Assembly: GCA_018714245.1 (NCBI GenBank)
Contig: DVNQ01000018.1
Coordinates: 1-54,067 of the forward strand
Length of the DNA: 54,067 nucleotides
Direction of reading: 5' to 3'
Source of the DNA: Candidatus Avilachnospira avicola
GTDB lineage: Bacteria; Bacillota; Clostridia; Lachnospirales; Lachnospiraceae
Part shown: one piece after another, positions 1 to 54,067 of the stretch
Position numbering within the stretch: the stretch's first letter is position 1
How the letters are laid out: the number at the start of each line of letters is the position of its first letter
Made by a program: the position numbers and the translations under genes
The notes under the pieces: model-generated
Databases searched by the model: none
What the model was told of the DNA's origin: nothing
What the model saw: the letters and a program-made list of their open reading frames with translations, nothing else

Positions 1-679
1 TAAGCCACTTGGAATCAGCTATGCCGAAGATCTCACAGATCGCCCGGCTCATAAGGGGTGTAGCCAGGGAGAAGGTGGTAGCCGTTCCTGCCAGCAGCGC
101 AAATACCGCCAGCACGTCTATCAGCTTTCCGAGGACTCCGTCAGTATGCTTTCCCAGTATGGCCCTGCAGGCCTCCGAGTATTTCTGCTTCCTGCAGCCC
201 CTCACATGGAGCATGAACCCGAAGCAGGCCGCAAGAGTAGCATAGAAGCTCCAGGGGATAGGCCCCCAGTGGAAAAGCGGGATCGTGGACGCCCAGTCCT
301 GCACGGATCCCAGTTCTGATATCCTGGGCTCTCCGGCATAAAGGATCCATTCACAGAGGGAATAGAAAAGTATGTCCGCCGCAAGACCTGAGGTAAACAT
401 CATGGCGCCCCAGGTAAATCCGCTGTATCTAGGCTTTTCGTCCTTTCCTCCAAGCCTGATGCTTCCGTATTTCGAAAATGCGATATAAAGCGAGATCAGA
501 AACACGGAAAGCCCCATGACCAGATAATAGAGTCCGAATTTGTTATCTATGAAGCTCCTGATCCCGGAAAGCACCGCCGTAGAACTCTCCGGTGCGATAA
601 GGAACACCAGACAGCACAACAGTATGATCGTAAACGGTATGATGGTAGTGACGGGATCTACATTCTTAAATATCTTCAT
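1..679 (-). CDS. BCCT family betaine/carnitine/choline transporter, partial (N-terminal part, runs off window edge)
   Basis: Manual minus-strand translation from ATG at 679: MKIFKNVDPVTTIIPFTIILLCCLVFLIAPESSTAVLSGIRSFIDNKFGLYYLVMG...FTWGAMMFTSGLAADILFYSLCEWILYAGEP...HWGPIPWSFY; BCCT-like TM pattern. Not in the ORF track because it is truncated. Confidence 0.8.
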   Translation of the reverse strand, partial: MKIFKNVDPVTTIIPFTIILLCCLVFLIAPESSTAVLSGIRSFIDNKFGLYYLVMGLSVFLISLYIAFSKYGSIRLGGKDEKPRYSGFTWGAMMFTSGLAADILFYSLCEWILYAGEPRISELGSVQDWASTIPLFHWGPIPWSFYATLAACFGFMLHVRGCRKQKYSEACRAILGKHTDGVLGKLIDVLAVFALLAGTATTFSLATPLMSRAICEIFGIADSKWL

Positions 680-815
680 GTTCAGCTCACTTTGTTCATT
701 TTTTCATATTTTAATCAAATTTTGAACATTCTACTCTCTGGAAATGCTATTGTCAAGCTTTATCTCCCTTCTTTTCTGATATATAATTGTTCGGAAAGGA
801 AGGTCAGATAAAACC

Positions 816-1304
816 ATGAAGATCCTGCTCCATGAACCGGGCATTGCCCTCAATACCGGAAACATCGGAAGGACCTGTGTAGCCACCGATACTGAGCTGC
901 ATCTGATAAGGCCCTACAGCTTCCGCATAAATGAAAAAGAGATAAAAAGAGCCGGGATGGACTACTGGAAGGACGTCAGACTTTTCGAATATCTCGATTA
1001 TGACGATTTCCAGAGCCGCAATCCCGGCGCTAAGGTATATTATGCTACTACAAAGGCTCACCATATCTATACGGATGTAAGCTATGAGCCCGACTGCTTT
1101 ATCATGTTCGGAAATGAATCCCGGGGCATACCCGAGGAGATCCTCCTTGAGCACCCGGATACCTGCATACGCATCCCCATGTGGGACGCTTCCAGATCAC
1201 TCAATCTGGCAAATTCCGTGGCCATCATCCTCTATGAAGCCCTCAGACAGCAGGGATTCCCAGGATTTCAGATGACCGGAGAGCTTCACAGGCTGCACTG
1301 GTGA
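816..1304 (+). CDS. trmL: tRNA (cytidine(34)-2'-O)-methyltransferase
   Basis: 162 aa SPOUT methyltransferase: LHEPGIALNTGNIGRTCVATDTELHLIRPYSF, FGNESRGIPEEIL, IPM...RSLNLANSVAIILYEALRQQGF. Confidence 0.93.
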   Translation: MKILLHEPGIALNTGNIGRTCVATDTELHLIRPYSFRINEKEIKRAGMDYWKDVRLFEYLDYDDFQSRNPGAKVYYATTKAHHIYTDVSYEPDCFIMFGNESRGIPEEILLEHPDTCIRIPMWDASRSLNLANSVAIILYEALRQQGFPGFQMTGELHRLHW

Positions 1305-1305
1305 T

Positions 1306-3081
1306 TTATACCAGGCCGTAGCGTTTGAGGAGCTTCATCACATCCGTGCCCTCAAGCTTCTTCATGGCCTCATGGAGCACAAGCTTCTCCTTGAATCCAA
1401 GCTGCATATCCGTTATCTTTTTTCCGTCACGGAGCTTTACTGCGGCGTTCAGAAGATCCCTCACGTCATATACGCTTCCCCAGACCTCAGGCACTCCCCT
1501 GTCTATGTCGAGGAGGGTATATACCGCCTCCATACCGGTGCGCATGGAATACTCAGTGGTAAATATGGTATCCCTGGGAGTTTCTGCAAACTGTCCTATG
1601 AAAGCAAAGTTCACGGCGCCCTCAGGCACCACCTTAGGCCTGTCGCTTTCCTTCCTGGGCATGAAGAATGCGGTTATATAAGGCATCATGCAGGGGACTG
1701 TGTTGGCGCTGTTTGAAGCAAGCTCTTCTATCTCTCCCTCAGGTACGCCTATATGGTACAGCCACTCCATGCATATCTCTTTTCCGGTGCAATCACGCAT
1801 GGGCTTCTTGACATAGTCTCCGGGCCTGTCAGAGAAGAGTCCGTATATCCATACAAGGCAGTGGTCCTTGGGCTGTTCCCGGAACTGGGGCTGACGGTTT
1901 ATGGTCCAGCTCATGAGCCAGGAGGAGTCCCTTGCAGTAACTATGCCTCCCGTTACCACATTTCCGCTGAGAGGATCTCTCTTGCATATGGCCTTGATAT
2001 AAGGAAGTATCTTTCCGTCCAGGGTCTCGGTGGTGGCACTCATCCAGTTGGTGGCTTCCGGATCGCTGCAGAATTTCTCCGGGTGCCCGAAGGAGGGATC
2101 CTGAGCCGCTATCTTTTTCCACATGTCCCAGCCGCCTCCCTTTCTTATCTCGGGATCAAAAACTGCAGGCTGGTCCTGGCTTCCAAGAGCGGAGTTCTCC
2201 ACACAGCCTCCGTTGGTTATGAACACCAGATCATTTTCAGTAAGATCTATGGAATCTTCCCGCTCGCCTATCATTATATCTATATGCTCGGCAAGCTTTC
2301 TGTCGCCTTCGATCCTGAATCTGACTCCCGTTACCCTGACTCCATAATGGAATACCACACCATTATCCTCAAGATACTTTATCATGGGAAGTATCATGGA
2401 TTCATACTGATTGTATCTTGTGAATCTGAGGGCGCTGAAATCCGGCAGTCCCCCTATATGGTGGATATATCTCTGCAGATACCTCTTCATTTCCAGTGCG
2501 CTGTGCCAGTTCTCAAAGGCGAACATGGTCCTCCAGTACATCCAGAAGTTGGAATCAAGCACCTCATCATCAAAAAAGTCCGTGATCTTTTTATCCTCCA
2601 GCTCCTCATCCTCCGTGAAGAAGAGCTTCATGATCTCCATGGCGCCTTTATCCGATATGCCGAACTTTCCATCCGTATGGGCATCCTGACCCCTGTTTTC
2701 CGTGGCTCTGCAGAGCGAATAGTTGGGGTCCCGCTTATTGAGATAATAATACTCATCAAGTACGCTCAGCCCCTCAGTCTCTATTGAAGGTATGGAACGG
2801 AACAGGTCCCACATTACTTCAAAATGGTTATCCATCTCCCTTCCGCCTCTCATGACATATCCGAGACCAGGGTACATGTAGCCGTCACAGGCTCCTCCGG
2901 GAAGCTCCTCCTTTTCAAGTATGTGTATATGCTCTCCCTTCATGGCTCCATCCCTCACGAGATAACAGGCAGCCGTAAGTGCGGCCAGGCCGCTGCCTAT
3001 GATATATGCCGACTTTCTCTCCACTCCCTTGGGAGGAAGGGGCTTTACAAATGCTTCATAATTTCCGCTGGAATAATACAT
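1306..3081 (-). CDS. ohyA: Oleate hydratase (myosin-cross-reactive antigen family)
   Basis: ORF 1306..3150; start placed at MYYSSGNYEAFVKPLPP behind GAAAGGAGAAACA. FAD-binding GSGLAALTAACYLVRDG, RGGREMDNHFEVMWDLFRSIPS, GQFAETPRDTIFTTEYSMRTGMEAVY. Confidence 0.93.
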   Translation of the reverse strand: MYYSSGNYEAFVKPLPPKGVERKSAYIIGSGLAALTAACYLVRDGAMKGEHIHILEKEELPGGACDGYMYPGLGYVMRGGREMDNHFEVMWDLFRSIPSIETEGLSVLDEYYYLNKRDPNYSLCRATENRGQDAHTDGKFGISDKGAMEIMKLFFTEDEELEDKKITDFFDDEVLDSNFWMYWRTMFAFENWHSALEMKRYLQRYIHHIGGLPDFSALRFTRYNQYESMILPMIKYLEDNGVVFHYGVRVTGVRFRIEGDRKLAEHIDIMIGEREDSIDLTENDLVFITNGGCVENSALGSQDQPAVFDPEIRKGGGWDMWKKIAAQDPSFGHPEKFCSDPEATNWMSATTETLDGKILPYIKAICKRDPLSGNVVTGGIVTARDSSWLMSWTINRQPQFREQPKDHCLVWIYGLFSDRPGDYVKKPMRDCTGKEICMEWLYHIGVPEGEIEELASNSANTVPCMMPYITAFFMPRKESDRPKVVPEGAVNFAFIGQFAETPRDTIFTTEYSMRTGMEAVYTLLDIDRGVPEVWGSVYDVRDLLNAAVKLRDGKKITDMQLGFKEKLVLHEAMKKLEGTDVMKLLKRYGLV

Positions 3082-3182
3082 TGTTTCTCCTTTCAAAGGA
3101 TATCCCCGTGCCCGGACCATCCGGGCATCCGGATCCTTTACATGAAGCATACTCCCCTTTCCATTTTATTGATATGGACAAA

Positions 3183-3222
3183 AAGGCCGCCGTGATGCAG
3201 TATTTATCACGGCGGTCAAAGT
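3183..3222 (-). terminator. Intrinsic terminator downstream of the tetR gene
   Basis: Minus strand GACCGCCGTGATAAATACTGCATCACGGCGGCCTTTTTG hairpin plus T-run. Confidence 0.8.
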
Positions 3223-3240
3223 GATGGTATTTTTATCATT

Positions 3241-3816
3241 TCATCTGTTTTGATATGTTCTGTCGCTCCTGAACTTCTGCAGTGAGGAATCTATGTTTCC
3301 GAACATGATCGTCCCCACCTTTTCGCTCAGCTCCTCAGGGCTCTCCTTCATGCCTTCCTTTATCCAGTCCAGCATGACTCCCACAAAGGCATACATGTAG
3401 AACCTGGTGATGAAGCTCTTGTCCTCCTCCCTTACCGGGATATCCTGGGCCCGTTCCTCCACCACATCCTTTATAAGCTCATAGGTGATCCGGTAGAGAT
3501 ACACCTCAACCTGTTCCTGCCCGATGGACTTATATACATTCAGGATGAAGGGCTTATTGTCCAGGATGGCCTGGAAAATGCCGCAAAGGCCCTGCTGCCA
3601 TCCCTTATAGTCCTTCCTTCCCTCAAGGGCCTTCCTGGCATCCTCGGCACAGGCCCATTCCACAAGGTCATAAATGTCCTTGAAATGATAATAGAAGGTC
3701 ATGCGGCTGATTCCGCATTCGTTCGTTATGTCGCTGATGGTTATCTTATCCAGCGGTTTTTTAAGAAGCAGGCTCTTGAGAGAATCCTCAAGAGCCCTTT
3801 TCGTGATCTGTGACAT
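3241..3816 (-). CDS. TetR/AcrR family transcriptional regulator (DhaS-like C-terminal domain)
   Basis: 191 aa; N-terminal HTH ITKRALEDSLKSLLLKKPLDKITISDITNECGISRMTFYYHFKDIYDLVEW; starts 5 nt after the ATPase stop. Confidence 0.9.
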   Translation of the reverse strand: MSQITKRALEDSLKSLLLKKPLDKITISDITNECGISRMTFYYHFKDIYDLVEWACAEDARKALEGRKDYKGWQQGLCGIFQAILDNKPFILNVYKSIGQEQVEVYLYRITYELIKDVVEERAQDIPVREEDKSFITRFYMYAFVGVMLDWIKEGMKESPEELSEKVGTIMFGNIDSSLQKFRSDRTYQNR

Positions 3817-3821
3817 ATCTT

Positions 3822-6458
3822 TTATTTTTCAAGCTTTCTAAGTACGAACTTCTCGATCTCCATGATGGGGATAACAAGGACTGCAAGCGCCAGTGCCACT
3901 CCATACTCAAAGAGGGAGATGTGCGTAAAGTCAAATGCGTCTGACAGGAAAGGTATGTATATGACCGCCGTAGTCAGCACAAGGGCTGCAAGCATGGCCA
4001 TGTATACGAACCTGTTGCTGGTCTTTAATGTAAATATCGAATGGCGGCGGGATCTCATGTTGAGGCTGTGGAACAGCTCAACCATGGACAGCGTCAGGAA
4101 TGCCATCGTGGTTCCGTCATGGGAATCCGCAAACTGCCATACTCCGCTCTCGATATAATCTCCGATCAGGAATGATGCCAGTGTAAGCAGGGCAATGACT
4201 GCGCCCTGGAAGAAGATATCAAAGCCCATGCCTCCGGCAAAAACTCCTTCCTTGGAGTTTCTCGGCTTATGCTTCATGACATCCGACTCTGCAGGCTCCA
4301 TGCCAAGTGCTATGGCAGGGAAGCTGTCGGTTATGAGGTTGATCCAGAGCAGATGGGCAGGCTCAAGTATGGTAAAGCCCAGGAGCGTTGCTGCAAATAT
4401 GGACATGACCTCCGCCAGGTTTGCAGAGAGCAGGAACTGGATCGACTTCCTTATGTTGTCGTAGATCCTTCTTCCTTCCTCTACCGCAGCTACTATGGTG
4501 GCAAAATTGTCATCTGCAAGCACCATGTCAGCTACGCCCTTCGTGACGTCGGTTCCGGTTATGCCCATGCCTATGCCTATATCCGCATTTTTGATGGAAG
4601 GAGCATCATTTACTCCGTCACCGGTCATGGCCGTTACCATGCCCTTCTTCTGCCACATCTTTACTATGCGGACTTTATGTTCAGGCTGCACCCTGGCATA
4701 TACGGTTATGTTCTCTATCTCTTTTTCAAATTCATCATCCGAAAGCTCATTGAGCTCAGCTCCGGTGATGGCCTTCTTACCTCCGTCAAGGATGCCGAGT
4801 TCCTTTGCTATGGCTATGGCAGTATCCTTGTGGTCGCCGGTGATCATGACGGTCTGTATGCCTGCTCCGTGACACTCCTCTATGGCAGGCTTTACCTCAG
4901 GCCTTACGGGGTCTATCATGCCTGAAAGTCCCACAAAGCAGAGCTCCTTTTCTATGGCCTCAGGAGAAGTATCCGAAGGAAGCTCCGTAAGGGCCTTTCT
5001 TGAAAGGGCAAGCACTCTCAGAGCCTTATCGGCCATGGCCTTGTTTGCCGCAAGTATCCTGCTTCTGAGCTCATCCGTAAGAGGCACTTCTTTTCCGTCC
5101 TCCACCATGGATGTGCAGTTCTTAAGGATCTCATCAGGAGCTCCCTTTGTGTACTGGGTAAGCCTACCTTCGGAATCCTTTATGATGACTGACATCATCT
5201 TACGCATGGAGTCAAAGGGGGCCTCACCCACACGGTCAAAGCCGGGGGTTTGCTTGAGTTTCCTGAATCCTGCCTTCATGGCATCATTTACAAGAGCGCA
5301 CTCTGTAGCCTCTCCGGCAGCCTCCCCTGTCTCTTCACTGTATGAAGCATCAGAGCAGAGAGCCATGCCCCTCACAAGGTCCTCTTCGTCAGAGGTCCAG
5401 TGCTCAACTACCGTCATCTTGTTCTGGGTAAGAGTACCGGTCTTATCCGAGCAGATGACCTGGGTACATCCCAGGGTCTCGACTGCAGTCAGCTTCCTGA
5501 TGACGGCCTTTCTCTCGCTCATCCTGGTCACGCCTATGGAAAGGACTATGGTAACGACTGCCGCAAGTCCCTCAGGTATGGCTGCAACCGCCAGGGATAC
5601 TGCTATCATGAAGGTATCCAGCACGATGGCAGAATCTATGGTATCGGCTCTTAACAGATTTACTGCAAATATCACCGCGCATATGCCTATGACAAGCACG
5701 GTAAGTATCTTTGACAGCTGGTTCAGCTTTATCTGAAGAGGGGTCTCTCCGGACTCCGCCTTTGTAAGGGCATCCGCAATCTTTCCCATCTCCGTATCCA
5801 TGCCGGTCCCGGTGACTACTGCCTTTCCTCTGCCATAGTCCACGGTGGAGCCCATGTATACCATATTTTTACGGTCTCCGAGAGGGACATCCTTTTCCGC
5901 ACCCAGGTTAAGGGCATCTATGATCTTGCTGACAGCCACTGACTCTCCGGTAAGGGCAGACTCGATGACCTTCATGCTGGCAGATTCGATGACTCTTGCA
6001 TCGGCAGGTACGGAATCACCTGCCTCAAGCAGGATGATGTCTCCCGGCACCAGCTTGTCGCTTTCGATCTTCATCTGCTTTCCGTCCCTTATGACATTGG
6101 CAGTCGCCTTAGTCATCTGTTCGAGGGCATCTATGGCCTTTTCAGCCTTGTTTTCCTGATATACTCCCAGGACTGCATTGATTATGACTACGGCCATGAT
6201 GATGATCACGTCCGCCATGCTCTCTCCGGAATATACCGAAGTCACTCCGGATATGACCGCAGCCACTATGAGCATGATTATCATGGGGTCCGCAAGCTCC
6301 TCCAGGAATTTCTTCCATAAAGGCGTCTTGGGAGCCTCCTTAAGTTTATTGAGGCCGTATTTCTGAAGCCTCTCCTCCGCTTCCTTTCCAGTCAGTCCCT
6401 GCTCCGAAGACCGCTGCTCCGAAAGCACCTCGCTGACTGTTTCAAGATAAGCTTTCAC
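3822..6458 (-). CDS. Cation-translocating P-type ATPase, PMCA/SERCA type (Ca2+/Mn2+ exporter candidate)
   Basis: 878 aa; DKTGTLTQNKMT phosphorylation motif, AIPEGLAAVVTIVLSIG, MTGDGVNDAPSIKNADIGIGMGITGTDVTKGVADMVLADDNF, C-terminal TM block. Confidence 0.95.
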   Translation of the reverse strand: MKAYLETVSEVLSEQRSSEQGLTGKEAEERLQKYGLNKLKEAPKTPLWKKFLEELADPMIIMLIVAAVISGVTSVYSGESMADVIIIMAVVIINAVLGVYQENKAEKAIDALEQMTKATANVIRDGKQMKIESDKLVPGDIILLEAGDSVPADARVIESASMKVIESALTGESVAVSKIIDALNLGAEKDVPLGDRKNMVYMGSTVDYGRGKAVVTGTGMDTEMGKIADALTKAESGETPLQIKLNQLSKILTVLVIGICAVIFAVNLLRADTIDSAIVLDTFMIAVSLAVAAIPEGLAAVVTIVLSIGVTRMSERKAVIRKLTAVETLGCTQVICSDKTGTLTQNKMTVVEHWTSDEEDLVRGMALCSDASYSEETGEAAGEATECALVNDAMKAGFRKLKQTPGFDRVGEAPFDSMRKMMSVIIKDSEGRLTQYTKGAPDEILKNCTSMVEDGKEVPLTDELRSRILAANKAMADKALRVLALSRKALTELPSDTSPEAIEKELCFVGLSGMIDPVRPEVKPAIEECHGAGIQTVMITGDHKDTAIAIAKELGILDGGKKAITGAELNELSDDEFEKEIENITVYARVQPEHKVRIVKMWQKKGMVTAMTGDGVNDAPSIKNADIGIGMGITGTDVTKGVADMVLADDNFATIVAAVEEGRRIYDNIRKSIQFLLSANLAEVMSIFAATLLGFTILEPAHLLWINLITDSFPAIALGMEPAESDVMKHKPRNSKEGVFAGGMGFDIFFQGAVIALLTLASFLIGDYIESGVWQFADSHDGTTMAFLTLSMVELFHSLNMRSRRHSIFTLKTSNRFVYMAMLAALVLTTAVIYIPFLSDAFDFTHISLFEYGVALALAVLVIPIMEIEKFVLRKLEK

Positions 6459-6535
6459 CTGATGTTCCTCCTTAGCATCGATGGTTATTTATGGACCGTA
6501 TGACTGAGCCCTTTTCTGCCCTGACCCCAGGGTTC

Positions 6536-6572
6536 AAAAAAAGACTCATCAGTCCTTTGTAACTGATAAGTC
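6536..6572 (-). terminator. Intrinsic terminator that serves as riboswitch expression platform
   Basis: Minus strand GACTTATCAGTTACAAAGGACTGATGAGTCTTTTTTT; the 5' stem strand overlaps the aptamer 3' strand (GGCGAGACTTATC). Confidence 0.88.
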
Positions 6573-6668
6573 TCGCCATTTAATACAGAACCAGAAATAT
6601 AGATCTCATACATATATTCCAGAATGTTGGTTATGCAGCGCCATGCGCCGGCTACTCCCTTAACGTGT
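6563..6668 (-). ncRNA. yybP-ykoY family (Mn2+-sensing) riboswitch aptamer
   Basis: Minus strand: GTTAAGGGAGTAGCCGGCGCATGGCGCTGCATAACCAACATTCTGG...CTGGTTCTGTATTAAATGGCGAGACTTATC; conserved GGGAGUAGC, CAACAUnCUGG and UGGCGAGACUUAU elements in the right order, directly 5' of the P-type ATPase. Confidence 0.9.
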
Positions 6669-6677
6669 ATGAGTATA

Positions 6678-7649
6678 TCAGCTCCGTCCACCATCGTCAA
6701 GGGCCTTTGCCGTCTCCGAGCGTTCCAGATCCGAGAGGATATATATGGGTCTGTCCTTTAATTCCTTAAATATGACAGAGATATATTCTCCGATGATGCC
6801 TATGATAAGGAACAGCACGGCAAACATGAAGCAGAGGGCTATGACTATGGTGGCATAACCGCTGGGCGCCGTACCTCTCGTAAGGATCGTATAGCCGATC
6901 AGCAGGATCCCCAGAAATGCCGACATGATCCCTGCATATATGCCAAGCTTAAGGGGCACATCGGAAAAGCAGATGATGGTATCCATGGAAAGCTTCCATA
7001 AACGCTTGAGACTGTAATGACTCTTTCCAGCCACCCTCACTCCCGCCTCATAGGGTATGACGGCTTTCCTGAAGCCGATGTTCTGCACATAGCCCCGGAG
7101 GAAGCGTACCTTTTCACGATAATTCCTCCGAAGTACGGATGCCGCCTTTTTATCCATCGCAAAGAAATCCGATGCGGAAGGCTCCATATGCATGTCGGAA
7201 AGTATGTTTACAAGCCCGTAAAAAGCCCTTGATGTCACGTTCTTTATAAGGCCTGCGCTCTCGTTCTTCGTACGGGCCATGTTTACTATCTCATAGCCCT
7301 CCTCTATCTTATCCAGTATGTCGGGGATCAGATCCGGCGGATGCTGAAGGTCGGCATCCATGAATATGAGCACGTCTCCGGAGGCATAATCAAGTCCCGC
7401 CGTCATGGCAGCCTCATGTCCGAAGTTTCTTGAAAAGCTGAGCACTGTCACATGCTCAGGATCCTTTTTCCGAAGCTCAGAAAGCAGGTCCCCGCTGCGA
7501 TCAGTACTTCCGTCATCCACAAACAGCATCTCATAACAGAGAGCTTCCCGGCTTTCGGAAAGCTCTCTGAGCACAGCGCTGGCCTTTTCATAAAATTGTG
7601 TAAGTCCGCCCTCCTCGTTGAAGACGGATACTATCAGGCTTAACAGCAT
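6678..7649 (-). CDS. Glycosyltransferase family 2, GtrB/DPM1-like with two C-terminal TM segments
   Basis: 323 aa; LLSLIVSVFNEEGGL, LFVDDGSTDRSGDLL, FSRNFGHEAAMTAGLDYASGDVLIFMDADLQHPP; C-terminal hydrophobic hairpins. Confidence 0.93.
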   Translation of the reverse strand: MLLSLIVSVFNEEGGLTQFYEKASAVLRELSESREALCYEMLFVDDGSTDRSGDLLSELRKKDPEHVTVLSFSRNFGHEAAMTAGLDYASGDVLIFMDADLQHPPDLIPDILDKIEEGYEIVNMARTKNESAGLIKNVTSRAFYGLVNILSDMHMEPSASDFFAMDKKAASVLRRNYREKVRFLRGYVQNIGFRKAVIPYEAGVRVAGKSHYSLKRLWKLSMDTIICFSDVPLKLGIYAGIMSAFLGILLIGYTILTRGTAPSGYATIVIALCFMFAVLFLIIGIIGEYISVIFKELKDRPIYILSDLERSETAKALDDGGRS

Positions 7650-7662
7650 ATGGTTTCCTGTA

Positions 7663-8637
7663 TCACTCCGTTACGGTTATGCCAGTAAGGACATCGGCTC
7701 CGCCGATATAGGTCGCTCCGCCTGAAGGGATCTCAGTATACGCGGAAGGATCCACGGCAGGCATGGTGACAGGCTGTCCCTTGCTTGTAAAATCATAATC
7801 CATGATCATGACCATCTCAAGATCCAGGGATTCTCCCTCTCCTGCTATGACATAATGCATGATCATGGAGATATCCTCTCCAATAAGACTGTTGTCTGCT
7901 CCGAGCTCCATGCTGCCGGTGCAGCTTGTAACATTAAGGTCAAATGTATATCCGGGAAGCAGAGCGGAAAGATCCTGAGCCTGATCTGCCATGGCCATAT
8001 CCATTGCCTGCTTTACAAGAGCGTTGAGCTGAGTCGTGTCATAATCATAGGATACGGTCTTTACTCCGTTTTCCTCAGACATCCTCAGGTTCCTCATCAT
8101 GCCGGAAGCCATGTTGATGCTGTCTCCGGATGCGGTAGCAGCAGTAATGATATCAGCTATCGGGAACTCAGCCTTCTGCTTGGTGCCGTCCATATCCATA
8201 TAATAATAGCCATCGGCAAGATACATTTCCATCCTGTTTCGGGATACCACATCGGTGCCGTCATCCATGGCCATGTCAAGATCCATATATATCTTGGGAT
8301 TTGACATGTCGTTTGCATCATAGGCCAGGTCTCCGGATCCGGAAATGTTGAGAAGCCTGAGTCCGTTCATGCCGAAAGCCATATAAATGTCATAATCGGC
8401 CTCATAGGACTTTAACTCATTTGCCTGATTTGAAGCTGCTTCAACAAGCTGCTTTACTGAAGCTTCATCCTCAGTAAGCGCAGCCGCAGCCGGAGCTGCA
8501 GAAGCATTTCCCGCTCCGGGGCCTACCTCCTCAGAAAATACATAAGGCACGCCTGCAGGTCCATTTGCTGCAACGGCAGTACCCGACATAAGGGCAGCCG
8601 CAAGCAGAAGGGCGCCAAAAAATCTTACTTTTTTCAT
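7663..8637 (-). CDS. Secreted/lipoprotein-like protein (DUF6612-like)
   Basis: 324 aa with signal peptide MKKVRFFGALLLAAALMSGTAVAA; LppX/LolA-like beta-rich body (MDLDMAMDDGTDVVSRNRMEMYLADGYYYMDMDG). Confidence 0.65.
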   Translation of the reverse strand: MKKVRFFGALLLAAALMSGTAVAANGPAGVPYVFSEEVGPGAGNASAAPAAAALTEDEASVKQLVEAASNQANELKSYEADYDIYMAFGMNGLRLLNISGSGDLAYDANDMSNPKIYMDLDMAMDDGTDVVSRNRMEMYLADGYYYMDMDGTKQKAEFPIADIITAATASGDSINMASGMMRNLRMSEENGVKTVSYDYDTTQLNALVKQAMDMAMADQAQDLSALLPGYTFDLNVTSCTGSMELGADNSLIGEDISMIMHYVIAGEGESLDLEMVMIMDYDFTSKGQPVTMPAVDPSAYTEIPSGGATYIGGADVLTGITVTE

Positions 8638-8672
8638 ATATAAAACCTCCTTAGTTTTATCTCTCTTTCAGT

Positions 8673-9527
8673 TCAGAAAACCTCTATCTCCTCGGAATGA
8701 TGAGAGGGTACCCTCTTTTCCTCGGGAGGAAGCTTCATATAGTCTCCGTATATCTCCCTCAGTACCGAGTCCGGATCCGCGGGCACGGAAAGCATATGGC
8801 CTTCAAAGTTCAGCCTTTTACCCTCACCCATCCATTCCTTCGGGATCGTGACCTGAAGATAGTCAGGCTGATAATTCGAATAATAATATCTCTTTGCGCC
8901 TTTGTCATCATATTTTTTAGAAAGCCTGTCCTGCAGCAAAAAGAGCTTTTTTAGCGGGACAAATCTTCCTGCTGCTGAAAGGACCCCCACCTTCAGTCTG
9001 TCCATGAGTCCGTATTTCTGATAATCTATGCCGTAGCGGCTCTGCATGGCCATGCCGTATATGCATTTCTGAAGGAACCTTGTGGCCCTGTCTCTCAGAA
9101 GATCATCAGAGATATCATCCAGTATGAATATATCCGTCCAGAGATGATTGAGTATCCCTCCGTAAAAGGCAGTCTCCGCATCAGAGCCATGCCTCCTTGA
9201 TCTTCTGTAAATGATCCTGGGCGTAAAGTCGTAAAAGGCCTTTCCATCCCTGTAGCCGTCAGGCATCACAAGCTCAAAATCCTCCGAAAGATCTCCTGAG
9301 CCCGAAAGGAAGATCTCAAAGTCCTTCCTCGGCATCGCTATATCCACATCATCGTCCCAGGGGATAAAGCCTCCGTGTCTTACCGCTCCAAGCAGGGTAC
9401 CGGCATCCAGGAAGTATCTGAAGCCATGAAGCCCTGAGAGCCTGTCTATCTCAAGGAGCATCCGGAGCCCCGCCTCCTGGGCAAGCTTCAGCTGCTCCTC
9501 ATCATATCTGTTATCTGTCAGCATCAC
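8673..9527 (-). CDS. licD: LicD family protein
   Basis: 284 aa; LDAGTLLGAVRHGGFIPWDDDVDIAMPRKDFEIF signature; overlaps the rfbH stop. Confidence 0.92.
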   Translation of the reverse strand: MMLTDNRYDEEQLKLAQEAGLRMLLEIDRLSGLHGFRYFLDAGTLLGAVRHGGFIPWDDDVDIAMPRKDFEIFLSGSGDLSEDFELVMPDGYRDGKAFYDFTPRIIYRRSRRHGSDAETAFYGGILNHLWTDIFILDDISDDLLRDRATRFLQKCIYGMAMQSRYGIDYQKYGLMDRLKVGVLSAAGRFVPLKKLFLLQDRLSKKYDDKGAKRYYYSNYQPDYLQVTIPKEWMGEGKRLNFEGHMLSVPADPDSVLREIYGDYMKLPPEEKRVPSHHSEEIEVF

Positions 9528-10888
9528 TGCCCGCGCACAGCCTCCTTTATGATCCTAGCCATATAGCAGATCCTGTCATCGGTCATGCCGGGGTAGACCC
9601 CTACCCAGAAGGTATCATTCATGATCCTGTCCGTCTCCTTCAGGTCTCCGCAGACCCTGTAATAGCTGTCATCGCCTCTTATGTGGTCAAAGCAGGGCTG
9701 CTTGATGAAGTTCCCGGCAAACAGAAGTCTGGTCTGGACTCCATGGTCCTCCACATATCTTACGACCTTTTCCCTGGAAAGGCCCTCGCTCAGTGTCATG
9801 CAGAATCCGAACCAGCTGGGATCCGAATGCTCACAGGCCTCAGGCAGGATGATCCTGTCTGATATATCGGAAAGCTCCTGATAAAGGAGGGCATGATTAT
9901 GCTTCCTGCGTTCAGTAAAGTAAGGAAGCTTTTTAAGCTGGGCACACCCGACTGCCGCCTGCATGTCCGTGATACCCAGGTTGAAGCCCAGATGGGAATA
10001 GACATATTTATGGTCATAACCCCTGGGCAGCTCGCCATACTGTCCGTCAAAGCGGTGTCCGCAGCGGTTGTCCTGCCCGGATTCACAGATGCAGTCCCTG
10101 CCCCAGTCCCTCATGCTCCTTATGATCCTGTTTAGGAGAGGATCGTCAGTATAAACGGCTCCTCCCTCTCCCATGGTCATATGGTGGGGCGGATAAAATG
10201 AGGATGTACCTATGTCTCCGATAGTCCCTGTCATCCTGTAGCTCCCGTCTCCGGAAAGGTCATACCTGCTGCCGAGGGAATCACAGTTATCCTCTATGAG
10301 CCAGAGCCCGTGCCTGTCACAGAAGGCCTTTACTGCCCGGAGGTCAAAGGGATTGCCCAGGGTATGGGCTATCATGACGGCCTTTGTCCTCTGGGAAAGA
10401 GCGGACTCCAGCCTGCTTACGTCGATATTGTACTGAGGGATGTTCACATCCACAAACACCGGGACCGCACCGAAATTGATGATTGGAGTCACGGTAGTAG
10501 GGAATCCTGCGGCCACCGTTATGACCTCATCTCCCCTCTTTATGCGCCTTTCTCCAAGGAGCGGAGAGGTAAGGGCCATGAATGCCAGCAGGTTTGCAGA
10601 GGATCCCGAACATACGGCGCTTGCAAATCTTACCCCGAGATACTCTGCGAGTCCCTTTTCAAACTTCCTGGTATATCTGCCCATGGTGAGCCAGAAATCC
10701 AGGGCGCTGTCCACAAGATCCCTCATCTCCTCACTGTCATAGACCCGCTTTGCGTAGGGTATCCGGTCCCCTTCCTTATAGGGCTCATCCTGTCCCTTTA
10801 GATGAAACTCGGCACAATAAGCCGATACCATCGAAAGTATCTGCTTACGTGCCTCTTCTTCTGTCATATTGTTAAATATATTGTCCAT
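9524..10888 (-). CDS. rfbH: CDP-4-keto-6-deoxy-D-glucose 3-dehydrase, DegT/DnrJ/EryC1/StrS family (RfbH)
   Basis: 454 aa; GSSANLLAFMALTSP, RGDEVITVAAGFPTTVTPIINFGAVPVFVDV, IEDNCDSLGSRY, MTMGEGGAVYTDD; RfbH hallmark His in place of the PLP-binding Lys (SSFYPPHHMTMGEGG). Confidence 0.92.
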   Translation of the reverse strand: MDNIFNNMTEEEARKQILSMVSAYCAEFHLKGQDEPYKEGDRIPYAKRVYDSEEMRDLVDSALDFWLTMGRYTRKFEKGLAEYLGVRFASAVCSGSSANLLAFMALTSPLLGERRIKRGDEVITVAAGFPTTVTPIINFGAVPVFVDVNIPQYNIDVSRLESALSQRTKAVMIAHTLGNPFDLRAVKAFCDRHGLWLIEDNCDSLGSRYDLSGDGSYRMTGTIGDIGTSSFYPPHHMTMGEGGAVYTDDPLLNRIIRSMRDWGRDCICESGQDNRCGHRFDGQYGELPRGYDHKYVYSHLGFNLGITDMQAAVGCAQLKKLPYFTERRKHNHALLYQELSDISDRIILPEACEHSDPSWFGFCMTLSEGLSREKVVRYVEDHGVQTRLLFAGNFIKQPCFDHIRGDDSYYRVCGDLKETDRIMNDTFWVGVYPGMTDDRICYMARIIKEAVRGQ

Positions 10889-10933
10889 GGGGCTATTTTA
10901 TCATGCGGAAGTACCTTGGGCAAGCCCCCGGCC

Positions 10934-11794
10934 TTACCTGCCCGCAAAGGTCATAAGATCGGAAAAACGCTTCTTTGCATCCTCATATCCCAGCTCATAT
11001 ATGGCCCTGAGCTTATCCGGATCCGTTTCAAGCCTTGAGATCTCCATGCTTACCGAGGGCCGAAGCACAAAGGCCTTTCCCTCACGGCAAAGCTCCTCCA
11101 CCCGGTCAATCTCCCGGTTATAGACCTCGTGTCTTTCCTTCATGTCCTTTACTAAATTGGGATATCTGCGTCCGTAAACGTGGTCGAGAAGTGACAGCAT
11201 CCGCCTGCTCTGGGGTTCCTTCCGATAGCCCTCAGGCCTTGTAAGCACTACTATGAGCCTGTCATAGCCATGGCAAAGAGCCGCATCCACAGGTATGCTG
11301 TCCGAGATGCCTCCGTCCAGATACCTTTTCCCGTCCACTCCCACTATCCTGGCCATAAAAGGAAGGGATGCAGAGGCCCTCACATAGGCTATGCCCTTAT
11401 GCATATCTCCCGTATCCATGTATTCCGGTTTTCCCGTGTCCACATTGGTCACCACAGCATAAAGGGGCATATTCGCCCGTTCTCTGTCATAGGTCTCATA
11501 GTCAAAGGGGAGAAGCTCATCCGGGATGCGTCCGTAGGCATAATCCACATTGAAGAAATCTCCCGTCCGAAGCCAGGAGCCTACTCCCATGTAATCCCTG
11601 TTCCTGCAGTTTTCCACATTTATACGGTAGCTTCTTCCTTTCTGATGCGAAGCATAGGATGCCCCGTGACAGGCTCCTGCAGATACGCCGAAGATCCCGT
11701 CAGGATAAAAATCCTTTTCCATAAAATAGTCCAGGACCCCTGCAGTATACATGCCTCTCATGCCGCCGCCTTCAAGTACCATTCCAAGTTTCAT
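10934..11794 (-). CDS. Patatin-like phospholipase family protein
   Basis: MKLGMVLEGGGMRGMYTAGVLDYF (oxyanion GGGxRG), FGVSAGACHGASYASHQKGR (GxSxG), YLDGGISDSIPV (DGG/D). Start trimmed from 11812. Confidence 0.92.
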   Translation of the reverse strand: MKLGMVLEGGGMRGMYTAGVLDYFMEKDFYPDGIFGVSAGACHGASYASHQKGRSYRINVENCRNRDYMGVGSWLRTGDFFNVDYAYGRIPDELLPFDYETYDRERANMPLYAVVTNVDTGKPEYMDTGDMHKGIAYVRASASLPFMARIVGVDGKRYLDGGISDSIPVDAALCHGYDRLIVVLTRPEGYRKEPQSRRMLSLLDHVYGRRYPNLVKDMKERHEVYNREIDRVEELCREGKAFVLRPSVSMEISRLETDPDKLRAIYELGYEDAKKRFSDLMTFAGR

Positions 11795-11868
11795 ATTTAT
11801 AAAGCCTCCCAAAAGCTTAGCTATATCATATCCTCTCTTTTCAGAGCAGCAAGATGATTATAACACTT

Positions 11869-12642
11869 TCAGTTCCCGCATTCCACGGATATGGCATTGA
11901 ATCTTGAAAGCAGGTCATCCACTCCCGTATCGGCTTTCTGCCTGCCGCTTAAGTCTATCACGTTCTTTCCCTCATGCATCATGATGAGCCTGTCCCCGTA
12001 TTCCACCGCATATCTGAGGTTATGGGTCACCATAAGGGCTGTGAGCCTCTGGCCTCTCACGATCCTGTCAGTAAGCTCCATGATAAGATCCGCCGTCTTA
12101 GGATCCAGGGCTGCCGTATGCTCATCCAGTATGAGAAAATCTATGTCCGTCATGGTGGACATTAGCAGGGCCATGGCCTGTCTCTGTCCTCCGGAAAGGG
12201 ATCCCACCTTTACATCCAGCTTATCCTCAAGGCCCAGCCCGAGGGCGGAAAGCTGCTCCCGATAATATCCGATCCTTCGTCTGTCAGTGCCCCGCCTTAA
12301 ATTGAAGCTTTTCCCCTTGGTATCCGCAAGGGACATGTTTTCCAGTATGGTCATATCCGGGCAGGTGCCGAAGGCCGGGTTCTGATATACCCTTCCGATG
12401 AAGGCAGCCCGTCTGTACTCCGGCATGCGGGTCACATCCCGCCCGTTTACGATGACCCTGCCCGAATCCAGAGGTATACTTCCGCAGATGATATTGAGAA
12501 GGCTCGTCTTTCCGGAGCCGTTTGAACCGACGATGGAAACGAATTCTCCGTCATTTATATCCAGGCTGTAATCCTCAAAGAGGCACATCTCATTTACCGT
12601 CCCCGGATCATAGAATTTATTTATATCCACAAGACTCAGCAT
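11869..12642 (-). CDS. trpZ: ABC transporter ATP-binding protein (TrpZ-type)
   Basis: 257 aa; GSNGSGKTSLLNII, LSGGQRQAMALLMSTMTDIDFLILDEHTAALDPKTADLIM. Confidence 0.87.
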   Translation of the reverse strand: MLSLVDINKFYDPGTVNEMCLFEDYSLDINDGEFVSIVGSNGSGKTSLLNIICGSIPLDSGRVIVNGRDVTRMPEYRRAAFIGRVYQNPAFGTCPDMTILENMSLADTKGKSFNLRRGTDRRRIGYYREQLSALGLGLEDKLDVKVGSLSGGQRQAMALLMSTMTDIDFLILDEHTAALDPKTADLIMELTDRIVRGQRLTALMVTHNLRYAVEYGDRLIMMHEGKNVIDLSGRQKADTGVDDLLSRFNAISVECGN

Positions 12643-13550
12643 GCTGCCTCCTTTCCTCCCGAAGCCTTCTTATGAAGGCCGGTCCTTTTCCTCAGGTTTC
12701 CTGCGGCTATGATCAGAAGGAACAGCGCCGCCGTGATCAGCTTCATGTCTCCAGGCTCAAGGCCGGCATTTATCGCCGCAGCCACACAGGCTCTGTATAT
12801 CAGGGCTCCGATGGTCACTGCCGTGGTAGCTTTCATAAAGCTGAGCCGTCCGAAAAGCTGCATCCCTATGATCACGTTTGCCAGTCCTATGACCATCATG
12901 CCGGTGCCCATGGAAAGCTCAAAATATCCCTGCTTCTGGGCCATCATGCAGCCTGCAAAGGCAGCAAAACCGTTTGCCAGTGCAAGCCCGAGTATCTTTA
13001 CCCTTCCGTCGTCCCGGTTAAGAGCCACCACAAGCCTGCGGTTGCTGCCGCAGGCCCGAAGCAGATATCCTGAGCGGGTGCCAAGATATGCATCCAGAAG
13101 GAGCTTCAGAAACAGTACTATCAGTATCAGTATGATAACATTGATTATCTGAGAGGAGGCTCCGGAAAATATCCGATCGACTACAGGGTTTGAAAATATG
13201 CTGTCCTTCGAAAATATGGGGAGATTGGACTTTCCCGCTATCCTCAGGTTCACCGAATAGAGCCCGGTACTGACTATGATACCGGAAAGCAGGTCTCTCA
13301 CTCCAAGCTTTACATGTATTGCTCCCGTCAGGATCCCGCAGAGAGCCCCCGCAAGAAATGAGACCGGCAGCGTAAGGAGGGGATCAGCCCCTGCGGCTAT
13401 CATGGCTGCGGTCACTGCAGCTCCAAGAGGATAGGTCCCGTCCACTGAAAGATCGGGAAAATCCAGTATGCTGTATGTTATGTATATTCCGAAGGACAGT
13501 ATCGCGTATACCAGCCCTTCTTCAAATATCCCTAAAATGATACTGCTCAT
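12636..13550 (-). CDS. trpY: ABC transporter permease (TrpY-type, branched-chain/BmpA-class permease)
   Basis: 304 aa polytopic; GIYITYSILDFPDLSVDGTYPLGAAVTAAMI; between the ATPase and the binding protein. Confidence 0.87.
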   Translation of the reverse strand: MSSIILGIFEEGLVYAILSFGIYITYSILDFPDLSVDGTYPLGAAVTAAMIAAGADPLLTLPVSFLAGALCGILTGAIHVKLGVRDLLSGIIVSTGLYSVNLRIAGKSNLPIFSKDSIFSNPVVDRIFSGASSQIINVIILILIVLFLKLLLDAYLGTRSGYLLRACGSNRRLVVALNRDDGRVKILGLALANGFAAFAGCMMAQKQGYFELSMGTGMMVIGLANVIIGMQLFGRLSFMKATTAVTIGALIYRACVAAAINAGLEPGDMKLITAALFLLIIAAGNLRKRTGLHKKASGGKEAAC

Positions 13551-13607
13551 GTCGTCCTGTCATCCCCCTGCCAAGGTCTCCCTAAGTTGGGGCACTTTCC
13601 TTCCTTT

Positions 13608-14711
13608 TTATCCTTCTATGGTATCGAATACCTCACCGTCTTCAGTATAGGCTTCAGGAAGCTCTATGCCGAGGTCTCCGGCTGCTTTGCTGTTTCCGTA
13701 AAAGCTGGCTCCCTCTATGATCTCATAGGGCAGCTCCGATGCGGAGGCTTCTCCCTTTAAGACCTTTGCTGCCATGCGTCCGGTCTGCTTTCCAAGCTCT
13801 GTATAGTCAAGTCCCATCGCTGCCACACAGCCCAGCTTTACCTGTTCGATCTCCGAACCGAATACCGGGATACCCGCAGCTCCTGCCTTTTCAAGTATGA
13901 CGGGAAGTGAAGCCACCACCGTATTGTCGGTGATCATGGTGATACAGTCCGCATTTGCGATCATGGTATCCGCAGCTATCGGTATGTCTGCCTGGGTGCC
14001 TATGCCTATCTCATATATCTCAAAGCCATATTCTCCTGCAAGCTCCTTATACTCTGCCACTGATGACTCGGAATTTGCTTCAGAGGTGGTATAGAGGATG
14101 CCCACCGTCTTCGCTTCCGGAAGTATGGCCCTGATCATCTCAAGCTGCTCCCTGACCGGAAGCTTGTCAGAGGTTCCGCTGATGTTTCCTACCGGAGTTC
14201 CGTCCTCGGTCACAAGCTCTGCAGCCAGCGGATCGGTAACAGCGGTATATATCACGGGGATGTCCGTATCCCTGGTCACCGCATAAGCCGACTGGGCGAT
14301 GGGAGTAGCGATGGCGCAGATAAGGTCCATATCCGCTCCCACATAGCTCTGCATGATCTGATTTGATATGGATCCGTCAGCATTTGCATTGTCATATTCC
14401 ACCGTCAGGTTTTCTCCTTCCACTATGCCTTCCTCCGCAAGTCCCAGGAGAAAGCCTTCCCTGCAGTTATCCAGGGAACCATGCTCTGCGAACTGTCCGA
14501 TGCCTATCCTGTAGGACTCAGCTTCCTCGGAAGGAGCCGCACTGCTGCTCTCTGCTTTGGCAGCCTCCGCTTTGGTGCCTTCCTCCCCGGAAGCGCCGCA
14601 GCCCATAAGGGAAATGGCGATAAGCGCCGCTGCAATCGCAAGATGAGCCTTTTTCCTGAGTCCTCCTGCCATCTTTCTACCTGTCATTGCGTTTGTCAGT
14701 TCTCTTTTCAT
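13608..14711 (-). CDS. trpX: ABC transporter substrate-binding protein (TrpX-type)
   Basis: Start placed at MKRELTNAMTGRKM (RBS AAAGGAGAATGAAAATG). Lipobox LIAISLMGCGASG; YRIGIGQFAEHGSLDNCREGFLLGLAEEGIVEGENLTVEYDNANADGS typical of the ABC_sub_bind family. The upstream extension in the ORF track lies in the T-box. Confidence 0.88.
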   Translation of the reverse strand: MKRELTNAMTGRKMAGGLRKKAHLAIAAALIAISLMGCGASGEEGTKAEAAKAESSSAAPSEEAESYRIGIGQFAEHGSLDNCREGFLLGLAEEGIVEGENLTVEYDNANADGSISNQIMQSYVGADMDLICAIATPIAQSAYAVTRDTDIPVIYTAVTDPLAAELVTEDGTPVGNISGTSDKLPVREQLEMIRAILPEAKTVGILYTTSEANSESSVAEYKELAGEYGFEIYEIGIGTQADIPIAADTMIANADCITMITDNTVVASLPVILEKAGAAGIPVFGSEIEQVKLGCVAAMGLDYTELGKQTGRMAAKVLKGEASASELPYEIIEGASFYGNSKAAGDLGIELPEAYTEDGEVFDTIEG

Positions 14712-14755
14712 TTTCATTCTCCTTTTTGAAAATATTTCAATCAAACTGACAAACA

Positions 14756-14786
14756 AAAATCCCGGACAGGATATAACCTGTCCGGG
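14756..14786 (-). terminator. T-box intrinsic terminator
   Basis: TCCCGGACAGGTTATATCCTGTCCGGGATTTTTG on the minus strand. Confidence 0.92.
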
Positions 14787-15015
14787 ACGAATATCAAAAT
14801 AATATCCGCGGTACCACCCGCTTTGGCCGAAGCCCTCTTGTCCATATACCATCATATATGCCGCCCTTTAACGAATGCGGATTTCGTCGCTCCATACTAT
14901 TTGATTCCGGAGCGCCCTCCAGAGTCCATTCAGCCATACCGTCCGTACCGCCATCACACCGTCAGCGGCTCTCTCTTACTTCCTGCATATGACTTACTTA
15001 CTCTCTGTCATCGGT
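14756..15015 (-). ncRNA. T-box riboswitch leader, predicted tRNA-Trp specific (specifier UGG)
   Basis: Minus strand: CAGAG-AGUAAG (loop E side) ... GAA-UGG-A-CUCUG (specifier loop), AGAGAGCC, and GGGTGGTACCGCGG T-box sequence followed by the terminator CCCGGACAGGTTATATCCTGTCCGGGATTTTTG. Confidence 0.93.
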
Positions 15016-15105
15016 TTGCCATATTTGATTGATGAATAAAAAATAGCACCAAGCAGATAGCTTGTCAAGCAAAATGTCCGCGGCGTAAATTGCAAAGCTA
15101 TAATA

Positions 15106-15321
15106 TTAAAGCTCTTTTTCCCTCTCATCCAGAAGCCCATAAGTCCTGTAGTAGGTGAGCATAGCCTGAAGCTGCAGCTTGGTCGCAAAGAGCTGCTTAT
15201 ATGTAACGGTCTTTTCCTTGCCCGCAGCTTTTAGCTCAGCCATCTTCTTCGCCGTATCCTCGTACCGCTCCAGCACCGCTGCAAGCATATCTTCAAAGGC
15301 TTTATACCTTTCTTCGTTCAT
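15106..15321 (-). CDS. Small uncharacterised coiled-coil-like protein (71 aa)
   Basis: MNEERYKAFEDMLAAVLERYEDTAKKMAELKAAGKEKTVTYKQLFATKLQLQAMLTYYRTYGLLDEREKEL; immediately after the 15327..16787 gene. Confidence 0.65.
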   Translation of the reverse strand: MNEERYKAFEDMLAAVLERYEDTAKKMAELKAAGKEKTVTYKQLFATKLQLQAMLTYYRTYGLLDEREKEL

Positions 15322-15326
15322 GTTTG

Positions 15327-16787
15327 CTACTCCATGTAGGAAAATACATTCAGCCTGTTATCCTCAAGTATCTCAAGAGCTCTCAGCATGGTTTCCTCTG
15401 ACTTCCCCCACTCAAGAATGTCCGCAAGCTCCTCCGGCTCATAATCATGGTAATTAAGGACTGCCTGATGCATGCGCTCATAATTCTGCTCCCGATAAGG
15501 CACTATGGAAAGCTCGCATCTGGTAGTATATGCCGCTCCCAGAAGGAAAAGCAGCGCAGCCGCGATACAGCCTTCCCTGAGGATCCGGGATCCCCTGGTC
15601 TTTCTTTCTGTCAATTCCTGAAATACCAGTGCAGCAGTCAGTATGATGCCTATCACGCCTATCATGAACTGAGCCCCGTAGCGGGAGCTTAGCCCATAGT
15701 CCTCACTGAGAAATATCCATCTGGAAGCCGTAACAAGCACATGGTTCAGTCCTCCCGAAAGCATGAGGATCATCGGAAACAGGGTACGTCTCCAAAGTCC
15801 AAATCGGGTATAGGAAACTATGGCTGTCAGGTAAATGGCTATCACAAGTATGCCTATAAGCAGCACCGCCCCTTCTGAAAGCGGTTCCATTGGGCCGTAA
15901 AAATCCGTGATAGCCTGCTGTCCAAGCACTGTGCCTGCAAAGCTTTTTATAAAAAGCTTCGGGATCAGAAGAGGTTCACTGCTGATGACCTCCAGGATCC
16001 CCAGGTCGGAAGCTCCTGCATGTTCCCATACCGCAAAATGTCTGCTGAGAAGGTAAAGTCCCAGGGACGCAAGGGTACATAGAAGCCCTGTCACATAGCA
16101 TTTTCTTTTCCTATCAATGGTTCCCCTGTAAGAGCCACCGTCTTTGCCCATCACGGCACAGAAGAGATATGCTGCAGTCATAACTGCCGCATAGGAAGCT
16201 ATGTACTCTCCTGCAAATAAAAGCATCAGGAAGGGAAATGCATAAAGGATGACCGGAAGAATGGATTTTTCTCCACAGGTCCCAGCCTGTCTTTGGTACC
16301 AAACATCCAGCAGATAATAATTAAGAAAAAACAGGGCAAAGGATACCACATGAGCCCAGGAGGTACCGTTGAGGATTATCTCCCACTTATTGAGTGAAAA
16401 AATAACTGCAAAAACAGGCAGGAACCAGAGGGCGGAAAGCCCTTCCTTCCTCATATAGACCCCGACCATAAGAGCACAGGCCGTAAGCCCCATTGCAGAG
16501 CATACCCGGTCAAAGGTGACCGAATAATGAAAAAGCTCCACATTTATCAGCCTCTGAAAAAAGGTCACCGGTATGCGGGTCAGTATATCCGGCACGAAGA
16601 ACTTTGAAGGATCCGTAACATCCGGCAGATATTCTTCAACTATCCTGATATAATCCGAATATACCACGTCACAGCCCGCAGCCCTTATGAACCACAGCAG
16701 AAAAATGCCTCCGAATACCGTCATCAGGAGGCATAAAATAAAATCCCTGTATCTCCGTTTTGTGATCTGCGAAGCTGATCCTGTCAA
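15327..16787 (-). CDS. Polytopic membrane protein (DUF6056/GT-C-like), probable surface-polysaccharide function
   Basis: 486 aa, ~10 hydrophobic segments; overlaps the end of rfbG. Confidence 0.75.
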   Translation of the reverse strand: MTGSASQITKRRYRDFILCLLMTVFGGIFLLWFIRAAGCDVVYSDYIRIVEEYLPDVTDPSKFFVPDILTRIPVTFFQRLINVELFHYSVTFDRVCSAMGLTACALMVGVYMRKEGLSALWFLPVFAVIFSLNKWEIILNGTSWAHVVSFALFFLNYYLLDVWYQRQAGTCGEKSILPVILYAFPFLMLLFAGEYIASYAAVMTAAYLFCAVMGKDGGSYRGTIDRKRKCYVTGLLCTLASLGLYLLSRHFAVWEHAGASDLGILEVISSEPLLIPKLFIKSFAGTVLGQQAITDFYGPMEPLSEGAVLLIGILVIAIYLTAIVSYTRFGLWRRTLFPMILMLSGGLNHVLVTASRWIFLSEDYGLSSRYGAQFMIGVIGIILTAALVFQELTERKTRGSRILREGCIAAALLFLLGAAYTTRCELSIVPYREQNYERMHQAVLNYHDYEPEELADILEWGKSEETMLRALEILEDNRLNVFSYME

Positions 16788-17905
16788 AATTTCTCTCCGA
16801 ATAGCTTTATCTGTGAAACAGTCTCCCTTACGGCATCTTCATCTGACTCAAGCCATGCTCTGGTCCAGTCAGCCGCAGCCTTTACTGCCTCGGCTATATG
16901 CCATACGGGATGAAGTCCGAAGGTCTCCTTCAGCCTGGTATTGTCAAGCTTAAGGAAGTCCGCCTCATGAGGCGCACCGGGCTCTGCCTCGGAATTCCAG
17001 GAAGCGCCCTCACCATAGGCTGCTGCAAATATGTCACAGAGCTCCCCTGTGGTAACGCAGTCACAGTCGTCAGGTCCCACATTGTACCAGCCTGCATACG
17101 ACATATCCTCATACTGCTTCATGGCTATGTAAAGATATGAAAACAGGGGTTCCAGCACATGCTGATATGGCCTTGTGCTGCCGGGATTCCTTACGGAAAG
17201 GCTTTTTCCGGCCTTAATGGCTCTGACAAAATCCGGAAGTATCCGGTCCTTTGCAAAGTCTCCCCCTCCTATGACATTTCCGGCCCTTGCAGTCGATACC
17301 GAAACTCCGGCTGCCTTAAGGAAGGAAGCACTGTAGCTGTGGGTCACAAGCTCCGAACAGGACTTGGAATTTGAATAAGGATCAAATCCGTCCAGCCTGT
17401 CCTCCTCCCGATAGCCATAGCCCTTCTTTTCCTCATTGAGATATACCTTGTCCGTAGTTACGTTAAGTACCGATCTGCAGCCAGGTATCGTCCTTATGCA
17501 TTCCAGCAGGTTTACGGTACCCATGACATTTATCTCGTAGGTCTCCCTGGGAATGACATAGGATTCCCTTACGATGGGCTGGGCAGCAAGATGTATCACT
17601 ATATCCGGGGCAGCTTCTTTATAGAATGTCCTGAGAGCTTCATAGTCCCTGACGTCCCCAATACATGAATGGAGCCTTCTCCCTTCATCGCAGATCCTTG
17701 GAGCAAGTTCCTTCTTGTCTGTTTCCCCGAATATAATCGAAAAAATTGAGAGATCTGTTGGAGGTTTAAGGGCATAACCATAAGGTTCTGCACCAAACAT
17801 GGTGAGGAGAAGGCAGAGGTAGCTGCCTTTGAATCCCGTGTGCCCTGTAACAAGCACTCTTTTGCCTCTGTAAAAACTTTCAAGTTCTTTGAATCTTTCT
17901 CCCAT
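16784..17905 (-). CDS. rfbG: CDP-glucose 4,6-dehydratase
   Basis: Start at MGERFKELESFYRGKRVLVTGHTGFKGSYLCLLLTMFGAEPYGYALKPPT; TTDKVYLNEEKKGYGYREEDRLDGFDPYSNSKSCSELV; SDR fold. Confidence 0.95.
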   Translation of the reverse strand: MGERFKELESFYRGKRVLVTGHTGFKGSYLCLLLTMFGAEPYGYALKPPTDLSIFSIIFGETDKKELAPRICDEGRRLHSCIGDVRDYEALRTFYKEAAPDIVIHLAAQPIVRESYVIPRETYEINVMGTVNLLECIRTIPGCRSVLNVTTDKVYLNEEKKGYGYREEDRLDGFDPYSNSKSCSELVTHSYSASFLKAAGVSVSTARAGNVIGGGDFAKDRILPDFVRAIKAGKSLSVRNPGSTRPYQHVLEPLFSYLYIAMKQYEDMSYAGWYNVGPDDCDCVTTGELCDIFAAAYGEGASWNSEAEPGAPHEADFLKLDNTRLKETFGLHPVWHIAEAVKAAADWTRAWLESDEDAVRETVSQIKLFGEKF

Positions 17906-17919
17906 GCCGAAGAAGCTCC

Positions 17920-18696
17920 TTACCAGATCTTCCAGGGAGCTCTTCCGCTTGCCCAGAGCTCCTCCAGCTTTTTCTTTTCCCTTTGGGTGTCCATGCACTG
18001 CCAGAATCCGTCATGATAAAAGCTCATCATCTGGCCCTCCTCGCAGAGCCTGGAAAAGGGCTCCTGTTCCAGGACCGTATCGTCATCCTTAAGATAGTCA
18101 AGGAATCCGGGTTCAAACACCATGAAGCCTCCGTTTATGATGGCTGCATCCCTGTCGTTCTTTTCCCGGAAGGCAGTTATCCTTCCGTCATCCTCCACCT
18201 CCATGACTCCCTTGAGCTGTGCTATATTTACTGCCGTAACGGTGGCAAGTTTTCCATGTGAACGATGGAATTCAAGCAATTTGCCAAGATCCACGGTACA
18301 CAGGCCGTCCCCGTAGGTAAGCATGAAGGTCTCGCCTCCGATATATTTTTCGATGCGCTTTATACGTCCTCCTGTCATGGTATGGAGCCCCGTATCCACT
18401 ATGGTAACCTTCCACTTTTCCGAGTTGTTGTTGAGCACCTCCATGCTGTTGTCAGAAAGGTCAAAGGTGACATCACTGTTATGAAGGAAATAATCGGAGA
18501 AATACTCCTTTATAACATACTGCTTATAGCCGGCACAGATGATGAACTCATCAAAGCCGAAGGCAGAATAATATTTCATGATATGCCACAGTATGGGCTG
18601 CTCGCCAATCTCTATCATGGGCTTCGGGCGAAGATGGCTCTCTTCGCTTATGCGGGTGCCCAGTCCCCCAGCCAGTATAACGACCTTCATCTGCAA
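17920..18696 (-). CDS. rfbF: Glucose-1-phosphate cytidylyltransferase
   Basis: 258 aa; MKVVILAGGLGTRISEESHLRPKPMIEIGEQPILWHIMKYYSAFGFDEFIICAGYKQYVIKEYF. Confidence 0.96.
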   Translation of the reverse strand: MQMKVVILAGGLGTRISEESHLRPKPMIEIGEQPILWHIMKYYSAFGFDEFIICAGYKQYVIKEYFSDYFLHNSDVTFDLSDNSMEVLNNNSEKWKVTIVDTGLHTMTGGRIKRIEKYIGGETFMLTYGDGLCTVDLGKLLEFHRSHGKLATVTAVNIAQLKGVMEVEDDGRITAFREKNDRDAAIINGGFMVFEPGFLDYLKDDDTVLEQEPFSRLCEEGQMMSFYHDGFWQCMDTQREKKKLEELWASGRAPWKIW

Positions 18697-18817
18697 ATTC
18701 CTTTATCCTGCATTTTTATTGTTCATTTAGCATATTGCTAAGCGCTGACACTTGTATATATAATATACATCGTCAATATTAACCCATTAATCCCCATTTA
18801 TCAATTAAACTTTAATT

Positions 18818-19477
18818 ATGAATACTGAAATAAAAAATATCATCCACCTGCGTCTCGGAGAGCTGATCGAAAGATATCCGGTCCTTTCCCCCGTACGCAG
18901 CGATATTGAACATGCATATCTTGCACTCAAGGAGTGCTACGACAGGGGCGGAAAGCTCCTTATCGCAGGAAACGGCGGCTCCTGCTCTGACTCACTGCAT
19001 ATAGTCGGTGAACTCATGAAGGGCTTCTGCAAGAGGCGTCCCCTTCCCGCTGAGCTTGAAGCCTCCATCAGGGACTTCGATAGCGAAGAGGGAGATGAGC
19101 TCTGCAGCAAACTTCAGATGGGCCTTATGGCCATATCCCTCACCGAGCATCAGAGCCTCAACACCGCCTTTGCAAATGATGTGGATGCAAACTATTCCTT
19201 TGCTCAGCAGGTACTTGGCTATGGAAGGCCCGGCGATGTGCTCCTCCTGATATCCACCTCCGGAAACAGCAGGAACCTTCTTCATGCCCTGCCCGTGGCA
19301 AAGGCCCTCGGCATGACCGTCATAGGCCTTACCGGAAAGGACGGGGGAAAGCTTTCCAAAAAGGCTGATATATCCATCATAGTCCCTGAACAGGAGACCT
19401 ACAGGATCCAGGAGTTCCATCTTCCCATCTACCATACCCTCTGCCTGATGCTGGAGGATACCTATTTCCCGGTATGA
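18818..19477 (+). CDS. SIS domain protein, GmhA-like (phosphoheptose isomerase family)
   Basis: 219 aa; LLIAGNGGSCSDSLHIVGELMKGF, DVLLLISTSGNSRNLLHALPVAKALGMTVIGLTGKDGGKL. Confidence 0.88.
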   Translation: MNTEIKNIIHLRLGELIERYPVLSPVRSDIEHAYLALKECYDRGGKLLIAGNGGSCSDSLHIVGELMKGFCKRRPLPAELEASIRDFDSEEGDELCSKLQMGLMAISLTEHQSLNTAFANDVDANYSFAQQVLGYGRPGDVLLLISTSGNSRNLLHALPVAKALGMTVIGLTGKDGGKLSKKADISIIVPEQETYRIQEFHLPIYHTLCLMLEDTYFPV

Positions 19478-20268
19478 TGAAGCAAGTCTTTGCCATAAGC
19501 GCATATAAGGACTCTCCCTATCTGGAAGAGTGCATACTCTCCCTCGTCACCCAGACGGTGCCGGGGGATGTCATTATATGCACCTCCACTCCCAACAGCC
19601 ATATAAGGGAGCTGGCCGAAAGATATGCTCTTCCCCTCTATGTCCGGGAGGGCAAAAGTTCTCTTCGCAATGACTGGAATTATGCAGTATCCTGTGCCGT
19701 AAGGAAACATGGCGCAGAGCTTGTTACCATAGCCCACCAGGATGATGTCTATCACCCGGGCTACAGGGAGGCCCTGCTTTCCGCCTGCCGCCGTTATCCG
19801 GATATTCTGCTTTTTTGTACGAGATACGAGACCATAGATGCCTCAGGAAAGAGGATCAAAGGATCCATCGAAAATGTAAAAAGGATCCTCCGTCTGCCTT
19901 TGAGGCTCAGAGCCCTCTCCAATAGGGGCTTTATAAAAAAGCTTCCCCTGAGATTCGGCAACGGGATCTGCTGCCCGAGCTGTACCTATAACACAAGCCT
20001 TACCGGCCTTCCGATCTTTCATGGAGATTACAGCTTTGTTACGGACTGGGATGCCCTGCTTCGGCTTTCTGAAAAGCCGGGAAGATTCATATGCGATGAG
20101 CGCGAGCTCATTTCCTACAGGGTCCATGAGGGTGCAGCCACAAGCCGCCTCACAAAGGGACATCTTCGTTCACGGGAAGAATATCAGATGTTCTGCAGGA
20201 TGTGGCCCAGGCCCATTGCCTCCCTTATCCTGATCCCTTACGGAAAAAGCTATGACATGTACAAATAA
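19474..20268 (+). CDS. Glycosyltransferase family 2 protein
   Basis: 264 aa; VFAISAYKDSPYLEECILSLVTQTVPGDVIICTSTPN ... HQDDVYHPGYREALL; ATGA overlap with the SIS gene. Confidence 0.85.
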   Translation: MMKQVFAISAYKDSPYLEECILSLVTQTVPGDVIICTSTPNSHIRELAERYALPLYVREGKSSLRNDWNYAVSCAVRKHGAELVTIAHQDDVYHPGYREALLSACRRYPDILLFCTRYETIDASGKRIKGSIENVKRILRLPLRLRALSNRGFIKKLPLRFGNGICCPSCTYNTSLTGLPIFHGDYSFVTDWDALLRLSEKPGRFICDERELISYRVHEGAATSRLTKGHLRSREEYQMFCRMWPRPIASLILIPYGKSYDMYK

Positions 20269-20270
20269 AA

Positions 20271-20308
20271 CTCTCAGCCCTGCCAGAAAGGCATCGGCTG
20301 AGAGTTTT
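20271..20308 (+). terminator. Intrinsic terminator after the GT2 gene
   Basis: ACTCTCAGCCCTGCCAGAAAGGCATCGGCTGAGAGTTTTTTC. Confidence 0.85.
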
Positions 20309-20324
20309 TTCATCCTAAAATGTA

Positions 20325-22028
20325 TCACATTTCTTCGATCACTTCATCGGTTATGTCCCTGTAGGCATTTTCCTCCGGGACCTCCATAAGCACCAGTGCC
20401 TCCCCATTCATGACCTCATCCCGGGGTACTTCATCTATACTGTCAGCAAAATGTATCATCGTGCCCTGCCCGGTCTTTTCCGGATCATAGGGTTTGAAAA
20501 ATGTCTCCCCGTAGAAATCTGACATTCCATAGGTATTTTCCAGGATATAGACCTGCTTCCCCAGCACACCCTCTGCTCCGTACTTTTCTATCGTTTCCTC
20601 CGCAAGGGAATTCATGCGAAGCTGGTCTGCCCAGAAATATATGTTGCCGAAATATCCCCGGTAAAAGCTGTTTGTATATACGGAGAGGAAGCAGTAAGCA
20701 GAAAACACAAGGCAGATGACAGCCTGAAATACTTTGCCTCCCCTGAGGCCCGCCGTTTCGGAAGAAGTCCCGCCATAGGCCTCCGTCACCCTTTTTACCA
20801 TGTAGCCTGCAAATATCAGTGAAGCGCTGTAGGAGACATAGATCCATCGCATCTCCACCCGTATGGTGACGGAAGAGGCCGCTATGCAGAGGCCGATAAA
20901 CATGACCATATAGATGCTGTCTGCCATATGGGAAAGGAACCTTGCCCTCCCCTCCTGATCCTTTTCAGAGCTTTCAAGCAGGAGCACTATGATGAACATG
21001 GCGGCTATGACACCTATCATGAGTATGCTCACCTTCACAATGGCCCTTATGATCTCAGGAGTTTCAGCCCAGGACAGGGCCGACAGATAGTTCTGACCCG
21101 CATTTATTCCGAATATATACAGGATCTCATCCCTCACATATCCCAGCATTGAGCTCAGGCTGAAGGTATCCGTCACCTCGGTGCCGCCGGTCCCTGCAGG
21201 CACCAGGGCTCCGGTACTTACGGCCCTTATGGCCATAATGACTGCAAATGTAACTGCCGGTGCGATCCATTTTCCAAGCTCCCTTCTGAAATAAGCCTTT
21301 TTATAGACCTTTTCAGTACGGAGCCATTTTACCAGAAGGACCAGATAAAAAAGCGGCAGAAGGCAAAGATATCGTTCATGTGTAAAGCATACCAGCACAT
21401 AAAGCAGAAGGGCCCCTGCAAAATATATATCATTGCTTCTGACAAGCTGAAGGGCAAGCTCCTGCTTTTCCTCCCGGTCTTTCAAAATAGCCTCGCCGGA
21501 ATCTATGAGTTCCTCCCTCGTCCTTTCATTTTCCTTATTCATAAAGACATAAAGGAGATAGAAAATCAGAAGGGCAAAGAACTGGGCCAGGGTCTCCATA
21601 AGGCCAAGAGCCTGGGCTATCTGATAATAGGCAAAGCGGGAGGCCAGATAGCAGATCGACGAAAGAAAGGCCACAAGCCTCAGGCCGGATATCTTTCCTG
21701 AGATATAAAATATCTCATATGCCACGATGATGTTGCATATGATATTAAAGGCCACGAACCGGTCCACATGAGGGCCTATGAGGGCCATCTGCAGGTAAGT
21801 AAAAAGCCAGTATACCGGACGGAATCTGGAGGAAGTCCCCACTGGGAACACGAACTCCAGAAAGCTCTGCTCTCCATAGCAGGACCACATATAGAGATCG
21901 TCCATGTAGAGTCCCTTTATCTCTATGCCCTGATTTATGTAAAACGCAAATACGGCGATGCATAAAAGCATCGCCATATTAAGTATCTTATGCCGGTCCG
22001 TAAGGATCCCTTTCACACGTTCTCTCAT
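20325..22028 (-). CDS. Polytopic membrane protein, GT-C-like/uncharacterised
   Basis: Start placed at MRERVKGILTDRHKILNMAMLLCIAVFAFYINQG; the longer ORF overlaps the preceding permease gene. Many TM segments. Confidence 0.75.
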   Translation of the reverse strand: MRERVKGILTDRHKILNMAMLLCIAVFAFYINQGIEIKGLYMDDLYMWSCYGEQSFLEFVFPVGTSSRFRPVYWLFTYLQMALIGPHVDRFVAFNIICNIIVAYEIFYISGKISGLRLVAFLSSICYLASRFAYYQIAQALGLMETLAQFFALLIFYLLYVFMNKENERTREELIDSGEAILKDREEKQELALQLVRSNDIYFAGALLLYVLVCFTHERYLCLLPLFYLVLLVKWLRTEKVYKKAYFRRELGKWIAPAVTFAVIMAIRAVSTGALVPAGTGGTEVTDTFSLSSMLGYVRDEILYIFGINAGQNYLSALSWAETPEIIRAIVKVSILMIGVIAAMFIIVLLLESSEKDQEGRARFLSHMADSIYMVMFIGLCIAASSVTIRVEMRWIYVSYSASLIFAGYMVKRVTEAYGGTSSETAGLRGGKVFQAVICLVFSAYCFLSVYTNSFYRGYFGNIYFWADQLRMNSLAEETIEKYGAEGVLGKQVYILENTYGMSDFYGETFFKPYDPEKTGQGTMIHFADSIDEVPRDEVMNGEALVLMEVPEENAYRDITDEVIEEM

Positions 22029-22050
22029 GTCTGCTATGATACAGCAAAAA

Positions 22051-24252
22051 TCAGTTCTCCGCAAGATATCCGTATTCCGTAAGCAGCTCCTTCGTATTGG
22101 TATAGGAATCAAACAGCGGATACAGGTCCCTGTAGTCATAGGTATAGCTGAAGCCATAGCCCGCATCCTGGCCGTACCTTAGCTCCATGAGTTCAAGTTC
22201 CGACTTCGGGATGTAATAAAGGATATCCTTTGTAATATAATTTCCCGGAAGATCTCCCTTCCTGAAATGCTCCGAGTCGGAAAAGGTCTCGACTCTTCCC
22301 GTCTCCTCGTTATATCCCTCGTCCACGGTATAGTACCAGGTTTCATAATCCTCAAAAGTCATGTCTCTTATGTCTGCCTTGAGGGCTGAAAGCAGCTCTT
22401 TTTCAAACTGTTCATCATCGTTTATGTCGTAGACATACCCATAAGACTCCCAGTCCCTGGAAGCATAGGGCTCCGTCATTATGCTTTCCGAGATCCGGCC
22501 CTCTTCCTCCTTAGCCTCGGCCTCCTTTGCATCAGCGTACTCAAGTCCGAAGATACCGATCTCATCCTCTGAAAGCTCAAGTATCGGATACATGGCTTCC
22601 TTATACTCCATTGAAAGGAAGATATCAGGCATATACTGTCTTATCTGGCTGTCAGTCAGCTCATAGCGCCTGTACCTTACTCTTCCGGAGCTCATCCTGT
22701 AAGCCACATCCACATAATAGGTCTCTTCATCCTGCTGGCTGTGCTCGCTGTAATAGCGGAGATTGTATCCTGAAGCATTTTCAGCTCCGCAGGAAGCAAG
22801 TCTGAGGACTGCCTCCACATACTTCTCTTCGGTTATGGCCATCCGATCCATCACAAAGGGATCGCTGTCCCAGTAGGCCTCAGTATAGATCTCCTCCGGT
22901 TTCTCCACCCGGTATTCATACTCGTGATCCGCCCTGAGTATGGCATCCCTGGTATCAAAATAACCGCTGAAATCAAGGGCCGTGGAACTAAGCTCGGAAG
23001 CCTTCGGCACATAGCTGTCATAGCCCAGGGGATCGAATACGAAGATGCATATGAATCCGACTGCGGCAAGAGCGCAGAGCCCGGCCTCGATCCTGTGGGA
23101 AAAGAGCATCCTTACGTCCATATTGAAAACTATCTCAATGATGGCATGGGCAATGATGACTCCCGCTATACCGAAGAAAAATACCCAGAAAACTCCGCTC
23201 TGAGAACATCCCAGGAATGAAAGCAGCAGTCCTCCGATGATGCTCAGTATGATCCTGAGCGGGAGCTTTGTAGGCCCGAAAGCCAGAGTCCTTCCGCAGG
23301 CTTCAGCTGGCCTTATCCTGTGCAGCAGGGCCGCAAAAAGGGTAAGCGCCACGGAAAGCACTGCCATGCCGAGGATGAACCTCAGCCCCTCGGCTCCGAA
23401 CACGCCGCTTTTTCCGGATAGGATCTCGCAGTATCTCACAAGATAATAAATTGGAGAGGTATAGTAAAGCTTCTCCAGTGCATTGCTTCCATATTCCAGA
23501 TAGGTATCAAAAAAGTTGAGATACACCATGCCTATGGCATATATGCTGAAACCGATGGAATTGATGACGATGACCGCAGCCACTGCCGCAAAAATCCTTC
23601 CGCATATAAGCACTGCCAGAATCACCGAAGCATACAGGATCAGGAAAGTCAACATATAACCCGCCGAAGCCACCAGCGATCCTGCTATGTTGATCCCGCT
23701 TACGCCATAGGAAAATGCCACCGGAAGTGTCAGCACATAACCTGTCATAAGGCAGATCAGCATGATCAGTATGCCGCTCAGATAATTTGCAAAGAACCTC
23801 CTGGTCCTGCTGACCGGCTGGCTCAGATAAAAATCCACCGTGGATCTGTTCATCAGGTAGCTGAACATGCATCTGGCACAGAGCACTGCTGCCACGGGTA
23901 CTATGATTGCCATGAGGCCCCCGGTACCGTCAAGCACCCTGTTTGCCGCATCCGTCATCCTGAGTGCATAATCCCTGGTCTTTTCTGCCACGAAAACACT
24001 GGTGGGTCCGTCAGCCGATGCTATCTCCGAGCTCGTCATCGCTATGGCATTTTCCATCCTTGTCCTTAAGTCGCTGAGCTGCAGGGCAAGATTAATGGGG
24101 TAATTGAACACCATGACAAGAAGGCCCAAAAGCAGTGTGCCGATATTATAATGCAGATCCTCCCTGATCATGCCGAAAAATGATACTGCACCGGGGTTCT
24201 GCCTGTTTCCGTCTCCACCTTTCATATCATTTACCGTCTTCATACTAAGCAT
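22051..24252 (-). CDS. ABC transporter permease, ABC-2 type (DUF6449-like)
   Basis: 733 aa; N-terminal TM half (FSYLMNRSTVDFYLSQPVSRTRRFFANYLSGIL) and large C-terminal soluble domain; directly after the ATPase. Confidence 0.83.
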   Translation of the reverse strand: MLSMKTVNDMKGGDGNRQNPGAVSFFGMIREDLHYNIGTLLLGLLVMVFNYPINLALQLSDLRTRMENAIAMTSSEIASADGPTSVFVAEKTRDYALRMTDAANRVLDGTGGLMAIIVPVAAVLCARCMFSYLMNRSTVDFYLSQPVSRTRRFFANYLSGILIMLICLMTGYVLTLPVAFSYGVSGINIAGSLVASAGYMLTFLILYASVILAVLICGRIFAAVAAVIVINSIGFSIYAIGMVYLNFFDTYLEYGSNALEKLYYTSPIYYLVRYCEILSGKSGVFGAEGLRFILGMAVLSVALTLFAALLHRIRPAEACGRTLAFGPTKLPLRIILSIIGGLLLSFLGCSQSGVFWVFFFGIAGVIIAHAIIEIVFNMDVRMLFSHRIEAGLCALAAVGFICIFVFDPLGYDSYVPKASELSSTALDFSGYFDTRDAILRADHEYEYRVEKPEEIYTEAYWDSDPFVMDRMAITEEKYVEAVLRLASCGAENASGYNLRYYSEHSQQDEETYYVDVAYRMSSGRVRYRRYELTDSQIRQYMPDIFLSMEYKEAMYPILELSEDEIGIFGLEYADAKEAEAKEEEGRISESIMTEPYASRDWESYGYVYDINDDEQFEKELLSALKADIRDMTFEDYETWYYTVDEGYNEETGRVETFSDSEHFRKGDLPGNYITKDILYYIPKSELELMELRYGQDAGYGFSYTYDYRDLYPLFDSYTNTKELLTEYGYLAEN

Positions 24253-24253
24253 A

Positions 24254-25159
24254 TCATTCCCCCAATATGATCTTCTTTACGTCATAGCCCGCCACTTCCG
24301 TCTCCGTGATGAATATCTCCTCCAGGGAAAGTGGTATAAGCTCATAAAATACCATATCCTCCCTCTCCATCACGGCCCTTACGGAGTCCTCGTCGCCTCT
24401 CACTATGATCGTCCGCAGCCTTCCCCTGCGTTCGCACTTTATGATGTCCAGCCCTTCCAGCTGTTCCGGCTCCCTTTCGGAGGCAAATACACACTGGATC
24501 TTATGTATGCCGAGCTTCAGGTCATCCAGATCCCGGGAAAGCAGTATGCCTCCCTTATGCAGGAGTCCCACATGGTCGCACATGTCCTCCAGCTCCCGAA
24601 GGTTATGGGAGGCTATGACCGGCGTAAGGCCCCTCTCATCCATGTCATGGGCAAAGAGGGATTTTACTGCCTGGCGCATGACGGGATCCAGCCCGTCAAA
24701 GGTCTCATCGCAGAAAATGTAATCCGTATAGGCGGAAAGCGCTAGGATGACTGAAAGCTGCTTTTTCATACCCTTCGAAAATGTGGATATCTTTCTTCTT
24801 TCCTCCAGGCCGAATTCCTTAAGGAGCTTCCTGAAGCGCTCCCTGTCAAAATACCTGTAATAGGTCCCGTAGGATGAGGCCATGTCAAGGGGAGTGGCTC
24901 CCGGGAAGAAATACTGCTCATCAGATATGAAAAAGAATCTGCTCTTAAGTGCAGTATGCTCATAGACCTCACTGCCGTCTATCATGATCTGTCCCTCATC
25001 AGGCTTATATATCCCTGAAAGGCAGCGAAGGAAAGTGGACTTTCCGGCTCCGTTGGTACCGATCAGTCCAAATACCTGTCCTTCCCGGATGGATGCGTCC
25101 ACATGGTCCAGTGCCACTATATCATCGAATCTTTTTGTAAGTGAAACCGCCTCTATCAC
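24254..25159 (-). CDS. ABC transporter ATP-binding protein
   Basis: 301 aa; GLIGTNGAGKSTFLRCLSG, ISTFSKGMKKQLSVILALSAYTDYIFCDETFDGLDP. Confidence 0.92.
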   Translation of the reverse strand: MIEAVSLTKRFDDIVALDHVDASIREGQVFGLIGTNGAGKSTFLRCLSGIYKPDEGQIMIDGSEVYEHTALKSRFFFISDEQYFFPGATPLDMASSYGTYYRYFDRERFRKLLKEFGLEERRKISTFSKGMKKQLSVILALSAYTDYIFCDETFDGLDPVMRQAVKSLFAHDMDERGLTPVIASHNLRELEDMCDHVGLLHKGGILLSRDLDDLKLGIHKIQCVFASEREPEQLEGLDIIKCERRGRLRTIIVRGDEDSVRAVMEREDMVFYELIPLSLEEIFITETEVAGYDVKKIILGE

Positions 25160-25533
25160 TGCATAGCCCTCCTTTCGGAAAGAGTCCTTTCAATATATCC
25201 CATGATCTCGTCATCACTCATGCCAAGCCTTATGGCCTCTTCCACAAGCTTGGAAAACCTTTCCTTAAGCTCCTCGCTCTTAAGATACTGAAGCACCTTT
25301 GTCTCAGCGACAAAATTGCCCTTCCCCTTTATTGAATAGATATATCCCTGGCGTTCCAGCTCCGCATACGCCCTCTGTATGGTATTGGGATTGATGCTCA
25401 GGTCCACCGCCAGGGCCCTGACGCTTGGAAGCCTGGAATTTTCCATAAAGCCGCCCACCGCCATAAGCTCCTTCAGCTTTTCCGATATCTGCTCATATAA
25501 AGGTCTTTTATCTTTATAATCAAGGCTGATCAT
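25156..25533 (-). CDS. GntR family transcriptional regulator (YtrA subfamily)
   Basis: 125 aa; PLYEQISEKLKELMAVGGFMENSRLPSVRALAVDLSINPNTIQRAYAELERQGYIYSIKGKGNFV; overlaps the ABC ATPase start. Confidence 0.93.
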   Translation of the reverse strand: MISLDYKDKRPLYEQISEKLKELMAVGGFMENSRLPSVRALAVDLSINPNTIQRAYAELERQGYIYSIKGKGNFVAETKVLQYLKSEELKERFSKLVEEAIRLGMSDDEIMGYIERTLSERRAMQ

Positions 25534-25623
25534 GCTGCTCCTCTCCCGTACGAACTGTACTGTTTCTGATAATACAGTACCTCATCCCCTCCTTATATTC
25601 AACTTAAGTTATCCTTTCAAAAA

Positions 25624-25694
25624 GATCCCGGCACCTGGGAAAAGGCCCTTTGCCGCTTCGCGGCGGCAGACACCTTTCCCCATGTACCGGGATC
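25624..25694 (+). repeat. Palindromic element with conserved core, copy A
   Basis: GATCCCGGCACCTGGGAAAAGG-[CCCTTTGCCGCTTCGCGGCGGCAGACA]-CCTTTCCCCATGTACCGGGATC; shares its core with the elements at 30928, 49590 and 49733. Read on the minus strand it ends in TTTTTG and may terminate potD. Confidence 0.85.
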
Positions 25695-25773
25695 ATGCAT
25701 TTCATATTACGCTATATACTTATGTGCTTTCTCCGGTCAGCCGCCCAGGGCTGCCAGCCGGGATCTTATCTTA

Positions 25774-26877
25774 TCAGCCCGCATTTGATGCAGCGATCTT
25801 TACCCTGCTCCAGAGATCGGAGATTATCAGCCTGGTATCCGCATCATAGCTGAATACCTCATCATTGGGATTTCCTGAACGGGGTATGTAGGCATCTATG
25901 CCGTAATAATCCCCATCCTCTCCGGAAAGATACTCCATGACCTCCATGTTGGGAGAGGTATATCCCACGGTCACCGAATTATCAAGGGCGCCCTCATAGC
26001 TTGACACATAATTGATGAATTCGTGGGCCAGCTCAGGATTCTCCGCATTCTTGGGGATGACCATGGCATCAGACCAGATGTTGGTTCCGGTCTCGGGAAG
26101 ATAGAAGCCCATGTCGGGATTTTCACTGATGACATAAGCCGCATCTCCGGAATATATGAGTCCCAGAGCCTTTCTGCCCTGAGCCATGTTGTCTATGATC
26201 TCGTCAGTGACGATCTCCGGCTCCATGGTCTCCACTATATTAATGAGCCATTCATAGGCCTCATTGAGCTCCGCCTCATCATCTGTATTCATGGAATATC
26301 CCAGATACTTGAGAGCCATCATAAAGGAGTCTCTCTCTGAATCATAGAGATATATGTCTCCCTTATACTTCTCATCCGCAAATATTCCGAAGCCTTCCTT
26401 TTCAAGGTCTGCCACGTCCACCTTGTTCTTGTCATAAACTATGCCTACGGTGCCCCAGAAATAGGGTACTGAATAGTCATTGTCCGGGTCATAGGGCAGC
26501 CCCAGCACATCGGGATCCAGCTTATCGAAGCAGTCCAGCTTTTCCTTGTCAAGGGGCTGGAGAAGATCCTCCGACAGAAGTCTCTCTATCATGTAATCAC
26601 TGGGTACCAGGATGTCATAGGTATCTCCGCTCTCCACCCTGATATACATCTGCTCGTTGGACTCAAAGTTGTCCATGACAACGTCACAGCCCGTAAGCTC
26701 CTCAAAATCACTTATGAGGTTCTCACCGGTATACTCACCCCAGTTATAGATGTGGAGCGTCTGTCCCGCATACTCACCCTCATTTTTACCTCCGCAGCCT
26801 GATACCGCAGCGCAGAGGAGCACCGCAGAAGCAACGATCGCAAGTTTTTTCATCCTACATTTTCCTCCAAAATACAT
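25774..26877 (-). CDS. potD: Spermidine/putrescine ABC transporter substrate-binding protein
   Basis: 367 aa (likely start slightly downstream at MKKLAIVASAVLLCAAVSGCGG, lipobox); LHIYNWGEYTGENLISDFEELTGCDVVMDNFESNEQMYIRVESG. Confidence 0.94.
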   Translation of the reverse strand: MYFGGKCRMKKLAIVASAVLLCAAVSGCGGKNEGEYAGQTLHIYNWGEYTGENLISDFEELTGCDVVMDNFESNEQMYIRVESGDTYDILVPSDYMIERLLSEDLLQPLDKEKLDCFDKLDPDVLGLPYDPDNDYSVPYFWGTVGIVYDKNKVDVADLEKEGFGIFADEKYKGDIYLYDSERDSFMMALKYLGYSMNTDDEAELNEAYEWLINIVETMEPEIVTDEIIDNMAQGRKALGLIYSGDAAYVISENPDMGFYLPETGTNIWSDAMVIPKNAENPELAHEFINYVSSYEGALDNSVTVGYTSPNMEVMEYLSGEDGDYYGIDAYIPRSGNPNDEVFSYDADTRLIISDLWSRVKIAASNAG

Positions 26878-26910
26878 ATATGAGATGGGAATCTTCCCCT
26901 GTCTCCTTAC

Positions 26911-27738
26911 TCAGATCCTGGGAGTCTTGTCTCCCTTTATGTCCCCGGGCCTTATGCCAAGCTTCTTTGCCCTTATGATGGGTATCACATTCACCGCGAT
27001 GAGCACGATGGTTATGAAAAGCACCACCAGAGTGGAAATGGCATTGATGCTGGGATTTACCCTCTTGCTCATGGTATAGACCATGATGCTCAGGTTCTTT
27101 ACTCCCCGTCCCGTCACAAAATAAGAAATTATGAAATCGTCAAAGGACATGGTAAATGCTATCAGCGCCCCGGAAAAGATACCCACCTTTATCTGGGGCA
27201 CGATGACCTTTATGAGGGCCTGCCAGGGGGTCGCCCCAAGATCCATGGCCGCATCCGCAAGGTTGGGATCCAGAGACCGTATCTTCGGCATAACGCTCAG
27301 TATCACATAGGGTATGCAGAAGGCGATATGTGCAAGCAGCATGGTCATGAAGCCCCTCTCTATCCCCAGGGTGATGAAGAACAGCATGAGCCCTATGGCC
27401 GTCACGATCTCCGGGTTCATGATCGGAAAATCATTGATCTGCAGTATCACGTCCTGCACTATCTTCCTGGACTTTGAAAGGCCTATGGCACTTATGGTCC
27501 CGACTATGGTGGATATGACCGTGGCAAGCACTGCCACTATCACGGTAGTATAGAGGGATTCCATCATCTCGGAATCATTCCACATCTTTTCATACCAGCG
27601 CAGGGAAAAGCCGGTAAAATTGGTAAGCGACCGGCTCTCGTTGAAGGAAAAGACGATCATGAATATTATGGGCAGATAAAAGAATATGAGCGCCAGTATC
27701 ATAATGGTCTTTCCTACCGGCCTTTTCTGTTTTTTCAT
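26911..27738 (-). CDS. potC: Spermidine/putrescine ABC transporter permease
   Basis: 275 aa; FSFNESRSLTNFTGFSLRWYEKMWND; EAA loop ATPWQALIKVIVPQIKVGIFSGALIAFTMSFDDFIISYFV. Confidence 0.94.
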   Translation of the reverse strand: MKKQKRPVGKTIMILALIFFYLPIIFMIVFSFNESRSLTNFTGFSLRWYEKMWNDSEMMESLYTTVIVAVLATVISTIVGTISAIGLSKSRKIVQDVILQINDFPIMNPEIVTAIGLMLFFITLGIERGFMTMLLAHIAFCIPYVILSVMPKIRSLDPNLADAAMDLGATPWQALIKVIVPQIKVGIFSGALIAFTMSFDDFIISYFVTGRGVKNLSIMVYTMSKRVNPSINAISTLVVLFITIVLIAVNVIPIIRAKKLGIRPGDIKGDKTPRI

Positions 27739-28583
27739 GTCAGCTCCCTCTCCTTTCCTCTGCCGCTTGAATAGGCATCAAGCCTGCGTATGAGATACAT
27801 GGTGCCCATCATTATAAGGGCCATGATCAGGGATATGGAAGATCCGAAATTCCATTCTCCCACAGTGATGAACTGGTTCTCGATCACATTTCCGATAAGG
27901 AAGAACTGGCCTCCTCCCAAAAGCTTTGGTATGGAAAATGAGCTTACTGCAGGCAGGAATACCAGGGATATGCCGCTTACCACTCCGGGAAGTGAAAGGG
28001 GCAGGGTCACCCGAAGGAAGGTCTGTATGCCGTCAGCTCCCAGGTCATGGCTCGCATCCGTAAGGGACCTGTCCATCTTTGATAGGGAGGTATTGATCTG
28101 CAGTATCATGAAGGGAATGAAATTATATACCATTCCTATCAGCACCGCACCCTCCGTATACAGAAGCTCCGTATCTCCCAGCCCGAAGATCCCAAGCAGG
28201 CTCTGGAAAATGCCTCCGTCCGAAAGCAGGCCTATCCAGGCATAGGTACGCACCAGCATGTTTATCCAGGTGGGCAGCGTGATGGCCAGTATCAGCATAT
28301 CCCTCACCTTATCCGAGCTGAAAGCAATGAAATATGCTATGGGATATCCGATCAGCACGCAGATCACCGTGGTCTTAAGGGCTATCTTTATGGATCTCCA
28401 AAGTACCAGGAGAAAGTCCGGATCTGTAAAGAATTTTGCAAAATTGGCCAGTGTGAATCTGAATGTCATGATCTCGTTTCCCGTATCCGTAAATGCATAA
28501 AGCACTATAAGGAGCATGGGAAGGAGGAGCATTATCACCGTCCAGACTATGTAAGGGACGGCAAGCTGTGAAAATCTCTTCAT
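27735..28583 (-). CDS. potB: Spermidine/putrescine ABC transporter permease
   Basis: 282 aa; ASHDLGADGIQTFLRVTLPLSLPGVVSGISLVFLPAVSSFSIPKLLGG. Confidence 0.94.
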   Translation of the reverse strand: MKRFSQLAVPYIVWTVIMLLLPMLLIVLYAFTDTGNEIMTFRFTLANFAKFFTDPDFLLVLWRSIKIALKTTVICVLIGYPIAYFIAFSSDKVRDMLILAITLPTWINMLVRTYAWIGLLSDGGIFQSLLGIFGLGDTELLYTEGAVLIGMVYNFIPFMILQINTSLSKMDRSLTDASHDLGADGIQTFLRVTLPLSLPGVVSGISLVFLPAVSSFSIPKLLGGGQFFLIGNVIENQFITVGEWNFGSSISLIMALIMMGTMYLIRRLDAYSSGRGKERELT

Positions 28584-30161
28584 TTATGCCTCCATCTTTT
28601 TCATGACATGTATATCCTCAGGGTTGAAGCAAAGACCCACCTCCGTCTCCTCCTCCACAAAATCCGTGGTCCTGATCTTGAACTCACGTCCCGTGGTAGA
28701 AAAGGTCACCTTATATACTCCCTCCCTGATCTTTTCCGGGTCGAAATCATAATCCACGCTTATATCCACTGACTGGTCCTCGTCCGAAAGTTTCCAGCCC
28801 TGGGCATTTGCCCAGGTCTTCAAGTCCGTATCCAGGGTTTGTGATTCCGTGATCTCATCCACTGTCTTGAAGAAGTTGAAGGCGCTTACCGCCTCATTTG
28901 CCCTGACATTCCGAACGAAGGGCTGATTTACCACAAATATGGTCTTCTGTATCATGGTGCCTCCCGCAGTAAAGAAAGTCACTGGATACTGGCCTTCCTC
29001 GGCCCGAAGATCATACTCAATCTTGTTTATGGATATGAATTCGTCAGTCTCCGGAAGCCATGCCTGGGCATCCGCCCTGGCTATGATCTCCTTGTCATCC
29101 AGCTTTTCCACATCCTCGATATCCACGAAGAAATCATTTGCCGAGATCTTTTCCCTGCCGTCTCCGGAGGTGACCTCGTTGTTCTTTATGACACGCATGT
29201 CCACGGTCACGCTGGTACCGGGCACGGTCTCCACGACCACCTCATAGTGCATGCCCTTGAAAAGCACGCTCTCCACCTCTCCGGTAAGAAGCCCTTCAGA
29301 GGGACTTACTATGTCTATGTCCTCAGGCCTGAGCACCACGTCCACCGGTTCATTGGGAGCAAATCCGCTGTCCACGCACTCAAACTCCGTGTCATCGAAC
29401 TGTACAAGCCGGTCTCTCAGCATATGTCCGGAAATGATGTTGCTCTCACCCACGAAATCAGCCACATAGCGGTTCACCGGCTCATTGTAAATGTCCTGGG
29501 GAGTCCCTATCTGCTGTATCTCTCCGTCCTTCATGACCACTATCTTATCGGACATGGTAAGGGCCTCTTCCTGGTCATGGGTCACATAGATGAAGGTGAT
29601 TCCCACCTCCTGCTGGATCCGCTTGAGCTCATACTGCATCTCCTTCCGGAGCTTCAGATCCAGGGCTCCCAGGGGCTCATCCAGAAGGAGAACCTTGGGC
29701 TCATTGACAAGGGCCCTGGCTATGGCCACTCTCTGCTGCTGGCCGCCCGAAAGCAGGGTCACGTTTTTCTTTTCAAATCCCTCAAGCCCTATGAGCTTCA
29801 GCATCTTCATGACCTTCTGCTCTATAACGTCACGGCTCATCTTTTTTATCTTGAGTCCGAAAGCGATATTTTCATATACATTCATATGAGGGAAAAGAGC
29901 ATACTTCTGGAATACGGTATTGAGCTCCCTTTTATGGGGCGGCACGTCATTTATGTCTTTTCCGTCAAAAAGCACCTTTCCCTCTATCGGCTTAAGAAAT
30001 CCTCCGAGTATGCGGAGCAGTGTGGTCTTTCCGCATCCCGACGGGCCGAGAAGGGTTACGAATTCATTTTCATGGATGTCCAGATCCACGTTTTTAAGGA
30101 CCATCTGTCCGTCGAACTCCATGACGAGCCCGCGGAACTGGATAAGCGCTTTATCTTCCAT
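28584..30161 (-). CDS. potA: Spermidine/putrescine ABC transporter ATP-binding protein with interrupted/extended TOBE domain
   Basis: Start at [31 protein letters not shown]; Walker [42 protein letters not shown]; about 170 extra residues between TOBE halves (...GTSVTVDM // ...[14 protein letters not shown]). Confidence 0.93.
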
Positions 30162-30174
30162 AGCATCCTCCCTC

Positions 30175-30708
30175 TCAGAACATCGGCGGCGTGGTGATCC
30201 AGAGCACCCTGGCCTCATTGCTTCCCGTGTTCAGAAGATAATGTGTCTTTTTGCCGTTTATGTAAAATGTCTCCCTTGGCCTGAGCCTGTACTTTTTTTC
30301 ATCTATCACAAGGCTTATGCTGCCCTTCAGCACATACCCGAATTCCTCTCCCCCATGGCTTTCCATGATCTCGCTTCTGCAGCCCGGCTTAAGAGTGAGG
30401 AGTATGGGCTCCATCTCATTCTTCTGTGCATTGGGGACTATCCACTCTATGGTATAGTCATCCTTCTCATCCACAAAGAAATCCGAGGATCCAAATACTA
30501 TCTGCTCTTCCTTCTCCGGCTTGAAAAATTCGGAAAGGCTGGTGCCCAGAGCCTCCAGGATATCCTCCAGAGTCGATATACTGGGGCTCGTAAGGTTCCT
30601 TTCCACCTGGGAGAGGAAGCCCTTCGTAAGCTCGCTCCGCGATGCCAGCTCCTCCAATGTCAGGTCCTGCCTGAGCCTGAGCTCCTTCAGATTTTTTCCT
30701 ATGTCCAA
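30175..30708 (-). CDS. XRE family regulator with C-terminal cupin domain
   Basis: 177 aa; [55 protein letters not shown] + cupin [44 protein letters not shown]. Confidence 0.94.
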
Positions 30709-30890
30709 ACCCCCGCCTCCAATCTATATGCTGCCACGACGTCCCGGATCCGGAAAACGTCCTGCCGTATAGAGATACTAAACTTTTAGTTAAAAAAATC
30801 AAACAAGCTTATTATACATATTTCGAGTCACGTTGCAATACTTTTTCATGTGATTTTTGTAAATTTTTTGTATGATATATTAAACAGCCG

Positions 30891-30921
30891 GCGGGACATA
30901 CGCCGCAGGGCCCATGGCCGC
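30891..30921 (+). repeat. Tandem partial duplicate of the left half of palindromic element B
   Basis: GCGGGACATACGCCGCAGGGCCCATGGCCGC versus ACGGGACATATGGCGCAGGGCCCTTGGCCGC (27/31 identical). Confidence 0.75.
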
Positions 30922-30927
30922 AAAATA

Positions 30928-30993
30928 ACGGGACATATGGCGCAGGGCCCTTGGCCGCTTCGCGGCGGCAGACGCCCTGCGCCATATATCCCG
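30928..30993 (+). repeat. Palindromic element with conserved core, copy B
   Basis: ACGGGACATATGGCGCAGGGC-[CCTTGGCCGCTTCGCGGCGGCAGAC]-GCCCTGCGCCATATATCCCGT; arms 20/21 complementary. Confidence 0.87.
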
Positions 30994-31027
30994 TCATATC
31001 AAAGCCGTCCGCCGCGGGAGTATAATG

Positions 31028-31061
31028 AAGCCCCGTAACGGAATGATGTCCGTACGGGGCT
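31028..31061 (-). terminator. Hairpin downstream of recX, probable terminator
   Basis: AGCCCCGTACGGACATCATTCCGTTACGGGGCTTCATT on the minus strand. Confidence 0.65.
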
Positions 31062-31069
31062 GGTTGTCT

Positions 31070-31693
31070 CTATTGATCAGTCTGATTTTCTTTTATTTTC
31101 TGCATCGCGGCATTTACCGTATCGTAGGAAAAGCCCTTTCCCAGCATATACCTGTAGGCGCGGGCCCGTTCCTTGGGATCTGAAAGGTCCCTGCCTCTTA
31201 TATATTTGAGAAGCTTTTCCCTGCAGAGCTCCTCCTCGTCCTCTGCCAGCAGCTCACCGCTGATCCTGTCTATCTCTTCCGATGCTATGCCCTTTCTTCG
31301 AAGCTTCTGCATGATCTCCCGCTTTGAGTCCCGGCCCCTTCTCGCCTCCATAAAGTTCTCTGCATAGCGGCCGTCGTCCACAAAGCCATAGCCCTTAAGA
31401 AAATCCAGGGCATAGTCTATCAGTTCATCGGGATAAAGGCTCTCGCGAAGCTTCCTTCTTACCTCCCACTCAGTCTTGTCAGAGGATCTGAGATAATAAA
31501 GGGCCCTCTTTTTGATCCGGGGCTTCAGTGTATCCTCATAGATCTGCCTGAGAGCTTCCTCTGAGAGTTCATCTCCCTCCCGGAGCCTTAGCCTTCCCAG
31601 CTCTCCCTTATACAATAAAAAGATAAGCCTTCCTTCATCAAGGCTTATCTTTTTCCGTTTTTTATCAAAATCTGTTACAGAGCTTACTGTCAT
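31070..31693 (-). CDS. recX: Regulatory protein RecX
   Basis: 207 aa; ALYYLRSSDKTEWEVRRKLRESLYPDELIDYALDFLKGYGFVDDGRYAENFMEARRGRDSKREIMQKLRRKGI; follows recA. Confidence 0.93.
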   Translation of the reverse strand: MTVSSVTDFDKKRKKISLDEGRLIFLLYKGELGRLRLREGDELSEEALRQIYEDTLKPRIKKRALYYLRSSDKTEWEVRRKLRESLYPDELIDYALDFLKGYGFVDDGRYAENFMEARRGRDSKREIMQKLRRKGIASEEIDRISGELLAEDEEELCREKLLKYIRGRDLSDPKERARAYRYMLGKGFSYDTVNAAMQKIKENQTDQ

Positions 31694-31704
31694 CCTGCCT
31701 CACA

Positions 31705-32808
31705 TCAGTCATACATATCGTCTGAAGAGGAAGCCGAAGCCATGTCGGAAGTATCCCTGAACTCGCCGTTTTCATCCGGAAGGAGCCCATGCTTTACACG
31801 TACCGCATGGTCTATCTCATCAAATACCTCCGGGTGATCGATGAGGTACTGCTTGGCGTTCTCCCGGCCCTGGCCTATCTTTTCTCCCTTATAGGCATAC
31901 CATGCACCGCTCTTTTCCACGATATCCTCTTTTGCAGCCACATCCAGAAGGTCCCCCTCCCTGGATATGCCTCTTCCGAACATCATATCCAGCTCCACTG
32001 TCTTGAAGGGAGGTGCCACCTTGTTCTTTGATATCTTGATCTTGACATGGCTTCCTACGATGTCGCTGCCCTGCTTTATGCTGTCTCCGGACTTCCTTAC
32101 TTCCATCCTTACGGAGGAATAGAACTTGAGGGCCCTTCCTCCGGTAGTGGTCTCCGGATTGCCGTAGAGCACGCCCACCTTTTCACGAAGCTGATTTATG
32201 AAGATCACCACACAGTTGGACTTGGATATCTGGGCCGTAAGCTTACGGAGAGCCTGGGACATGAGCCTCGCCTGAAGGCCTACCACGGAATCTCCCATCT
32301 CACCTTCCAGCTCCTTTTTGGGTACCAGAGCTGCCACGGAGTCCACTATGATAACGTCTATGGCACCTGAACGCACCATGGTATCACAGATCTCAAGGGC
32401 CTGTTCACCGCTGTCCGGCTGGGAAATGTAGAGGTTATCTATGTCCACGCCTATGTTCTTTGCATAGGTGGGGTCAAGTGCATGCTCCGCATCGATGAAG
32501 CCGCATATGCCTCCCTGCTTCTGGGCCTCTGCTATGACATGGAGGGCTATGGTGGTCTTTCCTGAGGACTCGGGTCCGTATATCTCTATGATCCTTCCTC
32601 TGGGCACTCCGCCTACCCCCAGTGCCATGTCAAGGCTGAGGGAACCGGTGGATATGGTCTGTACATTCATCTTCTGCTGGGCATCTCCGAGCTTCATGAC
32701 GGCGCCCTGTCCGTACTCCCTCTCTATCTGCTTTATCGCAGCCTCAAGGGCCTTTTCCCTGTCCTGCCTTGTGATCTCTCTCTCGTCAGTTTTAAGTCTT
32801 TCTGCCAT
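31705..32808 (-). CDS. recA: Recombinase RecA
   Basis: Start at [79 protein letters not shown]-terminal acidic tail. Confidence 0.98.
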
Positions 32809-33112
32809 GTATATATTACCTTTTTCAACTACCTTTCCTGCTTTCAAAGCAACTATAAAGGCTTTGATCGTGAATCACTGCCGCATACCTTTTGATTTTA
32901 GCACAGCTTCAGATCAAATGCTATAATAAGTTTCAAATTACATCAGTGGATAAATGAGGATGAGATTCCGAAGAAAATCAGAACTGATACGGATGTTGCA
33001 ATCATCTTATCAGATATACGGTCTGCTGAAAATACCGTAAAATCTCACAAAAATCAGGCCTTATTTTTGACACCCGGAAAACACTCCTTGGCCCGGGATC
33101 AGAGCTCCACTA

Positions 33113-33143
33113 AAAAAGCCTGAGGATCTGCTCCTCAGGCTCA
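33113..33143 (-). terminator. Intrinsic terminator
   Basis: GAGCCTGAGGAGCAGATCCTCAGGCTTTTTTAG on the minus strand. Confidence 0.85.
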
Positions 33144-33148
33144 TATTC

Positions 33149-33883
33149 TTAAGATTCCTCATAATCCCTTGTGGCGGTTATTGAGCCCATGCGGGCGTTG
33201 CCTACCATGTCCTCAAAATGAAGCTCTATGGAATCAGAATACATGGGTATGCTGACGATGCCCGTATTGGTATCTATCTTCGTGGGCTTCACCTGCTTGC
33301 CGCCGTCGTATACTCCGTAGATGGAGTCAAAGTCCACTCCGGACTGGCTGTCCTCGATAGTAAAGGTCAGGTAGCCGTTTGAAATGGTGCAGCTTGCCTC
33401 ATCTATGGAAGGAGCAGTATCATCCAGCACGCTCACATTGACATAGTTGGTGGTCTGCATGCCGTTCCAGGACTTGACCGTCACGTAAAACATACCGTTC
33501 TGATTTATGTCACAGGTATAATGATGCCGTGAGGTCTCGGTATAAGGCACATCCACGGACTCCATCTTGACCGACATCTCGCTGATGGGGAGAAGGCTGT
33601 TCACCTCAAACTCCACCTTGGTGGTCTGATAATCATCCGTGTCACCCACGTTCATGTTGATATCCGGAGTGGCAGTGACCAGGAAAAATATGATCCCGTT
33701 CAATACCAGGTAGGGAAGTATGTAAAACACCAGCGCCCGTTTAAGCTTCTGGGGGAAGCGGCTCTGCTTTATCCTGACTCCGTTGGCGTCATAAAGCAGA
33801 CGCTGCCCTCCGGACCTTCTTTTCTGTCCGGAGTGAAGCTCACGTCTCTGTCTGTCTCTTCTGTTGGAATGATTTGAATTCAT
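33149..33883 (-). CDS. Single-pass membrane protein with basic N-terminus and extracytoplasmic Ig-like domains
   Basis: 244 aa; basic N-terminus, TM RALVFYILPYLVLNGIIFFLVTATPDI, then beta-rich YVNVSVLDDTAPSIDEASCTISNGYLTFTIEDSQSGVDF. Confidence 0.7.
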   Translation of the reverse strand: MNSNHSNRRDRQRRELHSGQKRRSGGQRLLYDANGVRIKQSRFPQKLKRALVFYILPYLVLNGIIFFLVTATPDINMNVGDTDDYQTTKVEFEVNSLLPISEMSVKMESVDVPYTETSRHHYTCDINQNGMFYVTVKSWNGMQTTNYVNVSVLDDTAPSIDEASCTISNGYLTFTIEDSQSGVDFDSIYGVYDGGKQVKPTKIDTNTGIVSIPMYSDSIELHFEDMVGNARMGSITATRDYEES

Positions 33884-33966
33884 TAAAACTGACCCTTCTG
33901 AACTTCAGCATCACTGCTGATAACTGAAGATTAAGTTTATCAGAAAAGCTCCGAACTATCAAGCCA

Positions 33967-34764
33967 TTAGTCCGCAAAGAGCATTATCTTTGCTGCATAA
34001 GCATCTGCATCCGCAGCTTTTTCTGTGCCGGAAGTCGAGGTCTCGCTGTCCTGGGAAATGATCATCCTGGTACCTGCTTCAATATCCTCAAGCGTCACTA
34101 TGTTCCTGGTAAGATAAGGGCTTACCTGGGAATCTGCATCGGCTCTCCACTTGACTCCGTCCTGATCGGTAATGATCACTGCATCGCCGTCCCTGCTTAC
34201 TTCCTTTGCGATCACATACATGGGAGCAGAAGCATCCTCAGGAACATTGACTATAATAACCTGAGCAGTGGTCTGGGGAGGCAGGCTCATGGTCATGGCC
34301 TGTGAGGTCCATACATAGACCGTGCTCTCGGGATCGATATCTGAAAGATCCACAGGCATGAGAGTGGAAGCATCCAGTATCGGAGTGCTCTCAGGTATGT
34401 GAAGCACTATCTCCGTCACTGTCTCCTTATAGTTTCCATCCTCATCCTCATAATATTCGTTGCTGTCAAAGTTTGCTCTTCCGTTATCCGGATCCACGGA
34501 TGTGATGTGTCCCCACTTTGAAACAGGCTGCATATCTATATATACCTCCTCCTGCTCTGCTCCGCTCTCCCCGGCAGCAGTCTCTACGGAGACCTCGCTC
34601 TCAGCTATGGTCTCATTTCTCTCCTCTGCCGTTTCCTGGGATTCTATCGCAATGGTCGTGGTCTCTGCCGCATCCGCCTTGCTTCCGCATCCGGTCATGA
34701 TGCCTGCTGCTGCCATCACTGCGATAAGTGCCATAAGTATCGATCTATTTGTCTTTTTCTTCAT
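33967..34764 (-). CDS. Lipoprotein of unknown function
   Basis: Start at MKKKTNRSILMALIAVMAAAGIMTGCGSKADAAE (lipobox). Confidence 0.75.
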   Translation of the reverse strand: MKKKTNRSILMALIAVMAAAGIMTGCGSKADAAETTTIAIESQETAEERNETIAESEVSVETAAGESGAEQEEVYIDMQPVSKWGHITSVDPDNGRANFDSNEYYEDEDGNYKETVTEIVLHIPESTPILDASTLMPVDLSDIDPESTVYVWTSQAMTMSLPPQTTAQVIIVNVPEDASAPMYVIAKEVSRDGDAVIITDQDGVKWRADADSQVSPYLTRNIVTLEDIEAGTRMIISQDSETSTSGTEKAADADAYAAKIMLFAD

Positions 34765-34966
34765 ATTAAATTCTCCTCTTGATTTTTTATGCTTTTCAGG
34801 ATATCCCAAGGACCATTCCTGTTTTTTCGGTCCTTACATAAACTATACGATATGATTCCAGATAAGCTTTCAAAAATCAAGGGGAGAATTCATTATTTAA
34901 GCTAACGGTAAGCTTATTTAATTATTTCGTCCAAAGTTTTATAAATTGTTTATATGTCCCTCCGGA

Positions 34967-37408
34967 TCAGGTGATCCGCGTTTTTTTGGCTACCGCCTTT
35001 GCCTTTACGGAGTGCTGGGCCGTCTTTCCGCTCATGGGGTTTCCCTTTGCGTTCTTTTTCGTGCCCTTTGGCGCGGAAGCCTTTGCCGCAGCCCTCTTCC
35101 TTATGGCCTCGCCTGCCTTTTCAGCCTTTTCTGCCTTTTCCTTCGGAGCCTTCTTTTCCTCCGGAGCTGCCGGGGTACATGCAAATACCAGGGTAGAAAG
35201 AGGCGGGATATTGATCTTTATGGAATTGTCCCTTTCGTCCCATTTGATCTTGTTCGACCTTACCGCCCTGGGATTGCCCATGCCGTCTCCGCCGTACTTT
35301 CTGTCATCCGAATTGAGGATCTCCTTGTAGGATCCTGCGAAAGGCACTCCTACGCGGAATCCGGGATGAGGCATGGTGTCGAAATTGGATACCACAAGCA
35401 ATGTTTCCTCCGGCTTATCCGTCTTTCTCATGAACATGACCATGGAAAGCTCAGGATATGCGCAGTTGATCCATTCAAAGCCCTCGGGCTCATAATCCAG
35501 CTTCCAAAGAGCAGGATGTGATCTGTAAAGCTCATTCAGATCCTTCATGAAGGCCTGCATGTTTTTATGGACGGGATACTGAAGCAGATCCCACTCCAGG
35601 GACATGCACTCCTGCCATTCATCGTTCTGTCCGAAGTCCTGTCCCATAAAAAGGAGCTTTTTATCAGGATGGGACATGAAATATCCATAGGCAGCCCTAA
35701 GGTGCTTTGCCTTCACTTCAAAATCCGCCGACGGCATCTTGGAAAGCATGGAACCCTTAAGGTGCACCACCTCGTCATGGGAGAAGGTAAGGATGAAATT
35801 CTCGCTGTAATTATAGAACATCGAGAAGGTCAGGGCCCCGTAGTTATCCTTCCTGAAATAGGGATCAGTCTGCATGTAATGCAGGAAATCATTCATGAAG
35901 CCCATGTTCCATTTGAAATCAAATCCCAGGCCTCCGTCCTTCGGATCTCCCGTGATCATCGGCCATGCAGTTGACTCCTCGGCAATCATCATGACTCCGG
36001 GGTTACGCTTATGCATCATGGAATTCAGGTGCTTAAGGAACTCTATGGCATCCAGGTTCTCATTGCCTCCGTAAATATTGGCTACCCATTCTCCGTCATT
36101 CCTTCCGTAATCCAGGTAGAGCATGGATGCCACCGCATCCAGACGTATGCCGTCCGCATGGTACTGCTCCGCCCAGAACATGGCATTGGATATCAGGAAG
36201 TTGGTGACCTGAGGCTTTGAGTAATTGAATATCAGGGTCCCCCAGTGAGGGTGGGCTCCCTTTCTGGGATCGGCATGCTCATATACATGGGATCCGTCAA
36301 ACTCTGCAAGAGCAAAGGCATCCCTCGGGAAATGGGCAGGTACCCAGTCCAGGATGACTCCTATGCCGTTCTTATGCATATAGTCCATGAAGAACATGAA
36401 ATCATCAGGATTGCCGTAACGGCTGGTGGGAGCAAAATATCCTGTCACCTGATAGCCCCAAGATCCGTCGAAGGGATGCTCCATGACGGGAAGGAGTTCT
36501 ATATGGGTATACCCCATATCCTTTACATAGGCACAGAGCTCAGGTGCCAGCTCCCTGTAGTTATAGAACTGGGATCCGTTTATCTCGTTTCCGTCCTCAT
36601 CCACCGCTATCGGCTTCTGCTTCCAGGAGCCCAGATGAACCTCATAGATATTCATGGGGCTCTGCTTCATATCCTTTTCGCCCCGCTCCTTAAGCCAGGC
36701 CCCGTCATCCCAGCGGAACCTGTTTATATCCCATACCACGGAAGCGGTATCGGGACGCAGCTCGGAATAGAAGGCATGGGGATCAGCCTTCATGATGGGC
36801 TGTCCTGCCTTGGTCTTTATCTCATACTTATAGAGATCCCCTGATTTTACTCCCGGTATGAACAGCTCAAATATGCCTGAGTATTCATCCCTCTGCATCT
36901 GGTGGATCCTTCCGTCCCACATATTGAAATCGCCTACGACGCTGACCCTCTCCGCCTCGGGAGCAAACACCGCAAAATTGACTCCGTCCACTCCTTCCAT
37001 GTTCATGACATGGGCACCGAGCTTCTTATAGAGATCATAGGCTATGCCTTCAGAAAGACGTTTATAGTCCTGCTCCTCAAATATGCTGTGGAACTTGGGG
37101 GCGTACACGTCTTCCGTCTCGGCCCTGAAGCCATTGTCATAAGTCACTTCAAGCTTATAGTCAAAGTCAGTCTCAGGCACCCAGACTGCAAAAAAGCCGT
37201 TGTCATCGCAGGCCTCCATCATGACGGGCTTCTTCCCGTCATCCTTTATAAGGCTTATGCCTACGGCATGCGGGATATATACCTGTACCAGAGTTCCTCC
37301 GCCTTCTGCGGCATGGGCGCCCAATATGCGCTTGGGATATGCGGATTCGGAATACTCTATCTCCTCCACATCCGCCCAGTTGATCATGTCATAAAGTTTC
37401 TGTGTCAT
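34967..37408 (-). CDS. glgB: 1,4-alpha-glucan branching enzyme with Lys/Ala-rich C-terminal tail
   Basis: 813 aa; CBM48 FAPEAERVSVVGDFNMWDGRIHQM, DGIRLDAVASMLYLDYGR, FSHDEVVHLKGSML; tail EEKKAPKEKAEKAEKAGEAIRKRAAAKASAPKGTKKNAKG... Confidence 0.95.
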   Translation of the reverse strand: MTQKLYDMINWADVEEIEYSESAYPKRILGAHAAEGGGTLVQVYIPHAVGISLIKDDGKKPVMMEACDDNGFFAVWVPETDFDYKLEVTYDNGFRAETEDVYAPKFHSIFEEQDYKRLSEGIAYDLYKKLGAHVMNMEGVDGVNFAVFAPEAERVSVVGDFNMWDGRIHQMQRDEYSGIFELFIPGVKSGDLYKYEIKTKAGQPIMKADPHAFYSELRPDTASVVWDINRFRWDDGAWLKERGEKDMKQSPMNIYEVHLGSWKQKPIAVDEDGNEINGSQFYNYRELAPELCAYVKDMGYTHIELLPVMEHPFDGSWGYQVTGYFAPTSRYGNPDDFMFFMDYMHKNGIGVILDWVPAHFPRDAFALAEFDGSHVYEHADPRKGAHPHWGTLIFNYSKPQVTNFLISNAMFWAEQYHADGIRLDAVASMLYLDYGRNDGEWVANIYGGNENLDAIEFLKHLNSMMHKRNPGVMMIAEESTAWPMITGDPKDGGLGFDFKWNMGFMNDFLHYMQTDPYFRKDNYGALTFSMFYNYSENFILTFSHDEVVHLKGSMLSKMPSADFEVKAKHLRAAYGYFMSHPDKKLLFMGQDFGQNDEWQECMSLEWDLLQYPVHKNMQAFMKDLNELYRSHPALWKLDYEPEGFEWINCAYPELSMVMFMRKTDKPEETLLVVSNFDTMPHPGFRVGVPFAGSYKEILNSDDRKYGGDGMGNPRAVRSNKIKWDERDNSIKINIPPLSTLVFACTPAAPEEKKAPKEKAEKAEKAGEAIRKRAAAKASAPKGTKKNAKGNPMSGKTAQHSVKAKAVAKKTRIT

Positions 37409-37426
37409 ATATAACCCCCAACATAA

Positions 37427-39277
37427 TTATTTTCCAATCAATATGGCAATGCTTCTCGGAGCCAGCTTTACGCTCAGTGCGGAAAGCGGCTCAGCCTCAG
37501 CTTCATCGGCAAAGGGTACAGTAAGCGAAGTATCCGCAAGCTGCCTCCAGCTCTTCCCGCCGGGAAGCTTCGGCAGACTCAGCTCATGACTCTCCCAGTG
37601 CATGTTTATGGCTATATAGAAGCTGTCATCCGGGCTTCCGTCCGGCCTCTTCGCATAGTCTCCGTTAAGGCAGATCCCAAGCTGCCTGCGGAAGTTCTCA
37701 AGATCCACCTTCCAGGCACTTTCACCGTGAAATGATATGTCCGGAAGTCCTGTGACCCGGTAATCCGCCTGCTTAAAGGCCTCATGCCTCCTGAATACGG
37801 GATGGCTCCGTCTCAGGTCCAGAAGCCGCCTTGTAAATGTCACCATGTCCTCATGCTTTTTAAGGTCATCCCAGTTGATCCACTCCAGGGCACTGTCCAT
37901 GCACCAGGAATTATTGTTTCCCTTTCTTGTATGGCACATCTCATCTCCGGCATTTATAAGCGGAGTCCCAAGGCTTAGTATGGTAAGCAGCATGGCATTG
38001 CGGCAGAGCCTCATGCGCAGCTCATTGATCCGTTTTTTCCTCGAGGGCCCTTCCTCGCCGCAGTTCCAGCTGTAATTAAAGTCCGTACCGTCCGTCCCGT
38101 GCTCGCCGTTAGCCTCATTATGCTTCCGGTCATAGGAAAATACGTCCCACAGTGAAAAGCCTGAAACATTTGCCGTATAATTTATCCTGGCATATGCCCC
38201 CGGTATATCTTTATAAAGTTCCATGGCCCTCCGGACCATGCCCTCATCGCCCTTTATGAACCGTCTGATATCATTCTGAAAGCTGTCATTGTATGCTGCC
38301 GCACAGCTGTCCGACAGGGCCTTTTCTTCCTTCTTGGCATAGGGGCCTTCAGAGCTTTCCCTCCTCAGGTCAGAAGGGTCTATGCTGTCAGCCCAGAGCT
38401 TCATGCCCTTGAGATAGGGGTCATTCAGCAAAAGCTTCATCGGAGCATAGCCTACTATATGCACTCCGTCTATCCCGTACCGAAGCCTCCAGTTCCTTAT
38501 GACAGAAAGCACCTGATCCTCCGGCTCATTGCCGGCAAAATACATGCCAAGCACCAGCTCCATGCCGGCACCGTGAAGATCCTCCAGAAGCTTCCGAAAT
38601 CCCTTCTCTCCTCCAAAGGCCTCCTTGGGAGCAAACCGCATCGCATCCTGGGTAAAGCCCCAGTAATTAATTCTCTGGGCCCCGGCGCGCTGCCTCTCAA
38701 GCTCATTGTATTCATATGCGGGCATAAGTTCTATGACATTTGCCCCAAGCTCCCTGATATATGGGATCATTTCCGCTGCCCCGGCAAAGGTCCCCCGGAG
38801 TTCCTCACTAAGGCCTGAGCTTTTGTCCCTTGTAAAGCCTCTTACGTGAAGGCGGTAAATGATACAGTCCTCATAGGGTATGAAATGTGCCCGGCTGCCC
38901 TGAAGGCTCTTTCCGACAGTACCTGAAGACTCCCTGATGACCGTCCTTACCGGCCTTCCTCCATGAGCCCTCTTTCCGAAGGTCTCCCTGCCTTCGGTAA
39001 ACTGCCCATAGATATCCGCAGCCTCATGTCCGTCGATCTCATAGGTATATGAAAAACTCCCATCAGCCGGGATCCCTTCCATGGCCATGCGCCACACGTC
39101 ACCCATCCTGTATTCTGCTGGGAATTCTATTTTTTTATAAAATCTTCCCGATCTGTAAAGTCTGAGATACAGCTTTTCACAGTCCGAAGCTGTGCAGAAG
39201 ATCGCTCTGCCATCCTTAAGCGTACATCCGAACGGAAAAAGCTGATCGTCAAGCCCCCCTGATATCCTTATCTCCAT
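37427..39277 (-). CDS. Glycoside hydrolase family 13 protein (glycogen debranching/pullulanase-like, GlgX type)
   Basis: 616 aa; YRLHVRGFTRDKSSG, GANVIELMPAYEYNE, YRYGIDGVHIVGYAP, GTPLINAGDEMCHTRKGNNNSWCMDSALEWINW. Confidence 0.87.
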   Translation of the reverse strand: MEIRISGGLDDQLFPFGCTLKDGRAIFCTASDCEKLYLRLYRSGRFYKKIEFPAEYRMGDVWRMAMEGIPADGSFSYTYEIDGHEAADIYGQFTEGRETFGKRAHGGRPVRTVIRESSGTVGKSLQGSRAHFIPYEDCIIYRLHVRGFTRDKSSGLSEELRGTFAGAAEMIPYIRELGANVIELMPAYEYNELERQRAGAQRINYWGFTQDAMRFAPKEAFGGEKGFRKLLEDLHGAGMELVLGMYFAGNEPEDQVLSVIRNWRLRYGIDGVHIVGYAPMKLLLNDPYLKGMKLWADSIDPSDLRRESSEGPYAKKEEKALSDSCAAAYNDSFQNDIRRFIKGDEGMVRRAMELYKDIPGAYARINYTANVSGFSLWDVFSYDRKHNEANGEHGTDGTDFNYSWNCGEEGPSRKKRINELRMRLCRNAMLLTILSLGTPLINAGDEMCHTRKGNNNSWCMDSALEWINWDDLKKHEDMVTFTRRLLDLRRSHPVFRRHEAFKQADYRVTGLPDISFHGESAWKVDLENFRRQLGICLNGDYAKRPDGSPDDSFYIAINMHWESHELSLPKLPGGKSWRQLADTSLTVPFADEAEAEPLSALSVKLAPRSIAILIGK

Positions 39278-39388
39278 GGGCCTCTCCTTTGCTGAAAAAT
39301 GGCTTGAACGCTATGTAAATAATACCACAAAACAGGCTTTATGTATATTGACAGTTTGTATGCTTTGCATAAAAAGCCGGTTTTATGC

Positions 39389-39419
39389 GCAAAAAAGCCG
39401 CAGGCAAAATCCCGCAGCT
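39389..39419 (-). terminator. Intrinsic terminator downstream of exoA
   Basis: AAAGCTGCGGGATTTTGCCTGCGGCTTTTTTGC on the minus strand. Confidence 0.75.
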
Positions 39420-39435
39420 TTCAGTTTGCAAAGGA

Positions 39436-40191
39436 TCAAAGATCTATCATAAGCCCTATGGGAGCATGGTCCGAGCCCATAACTTCCTTATATATCACCG
39501 CATCCCTGACCCTGTCCCTTATATCATCCGAGACTATAAAATAGTCTATACGCCAGCCCACATCCTTGGCCCTGGCATTCATCCGGTAGGACCACCAGCT
39601 GTACTCCTCCCGGTCAGGATAAAGATACCTGAAGGTGTCGGTAAAACCGCTCTGAAGGAGCCTGTGGATCTTTGCCCGTTCCTCATCGGTAAAGCCGGCA
39701 TTTTTATGATTGGTCCTGTCATTTTTCAGATCTATGGGCTCATGGGCTACATTGAGGTCTCCGCAGAACACAAGGGGCTTTTTTGCAGCAAGCTCCATGA
39801 CGTAATTCCGGAAGTCATCCTCCCACTGCATCCGGTAGGGCAGGCGCTGAAGTTCGTTCTGTGAGTTCGGAGTATAGACAGTCATAAGATAATAATCCTT
39901 ATACTCCAGGCACACCGATCTTCCCTCCGTGTCATGTTCCTTAAAGGGAAGTCCGATCCTCACGTCAAGGGGCTCCTCCTTAGTAAATATCGCCGTGCCC
40001 GAATAGCCTTTTTTCTCCGCATAGTCCCAGTAGCTTTTATATCCTTCAAAACTAAGGTCGATCTGTCCCTCCTGAAGCTTTGTCTCCTGCAGGCAGAACG
40101 CATCCGCATCCACGCTCCTGAAAAAATCCTCAAAGCCTTTACTCATAACGGCCCTCAAGCCGTTTACATTCCACGAGACGAATTTTTTCAT
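39436..40191 (-). CDS. exoA: Exodeoxyribonuclease III
   Basis: 251 aa; MKKFVSWNVNGLRAV, FCLQETKLQEGQIDL, VFCGDLNVAHEPIDLKN, GWRIDYFIVSDDIRDRV, GSDHAPIGL. Confidence 0.95.
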   Translation of the reverse strand: MKKFVSWNVNGLRAVMSKGFEDFFRSVDADAFCLQETKLQEGQIDLSFEGYKSYWDYAEKKGYSGTAIFTKEEPLDVRIGLPFKEHDTEGRSVCLEYKDYYLMTVYTPNSQNELQRLPYRMQWEDDFRNYVMELAAKKPLVFCGDLNVAHEPIDLKNDRTNHKNAGFTDEERAKIHRLLQSGFTDTFRYLYPDREEYSWWSYRMNARAKDVGWRIDYFIVSDDIRDRVRDAVIYKEVMGSDHAPIGLMIDL

Positions 40192-40192
40192 G

Positions 40193-41683
40193 TCATATCC
40201 TTCCGTAAAGCTCGGAGAAATGTCTCATCCTCTTTATGAGCTTTCTGTCAAATGCCTTTTTATCCATACGCCAGGTCCAGTTCCCCCCAAAGGTGGATGG
40301 AGCATTTATCCTGGCTTCCTTTCCAAGACCGAGCCAGTCCCCCATGGGAATGATGGCCGTATCTGCAGTGCTTCCAAGTACGGACCTTATCATCCGGTCG
40401 TTCCATCCGGACCTGTCCTTCGGATCAAGATCCATATAGTCAGTCATGAACCGAAGCTCAGCCCTGCTAAGCTCCCCGTACCAGGCGCTTAAGGTCTGGT
40501 TATCATGGGTCCCGGTATAGCCCACGCAGTTCCTGATCCAATGGTGGGGAAGATAGTCGGATTTTCCGTCAGGATCGAAGGCAAACTCCAGTACCTTCAT
40601 GCCGGGGTATCCGCTTTCCTTAAGAAGCTCCCTGACGCTGTCCGTAAGTATCCCAAGATCCTCCGCTATGATGGCCTTATCTCCAAGTTTCCTTTTTACT
40701 GCATCAAAAAGCTTCATGCCCGGGCCCTTTTCCCAGTGCCCGCCCTCGGCGGTCGGATCTCCGAAGGGCACGCAGTAATACTCATCAAAGCCCCGGAAAT
40801 GATCCAGCCTCAGCATATCCACAAGCTCAAAGCTCTTTTCTATGCGCTTTATCCACCATCCGAAGCCGGTACGCTCGTGATATCCCCAGTCATATACCGG
40901 GTTTCCCCAGAGCTGTCCCGTGGCGGAAAATGCATCCGGCGGTACCCCCGCAACCCACCTGGGCCTCCGTTCCCCGTCCATGGCAAAAAGCTCCGGTGAA
41001 GCCCAGACATCAGAGGAGTCATAGGAAACATAGATCGGAAGATCTCCTATGAACCTGATGCCAAGCTTATTTGCATAGTCCTTGAGCGCTTTCCACTGGC
41101 TGTGGAACCTGAACTGCAGCCACTTATGGAAGCGGATCCGGTCTCCCAGCCTGGACCTGAGGGGCTCAAGCGCTTTTTCATCATGATCTCTCAGTCCCTT
41201 TTCCCATTCATACCAGGGAAGGCCTCCCTTGTCCTCCTTTATGCTCATGAAAAGAGCATAGTCCGAAAGCCAGAAATCATTTTCGCGGCAGAAGGGCTCA
41301 AACTCCGGATATTCCTTTTCGAGCCCGCAGTAATTCTCCACCTGGTAGGCATGGTAGAGAAGCTCAAGCCTCCCCTCATAAAGCCTGCCATAGTCCACTT
41401 TGCTGCTGTCCTTTCCAAAGTCAAAGCTGTTCCTGATCTTTTTGGGAAGGACCGTCTCAGGGAAGCTTTCGATATCTATATAGTAAGGATTGCCCGCAAA
41501 TGTAGAAAATGACTGATAGGGCGAATCCCCGTAGCCGGCAGGCCCCAGCGGAAGTATCTGCCAGTAGGTCTGCCCCGCAGCCTTAAGGCTGTCCGCAAAG
41601 TTATATGCTTCTTTTCCAAAGCAGCCTATGCCATATTTCCCCGGAAGGCTGAATATGGGCATAAGAACTCCTGATGCTCTCAT
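40193..41683 (-). CDS. malQ: 4-alpha-glucanotransferase
   Basis: Start at MRASGVLMPIFSLPGKYGIGCFGKEAYNFADSLKAAGQTYWQILPLGP (RBS GGGGGATACATATG); LRLDHFRGFDEYYCVPFGDPTAEGGHW, IAEDLGILT. Confidence 0.94.
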   Translation of the reverse strand: MRASGVLMPIFSLPGKYGIGCFGKEAYNFADSLKAAGQTYWQILPLGPAGYGDSPYQSFSTFAGNPYYIDIESFPETVLPKKIRNSFDFGKDSSKVDYGRLYEGRLELLYHAYQVENYCGLEKEYPEFEPFCRENDFWLSDYALFMSIKEDKGGLPWYEWEKGLRDHDEKALEPLRSRLGDRIRFHKWLQFRFHSQWKALKDYANKLGIRFIGDLPIYVSYDSSDVWASPELFAMDGERRPRWVAGVPPDAFSATGQLWGNPVYDWGYHERTGFGWWIKRIEKSFELVDMLRLDHFRGFDEYYCVPFGDPTAEGGHWEKGPGMKLFDAVKRKLGDKAIIAEDLGILTDSVRELLKESGYPGMKVLEFAFDPDGKSDYLPHHWIRNCVGYTGTHDNQTLSAWYGELSRAELRFMTDYMDLDPKDRSGWNDRMIRSVLGSTADTAIIPMGDWLGLGKEARINAPSTFGGNWTWRMDKKAFDRKLIKRMRHFSELYGRI

Positions 41684-41817
41684 ATGTATCCCCCTTGCAG
41701 GCCGTATCCCGGACCCGCCAGGGCAGGATCCGGCCTTTTCAATATCTTTACAAAGAAGCATACTTCATAAGGATGGATTTTGCAAATGAAAAAGGCTGCC
41801 GCAGAAAAACAGCGAAG

Positions 41818-41845
41818 GCGCAGAATTCGGTTCTCTGCGCCTTTT
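41818..41845 (-). terminator. Hairpin terminator downstream of the hydroxyacid dehydrogenase
   Basis: GGCGCAGAGAACCGAATTCTGCGCC on the minus strand; the T-run is strongest in the + direction (TTTTTTC), so possibly bidirectional. Confidence 0.65.
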
Positions 41846-41850
41846 TTCTT

Positions 41851-42834
41851 TTAGTTCACTACATTCTGCGGTTTTCCTTCAAGGAAGCATCTGAGATTTT
41901 CTACTGCCATATCCATAAGCCTTCCTCTGCTTTCCACGGAGGCCCAGGCTATATGAGGAGTTATGATGCAGTTTCTTGCCGATAAAAGTGGATTATCTTT
42001 TTTGACAGGCTCTGAAGACACCACATCCAGAGCTGCCCAGCCTACCTTTCCGGATTCAAGGGCTTCGTAAAGGTCAACTTCATTTATCAGCTGTCCCCTC
42101 GCAGTATTTATCAGTATGGCCCCATCCTTCATCTTTCCGATGGTACTTCTGTTTATCATCTCCCGGTTATGTTCATTAAGAGGACAGTGCAGGGAGATCA
42201 CGTCAGATCTTTTCAGAAGTTTATCAAGCTCCGCATACTCAACTCCATCAATAACCGTATATGACTCTCCACTTTCGATCTTCTTAAGAATCGAAGGGCT
42301 GTAAGCAAGTATCTTCATGCCCATGGAAGAAGCAGCCTGTGCCACCGCGCGGCCTATGGACCCAAAGCCTATGATCCCCATTGTTTTTCCGCAGATCTCT
42401 ATGATAGGTTTTTCCCAGAAGCAGAAATCTTCTTTCTCGGACCACTTTCCATCGTGCACTGCCCTGTCATGAAAGCCCACATTGTTGCAGGCTTCAAGCA
42501 GCAGAGCCATGGTATGCTGTGCCACTGCGGCAGTACCATAGCCTGGTATATTTGACACCGGGATGTCCCTTTCCCTGGCAGCCTCTATATCCACAACGTT
42601 ATAGCCTGTGGCCAGTACCCCGATAAAGCGAAGGGCTTTTGCGCCTTCTATCACCCTGCGGGAGACCGGCGTCTTGTTGGTGTATATGATCTCGGCATCC
42701 CCTATCCGCTTTAATATCTCTTCATCATCAAAAGGAGTCCGATCATAGACCTTCAGTTCTCCATATTTTTCAAACCCGCTCCAGCTTAAGTCTCCAGGGT
42801 TTTCCGTATATCCGTCCAGGATAACTATCTTCAT
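41851..42834 (-). CDS. D-2-hydroxyacid dehydrogenase (hydroxypyruvate/glycerate dehydrogenase-like)
   Basis: Start at MKIVILDGYTENPGDLSWSGFEKYGELKVYDRT; GKTMGIIGFGSIGRAVAQAASSMGMKILAYSPS; NTARGQLINEVDLYEALESGKVGWAALDVVSSEP. Confidence 0.92.
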   Translation of the reverse strand: MKIVILDGYTENPGDLSWSGFEKYGELKVYDRTPFDDEEILKRIGDAEIIYTNKTPVSRRVIEGAKALRFIGVLATGYNVVDIEAARERDIPVSNIPGYGTAAVAQHTMALLLEACNNVGFHDRAVHDGKWSEKEDFCFWEKPIIEICGKTMGIIGFGSIGRAVAQAASSMGMKILAYSPSILKKIESGESYTVIDGVEYAELDKLLKRSDVISLHCPLNEHNREMINRSTIGKMKDGAILINTARGQLINEVDLYEALESGKVGWAALDVVSSEPVKKDNPLLSARNCIITPHIAWASVESRGRLMDMAVENLRCFLEGKPQNVVN

Positions 42835-42850
42835 ATGTTTAGTCCCTTTC

Positions 42851-42926
42851 TTCTCTGCATATAATAAAGGCTTTTCTGCATATAAATCAAGAAAATATAT
42901 GCAGAAAAGCCATAATATAATGCAGA
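42851..42926. repeat. Inverted repeat GGCTTTTCTGCATATA / TATATGCAGAAAAGCC with additional half-sites
   Basis: Perfect arms 42869..42884 and 42896..42911; further TCTGCATATA at ~42854 and TATAATGCAGA at ~42916. Confidence 0.85.
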
Positions 42927-42957
42927 TCTTGCTGTTCACCAGATCTTGCTGTTGATC
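42924..42957. repeat. Tandem direct repeat AGATCTTGCTGTT, period 17
   Basis: AGATCTTGCTGTTCACC AGATCTTGCTGTTGATC next to the brnQ stop. Confidence 0.85.
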
Positions 42958-44149
42958 AGATCACCGAATATATACCGTATATAAGTGCCAGTACCACCAC
43001 TGCCTTATGCAGCAGAGGATTGCCGAAAGCCTTAAAAGGTATAAGGTTCAGCACTATGACCGCCATGGCCACAGGATAGATCACGCTGAGTATGGGGACA
43101 GATATGGCAAGTATGACATTAAGCCCCATGATGGATATGCAGAAGCTCCAGGCAGTTATGGCCCAGCGCCAGGCATCAAATCCCATGAAGCTGAGCTTCT
43201 CGGAAAAGAACTTTGCGCAGCTCGATATGAGGCCCACGCATACATTGAAGCAGGCTATGAAATAGATCGCTGCCAGTATCACCGAGCCCAGGTCTCCGAA
43301 AAAGCTGCCGGAAAGTGCAGTCAGTATCTCGGTTCCGTTCTGGGCGCCGGATATCAGGCTTCCGCTCCTTGTGCCAAGGAAGGTCAGCATGCCATACATG
43401 GAAGCGAGCACGATGCCGGCTATCACTCCGCCTCTGATGGTCTCTTTGGCAATGGAGGCATTATCAGTGATGCCGAAGTCCCTTATGTTCATGGCTATGA
43501 CTATGCCGAAGACCATGGCTGCAAGCGTGTCCATGGTATTGTAGCCCTCCACGAAGCCAGTGCCGAAGGCAGAATCCGCATAGGCTCCCGAAGCTTCATT
43601 TACGGTAAGCTCTCCGTGCATTAGGCCTGCAAAGAACAGGATCAGGATCAGCAGGATGAGTATGGGAGTAAGCTTCTTTCCAAGCCTGTCCTTCAGCTTT
43701 TCAGGATGCTTTGCCACCATGCCCGCAGCAATGAAAAACAGCAGGGAATATATGAAGCTCACGGCAAACTGTATGCTTATGCCGAAAATGCTTCCCTCCC
43801 CCAGCCTGTCCGTAAGGAAGGCAAACATGGCATAGCTCGTGCTGGTGGTCCTGGGTATGGCCAGCATCGGTCCTATGCAGAGATAGACCGCAAAGGAAAA
43901 TACGAGCGCAAATGCCGGATGCACCTTTTCACAGAGATGATCCAGGCCCCCGGTCCTTGCCACTGCAGTGACGCCAAGCACCGGAAATACCACAGCCGTC
44001 AGCATGAATCCGATAAATGCAGGCACGGCCTCCTGTCCCGCCAGATACCCAAGATAGGGCGGAAATATCAGATTGCCTGCTCCGAAGAACATGGAAAACA
44101 GTGTTACCCCAAGAAGTATGATCCTTTTTCCGTCTAACTTTTTCACCAT
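42956..44149 (-). CDS. brnQ: Branched-chain amino acid transport system II carrier protein
   Basis: 397 aa; GVTLFSMFFGAGNLIFPPYLGYLAGQEAVPAFIGFMLTAVVFPVLGV; ~12 TM. Confidence 0.95.
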   Translation of the reverse strand: MVKKLDGKRIILLGVTLFSMFFGAGNLIFPPYLGYLAGQEAVPAFIGFMLTAVVFPVLGVTAVARTGGLDHLCEKVHPAFALVFSFAVYLCIGPMLAIPRTTSTSYAMFAFLTDRLGEGSIFGISIQFAVSFIYSLLFFIAAGMVAKHPEKLKDRLGKKLTPILILLILILFFAGLMHGELTVNEASGAYADSAFGTGFVEGYNTMDTLAAMVFGIVIAMNIRDFGITDNASIAKETIRGGVIAGIVLASMYGMLTFLGTRSGSLISGAQNGTEILTALSGSFFGDLGSVILAAIYFIACFNVCVGLISSCAKFFSEKLSFMGFDAWRWAITAWSFCISIMGLNVILAISVPILSVIYPVAMAVIVLNLIPFKAFGNPLLHKAVVVLALIYGIYSVI

Positions 44150-44218
44150 ATACCTCCCTTAAGATGAATTGTACTTATATTAGTACATAAGCGGGAGTTA
44201 TACAAGTCAAATTTCCAT

Positions 44219-45601
44219 TCACTCTGATACGGCGCCGAATTTTTCCACCCGTCTGAATATCCTTGACAGCATGATAATGGCTGCTGCAGCCAGCACCACC
44301 TCAGCCACAAGCTGTGCATATGCAAGGCCGTAGAGCGGGAATATCATGTTCAGGATGATCATGGCAGGGATCTCAAGGATGATCTTCCTGAGTACTGCAA
44401 ATGCAAATGAATACTGTCCCATGCCCGTAGCCTGGAATACTGCCACCGCAAGGAAATCTATGCAGTGGAAAGGCAGGGCCGTGCTGAAGCCACGAAGGAA
44501 CTGAGCCCCGTATCCTATAACGGCCTCATCCTTCATAAAGAGAGAGATAAAGGTATCGGGGAAGATAAAGAATATCACGCCGATGACAGTCAGAAGCCCC
44601 ACTGCCGCCTTTCCGGAAAATGTCACCGTCTTTTTCATCCTGTCGGCATTGCCGCTGGAAAAGTTGTAGCTTACGAGGGGCATGATCCCCTGGGATAGAC
44701 CGCTGGATATATAGTAAGGGACCTGATTGATCTTCTGGGCTATGCCTACTGCCGCTACTACGCTGGCTCCGTAGCCTGAGGCAAAGTTGTTTAAAATGGT
44801 CATGCCCGCCACATTAAGAAGGTTCTGTATCGAGGCCGGTATGCCCACAGTGCATACGCCCTTTACGATCCTTCCGTCAAAGCTGAGTTTCCGAGGATCC
44901 ATACATACATAGGTACGCCCCCTCTTTATGCAGATCAGCAGGATAAAATAGAGGCAGGCGACACAGTTTGATATGAAGGTGGCAAGCCCCGCGCCTGCTG
45001 CTCCCATGTCAAAGCCCCAGGGAAGTATGAATATGGGATCGAGTATCATGTTCAGTATGCATCCGCTCATGGTGCCTATGCTCGCATGCATGGCAGCCCC
45101 TTCCGAACGCACCAGATAGGCCATGACCACATTAAGTATGGAGGGCATGGCCCCCATATTTACGGTCCAGAACATATATCCGATCGTGGCATCCCTCGTG
45201 ACCTCGTCGGCACCCAGAAGAGTAAGCAGAGGCGAAAGGAAAATGGTACATAAAAGGGAAAACAGTATCCCGCTTATGATCGAACACCAGAAACCGAATA
45301 CGGAGCTTCTGGCTACCATGTCGTAGTCCTTGCGCCCGAGGGCCCTTGACATCATACTGGAGCTTCCTACTCCGAACAGATTATTGACTGCATTGAAGGC
45401 CAGCATCACCGGCGCCACCAGAGTGACTGCGGCGTTCTGCACCGCATCCCCCAGCATGCCTACAAAAAAAGTATCCGCCATATTATAGAGTACCATGACC
45501 AGCGAACTAAGTATGGTAGGCACCGCAAGCTTTGCAACGGCCTCAGGCACCGGCATGGTCTCAAACAGGGCAGTACGGTCTTCCTTCTCCTTCATTTCCA
45601 T
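44219..45601 (-). CDS. MATE family efflux transporter
   Basis: 460 aa; PVPEAVAKLAVPTILSSLVMVLYNMADTFFVGMLGDAVQNAAVTLVAPVMLAFNAVNNLFGVGSSSMMSRALGRKDY. Confidence 0.95.
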   Translation of the reverse strand: MEMKEKEDRTALFETMPVPEAVAKLAVPTILSSLVMVLYNMADTFFVGMLGDAVQNAAVTLVAPVMLAFNAVNNLFGVGSSSMMSRALGRKDYDMVARSSVFGFWCSIISGILFSLLCTIFLSPLLTLLGADEVTRDATIGYMFWTVNMGAMPSILNVVMAYLVRSEGAAMHASIGTMSGCILNMILDPIFILPWGFDMGAAGAGLATFISNCVACLYFILLICIKRGRTYVCMDPRKLSFDGRIVKGVCTVGIPASIQNLLNVAGMTILNNFASGYGASVVAAVGIAQKINQVPYYISSGLSQGIMPLVSYNFSSGNADRMKKTVTFSGKAAVGLLTVIGVIFFIFPDTFISLFMKDEAVIGYGAQFLRGFSTALPFHCIDFLAVAVFQATGMGQYSFAFAVLRKIILEIPAMIILNMIFPLYGLAYAQLVAEVVLAAAAIIMLSRIFRRVEKFGAVSE

Positions 45602-45802
45602 GATCCCCCTAAATGCTGCTTAAATGTAAACTATATGTAAATCATAATTACTCTCCAAATGAAAGTCAAACCTCCAGAAGAAAAAGTATCCCATCTCCTG
45701 TCCTGACCCCTTGTTCGGAGCCTGCCGGCAGTGATAAAATAGCTATCGTGGCTTGAGTTTTTCGCGGGATGAGACTGGCCATATCAGGAAGGAGGAAGCG
45801 CT

Positions 45803-46672
45803 GTGAAAAAGCTTGATGTGAAGACGATCTGCATTGATCTTCTGTTTGATATTGCCGGTTCCATAATGATCGCGGCAGGTGTCCATAATTTTTCCCTCAA
45901 TGCCAATCTTCCATTGGCAGGATTTACCGGAATAGCACTGATCCTGTATCACCTCATCGGCCTTCCGATAGGTGTGGGCATCCTGCTGCTCAATGTGCCC
46001 GTAGCCATATTCTGCTTCCGCTATCTGGGAAAGGTCTTTTTCTTCAAATCCGTAAAGACCCTTATTATATCTTCCCTGTTCATTGACCATATAGCTCCGC
46101 TGCTTCCCGCATATACCGGAGACCGGCTGCTGGCCGCCATATGCATGGGAGTACTCTGCGGATCCGGCTATGCCCTGATCTTCATGCGGGGATCCTCCAC
46201 CGGAGGGCAGGATTTCATCAGTATGGCCATTACAAGGGCAAAGCCCCACATAACCCTGGGCTCCATAACCCTTTTTCTGGATTCCAGCATTATATTCTTA
46301 AGTACGCTTATCGTATTCCGTGACATCGACGGCCTGATTTACGGCATCATCGCCACCTTCCTTCAGGCTACCGTCATGGACCGTATACTTTACGGCATGA
46401 ACGACGGAAAGACCTCCCTCATCATCACTGAAGAGGGAAAGGAGATAGCCCATATCATAGACGAGACCTCAGCCCGGGGCTCCACCATCATAAAGGGCAG
46501 AGGCACCTACAGCGGCAGGGAAAAGGATATCGTGCTCTGTGCCTGCAGCTCAAAGGAGATGTATTCCATCCATAAGGCCATCAAAAAGGCGGATCCCAAG
46601 GCCTTCAGCATCATTCTTGAATCCAACGATGTGGTGGGAGAAGGCTTCAAGGCAGACCTGCAGGATTTCTGA
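45803..46672 (+). CDS. YitT family membrane protein (DUF161/DUF2179)
   Basis: 289 aa; DIAGSIMIAAGVHNFSLNANLPLAGFTGIALILYHLIGLPIGVGILLLNVPVAI; RGSSTGGQDFI; C-terminal GRGTYSGREKDIVLCACSSKEM. Confidence 0.93.
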   Translation: MKKLDVKTICIDLLFDIAGSIMIAAGVHNFSLNANLPLAGFTGIALILYHLIGLPIGVGILLLNVPVAIFCFRYLGKVFFFKSVKTLIISSLFIDHIAPLLPAYTGDRLLAAICMGVLCGSGYALIFMRGSSTGGQDFISMAITRAKPHITLGSITLFLDSSIIFLSTLIVFRDIDGLIYGIIATFLQATVMDRILYGMNDGKTSLIITEEGKEIAHIIDETSARGSTIIKGRGTYSGREKDIVLCACSSKEMYSIHKAIKKADPKAFSIILESNDVVGEGFKADLQDF

Positions 46673-46816
46673 TAATCAGCCCGGGGAAAGTAGCTCAGGC
46701 ACTCAGGTTATGGCTGAGGCGGCTGATCTGATATATCGTCAGCGCAAAAACTGCTTTTCCTTTTTTCTCACAGTGCTATACTAAACTAGATGGCATAAAA
46801 AAAGGAGACTTGATTT

Positions 46817-47752
46817 ATGAAAAAGATAGAAAGCGTAGCCCTCATAGGCCTTGGAGCAATGGGAGCATTTTTCGTGCCCGGCCTTTCTGAGACACTTGGA
46901 AGCAGTTTCCGCGTCATTGCAGGAGGCGAAAGGAAGGAAAGACTCAGAAAAAACGGTGTCACCATAAACGGGAAAAAATACGACCTCAATGTGGTGGACC
47001 CGGAAGATAAGACAGAGCCGGCAGATCTTGTCATCATCGCCGTTAAAAATTATGACCTGGATAAGGCCCTTTCCGACATCAGAAATCAGGTAGGAAAGGA
47101 TACCATTATCATGTCCGTGCTTAACGGAGTGGACAGCGAAGAGCATGTGATAAAGGCTTATGGAAAGGAGCATGTCCTCTATTCCCTGATGCGCATAAGC
47201 ATAGCCATGAATAACGGTGTGGCAGATTTCGATCCCTCAAGGGGAAAGGTATACTTCGGAGATCGTCGAAACGAGCTTTCTGCCCTTTCCGACAATGTGC
47301 TCTCTGTAAAGGAGCTTATGGAGCGCTGCAATATAGGCTACTGCATAAAGGAAGACATGGAAAGGGACATATGGTTCAAGTTCATGAGCAACGTGGGCGA
47401 AAACCTGACCTGCGCCCTGCTCAGGGTCCCCTTCAGATATCTCAACGAGGATCCTGATGCCAGATATCTCTGCATGAAGGGCATGCGGGAGGTGGTAGCT
47501 ATCGCAGAAGCCAAAGGCATTGATCTTCATGAGGAAGATGCCCTCACCCAGGAAGGCCTGCTCCCCACCCTGCCTCCGGAAAATAAGCCCTCCACCCTCC
47601 AGGATCTGGATCGCGGCAAGGCTACGGAGGTGGAGACCTTTGCAGGCACCGTGGTACGTCTTGGAAAGGAGCTTGGGATACCCACTCCGGTAAATGACGT
47701 ATTTCTCCATGGCATAAGGGTGATCGAAAGAAGGGGGATGGAAAATAAATGA
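46817..47752 (+). CDS. Ketopantoate reductase family protein (2-dehydropantoate 2-reductase)
   Basis: 311 aa; VALIGLGAMGAFF Rossmann, VIIAVKNYDLDKAL, MSVLNGVDSEEHVIKAYG, FMSNVGENLTCALLRVPF. Confidence 0.9.
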   Translation: MKKIESVALIGLGAMGAFFVPGLSETLGSSFRVIAGGERKERLRKNGVTINGKKYDLNVVDPEDKTEPADLVIIAVKNYDLDKALSDIRNQVGKDTIIMSVLNGVDSEEHVIKAYGKEHVLYSLMRISIAMNNGVADFDPSRGKVYFGDRRNELSALSDNVLSVKELMERCNIGYCIKEDMERDIWFKFMSNVGENLTCALLRVPFRYLNEDPDARYLCMKGMREVVAIAEAKGIDLHEEDALTQEGLLPTLPPENKPSTLQDLDRGKATEVETFAGTVVRLGKELGIPTPVNDVFLHGIRVIERRGMENK

Positions 47753-48426
47753 TAGGAACGATCGCAAATACATGCACCATACTGCTTGGAAGCCTTATAG
47801 GCAGTGTATTTAAAAAAGGCATCAAGAAGGAGCATCAGGATGCCCTTTATACGGCCATGGGCCTTGCAGCCACCGGCCTTGGCATCAACGCCGTGGTCCA
47901 GAACATGCCGAACAGTGTCTATCCTGTGCTTTTCATAGCGAGCCTTGCCATCGGCAGCCTGATAGGCACCATCATAGATGTGGACGGACATTTCCAGAAG
48001 CTTGCAGACAGACTCTCCGTGGGTGAGCTCAGCAAGGGACTTTCCACCGGCATACTGCTGTTCTGCATAGGCACGCTGTCGATCCTCGGGCCCATACAGG
48101 CAGCCCTTTATCAGGATCATACCTATCTCTTCACCAATGCCACCCTGGATTTTGTCACCTCCATGGTGCTGGCTTCCACCTACGGAAGGGGCATGATGTT
48201 GACCGCACCTGTGCTGTTCTGCTGGCAGGGCAGCATCTATCTCCTGGCAAGTCTCCTTGGGGACTTCATGAGTACCGAGATGATGACCGAGCTTTCCATA
48301 GTCGGCGGATTCCTGATCGCAAGCTCCGGCATATCGATACTCAATATCAAGAACATAAAGACCATGAACATGCTCCCCTCACTGATAGTACCCATACTGT
48401 TCTGTGCAGTGGCGGGAATGTTTTAA
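47749..48426 (+). CDS. DUF554 family membrane protein
   Basis: 225 aa; MIGTIANTCTILLGSLIGSVFKKGIKKEHQDALYTAMGLAATGLGI; ATGA overlap with the preceding gene. Confidence 0.92.
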   Translation: MIGTIANTCTILLGSLIGSVFKKGIKKEHQDALYTAMGLAATGLGINAVVQNMPNSVYPVLFIASLAIGSLIGTIIDVDGHFQKLADRLSVGELSKGLSTGILLFCIGTLSILGPIQAALYQDHTYLFTNATLDFVTSMVLASTYGRGMMLTAPVLFCWQGSIYLLASLLGDFMSTEMMTELSIVGGFLIASSGISILNIKNIKTMNMLPSLIVPILFCAVAGMF

Positions 48427-48459
48427 GGCAAATAAAATAGATTTTGGAGGCTGACTGCC

Positions 48460-49578
48460 ATGTACGAAAAAGACAGGGCATGGGTCGAGCTTGACCGCAG
48501 CAATCTGGTTCATAACATAAATGTCATCAGGAGCATCCTTCCCGAAGGATGTACGCTGATGCCCTGTGTAAAGGCAAATGCCTTCGGGCATGGGGCAGAG
48601 CTGATATCCCGGATCCTTATGGAGATCGGTATAAGGGACTACTGTGTAGCCTGCCTTACCGAAGCCATAGAACTGAGGGCAGCGGGGATAGAGGGCCAGA
48701 TCCTGATACTGGGTTATACGGCACCTGAGGACTTTCCCGCACTTATTAAATATGATCTTACCCAGACCGTGGTAGACTGCGGATATGGGCGGCTGCTCAA
48801 TGATTTCGGAAAGCCGGTCCATGTACATGTAGCCATAGATACCGGCATGCACCGCATAGGCGAAAGATGCGAACATATCGATGAGATAGCCTCCCTCTGG
48901 ACGCTTCCGAATCTTCTGATCGACGGAGTCTACACCCATCTCTGTACCTCCGACGATACCGATGAGGACAGCATAAAATTCGTCCACCAGCAGAAGGACG
49001 CCTTTGATAAGGTAATCTGTGAGCTGAGCTCAAGAGGGATCTCAGGATTCAAGGCCCATATCCAGGCCAGCTCCGGCCTCGCAAACTATCCGGATTTCAG
49101 ATATGACTATGCCCGTACCGGAGCTCTCGTATATGGAAATGAAGGAACTCCCGCCGATAAGGTGCCCGGTCGTCTCGGCCTTAAGAAGGTCCTTAGCCTG
49201 AAGGCCAGGATCAGTACCGTAAGGGATCTCCTGCCCGGAGATACCGTAAGCTACGGACGCACCTTTACCGCGGATCATGCCATGAAATGCGCTTCTTTAG
49301 GCATAGGCTATGCAGACGGGCTTCCCAAGCTTCTGTCCAACTGCTGGCATGTGCTGGTAAATGGCGTGAGCTGCCCCATGATAGGCACCATGTGCATGGA
49401 TTCCGTCATGATAGACGTAAGCTCTGTCCCTGAGGTAAAGCAGGGGGACATAGCCGTGATCATCGGAAAGAGCGGCGATCAGGAGATAAAGGCCTGTGAC
49501 CTGGCCTGGAAGACAGGTGTCAATACAAATGCGGTACTCTCCTGCCTCTCCCCCAGAGTGGCAAGGATAGTGGTCTGA
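48460..49578 (+). CDS. Alanine racemase-like PLP enzyme (VanT C-terminal domain-like)
   Basis: 372 aa; WVELDRSNLVHNINVIRS, MPCVKANAFGHG, IDTGMHRIGE, YDYARTGALVYG, PMIGTMCMDSVMIDV. Confidence 0.9.
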   Translation: MYEKDRAWVELDRSNLVHNINVIRSILPEGCTLMPCVKANAFGHGAELISRILMEIGIRDYCVACLTEAIELRAAGIEGQILILGYTAPEDFPALIKYDLTQTVVDCGYGRLLNDFGKPVHVHVAIDTGMHRIGERCEHIDEIASLWTLPNLLIDGVYTHLCTSDDTDEDSIKFVHQQKDAFDKVICELSSRGISGFKAHIQASSGLANYPDFRYDYARTGALVYGNEGTPADKVPGRLGLKKVLSLKARISTVRDLLPGDTVSYGRTFTADHAMKCASLGIGYADGLPKLLSNCWHVLVNGVSCPMIGTMCMDSVMIDVSSVPEVKQGDIAVIIGKSGDQEIKACDLAWKTGVNTNAVLSCLSPRVARIVV

Positions 49579-49589
49579 AACATACATAA

Positions 49590-49659
49590 AGCCCCGCATC
49601 CATACCGGCTCCCTTCGCTTCTTCGAAGCAGCAGATGTCGCCGGCATGCACGTGGGGCT
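49590..49659 (+). repeat. Palindromic element with conserved core, copy C (also a likely terminator of the racemase gene)
   Basis: AGCCCCGCATCCATACCGGC-[TCCCTTCGCTTCTTCGAAGCAGCAGATGTC]-GCCGGCATGCACGTGGGGCT followed by ATTTTTT. Confidence 0.85.
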
Positions 49660-49732
49660 ATTTTTTGTTTCAGCCTTAAAGCCAGGGTGAAACCTTTTTG
49701 CTGATCGATCAGCTGATAAAGAAGTAAAGGAA

Positions 49733-49794
49733 AGATCCCGATATATGCCGGGGTGTCTGCAGCCCGCAAAGGGCCCCGGCATATATCGGGATCT
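49733..49794 (-). repeat. Palindromic element with conserved core, copy D (3' of the amidohydrolase gene)
   Basis: Minus strand AGATCCCGATATATGCCGGGG-[CCCTTTGCGGGCTGCAGACA]-CCCCGGCATATATCGGGATCT; perfect 21-bp arms. Confidence 0.9.
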
Positions 49795-49823
49795 GTTATA
49801 TTGTTTTCTTTATCAGCCGTCGA

Positions 49824-51431
49824 TTATCTTTCGTATACAAACCTTCCATCCACGATGGTGGCATCTACCTTGGTATTTATGATCTCATCCGCAGGTATGG
49901 TAAATATATCCTGGCTGAGGACTGCCATATCGGCATAATAGCCGGGCTTGATGCGGCCCTTCACATTTTCCTCAAAGCTTGCATATGCGGACTCATAGGT
50001 GTAGGCATCCACTGCATCATATATGTCCATGCACTCTCCGGGATAGAAACCGCCTGCAGGCTCTCCCTTCAGGTTCTTTCTGGTGACTGCACAGTAAAGG
50101 TTGTTGATGGCATTCATGTCCTCAACGGGGCTGTCGGTACCGAAACTCTCATGTACTCCCATCTTCCTTAAGGTCTCAAAGGCATAGCTTGTTGAAGCAA
50201 GCTCCTTTCCTACCCTGTCCTCTACCACTGTCATGTCGTAATGAAGGAATATGGGCTGTACCAGCGCCAGTATGTCGCTCTTTCTGAACCTTTCCAGCAT
50301 GGGCATGTCGGTTATCTGGCAGTGTACTATACCATGACGGAGGGGATTCTCCCCGTTCTTTATCACCTTTTCATAGGCGGTGAGCACCATATCTATCGCT
50401 CCGTCGCCTATCGCATGGACGATGGAGGTGCATCCGTTTTCGGTGGCGATCCTTACCATCTCATCCAGGCCCTCCTGGGTCATGGTGGCTATGCCCTTTG
50501 TGGAAGGATCATCATTGTAAGGCTTCCTCATGAGAGCCGTACGGGCTCCGAGGCTTCCGTCCACGAACATCTTCAGGGGTCCGATCTTTAAGAAGGCATC
50601 GCCGACTCCGGTCCTGAATCCCTCTGAAAGGAACTGTCTGAACTCAACGGGCTCAAGGAAGTTCACCTGCTGATATACACGCAGCGTAGGATTCTCCGCC
50701 TGTACCCTCTTATATGCCTCCCAGGTCTCATGCCATTTTCCGGGGCGCATGTCCATGGACTGTACCGAGGTCACGCCGCACTCAGCCGCATGGGCCATGG
50801 CCAGACGAAGCCTCTCATCCATGACCTCCTCGGTCTCAAGAGGCATGATGCAGAGTACCTGCTGGCAGGCATTTTCCCTGAGTATGCCGGTAGGCTCACC
50901 GTTTTCATCAAGGTCTATGGCGCCGCCGTCAATGGGCTTTGTGCTTCCGTTTATGCCGGCTATCTCAAGGGCCCTGCTGTTTGCTGTCAGTATGTGTCCG
51001 CAGGCTCTCTCAAGGATCAGGGGATAGTCCGGGCACATGTCATCCAGATCCTGTCTTACCAGCACTCTATTCTCATCTGTAAAATAATCCTGGTTCCATC
51101 CCATCCCGTGAAGCACGGTGCCGGGCTCCGGATGGTTCTTTTCTATGAAGGCCCTTACCCTGCGCTTGACCTCTGCGATACTGTCAGAGCCAAGGAGCTG
51201 AATGCTTGCAAGATCATTTCCCACGCTCTGAAGATGCTGATGGGAATCATTGAAGCCGGGAACCACCGTGCGTCCCTGGGCATCGTATCTCCTGGCCTCC
51301 GAAGGCGCTGCAGCCAGTATGCCTTCATTTGAACCTACTGCCTTTATGATGCCGTCCTCCACGAGCACGGCCTCTTCAAAGTGGCCTCTCTCCACATATA
51401 CCTTTGCATTATATATGACCAGTGCAGACAT
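49824..51431 (-). CDS. Amidohydrolase family protein (YtcJ-like, amidohydrolase_3)
   Basis: 535 aa; GRTVVPGFNDSHQHLQSVG, HGMGWNQDYF, FVDGSLGARTALM, VHAIGDGAIDMVLTAYE, GTDSPVEDMNAI. Confidence 0.93.
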   Translation of the reverse strand: MSALVIYNAKVYVERGHFEEAVLVEDGIIKAVGSNEGILAAAPSEARRYDAQGRTVVPGFNDSHQHLQSVGNDLASIQLLGSDSIAEVKRRVRAFIEKNHPEPGTVLHGMGWNQDYFTDENRVLVRQDLDDMCPDYPLILERACGHILTANSRALEIAGINGSTKPIDGGAIDLDENGEPTGILRENACQQVLCIMPLETEEVMDERLRLAMAHAAECGVTSVQSMDMRPGKWHETWEAYKRVQAENPTLRVYQQVNFLEPVEFRQFLSEGFRTGVGDAFLKIGPLKMFVDGSLGARTALMRKPYNDDPSTKGIATMTQEGLDEMVRIATENGCTSIVHAIGDGAIDMVLTAYEKVIKNGENPLRHGIVHCQITDMPMLERFRKSDILALVQPIFLHYDMTVVEDRVGKELASTSYAFETLRKMGVHESFGTDSPVEDMNAINNLYCAVTRKNLKGEPAGGFYPGECMDIYDAVDAYTYESAYASFEENVKGRIKPGYYADMAVLSQDIFTIPADEIINTKVDATIVDGRFVYER

Positions 51432-52841
51432 TTAAGCTTCCTCCTTCTGCTTTTTGAATACCAGTTCGTAAAGTGCGAGTCCTACAAGGGGAACCGCAAG
51501 GCCTATGATCGAAGTCATGGGATCCTCTATGAAAGTATTGATGGCAAGTCCTATCATGATGGCTATGATCACATAGATAAGTACCGGATAGAACCATACC
51601 TTATAGGGCCTCTTCATATCGGGATATTTCTTCCTGAATATCTTTACCGCATAGAATACCAGGCTGTTGAAGATCATTCCGCAGAATGCCACAAGGCTGG
51701 TAAGCTCGCTCAGGTTCCTGGTGCAGATAAGCGCGATCGAGACCAGAGCAGAAACTATAAGGGAGTTTACGGGTGTCTTGTATTCAGGATGAAGCTTTCC
51801 AAGGCTCCTGAAGAATGCCTTGTCCTTAGCCATCGCATAGTAGGTCCTGGGGAATACCATGACGCAGCCGTTCAGTGAGTTGAATATGGCAAGCACCATG
51901 GCAACGGCGACGATTATGCCTCCCGCATTTCCAAAGAGCACATTTGCAGCCTCAGTTCCCAGATAGTTGTTTCCTGAATCGATCATGGTCACGATGGTCG
52001 CATAGGGCAGTACCCTGTACACGGCAAAGTTGAAGAGCACGTAAAGAGCGGTAACTCCGACGATCGAGAAAATGATGGCAAGGGGTATGTTCTTTGAGGG
52101 GTTCTTGATCTCCTCAGCGATACCGTTAAGGTTCATCCAGCCCTCATAGGCCCACATGGTAGCTACCACGCCATAGGCCATCATGCCTATGACTGCGGGG
52201 ATATTTACATCGCCCTGGGGCATCATCATAAGATCCGGGGACTCAGTTCCCATAACCAGTCCGCATATAAGTATCAGGGCTATGGGAAGCATCTTGAGCA
52301 CCATGAAAATGTTCTGGACGGTACTTCCCAGCTTTATTCCGAAAATGTTGATGGCAGTCAGTATCAGCACCATGATGATGCCGAAGCCCTTCTGCATAAG
52401 CTCGCTTCCGGCAAAGGCACTCTCAGGCATCAGGCTTGCTATGGCAGCTGAAAATGCCACTGCAAGTGCGGCTATGGATCCGGAAGATCCAAGTATGAAG
52501 TTTGAGAAGCCGCTCATGAAGGCTACCTTTTCTCCATAGGCCTCACGAAGATATACATAGCTTCCTCCTGCCTTCGGCATCATGGCTCCAAGCTCTGCAT
52601 AGCAGATTCCGCTCATGAGTGTTATGAGGCCGCCGATGATCCATACCAGAAGTGCCAGTCCCAGGCTCATGCCGCAGCGGAGAAGCACTATGCCTCCGAT
52701 ATAAAATATTCCGGATCCTATCATGATCCCGGCCAGGACAGATATCCCTCCGAAAAGGCCTACCTCCCTTTTGAATTCAGTCTTTTCCGAACTCAGGGCC
52801 TCTTCCTGTCTTATCCTTGCTTCATTGGTGTTTTCACTCAT
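51432..52841 (-). CDS. APC superfamily amino acid permease, predicted lysine transporter
   Basis: Start at MSENTNEARIRQEEALSSEKTEFKREVGLFGGISVLAGIMIGSGIFYIGGIVLLRCG; ~12 TM. The N-terminal part of the 53009 ORF is riboswitch sequence. Confidence 0.92.
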   Translation of the reverse strand: MSENTNEARIRQEEALSSEKTEFKREVGLFGGISVLAGIMIGSGIFYIGGIVLLRCGMSLGLALLVWIIGGLITLMSGICYAELGAMMPKAGGSYVYLREAYGEKVAFMSGFSNFILGSSGSIAALAVAFSAAIASLMPESAFAGSELMQKGFGIIMVLILTAINIFGIKLGSTVQNIFMVLKMLPIALILICGLVMGTESPDLMMMPQGDVNIPAVIGMMAYGVVATMWAYEGWMNLNGIAEEIKNPSKNIPLAIIFSIVGVTALYVLFNFAVYRVLPYATIVTMIDSGNNYLGTEAANVLFGNAGGIIVAVAMVLAIFNSLNGCVMVFPRTYYAMAKDKAFFRSLGKLHPEYKTPVNSLIVSALVSIALICTRNLSELTSLVAFCGMIFNSLVFYAVKIFRKKYPDMKRPYKVWFYPVLIYVIIAIMIGLAINTFIEDPMTSIIGLAVPLVGLALYELVFKKQKEEA

Positions 52842-52913
52842 ATGAAACATTCTCCTTTCAAAAATGATGAAAGCTGTTTTTCGGCAGGCCACGCTCCCCT
52901 GGTTTCTTAAAAC

Positions 52914-52949
52914 AAAAAACACGGAGCGTCCTTTTGAAACACTCCGTGG
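52914..52949 (-). terminator. Lysine riboswitch terminator
   Basis: CACGGAGTGTTTCAAAAGGACGCTCCGTGTTTTTTG on the minus strand. Confidence 0.92.
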
Positions 52950-52996
52950 GATAAACTTCTTACTGCCGTCATCCGGCAACTGCTGCTTAAACCTCT

Positions 52997-53157
52997 GATA
53001 GCGCTTCACTTAGACGTGACAGTCCATGGCATCTTATTACCATGGCCCGGCTCATATCATCGGCAAATATGATAAGGCCTCGGCGGTTGTCTCCTTTCAC
53101 CATGACAGCCTCTGCCGGCCTTTTGTCAGGGTTACTGATAGCATCCGCTCCTCTATC
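52997..53157 (-). ncRNA. Lysine riboswitch (L box) aptamer
   Basis: Minus strand GATAGAGGAGCGGATGCTATCAGTAACCCTGACAAAAGG...GTGAAAGGAGACAACCGCCGAGGCC...GGGCCATGG...GACTGTCACGTCTAAGTGAAGCGCTATC; P1 GATAG/CTATC and conserved L-box blocks. Confidence 0.93.
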
Positions 53158-53239
53158 TTTCCTGTCCCGATAAATCGGGAAACAGCTTTTATGTTTGTGC
53201 TTTATATATCACACCTCAGGCGGTATGTCAACTTGTTAT

Positions 53240-54019
53240 TTATTTTAACGCAAAAACTACCGTAACTGAGGCCTCTGCAGCTACCGTGCCGGGAACCACT
53301 GCCACATCAAGTGCAGCAGCCTCTGCCCTTGCATTTCCTGTGCCATAATCCATATAGCCGTTGGTTCCGCTGTATCTTGCATAATCACCTGAAGCATGCT
53401 CGGTCATGCTCAGGATGCCGTCAAGCTCAAGGCCTGAAGCCTCTGCCATGGCAGAAGCCTTCTCCTCTGCGGAAGCGATCGCTGCCGAAAGGGCTTCTTT
53501 ATAGGCCTCATCATAGCTGCTTGAAAAATATCTTATGGAATTTATGGTATTGGCTCCGTGGCTGAGAGCGTCTCCCAGTACATCTCCGACCGTATCTGCC
53601 GGCACATCGCTTACGGTTATGGTGGTGTCCATCCTGTATCCCGTAAGTACGGATTCTCCTCCGCTGTAATCGTACTGAGGATAGAGTCCGATATCCGAGG
53701 TGCTCAGAGAATCATCCGCATATCCAAGAGCCCTTAAGGCATCCAGGATCTCATTTACCTTTGCGGAGTTTTCACTTGTTGCAGCCTCTACCGTAGCAGC
53801 TTCATTTGTCACTCCTATGCCAAGCTCCGCCATATCCGGCGTAAGCTCTGTCTTTTCCGTGGCTGATACAGATACTGAGGCTGTCTCTCCTCCCTGGCTC
53901 TGTACCCCCTGGTTCACAGCCCCGCTCTGGGCTGTTCCGGCTCCGGTCCCCGAGCATCCCGTAAGGATAAGGGCTCCCGCAGCAAGCACTGCCGCCATAT
54001 ATCTCACATGTCCTCTCAT
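53240..54019 (-). CDS. SIMPL domain (DUF541) lipoprotein
   Basis: 259 aa; lipobox AALILTGCSGTG; VSVSATEKTELTPDMAELGIGVTNEAATVEAATSENSAKVNEILDALRALGYADDSLSTSDIGLYPQYDY. Confidence 0.92.
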   Translation of the reverse strand: MRGHVRYMAAVLAAGALILTGCSGTGAGTAQSGAVNQGVQSQGGETASVSVSATEKTELTPDMAELGIGVTNEAATVEAATSENSAKVNEILDALRALGYADDSLSTSDIGLYPQYDYSGGESVLTGYRMDTTITVSDVPADTVGDVLGDALSHGANTINSIRYFSSSYDEAYKEALSAAIASAEEKASAMAEASGLELDGILSMTEHASGDYARYSGTNGYMDYGTGNARAEAAALDVAVVPGTVAAEASVTVVFALK

Positions 54020-54067
54020 AGTGTACCTCCTGTCTGCTTTCCTGCTGTCATTTTTGAAAATGCTGCC

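Follow-up and report, generated by a model that had tools for sequence, protein, structure and literature searches.

The convergent gap between an alanine-racemase-family gene and an amidohydrolase gene in Candidatus Avilachnospira avicola is occupied by two palindromes in opposite orientation, which raises the question of whether they act as folded RNA, as transcription terminators or as mobile DNA. A first-pass annotation of the window (the whole analysed stretch of 54,067 nucleotides) had joined them with two further copies into a dispersed, unnamed family, and had offered as explanations either a terminator class with a protein- or RNA-binding loop or a REP/MITE-like element. We assign a probability of roughly 0.55 to the reading that the four elements, copies A to D, belong to a lineage-specific, duplicating palindromic repeat of REP-like mobility that acts at the DNA level and doubles as a terminator.

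Four palindromic elements in the window

All four elements were found where they had been placed, with their bounds refined (Table 1). Their common core, of the form CCCTTN-(hairpin)-NGCAGAY within arms of about 20 bp that are copy-specific yet complementary, is matched exactly by A, B and C, for which the chance expectation is 0.01 matches per window; the inner hairpin of D is reduced, as had been claimed, and its 21-bp arms are perfect. All four fold far better than shuffled sequence, with z values of -6.1, -8.1, -3.1 and -8.9 for A, B, C and D, respectively. Copy A has a strong T-tract on the - strand, its core being antisense to the end of the adjoining - strand gene; the T-tract of copy B is only weak, and that of copy C lies at 49661-49666. 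The half-copy beside B is probably a remnant of an event of the template-switch or slippage type. Rfam features of the window are confined to one T-box leader and one lysine riboswitch.

Table 1. Features of the window discussed in the text.
Feature	Position	Strand	Remarks
T-box leader RF00230	14780-15020	-	gathering-score match
Copy A, palindromic element	25624-25694	+	core 25646-25671 (+)
Half-copy beside B, duplicating part of its left half (ggcgggacatacgccgcagggcccatggccgc)	30890-30921	+	read directly in the sequence
Copy B, palindromic element	30928-30994	+	core 30948-30973 (+); follows a - strand recX-like gene
Alanine-racemase-family gene	48460-49578	+	Pfam PF01168 and PF00842; 3' end toward copy C
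Copy C, palindromic element	49590-49659	+	core 49611-49636 (+); sense to the alanine-racemase-family gene
Copy D, palindromic element, inner hairpin shortened	49733-49794	-	core 49773-49755 (-); sense to the amidohydrolase gene
Amidohydrolase gene	49824-51431	-	Pfam PF07969; 3' end toward copy D
Lysine riboswitch RF00168	52991-53163	-	gathering-score match

Family size, covariation and lineage-specific cores

A pattern search with the full core revealed 7 copies in the genome of Ca. Avilachnospira avicola itself (G000) and 25 in that of a sister species, the uncultured Lachnospiraceae bacterium BRZ_EC bin61 (G019), with none for a control pattern. With a covariance model built from 32 aligned copies, the strongly scoring loci numbered 9 for G000 and about 31 for G019; in the latter the model also found slightly variant cores (GCTTC/GAGGT on C4, GCGGAC on C47 and a strongly degenerate one on C40). 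G000 also holds a tenth, degenerate copy (L332, C30:~11164, - strand), with GACA/TGTC in place of the inner GC stem (CCTTTGACATTCTGTGTCAGCAGAT) and complementarity kept. A loose pattern, CCCTTN{8,30}GCAGAY, was rejected as a source of extra copies: it gave 104 matches in G000 versus 11 controls, of which only those whose arms are complementary (with a duplex energy below about -22, which defines real copies here) stand apart, and the surplus probably reflects base and codon composition. A minimal motif, CWTYGC..GCRGCAG, tried as common to 348 family genomes, was too degenerate to give a usable signal.

The element is laid out as an A-tract, a variable arm, GGG, CCCTTY-GCCTC-nnn-GAGGC-RGCAGACA, CCC, a variable arm and a T-tract, so that an apical core of 19-26 nt (CCCTTY, a small hairpin and RGCAGACA) is closed by inverted arms of ~20 bp. 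The position just beyond the inner stem is C.A, T.G, T.T or G.G, a standard pair being rare. The compensatory changes first noticed in the inner hairpin hold across the family (CCGC/GCGG, CTTC/GAAG, CCTC/GAGG, CATC/GATG and CCCC/GGGG), and all 11 of the 11 outer-helix pairs are changed on both sides somewhere. The core is nearly uniform while the arms diverge; the full conservation of CCCTT and GCAGA in the alignment is partly by construction, as both formed part of the search pattern. The arms had been described as free to vary, and their paired substitutions agree with this, but they are not wholly free, since sub-groups of copies share them (three G019 copies with ctccggccgtata.atcggg and five with ccccattttatatcaaggg).

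In the 32 copies the covariation score is 0.476, far above the 0.142 +/- 0.013 of shuffled alignments, none of 500 shuffles being as high, and above that of slid-structure controls (<=0.161). The earlier proposal of selection on a folded molecule is not established by this: the covariation is real, but selection does not follow from it, as template switching at quasi-palindromes also gives perfect arms. Left halves are duplicated in tandem at B and at G019 C9 (19312-19446), C20, C4 and C79, and the half-copies at B and G019 C9 appear to be template-switch-type events. Such events offer a selection-free route to covarying arms, and therefore covariation alone is no proof of a functional fold.

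The CCCTT-core repeat is lineage-specific, being found in only two species of one genus. The covariance model detected no convincing copy in the remaining 23 genus genomes and nothing convincing in other families of the order; among 387 family genomes from 334 genera, a strong score was obtained in G000 only, a single further match being marginal (E 5e-4). When 84,980 species were scanned for the exact core, only G019 had real copies, the remaining matches being due to chance and devoid of arms, and the sole viral match to the exact core lacks arms as well. No Rfam family corresponds to the repeat at curated score, and everything that the permissive mode returned, against microRNA and other eukaryotic models, was below threshold. 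The description as a dispersed, unnamed family thus stands, with further copies in the same genome and in one relative.

At the site orthologous to C/D, G008 carries two hairpins with a different core, GGACATYGC-nnn-GCRGCAGTCC, of which this genome has more than 20 copies. At E up to 0.01 a model of this core gave 48 matches in G008 and 31 in G009, with some palindromes counted on both strands; the rest of the genus had none, apart from one transferred or mis-binned copy in G000 (L361, C6:7590-7650). The latter was rejected as a conserved copy, because the whole 231-bp region with the G008-type hairpin is 96% identical in L361, L377 (G009) and L406 (G008), far above what is usual among the three species, which points to recent transfer or a mis-binned contig. 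Most G009 copies represent a third version, GGCCTTGC-GAA-GCAGACAGCC, which has CTT, a GC hairpin and AGACA in common with the G000 core. Judged from their sequences, the three versions seem to follow one design in which each lineage has its own apex, and their common descent is likely. A long hairpin downstream of thrS (GCCTTTTAACTTACCTCACTTTTTCAAAACTCGGAAACC...GGTTTCC...AATAAGGC), present at the same site in G017, G021 and G005 (L277, L278 and L279), may be a different repeat.

Gene ends, traces of movement and strand orientation

Almost every copy lies 20-100 bp past a stop codon, and convergent gaps often contain two copies arranged head to head, about 130-170 bp core to core, as at C/D and at G019 C9, C10 (twice) and C16. 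A stable hairpin followed by a T-rich tract past a stop codon is what defines intrinsic terminators in sequence, and most copies look like two-way intrinsic terminators, so that the terminator-like character suggested at first is retained. In copies whose core is antisense to the preceding gene, the antisense strand has the stronger T-tract (means of 5.5 vs 4.1); the arms and tracts therefore look like the terminator, the direction of the core being incidental.

Flanks of the copies are about 77-88% identical between G000 and G019, and G019 counterparts exist for C/D, A, the C30 pair, C103a and the ThrS-end copy. Copy A corresponds to G019 C14:28414, with its orientation unchanged, and copies C and D to G019 C16:3858 (-) and C16:3705 (+), respectively. 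Within orthologous arms, 16 pairs have changed on both sides and are still paired, 4 have changed on one side and are still paired, and 8 are broken. With six or seven copies orthologous between the two species, much of the family has been inherited vertically.

Traces of duplication are found as well. A 240-bp unit of two hairpins and a spacer occurs twice in G019 (C10:659-899 and C10:8668-8907), the two being 94% identical with unrelated flanks, and copies with the same arms recur at unrelated sites. Three sites are unoccupied in a sister species: the G019 C8 copy, which follows a gene with an MGS domain (methylglyoxal-synthase-like), is absent at G000 C37 with synteny on both sides, and two G008 copies are absent in G009 (L207/L348 and L200/L338), one of them lying upstream of a native terminator that both G008 and G009 have kept. 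Occupied and empty sites differ by 110-160 bp, which is more than the hairpin length, no clear target-site duplication was seen at the compared sites, and the differences could include loss in the other species. The duplicated pair unit, the recurring arms and the empty sites give substance to the REP/MITE-like character that had been considered.

The domain Y1_Tnp (PF01797) is absent from G000, G019, G008 and G009, which are incomplete metagenome assemblies (86-95% complete), whereas 13 of the 27 genomes searched alongside have a match over the cut-off. A RAYT was considered as the mobiliser and rejected, none being found in the four carrier genomes, and the genes adjoining the copies contain no consistent mobiliser candidate. 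PDDEXK_2-type 'transposase' (Rpn-like) genes adjoin three same-arm copies of G019 (L146 on C4, L225 on C20 and L224 on C79), with a Pfam match at the cut-off in L224 and a weak one in L225. They were not accepted as the mobiliser; two of the cases (C4/C79) represent duplication of a gene plus its terminator.

The copies could instead be ordinary terminators, whose apex spreads by gene conversion, template switching and segmental duplication with neither a dedicated mobiliser nor a function of its own. The left-half tandem duplications, the gene-plus-hairpin duplication at C4/C79 and the lack of a detected transposase fit this explanation, which we nevertheless regard as rather doubtful, since same-arm copies have different flanks and the 240-bp non-coding unit has moved between gene contexts; moreover, a native terminator persists beside a G008 insertion, and it is the core that stays nearly uniform while the arms diverge.

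A conserved loop and covarying stems are by themselves no evidence for an RNA motif, and strand orientation should be checked first. In co-directional contexts the core of the CCCTT family is sense in 8 copies and antisense in 10 (P = 0.81), and the consistent orientation expected of a strand-specific 3' UTR RNA motif was thus not found in this family. At site A the core is antisense in both species and intact, and in the C30/C9 pair of G000 and G019 the second hairpin has been inverted in place between collinear flanks; a possible second flipped ortholog, G000 C30:11164, was left out of the counts because its arms could not be aligned. The binding of a protein or RNA to an RNA loop, one of the options offered in the first-pass annotation, is not supported as the main function by these observations. 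More broadly, an RNA-level element, in which terminators with an apical internal loop (CTTY/RGCAGA) are bound by a protein or small RNA and provide 3'-end stability or common regulation, appears unlikely: it would account for the gene-end location with T-tracts and for covarying stems around a conserved unpaired core, but not for the antisense copies, and neither a functional theme common to the genes adjoining the copies nor a wide distribution was found, copies having been gained or lost between sister species. The co-directional copies of the G008 GGACAT family are sense in 7 of 7 cases (P = 0.016), in keeping with a role as RNA in this sub-family.

Known repeat systems and a possible copying mechanism

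Like intrinsic (Rho-independent) terminators, the DNA-level repeat that we favour has a GC-rich hairpin preceded by an A-tract and followed by a T-tract past stop codons, but it differs from them in its common non-palindromic apical core, in its multi-copy homologs and in a core that is often antisense to the terminated gene. MITEs and the short mobile repeats of Firmicutes (bcr1, BOX) are short, non-coding, interspersed and mobile-looking, as is the present family, which, unlike MITEs, has no conserved terminal inverted repeats common to all copies (the arms differ between sub-groups) and no clear target duplication. In uptake-signal terminators the repeated word forms the arms, whereas in the present family it is the apex that is repeated, between variable arms. 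The likeness is that of dispersed repeats doubling as terminators, which DNA uptake signal repeats are reported to form (PMC1852404).

The closest behaviour is that of REP, REPIN and BIME sequences, which are small gene-end palindromes in tens of copies, with head-to-head dimers, species-specific versions and putative non-autonomous mobility; the present repeat is likewise multi-copy, extragenic, mostly at gene 3' ends and arranged in head-to-head dimers. The hallmark of REPs is an unpaired GTAG or CGTC tag at one hairpin end, the CGTC super-family is also without a dedicated transposase, and neither super-family is listed for the host phylum (PMC3733652). Neither tag occurs on either strand in any of the 32 aligned cores, in which the inner hairpin is flanked by CCCTTY and RGCAGACA and the whole is set within ~20-bp copy-variable arms. 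With neither of two defining features, the tag and the RAYT, found, we do not file the repeat as a REP despite its REP-like behaviour. That the copies are true REP elements, whose RAYT has since disappeared or escaped detection because the assemblies are incomplete, is highly improbable: the family resembles REP/REPIN populations in copy number, in its placement at gene ends, in head-to-head pairing and in having species-specific versions (PMC3733652 and PMC3116915), but the tags are lacking, Y1_Tnp is found in nearly half of the searched genomes and in none of the four carriers, and long variable arms outside a tagged hairpin are foreign to REPs.

For the lineage-specific mobile repeat, one could propose that the arms, together with the A- and T-tracts beside them, act as intrinsic terminators in both directions, so that gene ends would be tolerant landing sites. 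The core would be what is recognised during copying, on folded single-stranded DNA or a cruciform, and its direction relative to transcription would then be irrelevant. Arm covariation would probably be kept by terminator selection together with template-switch repair between the arms. A more specific version, which we put forward only tentatively, is that these are orphan self-spreading palindromes in a single genus of Lachnospiraceae, which an enzyme other than an IS200/IS605-type HUH transposase copies as folded single strands or cruciforms, with lineage cores (CCCTT..GCAGACA, GGCCTT..AGACAGCC and GGACAT..GCAGTCC) changed in concert across copies and with arms serving as host terminators.

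Essentially the only short palindromic repeats whose mobiliser is known are REPs, with their RAYTs. REP-like habits without a RAYT, together with lineage versions of one design, point to another hairpin-copying route or to spread by repair alone, and the differences in occupied sites between sister species make the question of copying testable.

Segments between same-arm copies in G019 (6.4 kb on C17 and 3.4 kb on C3) were considered as composite transposons and rejected, since on reading they contain ordinary genes and no transposase; they were treated as recombination or neighbouring terminators. The 6.4-kb segment (C17:7513-13968, L222) carries genes that read as surE-like and ABC transporter genes. 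G000 lacks these genes and has a single copy of the repeat at this place (L161, C103:13048), and the comparison of the two loci suggests that gene content has changed here, the breakpoint lying at the repeat.
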